Part shown: one piece after another, positions 1 to 13,355 of the stretch
How positions within the stretch are numbered: position 1 is the stretch's first letter
Layout of the letters: each line of letters opens with the position of its first letter
NCBI GenBank assembly: GCA_947505565.1
Contig: CANNLB010000007.1
Span: forward strand, 1 to 13,355
Reading direction: 5' to 3'
DNA from: Acidobacteriota bacterium
Lineage (GTDB): Bacteria > Acidobacteriota > Terriglobia > Bryobacterales > Bryobacteraceae
DNA length: 13,355 bases
The notes under the pieces: model-generated
What the model was told of the DNA's origin: nothing
What the model saw: the letters and a program-made list of their open reading frames with translations, nothing else
Databases searched by the model: none
Position numbers and translations under genes: made by a program

Positions 1-1
1 G

Positions 2-622
2 CGAATTGAATCGGGTGAGTGTATAGGAATCACCGGCCCCACAGGATCGGGGAAGACGACGTTGCTGAGTCTGCTGAAGAGATTCTACGATGTTCATGAC
101 GGCAGCATCCGCCTCGATGGCGTCGAAGTCCGCTGCCCCCTTGCCGGAGAGCACCAATGGGAGAACGCCCGCACCGCGGCCCGGGTCCTCCGACTCCGCG
201 GCGTGCCCCTCGCCGGCATGGCCACCGCCGTTTGGCCCGGCCGCCTGGAACGCGTCAGCCGCCATCCCGAGATCATTCTTGATGGAGCACACAACCCTGC
301 CGGAGCCCAAGCCCTCGCCCGCTACATCCAAAAGTTCCACCCCGGCCGCCGCATTGGCATGATCTTCGGCACAATGCGCGACAAGGCTTTCGAGGAGATC
401 ACCTCCATCCTCTTCCCCGTCGTTGACGAACTCATCTGCACGGCCCCCGACCAGGCTCGCGCTCTTCGGCCCGAAGCGATTCTCGATCTCGCCCCTCATC
501 CCAACGCCCGCGCCGCCGAAAATCTCTCCGCCGCCCTGGTGCTTCCTCGCCATTGCGACGTACTTTTCATCACCGGTTCACTTTACCTAGTAGGAGAGGC
601 GCGGGCTCTCCTCGTACAATAG
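2..622 (+). CDS. folC: Chimeric ORF: ABC ATPase start joined to FolC C-terminal domain (5' partial)
   Basis: The frame is open from the left edge. Its first ~40 codons read as the start of an ABC-transporter nucleotide-binding domain, with Walker A GPTGSGKT at 35-58 and then LLKRFYDVHDGSIRLDGV, as in MsbA-type exporters. From about 128 it reads as the end of folylpolyglutamate/dihydrofolate synthase: PLAGEHQWENA, WPGRLERV, the Mur-ligase motif DGAHNP, FGTMRDK and a closing FITGSLYLVGEARAL. FolC adds glutamate to folates in the cytoplasm. The ABC part lacks Q-loop, signature and Walker B, and the FolC part lacks its own P-loop and central domain, so neither enzyme is complete. Both halves share one frame, joined near VEVR. 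It lies 18 bp before the acyltransferase gene. It could be a true fusion by deletion or a contig misjoin; the two domain identities are much surer than the fusion. Confidence 0.7.
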   Translation, partial: RIESGECIGITGPTGSGKTTLLSLLKRFYDVHDGSIRLDGVEVRCPLAGEHQWENARTAARVLRLRGVPLAGMATAVWPGRLERVSRHPEIILDGAHNPAGAQALARYIQKFHPGRRIGMIFGTMRDKAFEEITSILFPVVDELICTAPDQARALRPEAILDLAPHPNARAAENLSAALVLPRHCDVLFITGSLYLVGEARALLVQ

Positions 623-640
623 AGGGTTCACCCCTACTGC

Positions 641-1363
641 ATGTCTTTTGCCTTAATCCGTACCTTGTTGATTACCGACCCGCTCATTGTTTTGGCGACG
701 GTTGTGATGGGAATCATTAGCTTCTGCCTCATCCCCATCGATAAAGATGGCAGTAAGCAGATCTGGTGCGCCAAGTTCTGGGGCCGCATGCTCACCCGCA
801 TCCTCGGCATGAGAATGGAAGTCGAAGGCCTCGAAAACCTCGATCCGCACGCCCACTACATCTTCGCCGGCAATCACCGCAGCTACTCCGATACCCCGGC
901 CCTGCTCTACGCCCTGCCCTACAATTTTCGTTTTATGGCCAGAAGCGGGCTTTTCGATATCCCTATCATGGGTACCCACTTGCGAACGGCCGGCCACGTC
1001 TCGGTCTCTCTCGAAAACCCTCGGGAAGCCGTCCGCAGCCTCGTCGAGGCCGGTAACAAGATCCGGAACGAAAAGCTGTCGATCCTCATTTTCCCCGAAG
1101 GCGGCCGGACCGAAGGCCCTCTCGAGCCCTTCAAAGAAGGCGTCGCCATCCTCGGCATCAAAAGCGGCGCCCCCATTGTCCCCTTCGGCCTCATCGGCAC
1201 CCGCGAGATCCTCCCCATGCACGGCGTCGCCATCCGCGGCGGGGTCGTCAAAGTGCGCATCGGCAAACCCATTCCCACCGAAGGATTGGGCAACCGCGAC
1301 AAGGGTGCGCTCACCGAACAGGTACGCAACGAAGTGGCGGCATTGCTCGGCATCGCGCCGTAG
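641..1363 (+). CDS. plsC: 1-acyl-sn-glycerol-3-phosphate acyltransferase (PlsC family)
   Basis: This 240-residue protein should transfer an acyl chain to the sn-2 position of lysophosphatidate at the inner face of the membrane, in phospholipid synthesis. Residues 5-32 form a hydrophobic N-terminal anchor. The catalytic motif I is NHRSYSD (H79, D84), the glycerol-phosphate site is FPEGGRTEG (151-159) and the fourth block is PIVPFGLIGT (178-187); AGHVSV at 117-122 fits the region between. Length is typical of the family. The ATG at 641 is the first start after the folC stop; AGAGGG at 621-626 is a rather distant ribosome site, so translation may depend on upstream transcription. It is probably cotranscribed with the flanking plus-strand genes. 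The exact acyl acceptor cannot be read from the sequence, so the symbol is by family. Confidence 0.9.
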   Translation: MSFALIRTLLITDPLIVLATVVMGIISFCLIPIDKDGSKQIWCAKFWGRMLTRILGMRMEVEGLENLDPHAHYIFAGNHRSYSDTPALLYALPYNFRFMARSGLFDIPIMGTHLRTAGHVSVSLENPREAVRSLVEAGNKIRNEKLSILIFPEGGRTEGPLEPFKEGVAILGIKSGAPIVPFGLIGTREILPMHGVAIRGGVVKVRIGKPIPTEGLGNRDKGALTEQVRNEVAALLGIAP

Positions 1364-1366
1364 CCC

Positions 1367-1372
1367 TATACT
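1367..1372 (+). promoter_or_regulatory. Putative -10 element of the amidohydrolase gene
   Basis: TATACT lies seven bases before the ATG at 1380. TTGCTC at 1343-1348, inside the end of plsC, is a possible -35 element with an 18-base spacer. A transcript started here would have almost no leader, which fits the absence of a well-spaced Shine-Dalgarno site (AAGGA directly abuts the ATG). This is inference from motif and spacing only. Confidence 0.4.
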
Positions 1373-1379
1373 GCAAGGA

Positions 1380-2483
1380 ATGAAGAACGCCTTGCTGCTG
1401 GTGCTTCCAGTCGCGCTGCTCGCGCAACCGGATTTCCCGCGTCCCAACAAAGACGCGGTGATGTCGATGGAAGACTACAACCCCAAATCCGGGCTAACCG
1501 TCGAAGAGCACCCCGTAAAACGGGCCAAATATCCCTTTATCGACGTGCATAACCACCAGCGCGGCGAAATGAACAAAGCCGCGCTCGATAAGCTCGTCAA
1601 GGACATGGACGGCCTCAACCTTCAAGTGATGGTCAACCTTTCCGGCGGCTACGGCGACCGCCTGAAGAAGGCCGTCGACAACATGAAGGGCAACTATCCC
1701 AAACGCTTCGTCATCTTCGCCAACCTCAACTTCGAAGACATGGAAGCCCCGGACTACCCCGATACGGTCGCCAAACAGCTCGAGCAGGACATCAAAAACG
1801 GAGCCCAGGGGTTAAAGTTTTTCAAGAATTTCGGCATGGACCTTCGCATCAAGAGCGGCGAGCGGATCAAGATCGATGACCCCCGCTTCGACAAGGCCTT
1901 CGAAATCTGTGCCAAGTACAAAGTGCCGGTGCTGATCCACACCGCCGAGCCCCGCCAGTTCTTTCAACCGTGGGACAAGGACAACGAGCGTTGGCTCGAA
2001 CTGAAGCAATTCCCGAGCCGTTATCGTCCACCAGACAAGTACCCGACCTGGGAAACCCTGATGGGCGAACTCTATTCGCGCATCCGCCGCCACCCCAAAA
2101 CGACCTTCATCAACGCCCACCTCGGCTGGCTCGGCGGCGACCTCGGGCAACTCGGCAAGCTGATGGATAAGTACCCCAACATGCTCGGGGAAGTCGGCGC
2201 CATCCTGGCCGAACTCGGCCGCCAGCCCCGGACCGCCAAGGCGTTCTTCACGAAGTATCAGGACCGCGTCTTGTTCGGCAAGGACATCTGGGAGACGAGC
2301 GAGTATTTCACGTACTTCCGCGTCTTCGAGACCGGCGACGAGTACTTCGACTACTACCGCAAACGCCATGCCTTTTGGAAGATGTACGGCATGGACCTTC
2401 CCGACGAAGTCTTGAAGAAGCTCTACTACAAGAACGGACTTCGCGTCATCCCCGGCATCGACGCTAGCCAGTTCCCCAACTAG
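1380..2483 (+). CDS. Exported amidohydrolase-2 family metal-dependent hydrolase
   Basis: This 367-residue protein has the amidohydrolase_2 TIM-barrel plan. After a signal peptide (MKNALLLVLPVALLAQ, residues 1-16) comes the metal-binding pair in DVHNHQ (H57, H59), then GLKFFKN (K146), LIHTAE (H187), NAHLGW (H247) and LFGKD with the late aspartate (D302). Family members hydrolyse or decarboxylate cyclic or carboxylated substrates; the substrate here is not evident. The frame is open further upstream, to 1176, but that part overlaps plsC and has low-quality composition, and the ATG at 1380 is followed at once by the signal peptide, which decides the start. It follows plsC by 16 bp, so read-through is likely, with a candidate promoter of its own at 1367. 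The gene looks undamaged. Confidence 0.88.
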   Translation: MKNALLLVLPVALLAQPDFPRPNKDAVMSMEDYNPKSGLTVEEHPVKRAKYPFIDVHNHQRGEMNKAALDKLVKDMDGLNLQVMVNLSGGYGDRLKKAVDNMKGNYPKRFVIFANLNFEDMEAPDYPDTVAKQLEQDIKNGAQGLKFFKNFGMDLRIKSGERIKIDDPRFDKAFEICAKYKVPVLIHTAEPRQFFQPWDKDNERWLELKQFPSRYRPPDKYPTWETLMGELYSRIRRHPKTTFINAHLGWLGGDLGQLGKLMDKYPNMLGEVGAILAELGRQPRTAKAFFTKYQDRVLFGKDIWETSEYFTYFRVFETGDEYFDYYRKRHAFWKMYGMDLPDEVLKKLYYKNGLRVIPGIDASQFPN

Positions 2484-2536
2484 CGCTCTAGCGTAGCGCG
2501 CTCATCGGACCGTCCGCCAGCCACTAGATTGCAGAG

Positions 2537-2949
2537 TTAGATCACTACTCCGCGCGGCGACGCCCAATACTCAGCCGTTTGGGCTTCCACCCGCGGCAAA
2601 GCCAATGCGGGATCGTTCAACCCTTTGGGAACCAAGCCGAGTAGGGCGGGTTTCAAAGGGCTGCGTTTTTGGCACCGTCGACGACCATGTGTCCGAAGTG
2701 CCGCAGGTCCAGGAAGCTCTTCAGGTCCGCGCTTCGCGCCGTCATGCTCACCACCTTGTCCGCGGCAAGCTCAGTGGCTTTCCCGGAGGAGCGTTAGGTA
2801 AAGAACCACGGCTCTCCATCGAACGGCGCCTGCTGCATCGCCATTGGCCTGCTATGCAAAGTGCCGTCAGCTTGCACCGTTGTCAACATGCGGATCCGCA
2901 TGTCTTGCAAGAGCTCCCGAACTTTGGAAATCGACCCCGCTCGGCTCAA
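2537..2949 (-). pseudogene. General-stress-protein-26-like / PPOX flavin-binding protein, inactivated
   Basis: On the minus strand this reads as a Pyridox_oxase_2-type split-barrel protein (flavin- or deazaflavin-binding, cytoplasmic). The N-terminal half has SISKVRELLQDM, MLTTVQADGTLHSRPMA and FDGEPWFFT; the C-terminal end has NPPYSAWFP, KGLNDPALAL and VEAQTAEYW before a TAA at 2537-2539. Three lesions break it: TAA at 2794-2796 after WFFT, TGA at 2653-2655 where the family usually has the tryptophan of LWNP, and a one-base loss in the GGG at 2627-2629 (CCC on the coding strand) between WFP and KGL. Total length is close to that of the family, so it decayed by point changes. The start is uncertain: TTG at 2949 is possible, and the frame runs on upstream into another remnant. 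Confidence 0.72.
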
Positions 2950-3365
2950 TTCAGCGATTAAGTAAATCGCGTCTGATTCAGAACGAACCAAAGGAGGATC
3001 AGACTGGTCGGCATACCCAACGGATAAGCGCCTAGATACTTTGTATTCAAAGACCTCTAGAGAGAGGATCGTTTCCGCCCTGTAACTGTTCCCAGCGATT
3101 TCCCAAAGAGTTCGAGCAGTCACACGAACCGGTGCCAAGCTATTCTGCGGCAGAAACTGCGCAGCCTCCGCCGGTTTCGAACCAGTCGCCACCCCGGCCG
3201 GCAACAGACCGACCAAGTCAATCCCCTTCACAGGCAGCAGCTCGCTCATCCGTTGGATCGCGATCTCGGCCGCCTCCACCGCACTGATATCGGGCCGCGC
3301 CTGCCTGCACGGCCAATTCAAACTGGGGGCCCAACTCCTGATAGACCCCGGAGAAGGAGCGACGA
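2950..3365 (-). pseudogene. Unassigned coding remnant, possibly the end of a GspK-like pseudopilin
   Basis: I do not recognise this securely. The minus strand reads SGVYQELGPQFELAVQAG in one frame, then, after a one-base shift near 3300, PDISAVEAAEIAIQRM and on to SLAPVRVTARTLWEIAG and NSYRAETILSLEVFEYKV. The order (a YxxLxPxxT-like segment, a short alpha-helical repeat, then a beta-rich RVTARTxxxxGxxYRxE tail) resembles the C-terminus of type II secretion minor pseudopilin GspK, but similarity is weak and no other secretion gene is in the window. Third codon positions are AT-richer than in the neighbours. The frame continues without a stop into the PPOX-like pseudogene, which suggests a deletion joined the two. 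The 5' part also overlaps the upstream region of the plus-strand S4 gene. Confidence 0.28.
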
Positions 3366-3396
3366 TCAAGCCTACCGCACCGTGCTACGGTATCCC

Positions 3397-3402
3397 AAGG
3401 AG
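3397..3402 (+). promoter_or_regulatory. Ribosome binding site of the S4-domain gene
   Basis: AAGGAG lies 11 bases before the GTG at 3414. It supports the GTG as start, since no ATG lies close by in this frame and the S4 domain begins straight after it. Confidence 0.6.
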
Positions 3403-3413
3403 ACTGTACCCGC

Positions 3414-3785
3414 GTGAGAATCGATAAATGGCTCTGGGCCGCCCGCTTCTTTAAGACCCGATCCCTCGCCAGCAAGGCTTGTGAGCTGAGCCGGGTCACC
3501 TCCAACGGTCAGTCCACCAAGCCTTCGAAGGACGTCCGCCTCGGCGACCAGCTTCAAATCAAGACCCCCAGTGGCGACTTCCATGTGGAGGTGCTCGCCC
3601 TCAGCGAGATTCGCGGTCCGGCAGCCGATGCCCAGAGCCTGTACCGGGAGTCCGTCGCCAGCCAGGAGCTCCGCCGCAAGGTGGCCGAAGAGAAGAAAGC
3701 CATGCCCCACTTTGAAGCCGACCGACAAGGCAAGCCCTCTAAACGGGACCGCCGCAGCCTCGACCGCTTCCACAGCTTCAATTAA
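3414..3785 (+). CDS. Hsp15-like S4-domain RNA-binding protein
   Basis: This small basic 123-residue protein matches the Hsp15/HslR family, which binds stalled 50S subunits carrying a nascent chain and helps recycle them. The S4 domain starts at residue 2: RIDKWLWAARFFKTRSLA (2-19), then ACELSRVTSNGQSTKPSKDV (23-42) and LGDQLQI (43-49). The charged C-terminal tail (KVAEEKKAMPHFEADRQGKPSKRDRRSLDR) is typical of the family. The start is GTG with a clear AAGGAG site. Unlike most members, the loop has TSNGQ rather than xVNGK, a small change at an RNA-contact turn. The stop TAA (3783-3785) overlaps the stop of the converging DUF4097 gene by two bases. The gene is intact. Confidence 0.85.
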   Translation: MRIDKWLWAARFFKTRSLASKACELSRVTSNGQSTKPSKDVRLGDQLQIKTPSGDFHVEVLALSEIRGPAADAQSLYRESVASQELRRKVAEEKKAMPHFEADRQGKPSKRDRRSLDRFHSFN

Positions 3786-4451
3786 ATCCGCTCCAGGTGT
3801 ACCCCGCCGTTGGTGGTCAAAAGATGGATCAGCGGTGCACCCGAGCCGATGTTGAAATCGAGTTTCCGCAGGCGCCGTTCGCCCGGGGTCGAAGGAACGG
3901 GGAAGTCCGAGCGGATGCTGCCATTGGTCGTTTCGGTCTGAACATGGCAGGTTAATGGAGCTACTCGTCCAGCTATCGCCGTCGAGTTCCACATGGACCC
4001 CGCCGTTGGTCGTCCGGATATCGAGGCGGCGCTTGCTGTCGGAAGCGGTGATCCCGCCGCTGTGCGTGGTGAGGCTCTGGTCGGTCGCATGCGGGACGAA
4101 GACTGCGTAGGAGACCGACCGGCCAGTACTGTTTCTTGTCTCCGGGCCAGAGGGGCGGATCGTGCCAGCCGCGGAGCCCGAATGCACTTGGCTGGCAATC
4201 AGGCCGGCCCCGGAGTCGATGTTGGCCCAGGCTTCGATTTTCGAACGGACGAGCGTCTCCTTGCCGGTCCACCCCCGGACGGTGACGCCGCCATTGCTGC
4301 CAGCGTCGATCGACCAGCGCGAAAGGCTGGGGACAGTCTGTTCACTGATCGTGCAGTGGCATTGGTCGCAGGTTACGGTTTTGTCGCGATTGTCGCGGAG
4401 CTGGCCGAAGCAGATGATGGCCGAAAGAATGCGCAGGATTGGGAGTTTCAT
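3782..4451 (-). pseudogene. DUF4097-family TNGG-repeat beta-strand protein, frameshifted
   Basis: The minus-strand ATG at 4451, just after GAGGAG, opens a protein with a short hydrophobic leader (MKLPILRILSAIICFG) and DUF4097-type repeats: DAGSNGGVTVRGW, GPETRNSTGRSVSYAVFVP, RTTNGGVHVELDGDSW. Near 3945-3955 the reading frame must change; the next frame gives CHVQTETTNGSIRSDFPV and ends in LTTNGGVHLERI at TAA 3784-3782. Compared with relatives, which have about six TNGG units, two stretches seem missing: one around ITASDSKRRLDIR and one at the frameshift. Members form right-handed beta-helix-like surfaces and are of unknown function, often exported. It follows the TPR gene by 31 bp on the same strand. 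Loss by recombination between TNGG codon repeats would explain the missing units. Confidence 0.75.
3801..4010. repeat. Direct 14-bp repeats encoding TNGGV
   Basis: ACCCCGCCGTTGGT occurs at 3801-3814 and again at 3997-4010. Read on the minus strand both code for TNGGV units of the DUF4097 protein. Such repeats are plausible endpoints for slippage, unequal recombination or assembly collapse in this gene. Confidence 0.85.
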
Positions 4452-4482
4452 CTCCTCTCGCTACGGATGACGAGCAGGACGG

Positions 4483-5310
4483 TTACTGGTTCGCGGCGAA
4501 CTTTCGTTTGTACTCGGTCTGAGCCGCGTTGGCTTCCGCCGTGCGGCCGACGGCGCGGAGGCATTTCGAGAGCGGTAACAGCAAGGCCGGGTCGGCGGTG
4601 GCAGCGGCTTCCAGGTGAGTGAGAGCCTCGGCAGCACGGTCCAGAGCGAGCAACGCTTTGCCCAGTTCGGCCCGGGCGGGCAGCAGCGATGCGGCGGCCC
4701 GCTCCAGATAAGCCAGGCCTGCCGCGGGGCCGTCGAGCCGAACGAGCGTATCGCCAAACTCGTATTGCGAGGTTGGGTCGTCCAACGAAAGCCCCGTGAA
4801 CAGCCGCTTGGCGTCGGCATACTGGCGGGCGTTCCAGTAGCAATGGGCCGCTTGGCGGGCCACCGGGGGGCCCTTCTTCGAGGTTGTCAGCGCGGCCTCG
4901 TAGGCCTTGGCGGCCAAGCTATAACGCTTGCACCCGTAGAGGGCGTCGGCAAGTTCCAGTTGAGCCTGATCGCGGTTCCACCGCAACGCCTTCTCCAGCG
5001 GCCCGATCGCCTCGCAAGGCTTCTTCAGTTTGAGCTGCGAAAGGCCGAGCAGGAAGTGGGTGGGGCCCGGCGGCGGGTTGGTCTTGAGGAACTGGCCGAA
5101 CTCCGAGACCGCCTCGGCGTAGCGCCCCGCCGAATGGAGGGTGATGCCGAGGTTCATCCGCCACATCGGGTTGGCAGGATCGACACTCACCAGTTGGCGA
5201 TAGGCTGCTTCGGCTTCGTTGAACCGTTGCGCCCGCAGCGCCTTAGCGCCTTGCTGGGAGAGCAGAGCAGGGTCTGCCACTTGAAAGAAAAATAAGAGTA
5301 GGGGGATCAT
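4483..5310 (-). CDS. Exported tetratricopeptide-repeat protein
   Basis: The 275-residue protein starts with a short hydrophobic segment (MIPLLLFFFQVADP) that may act as a signal or anchor, followed by about seven TPR-like helix pairs: ALRAQRFNEAEAAYRQLVSV, NLGITLHSAGRYAEAVSEF, LLGLSQLKLKKPCEAIGPLE, ELADALYGCKRYSLAAKAYE, HCYWNARQYADAKRLF, ELGKALLALDRAAEALTHLE and SKCLRAVGRTAEANAA. TPRs are protein-docking scaffolds; the partner is unknown, but the preceding gene is a natural candidate. Its ATG (5308-5310) overlaps the TGA of the CRTAC1-type gene in an ATGA, which decides this start over the longer frame and indicates translational coupling. Paired CRTAC1-type and TPR proteins are common in Acidobacteriota. 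The gene is undamaged. Confidence 0.87.
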   Translation of the reverse strand: MIPLLLFFFQVADPALLSQQGAKALRAQRFNEAEAAYRQLVSVDPANPMWRMNLGITLHSAGRYAEAVSEFGQFLKTNPPPGPTHFLLGLSQLKLKKPCEAIGPLEKALRWNRDQAQLELADALYGCKRYSLAAKAYEAALTTSKKGPPVARQAAHCYWNARQYADAKRLFTGLSLDDPTSQYEFGDTLVRLDGPAAGLAYLERAAASLLPARAELGKALLALDRAAEALTHLEAAATADPALLLPLSKCLRAVGRTAEANAAQTEYKRKFAANQ

Positions 5311-6863
5311 GGTTGGGCGACCAGGGTCTGATTGGGCTTGACGGCCTTCCACTCGCGGATGCGGCCCGAGGGCCACGTTACGCGGACGTCAACAGTCTCG
5401 GCCAGCCCAAGGCCGAAGTGGAGCGGGCATTGGCAGGAAGAAGCGTATCCCTGCGTTGCGGATACCTGACGCCACTGCTGGCCGACCTGGACTTGGGCAC
5501 CGCCCTCGCGGACGTCCACTTTGAGCCAGCCATGAGCACGGGGACACCGCCCGGGGACGACACGGGCGGGCTGCGCCAGAGCCGTCGCCACAAGATCAAG
5601 GCACCCATCGTTGTTAAAGTCGGCGGCAATCAGGCCGCGGTATTGAGCAGCGGGCGCCGCGAAGTTGCCGCCGAGCGCGAACTGCCGATTGCCCAGGTTG
5701 CGGAACCACGATAGCGGCTCACGAACTTTATCGCCGCGGGCACCACGCGGAGACAGAACATCGCCGCGGGCCACCGCCAGGTCCTTCCATCCGTCGTTGT
5801 CAAGGTCAGCGAAGACGATCCCCCAACCGTTCATCGGACGCGTCAGAACCCCCATCTTCGACGAGACCGCGGCGTCCTGGAAGTCGGCACCCTGGTTGCG
5901 ATACAGCGGAAACGTCTCGTCTCGCAGCGCGGTGTAGATCAGGTCCGGCCGGCCGTCGTTGTCGTAGTCCTGCGCGTCGACGCCCATCGCCGAAGGCGGA
6001 TCTCCGCTGGCCGGGGCGGCGACGCCGCGATCGAAAGCCACCTCTTCAAACGTCCCCTTCCCCGTGTTCTGGAACAGGAAATTGAAGACGCGGTCGTTTG
6101 AGACAAAAATGTCGGGATAGCCATCGGCGTTAAAGTCTGCGACGGCGGCCGCCATCCCTTTACCCGCGTGGGCGGCGATGCCGGCGGCCTTGGAAACGTC
6201 GGTGAAGCTCCCGTGGCCGTTGTTGCGGAACAGGGCGTTGGGCTGGGCCTGGTAGAAGCGGGGATGGCAGAAGTCGGGGCGGCCATCGACGACGCAGGCA
6301 CGTTCGGTGGCGGGGTTCCATTGCACGTAGTTGACGACGAACAGGTCGAGATGGCCGTCGCGATCATAGTCGAGCCAGACGGCGCCCACTGACCAGCGGC
6401 CGTGGTTGTCGAGCCCAGCCTTAGCGGTGACGTTTTCGAAGCGACCGTTGCCAAGGTTGCGATACAGGGTGATCCCGTCGAGGCCGGAGACCAGCAGATC
6501 GGTGAGGCCGTCGTGGTCGTAGTCGCCGGCGGTGGCGGCGATGTCATAGCCCGAACCAGCCAGTCCGGAGTCGGCGGACCGGTCGGTAAAACGGAGGTTG
6601 CCGTCGTTGTGAAGGAAGCTGTTGGAGTGGGCGGGGGAGGACTTCAGGCCGGAGGGCAGAGGTGCGCCATTGGGGAAGTAGAGATCCAGCAGGCCGTCGT
6701 TATCGGCGTCGAAAACGGCGATGCCGCCGGGCATGGCGGCGGGTAAGGGATGGCGCATTCCTTCTCCCGTGAAGAGGGTGAACGGAAGGTCGGCCGCGAA
6801 GATGGAGAACGCGAGGAGCCCGAAAGCTCCTCGCCAGTAAAGGTTGCGCGAACAGCACCGCAT
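5307..6863 (-). CDS. CRTAC1-type exported protein: VCBS/FG-GAP repeats with ASPIC/UnbV domain
   Basis: This 518-residue protein has a signal peptide (cleavage likely after IFA, residue 23) and seven calcium-binding VCBS/FG-GAP motifs of DxDxDGxxD type: DADNDGLLD (52-60), DYDHDGLTD (114-122), DYDRDGHLD (165-173), DFNADGYPD (243-251), DYDNDGRPD (299-307), DLDNDGWKD (353-361) and DFNNDGCLD (415-423). These build a beta-propeller. The C-terminal ASPIC/UnbV domain (about 445-518) has HFGLGLAETVDVRVTWPSG. The domain start (GWLKVDVREGGAQVQV) is about a dozen residues shorter than in most relatives. It should act outside the cytoplasm; the ligand is unknown. The ATG at 6863 is preferred over the longer open frame because the signal peptide begins there. 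It lies 13 bp after the receptor remnant and overlaps the TPR gene by four bases. Confidence 0.9.
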   Translation of the reverse strand: MRCCSRNLYWRGAFGLLAFSIFAADLPFTLFTGEGMRHPLPAAMPGGIAVFDADNDGLLDLYFPNGAPLPSGLKSSPAHSNSFLHNDGNLRFTDRSADSGLAGSGYDIAATAGDYDHDGLTDLLVSGLDGITLYRNLGNGRFENVTAKAGLDNHGRWSVGAVWLDYDRDGHLDLFVVNYVQWNPATERACVVDGRPDFCHPRFYQAQPNALFRNNGHGSFTDVSKAAGIAAHAGKGMAAAVADFNADGYPDIFVSNDRVFNFLFQNTGKGTFEEVAFDRGVAAPASGDPPSAMGVDAQDYDNDGRPDLIYTALRDETFPLYRNQGADFQDAAVSSKMGVLTRPMNGWGIVFADLDNDGWKDLAVARGDVLSPRGARGDKVREPLSWFRNLGNRQFALGGNFAAPAAQYRGLIAADFNNDGCLDLVATALAQPARVVPGRCPRAHGWLKVDVREGGAQVQVGQQWRQVSATQGYASSCQCPLHFGLGLAETVDVRVTWPSGRIREWKAVKPNQTLVAQP

Positions 6864-6869
6864 TAGAAC

Positions 6870-6875
6870 AGTATC
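6870..6875 (-). promoter_or_regulatory. Possible -10 element before the CRTAC1-type gene
   Basis: GATACT on the minus strand ends six bases before the ATG at 6863, in the gap after the receptor remnant's TGA (6877-6879). It resembles the TATACT before the amidohydrolase start. No convincing -35 is visible, and no Shine-Dalgarno site lies in the gap. If used, it would let the CRTAC1-TPR pair be expressed independently of the dead receptor. Confidence 0.3.
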
Positions 6876-6876
6876 T

Positions 6877-8865
6877 TCAAACCGAACTATATATTGCGAC
6901 GGTCGTTGAACGAGCGCCATTGACTTGGCCAAAATCCGCAGCGCCGGTGGTGAGGCCGGGAGCCGAGAACTGGGGCGTAATCGTGATGTTATCGGCCTCA
7001 GCGCGGAACTGGATCCGGATCTTCTCGACGACGGTGAAGTGCTTCGAAAGGCTAACATCGGCGAGGTGCGTGCCGTCGACTCGCTGGTTCGGCGTGCACC
7101 GGGGCGCGTTGCCGAGGGTGAACGGCGCGGGGGAGGAGACCGCACTGGTGTCGAACTACTCCGAAGGAGTCCGCTCGGCGACTTGGGCGTTCAGGATCGA
7201 GAAGCCGCGGGTAGCGAGCGAGTTCGGGGCTTCCAGCTGCTTTCGGCATACTTGCGGCCCTTGCCCACCGGTACTTCGCAAAAGACTGTTCCGGAAAAGC
7301 TATGGGGCACGTCGCGGAAGCTCTTGCGGTACTTCAAATAGAGCGCGTTAAAAGATGAGGTCGCACCGGGGGTGTCACCACTGAGTTCCACCGTGTTGAA
7401 CTGCGAGCACGGGCGGAGCAGGCGAGGGCGCGGTAGAGTGCGCTCGATGACAACGGGTTCACGTTCATGTGGCCGCTCAGGTTGAGCTTGCGACCGAGGA
7501 CACCAGAGTAGCCGACTTCGAGCACGCTGCCTTGGCCGAGTTTGAACTGGAGGTCGTAGGAGAAATTCTGGGCATGGCCGGTGGTGCGCAGCCGCTGGAC
7601 GGCGGTGACGTCAGAGCCCGTTTGGATAAACAGTCCGCGGGACAATCCCATCGGGAAAGGGTTCGCCAGCAGGTCCTGCGGGGTGATGCCGTCGCCGCCG
7701 GCGTGGAGCGCGTTGCAGCAGGCTTGTCGATACAAGATGCCGTAGTCAGCGCGGGCGACGATGCGGGGCGCCAGATCCATCGGATCACGCTTTTAGCCCC
7801 AGGCCCGTCGATTGGCTGAGCGGGTTACGAGCGTTGTAGTCGAAGCGGTTGTAGCGGCTGTACCGCTCGGTGCGGGCCGCTGCGGTTCCCACCGGAGACC
7901 GGCGTTGATCGTGAGACGCGACGAAAAGCGCCAGTTGTCCTGGATCTGGAGGCCGTAGTATTTGGCCAGCGGTGCCGATGCCTGTGCCGAGCAGAGGCGA
8001 AGCGACCGAGTTGCCGGAGTTCGCGCTGGAGACGGCAACGTTGGGGCCGGAGGTCATCCCGCGGTCGAAGGCAGAATCGGTCGAGCGAATGTCGATCGAG
8101 TTCAAGTAGGAGTTCTCAAGGCTGAAGCCGAACTTCAGACTGTGTTTGCCGAGCTCGCGGGTGGGGTTGAGCCGGGCGTTATCGGTGCGGCGTGGGAAGT
8201 TTAGGATGCGGCCGTTCGACAGCGTGGCGTAGTCAGACACTTTGAACTGGGGCATGTGCGGTGAATCCATCTGGGAAACGACGTTGGCGGGGAGCCCTAA
8301 CGTAGTGCCGCGGATGCCGTCCCGCAGGGTAACCGGCAGGGACTCTTCGCGCCAGCGACCGCTACCGGCCGTGCAGTTGATGACGAGCTTGGGCGAGGGG
8401 ACCCAGGTGGTGCCGAAGGTAGCGGCGTAGCGGGGTGTGATGCCTTCTTGCTCGGCGTACGTCACCCGACTATACATCGTCTATTTTTGCTCTTGGCTCA
8501 ATCGATACGCCAGCTGGAGGTGCCGGCGCCGAAGCAGTTGTTGGCGTTGGTGGGCATGGCGCCAACGGCATAGAAGCGGGACCGGGGAATCGTATTGTAC
8601 GGGAAGCTATCGCGGACGAAGCCCGAGCCGGAGAGGTTGGCGGGTGTGGAGAAGGGATTGATGATCAAGGCGCTGGAGCCATCCGGATTGCGGGTGAACG
8701 AGAAGCTGCCGCCACGCTCGGCGTCGGTAGGTAACGTTTGGGTGGTGGTGGCGGGTGAACCCGACTTCGGAATTTCGTAGGTGCTGAGGAAGAAGAGGCG
8801 CTTCGACTTCGAGATGGGGCCGGAGAGGTTACCGCCGAACTGGTTGCGTTGAACCTCGACGCGGG
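6877..8865 (-). pseudogene. Oar-like TonB-dependent outer-membrane receptor, decayed and 5'-truncated
   Basis: Pieces of an Oar/CarboxypepD_reg-type receptor follow in order on the minus strand over three frames: NQFGGNLSGPI and LFFLSTYE (near 8845-8775), PTDAERGGSFS, YSRVTYAEQEGITPRYAATF (from 8477), ELGKHSLKFGFSLE, KYYGLQIQDNWRFSSRLTIN (near 7950), TERYSRYNRFDYNARNPLSQ, ARADYGILYRQA, NPFPMGLS, VLEVGYSGVLGRKL, SSFNALYLKYRKSF, DVPHSFSGTVFCEVPVGKGR, FDTSAVSSPAPFTLGN and a full C-terminus with DVSLSKHF and IQFRAEADNITITPQFSAPG to TGA 6877-6879. Such receptors take up large substrates through the outer membrane. Lesions: frame breaks or deletions near 8490, 7961, 7874, 7788, 7418 and 7240, an in-frame deletion near 7325, and TAG at 7156-7158 where WFDT is expected. 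The signal, carboxypeptidase-like domain and most of the plug are absent. About 2 kb remains of a usual 3 kb or more. Confidence 0.88.
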
Positions 8866-8889
8866 AGCGGCCGACGCGCCGGGAGAAGG

Positions 8890-9584
8890 CTCGACGGTGA
8901 GGAACCGGGCGTATACGCAACGCTGGAAAGTGGAAGAGATCTACCGGACCGGACTGGCCCGGGGGTTCGTTCGGATCGAGTTCGTCAAGGGCAGCTATGT
9001 GCCTCGGTTTGTGGCGGCGGTGCCCGAGCCGATCGAGACTCTGATTATCCCCGCCAAGGCGGTGGCAGCTCCCGCGCCTGCGGCGAACCGCGAGGTGCGG
9101 CCCTGGTGGGCATTTGGGTTAGGGCTCATCGTAGCTGGGATCGGTGGCGATGCGGGGAAGAGGTATTGGCCCGGTGCTGCACGAGGCGTGGGGGCCGCTG
9201 CTCTATCTTTTGTCCGCGACGCACCCGGTTTCCTGGCGGAACGGCTGGTGCCGCTAGCGGTAATGCGGCGAAGGAACGTGGTGTTGCTGGGGGGGCCTCG
9301 GATTCCGCGGCGGTGGTGCATTGGCTGAGTAAGGCACCGTTCCGCCTGCCGTTCAACGAACCGACCGGGGACTACGCGATAGTGGAGCAGAAGGCAGGGG
9401 GGCGTACATGGCTGGCGTACAGGGGGCGATGCACTTTCTGACATCAGCCGATGGGTTGCGGGGCCTACGGCAGCGGATAGGCGGGAAGTTCCCGGCGGCC
9501 TACCTAGTGATTGTGAGAACGAGCCAGAACAAAATGCTGCCTTGGCGCTGTCACTATGAAACGCATATGGTGATGGAGCCCTAG
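8890..9584 (+). pseudogene. Decayed regulator-like protein of an Acidobacterial family, 5'-truncated
   Basis: The plus strand reads KVEEIYRT, then FVRIEFVKGSYVPRFV, which resembles the end of the N-terminal domain of large Acidobacterial families (…RLRxKLxEYYxxEGxxDPVRIExPKGxYxPRF). A hydrophobic segment follows (RPWWAFGLGLIVAGIGG, near 9095-9145), and then C-terminal pieces in changing frames: VLHEAWGPLL (from 9174), RRRNVVLLGGP, AVVHWLSKAPFRLPF, GDYAIVEQ, LAYRG, MHFLTSADGLRGLRQRIGGK and CHYETHMVMEP to TAG 9582-9584. Two of the frame changes vanish if one G is added to the runs at 9289-9295 and 9422-9426. Function is unknown; a membrane-bound sensor or regulator is a guess from the layout. 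Its 5' end is missing where it meets the receptor remnant. Its stop overlaps the stop of the converging DUF6351 gene. Confidence 0.6.
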
Positions 9585-11542
9585 TAGCGGAGCCAAGTGC
9601 CGAGCGGCTTTTGCTGCTCGACGCCGGGCTTCCTCCAGTCGCAGACGCCGTCGGGGAAGATCGTCGCCAGGTGCCTCCGGTCTGCCGCCGAGAATGTGGC
9701 CGGGTAGTCCGCCGCATCGATGGGCTGCAGTTGGCACTTTAAGATGTTGTTCGTCAACGGACCGCCAGCCACCATGCGAGGCGGCGGAAAGGTCGGATAG
9801 AGCTGGTTGCAGCGACCGCCGGAGAAGGTCTGAGTTTCGACGATCCGTTCGCCCGCCGGGGTATGGCAGGCGTCCACTAGGTCGACCGGCTTAGTGCCCT
9901 TGGTGAGCCACTCGTCCATCTTGGCCATCCCGAAGGCGGCGACACTGTTGGCGACCGGGCCCTGGTTAGGTGCCGTGATCATGACGTAGTTAGCGGTGTT
10001 GCCGTTGGCGACGCGGAGGCGTTCCCGCAGCGCGTAGGAGTGATACTTCAGGTGAACGTCACCGCGATCGGTGAGGTCGAGATAGCCGCGAACATCCAGG
10101 ATCGGAATGCGGGCCAACCCAAGACCCGTGTGGGTGATCCGGCCGGTTTGGTACGCTGCGCGCAGCGCCAGCGGATCGGCCACCGCGCGGGTCGGGACCA
10201 GGTTGCCGTCGTTGTCATAACCCCCTATTTTCTCATTGAGATCCAGAAACTGCGCGGCGGTAATGGCACCGGAGTTGAGGGCGCCGAGGCCGTATTGGAC
10301 GCCGACGTTGTCGATGGCGCGGCGGGCGAACCCGGTGAGCGGGTCGCGGCCGTACACATTGACGTTGTGATCGAAAATATCGCAACGAGCGCCGGATCGG
10401 TTCTGCGTCGGATGGTAGCGAAGCTCGACCGGAAGCGAGGGCGGACAGAACTTCTCGGGGTTGATCCGGCCGGCTCCACCCGCGGTGCCGGAGATGTTCT
10501 TCAAAGCGCCAACGCCCGCGATGGCCCGCTTCTGCTCCTCCGTTAGGACGGCCCGAGCGAAGTAGCCGTCAAGGAGCTGGGCATCGACGAGGAACTGAGT
10601 CGTTTCCAGAACCTCGGGAAACGTGGCGCTGGGAATGATGCCATCGAGGAGGCCGGGATAGTTGTCGGCGATCTGCAACTGTTGGTACGAGCCGCCGGAA
10701 CCGCCGCGGCCGAAGGTGAAGAGCGGCGGGCCGTAGGACTCGATGAACCGCTCCTTCACCATCATCATGGTCTCGGCCGCGGTGAGGTCCTGGCAGTTGG
10801 TGCCGAAGACGTTGAGCGTTGAGGCTGCCTCCGCGTAGCCCCGTCCGACAATGTCGTCGCTGACGGGAAGATTTAGGCTCGCTCCTTGGTGAAACCAGCC
10901 CGTGGTGCAGCCGCCGCCGAAGGTGTAGAGCAGGCGCTGGTTCCATGCCTTCGGCGGCACGACCGGAGACGGATCTGGTTCGGAGGTTGGATCGTGAAGA
11001 ACGGCGGTCTGATAGATCGCCCGGTTGCGGGTGCCCGTTTCGACGCGGACGACGTAGGGAACGGTGCGACCGAGCGAGGTAGTAGTCGTCGCCACGTCCT
11101 CAGGGAGCTTCGGAGTAGTCAGCGGCTTGAAAGGGCCGTACGGCTTCGGTCGATAGATGTAAGTGACCACCGTGCGCGCCGAGCAATCGTCGTCCAGCGG
11201 AGGGCCGAGCAGGCCGCCATCCGGCAACGGAAAGCCAGCCGATTCGCAAATAAACGGCTGCTCGTGGGGGCCGGAAAACACGGGGCCGGCAGCTGGATGG
11301 TTGACGAGCGAAAGTTGATAGCCGCCGGTGGAGAGCGAGTTCTGGCCCAAGCGGAGACCGGTGACCAGCCCAAGGAGGCTGCGGCCGGAGGGGCGAAATT
11401 GGGCCGAAACGTCCCGGCCGTTCAGAAGAATGACAGGGCGAGGATCAGCCGGGAAAACGCGGACCAGGACGTCGCCTCCGGTGACGCGATCGGGGGCGGA
11501 GGAGAGGGTAAGAATTTGGAAGGCGAGTACGAAGGGGAGCAT
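9581..11542 (-). CDS. DUF6351 family, tannase-like exported alpha/beta hydrolase
   Basis: This intact 653-residue protein matches the DUF6351 family, distant from tannase/feruloyl esterase. It has a signal peptide (MLPFVLAFQILTLSSA), a small N-terminal beta domain with NGRDVSAQF (41-49), GLVTG (58-62), NHPAAGPVFSGP (81-92), LGPPLDDDC (112-120), ATTTTSLGRTVPYVVRVETG (151-170), LLYTFGGGC (204-212) and the nucleophile elbow GGSGG around S282 in GRGGSGGSYQQ. Later blocks are IADNYPGLLDGIIPS (291-305), RRAIDNVGVQYGLGALNSG (407-425), LNEKIGGYDNDGN (435-447), VAGGPLTNN (591-599), LKCQLQPI (601-608) and the end PDGVCDWRKPGV (630-641). Most members read CSGGS at the elbow; here the preceding Cys is Gly. 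Substrate is unknown; plant ester breakdown is a family-level guess. The ATG at 11540-11542 gives the signal peptide. Confidence 0.88.
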   Translation of the reverse strand: MLPFVLAFQILTLSSAPDRVTGGDVLVRVFPADPRPVILLNGRDVSAQFRPSGRSLLGLVTGLRLGQNSLSTGGYQLSLVNHPAAGPVFSGPHEQPFICESAGFPLPDGGLLGPPLDDDCSARTVVTYIYRPKPYGPFKPLTTPKLPEDVATTTTSLGRTVPYVVRVETGTRNRAIYQTAVLHDPTSEPDPSPVVPPKAWNQRLLYTFGGGCTTGWFHQGASLNLPVSDDIVGRGYAEAASTLNVFGTNCQDLTAAETMMMVKERFIESYGPPLFTFGRGGSGGSYQQLQIADNYPGLLDGIIPSATFPEVLETTQFLVDAQLLDGYFARAVLTEEQKRAIAGVGALKNISGTAGGAGRINPEKFCPPSLPVELRYHPTQNRSGARCDIFDHNVNVYGRDPLTGFARRAIDNVGVQYGLGALNSGAITAAQFLDLNEKIGGYDNDGNLVPTRAVADPLALRAAYQTGRITHTGLGLARIPILDVRGYLDLTDRGDVHLKYHSYALRERLRVANGNTANYVMITAPNQGPVANSVAAFGMAKMDEWLTKGTKPVDLVDACHTPAGERIVETQTFSGGRCNQLYPTFPPPRMVAGGPLTNNILKCQLQPIDAADYPATFSAADRRHLATIFPDGVCDWRKPGVEQQKPLGTWLRY

Positions 11543-11562
11543 ATGCGATATAGATAAGGGCT
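11543..11562. promoter_or_regulatory. 20-bp divergent promoter gap between DUF6351 and SMP-30 genes
   Basis: Only 20 bp separate the two start codons. On the plus strand TATAGA (11549-11554) lies eight bases before the SMP-30 ATG and AAGGG (11556-11560) two bases before it. On the minus strand TATCTA overlaps the same bases, and TATACT (11578-11573) lies within the SMP-30 coding region. The promoters must overlap each other or the coding regions, so the pair is probably transcribed from back-to-back sites. No -35 is convincing. Confidence 0.4.
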
Positions 11563-12582
11563 ATGGAACGAGAGTATACGAGAAGAGCGCTGCTGGGCAT
11601 CGTAGCGGCCGGAACGGCTACGGCGCAGACGGCCACCCCACGGGATTGGTCGGACCAGAACCCGATTCAGTATCCGGACCCGGACGTGAGAGCACTCGAC
11701 GATCGCTTCCGGAAGTACATGATCGGGAACGGCAGCATGAAGCGCCTCCACATCGGAACCTCCTGGGCCGAGGGGCCCGCTTGGAATGGAGTCGGGAAGT
11801 ACTTAGTTTGGAGTGACATTCCAGCCAATGTGCAGATGCGCTGGATCGACGACGACCGGCGCGTAACGGTCTTCCGGAACCCGGCGGGCTACAGCAACGG
11901 AAATACTTTTGACTACCAGGGGCGACAACTATCGGCCGAACATGGCGGTCGGCGCGTGGCGCGCTATGAGCAAAACGGCACCGTTAGCGTGATCGCTGAC
12001 AAGTTCGAAGGCAAACGCCTGAACTCGCCCAATGACCTGGTCGTGCACCCGGACGGCAGCATCTGGTTCACGGACCCGCCGTACGGTATCAACGGCGACT
12101 ATGAGGGATACAAATCGCCGAAAGAGTTGAAGGAGGCTGTCTACCGTGTCGACGGCAAGACGGGGCAGATTGCGAAGGTGACAGACGCGGTAAGCGCCCC
12201 GAACGGGATCTGCTTCTCGCCGGACTACAAAAAACTTTACGTGGCCGACACCGGGGCCGCCGGACGAGACTTAAAGGTTTGGGACGTCAACGGCGCAACC
12301 CTGCAGAACGGCAAGCAGCTCGCGGCTTTGACGATCCCCGGGTCGAACACCGTCACCGCGGCGGACGGCATCCGCTGCGATGTCGATGGCAACATCTGGG
12401 CCGGAGCGAGGCCTGGCGTACAGATAGTAACGCCACAAGGCGAGCGCATCGGGGCCATCTATCTACCCGAAAACTGCGCCAACGTCTGCTTCGGCGGACC
12501 ACGGCGAAACCGGCTCTTTATGACCGCGAGCCAGTCGCTCTATGCGGTGTACGTCAACACGACCGGCGCCCATATCTGCTAG
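11563..12582 (+). CDS. SMP-30/gluconolactonase-family exported beta-propeller lactonase
   Basis: The 339-residue protein starts with a Tat-type leader: twin arginines in TRRALLG (6-12), then a hydrophobic stretch ending near ATAQ. The propeller carries the expected metal ligands: E70 in AEGPAW, N157 in NSPNDLVV, N214 in APNGICFSP and D268 in AADGIRCDVDGNIW, matching Glu18, Asn103, Asn154 and Asp204 of SMP-30. NTFDYQGR, WFTDPPYGI and CANVCFGG are further family blocks. Such enzymes hydrolyse sugar lactones such as gluconolactone; the natural substrate here is not shown. Tat export suggests it folds with metal before crossing to the periplasm. It is full length and undamaged. The neighbouring divergent hydrolase suggests a shared role in using plant or sugar esters, which is inference. 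Confidence 0.9.
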   Translation: MEREYTRRALLGIVAAGTATAQTATPRDWSDQNPIQYPDPDVRALDDRFRKYMIGNGSMKRLHIGTSWAEGPAWNGVGKYLVWSDIPANVQMRWIDDDRRVTVFRNPAGYSNGNTFDYQGRQLSAEHGGRRVARYEQNGTVSVIADKFEGKRLNSPNDLVVHPDGSIWFTDPPYGINGDYEGYKSPKELKEAVYRVDGKTGQIAKVTDAVSAPNGICFSPDYKKLYVADTGAAGRDLKVWDVNGATLQNGKQLAALTIPGSNTVTAADGIRCDVDGNIWAGARPGVQIVTPQGERIGAIYLPENCANVCFGGPRRNRLFMTASQSLYAVYVNTTGAHIC

Positions 12583-12641
12583 CGCCGCACATAACCATGA
12601 AGAGGGGTGCGTCGCCCACCGGCGCGATGGACCTCGTCCGA

Positions 12642-13136
12642 TCAGGCCTGGACGCCGGTGGAGTCGATCCACCGGTTGTAGAAGTGGAACAAAGCACAAC
12701 CGGTAATCGCGCAGTAAATCTGCTCGCCGTGATCGACGGCGACGCCGGGTTCACCTGGTCGAGGAAGCGGAACAGCGATTTTTCGGCCGGGGTGAGGGTA
12801 AAGTTTCCGAAATCGGCGAGCACCGCCTGGACCGCTTCTTCACCGCCGAGCAGGACCGCCGCGGTCGCGGCGTGGGACTTGCTTCAAAACGGGTAGTGAT
12901 TCCGGGCGGAGGTGAACGCGGCGATCAGTTCGCGCAGCCCAGGCCAGAGCGGCGCCTCCCTGTGGATGATCTCGTGCGTAAACTTGGCCAGGTGTTCGGT
13001 CGCCTGCGGCTTGAACGCAAAAACAATGCCGGATTTACGGGTATTCGGCTCCACCCTGTACCATGGCGGCGATGGAATGGGCATAGGGCCCGGGCACGGG
13101 GTCTGCTTCCACGTCGGGTAGGAAAAGCGGCTCCAT
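12642..13136 (-). pseudogene. AhpD-like peroxidase-related protein with TGA at the second active-site Cys, frameshifted
   Basis: The minus-strand ATG at 13136 opens MEPLFLPDVEADPVPGPY…GGAEYP, which ends in TAA at 13036-13038. A one-base shift gives GIVFAFKPQATEHLAKFTHE, then GLRELIAAFTSARNHYPF, TGA (12884-12886) and SKSHAATAAVLLGGEEAV, TPAEKSLFRFLDQVN. A last shift near 12735 gives EQIYCAITGCALFHFYNRW and IDSTGVQA before TGA 12642-12644. This is the carboxymuconolactone-decarboxylase/AhpD fold, a thiol peroxidase or reductase partner. In AhpD the motif is E-x11-C-x2-C-x3-H; here E, 12 residues on Tyr (TAC), three on TGA, four on His, exactly in register. About 15 residues before EQIY and the usual tail after GVxA are absent. 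The gene lies 12 bp after the epimerase gene. It is probably dead unless the shifts are sequence errors. Confidence 0.78.
12857..12872 (-). promoter_or_regulatory. Candidate bacterial SECIS hairpin downstream of the in-frame TGA
   Basis: Eleven bases after the TGA, the minus strand can fold CGCCGC-GACC-GCGGCG: six GC pairs closing a four-base loop that starts with G. Bacterial SECIS elements have a short apical loop with a G in its first positions about 16-37 bases after the UGA; here the loop begins 18 bases after it. In such GC-rich coding DNA, short hairpins also arise by chance, so this is supporting evidence only. Confidence 0.4.
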
Positions 13137-13148
13137 ACACGGTCAAGA

Positions 13149-13355
13149 CTAGCATCCCAATCTGCTCGCGAGCGCCAACTCCTGCGCGCGCCTCTCTCGG
13201 CGGGCCCCCTCCGGCAGTGTCTTCGCAATCTCCGCTACAGACTCCCGCCAAGGCGTATACACCATCCCTAACTCCCGCTTACTCCTGCTGTTATCCACCG
13301 CCGACATCCACCGCCCGCTGAAGGGAGAGCAGTCCAGCATCAGCCCCGCGGCTTC
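13149..13355 (-). CDS. C-terminal end of an NAD-dependent epimerase/dehydratase (5' part beyond the window)
   Basis: The frame enters from the right edge and ends at TAG 13149-13151. It contains SPFSGRWMSAVDNSRSKREL, LGMVYTPWRESVAEI and RRERRAQELALA, the C-terminal pattern of extended short-chain dehydrogenase/epimerase proteins, in which VDNSRxKRELGxxYTPxxExL belongs to the substrate-binding lobe. The Rossmann nucleotide-binding part lies outside the window. These enzymes modify nucleotide sugars or reduce related carbonyls; which one cannot be told. It precedes the AhpD-like pseudogene by 12 bp on the same strand, so the two were probably cotranscribed. Nothing in the visible part looks broken. 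Confidence 0.75.
   Translation of the reverse strand, partial: EAAGLMLDCSPFSGRWMSAVDNSRSKRELGMVYTPWRESVAEIAKTLPEGARRERRAQELALASRLGC

Follow-up and report, generated by a model that had tools for sequence, protein, structure and literature searches.

AhpD-like proteins that carry selenocysteine (Sec) in a CxxU motif are an already known kind of selenoprotein. A 2026 review has an 'AhpD-like protein, TIGR01926, CxxU' among its entries (PMC13188914), and AhpD-like COG2128 is entered as a CxxU selenoprotein in PMC9312934; these two entries bear out the statement, made in an earlier sequence-only reading of the DNA studied here, that Sec-type AhpD-like proteins are known. Earlier counts include 27 AhpD-like selenoprotein genes from the Sargasso Sea in the part of PMC1088965 concerned with them, and 299 of the type AhpD-like 1 from GOS samples in the corresponding part of PMC2398784. 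For Acidobacteria, the relevant passage of PMC1794560 gives 4 selenoproteins of 3 families and does not tie AhpD to them, and the acidobacterium Occallatibacter riparius is credited in PMC12013277 with 3 known selenoprotein genes, with AhpD not named in the passage concerned. Our literature search for selenoprotein pseudogenes in bacteria yielded one paper, which concerns vertebrates.

Here we analyzed a stretch of 13,355 bases, hereafter the window, which is a whole contig (C7) of an acidobacterial genome bin. We conclude, with a probability of about 0.94, that the window holds a recently inactivated AhpD-like selenoprotein gene; what was lost seems to be the gene and not the Sec trait.

An AhpD-like locus with an in-frame TGA

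The bin from which the window comes (G000) is fragmented, with 3.53 Mb in 640 contigs and a completeness of 58.9%. The AhpD-like (TIGR01926-type) selenoprotein pseudogene occupies positions 12579..13136 of the minus strand, from an ATG at 13134-13136 to a final TAG at 12579-12581, and lies less than 800 bases from the contig end. It was delimited by codon-by-codon comparison with intact sister genes and by syntenic blastn alignment to the acidobacterial MAG LacPavin_0419_WC53_MAG_61_8 (L066), the closest record found. Blastn of the terminal 1900 bases of the window (minus strand) against L066 gave a single block of 1940 columns with 89.1% identity; its two gap openings correspond to the two frameshifts in the window gene. 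Since the alignment forms one syntenic block, the window gene and its neighbours are orthologous to those of L066. Upstream, the 3' part of another gene (13173..13355, minus strand) differs from L066 at 24 of 183 bases with its frame unchanged; its L066 counterpart is an open frame of 325 aa that, by eye, looks like an NAD-dependent epimerase. The convergent neighbour, an intact SMP-30/gluconolactonase-like gene of 1020 bases (11563..12582, plus strand; Pfam PF08450), is 92.8% identical to its L066 counterpart with 0 gaps and served as the control gene.

The TGA at 12884..12886 (minus strand) stands within family sequence, with ARNHYPF before it and SKSHAATAAVLLGG after it. The spacing is exactly that of AhpD, E-x11-(Y)-x2-(TGA)-x3-H, with Glu 69, Tyr 81, TGA 84 and His 88 when the codons are numbered as in the intact sister. 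The first active-site position, a Cys in 80/80 named relatives examined, is TAC (Tyr) in the window (12893..12895, minus strand), and the Cys of the redox pair is lost, as had been read from the sequence alone. The window copy has the TGA at the second active-site position and the Glu and His at AhpD spacing, and lacks both the Cys three codons before the TGA and an otherwise open frame. Against TIGR01926 (cut-off 81.8), three intact relatives scored 98.8, 95.9 and 103.5 bits and the read-through piece of the window 40.7; against Pfam CMD (cut-off 23), the same piece scored 20.8 and the relatives 37.6-44.3. The two bare fragments flanking the TGA gave no Pfam family. When the damaged read-through was used as a protein query, only 3 proteins matched, and the printed sequences of two of these (P0003 and P0004) stop right before the Sec site.

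Codon-by-codon comparison placed four further lesions in the window copy, all on the minus strand. A TAA at 13035..13037 replaces the relatives' Gln codon and is a premature stop ahead of the Sec site. A T-rich run (13022..13025) has gained one base, and 40 bases are deleted with the junction at 12728..12729; both changes, of ambiguous placement, shift the frame. A TGA at 12642..12644 replaces a Leu codon of the relatives; unlike the TGA of the Sec site, it is a plain nonsense lesion. Both frameshifts had been noted before and were confirmed; they sum to -39, so that the original frame is restored at the 3' end. The TAA, the TGA at 12642-12644 and a change in a hairpin loop had not been noted earlier.

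Two other parts of the window are irregular. In the single open frame at positions 2-622 (plus strand), the beginning of an ABC-transporter ATPase domain is fused to the C-terminal domain of a Mur ligase, and this end of the contig may be an assembly chimera. On the minus strand, 7334-8920 matches the outer-membrane beta-barrel family PF25183 only in the piece 7785-8477, which is flanked on both sides by further open frames in other frames; this region could be another pseudogene, or else the assembly may be at fault here.

Probable selenocysteine use in the genome and its relatives

We searched 101 genomes, including that of the window, with a read-through protein carrying Cys instead of Sec at the TGA column, so that Cys forms were not disfavoured by the search. 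Matches were obtained in 45 genomes; by hand count, the best match had an in-frame TGA in 39 of them (one also with a TAA) and had no stop or a TAG in the other 6. Across the 101 genomes, selB scored over its cut-off in 84 and tRNA-Sec in 92, with a hit at E <= 1e-11 in 86; hits to tRNA-Sec that score near 50 bits are probably in part tRNA-Ser. Within the 39 genomes that carry the TGA gene, selB was over the cut-off in 31 and tRNA-Sec reached E <= 1e-11 in 34 (hand counts), and neither was found at these thresholds in G000, G023 and G063. Among the 31 genomes searched for selA and selD, these scored over their cut-offs in 29 and 28, respectively.

The genome search proposed at the outset for selA, selB, selD and selC was answered in part for the genome of the window: selA was found (447 bits against a cut-off of 268), and, in a bin that is 58.9% complete, no hit for selB, selD or tRNA-Sec exceeded its cut-off. 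A search for AhpC/TSA-type proteins had 13 matches in the same genome. One of them, on contig C51 (L191/L195), has a TGA at 1222-1224 in the motif SADW-TGA-PYC (UxxC) and is open over 485 codons apart from that TGA. The gene encodes an N-terminal domain followed by a Prx-like domain with the SADW-TGA-PYC motif, and its protein matched NCBIfam peroxiredoxin and SelL-related redox models only below their cut-offs. Of 61 genomes, 43 had related sequences, with 47 such places listed; one in-frame TGA occurs in 43 of these places, and 4 lack it, one of them not covering the column. That the TGA falls in the same column was confirmed in 4 places, its own included.

Changes on each branch were counted by codon position (1/2/3). 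For selA, the counts were 3/4/37 on the window branch and 8/2/19 on the sister branch. The C51 gene had 17/8/35 against 3/2/40 in its sister, and its codon-position pattern differed from that of the dead gene (p = 0.004); its excess of first- and second-position changes on the window branch may point to a degree of relaxed selection.

These data bear on the best-surviving alternative, namely that the gene died through a lineage-wide loss of Sec use. The missing selB, selD and tRNA-Sec and the larger number of replacement changes in the C51 gene on the window branch would agree with it. Against it, selA is intact and strongly constrained (3/4/37), the second TGA gene is open but for its TGA, and the bin in which the three components were sought is far from complete. 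Because a constrained selA and an open UxxC gene remain, the loss looks gene-specific. We regard loss of the whole trait as unlikely, and, as far as these sequences indicate, the decay does not seem to stem from it; judging by these two genes, Sec coding as such seems to persist in the organism.

Within the genus (G001-G018), the TGA gene is patchy, being present in 9 of these 18 other members and without a match at E <= 1e-3 in 9; selA is kept in 16/18, and selB and selD score over their cut-offs in 15/18 and 16/18. The selD gene itself has an in-frame TGA in 15 of the 16 members over the cut-off (e.g. L181-L183), G003 being without one, and the SelD of this genus is a probable selenoprotein. 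A CMD-family protein on contig C162 of the window's genome (L194) was considered as a possible Cys replacement of the dead gene and rejected, as its sequence, judged by eye, is that of another CMD protein (VSAINACDKCVDSHEK).

Decay of the window copy

With L067 as outgroup and L066 as the sister, the AhpD-like gene accumulated on the window branch 14/14/11 changes at codon positions 1/2/3, with 29 amino-acid changes, and on the sister branch 0/1/18 with 1 amino-acid change. The SMP-30-like neighbour showed 3/1/29 and 4/1/19 on the same two branches. Changes at positions 1 and 2 of the window branch thus made up 28 of 39 in the gene against 4 of 33 in the neighbour (Fisher p = 3e-7), a contrast that points to lost selection rather than to general sequence error.

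The alternative that faulty assembly or consensus calling near the contig end produced the lesions in what is really an intact selenoprotein gene draws on the position of the gene (less than 800 bases from the end of a contig, in a bin of 640), and the other end of the contig may be a chimera. Errors of this kind would not be expected to leave the flanks free of indels relative to the sister, where the 1020-base neighbour aligns with 0 gaps and the frame upstream is unchanged, nor to abolish the codon-position bias in the gene while keeping it in the neighbour. We therefore hold assembly error to be very improbable. The lesions and the loss of codon-position bias support the earlier suggestion of a gene caught after inactivation, and the comparison supports the view that the window copy is a relic, a dead orthologue of an intact sister with 89% DNA identity. 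In the window lineage, selection on the gene was lost and lesions accumulated, with the Sec codon not yet mutated.

The TGA column, its hairpin and known families

Among the other loci fetched, 29 of 29 had TGA at the same position and Cys at -3. In a scan of named genomes, of which the best 80 of 275 relatives were kept, both the TGA and the Cys at -3 were present in 80 of 80, and the frames continued past the TGA to a stop at 194-209 aa; the 29-locus and 80-locus sets overlap, and several contigs are evidently identical (e.g. L017 and L066, of equal length). A TGA common to all 80 examined named relatives is a feature far above chance. In the set of 29, L044 diverges from the family near its C-terminus and the start of L045 was not recovered by the pattern used. 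The titles of the 80 loci are mostly acidobacterial, several of them Bryobacterales; a few are MAGs titled Gemmatimonadetes, Chthoniobacterales, Cyanobacteria or Proteobacteria, which may have been placed in the wrong bin or given the wrong name. Another of the 80, Roseisolibacter sp. H3M3-2 (L141), has an NZ_ accession.

Cys forms were found farther off. When 396 genomes of the phylum were searched, 62 had matches at E <= 1e-20; L151, L152, L154 and L156 were stop-free among the high-scoring loci, and the three of them that were inspected read C-E-F-C. A protein search returned 1936 database proteins, and a motif search of the 120 that were listed gave the pairs C..C (91), C..W (21) or others (7), with no motif in 1. 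The C..W proteins are evidently TGA translated as Trp, and the first six of them have JGI as their source. Trp at the Sec site thus occurs in public protein sets, for example in P0005, P0007 and P0008 (21 of the 120 listed).

The predicted GC hairpin that begins 11 bases past the TGA, with a loop starting with G, was confirmed at 12857..12872 (minus strand). This SECIS-like relic keeps its 6-bp stem, and its loop, GACC (12863-12866), is absent from all 80 named relatives, whose loops are GGTC (44), AGTT (32), AGGT (3) and GGGT (1). The apical pair, formed by two third codon positions, is G..C in 44, A..T in 35 and G..T in 1 of the 80. Covariation was measured in 51 of the 80 named loci (match starting at locus position 3001, equal spacing, some near-identical loci dropped), where 99.2% of cells were paired. 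Changes on both sides were seen in three pairs, which 2 of 500 shuffles reached, and in 27 cells, which 0 of 500 reached, as was the case for the covariation score of 0.208; the loci are related and shuffles therefore overstate significance, a fault from which versions of the hairpin slid by 1-3 columns are free, and sliding destroyed the signal. One of five covariation measures, the number of further pair types, showed no excess (137 of 500 shuffles reach it). In five single-sequence folds, stability did not exceed that of shuffled sequence (z from -1.19 to 0.37), and the signal over shuffles comes from covariation only, not from single-sequence folding. Bacterial SECIS elements have an apical loop with G and U that is read by SelB. 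As judged from these alignments, the covarying hairpin fits a bacterial SECIS element within the coding region.

An ordinary nonsense change from TGC to TGA in a Cys-type AhpD gene could appeal to the distant Cys forms and to the other nonsense codons of a copy that is a pseudogene anyway. Yet all close relatives examined have TGA with an open frame onward (29/29; 80/80), the hairpin behind it covaries, and conservation of the TGA in 80 of 80 intact named relatives led us to reject this explanation, which we consider scarcely credible. The opposite pattern named beforehand, that of close homologues having only Cys and a genome without selA, selB and selC, did not appear: the relatives carry TGA and selA was found. 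A reading of TGA as tryptophan (code 4) in this lineage could draw on the Trp at the column in 21 of the 120 listed database proteins, which evidently comes from code-4 gene calls. It was rejected as extremely improbable: 7 of 29 relatives terminate the same gene with TGA, stop-free homologues commonly have Cys, and the relatives have Sec machinery and a hairpin that covaries.

The idea of a Sec codon in a decaying selenoprotein gene is consequently supported, with the TGA shared by the relatives and the lesions carried by the window copy. In the relatives, the gene would encode a protein of ~198 residues with a Cys-x-x-Sec pair, and its UGA would be read through by SelB and tRNA-Sec with the help of the hairpin 11 bases downstream. 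Family membership suggests a thiol/selenol peroxidase of AhpD fold, the redox centre of which would combine the CxxU pair with the conserved Glu and His. A wider reading, which we favour with some reserve, is that of a gene-specific loss in mid-decay in a Sec-using bacterium, the Cys and SECIS loop gone and the Sec codon kept, within a large and partly mis-called acidobacterial CxxU clade whose members are truncated or read with Trp in public sets. The stop codon that a gene caller would score as a lesion is here an original active-site feature surviving in a dead gene. Together with an intact sister of 89% DNA identity and the same neighbours, the dead copy offers a clean setting in which to study the loss of a selenoprotein gene under apparent retention of the trait. 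Selenoproteins of the TIGR01926-type CxxU family are, moreover, widespread in acidobacterial genomes.

With respect to known systems, the find is a neat instance of a gene lost in the ordinary way from a selenoprotein family that is already known. The models NF041238 (AhpD_rel_CFYUT) and NF041047 (GSU3128), both given as CxxU in the list of PMC13188914, match the same AhpD core; however, the protein of L017 is not a member of either, as its scores (35.7 against 175 and 17.2 against 110) are far under the cut-offs. The AhpD peroxidase-related structures 2oyo, 6k40, 3c1l, 2pfx and 2prr are related in sequence to the L017 protein (E values from 1.3e-15 to 5.4e-12), and 2oyo, in the one alignment shown, has Cys where the L017 protein has Sec. 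Like the AhpD-like CxxU selenoproteins described before (COG2128 / TIGR01926), the intact relatives have a CxxU pair, followed downstream by a hairpin. Unlike in the earlier surveys of these proteins, the family was followed here in Acidobacteriota, and the window copy is dead.
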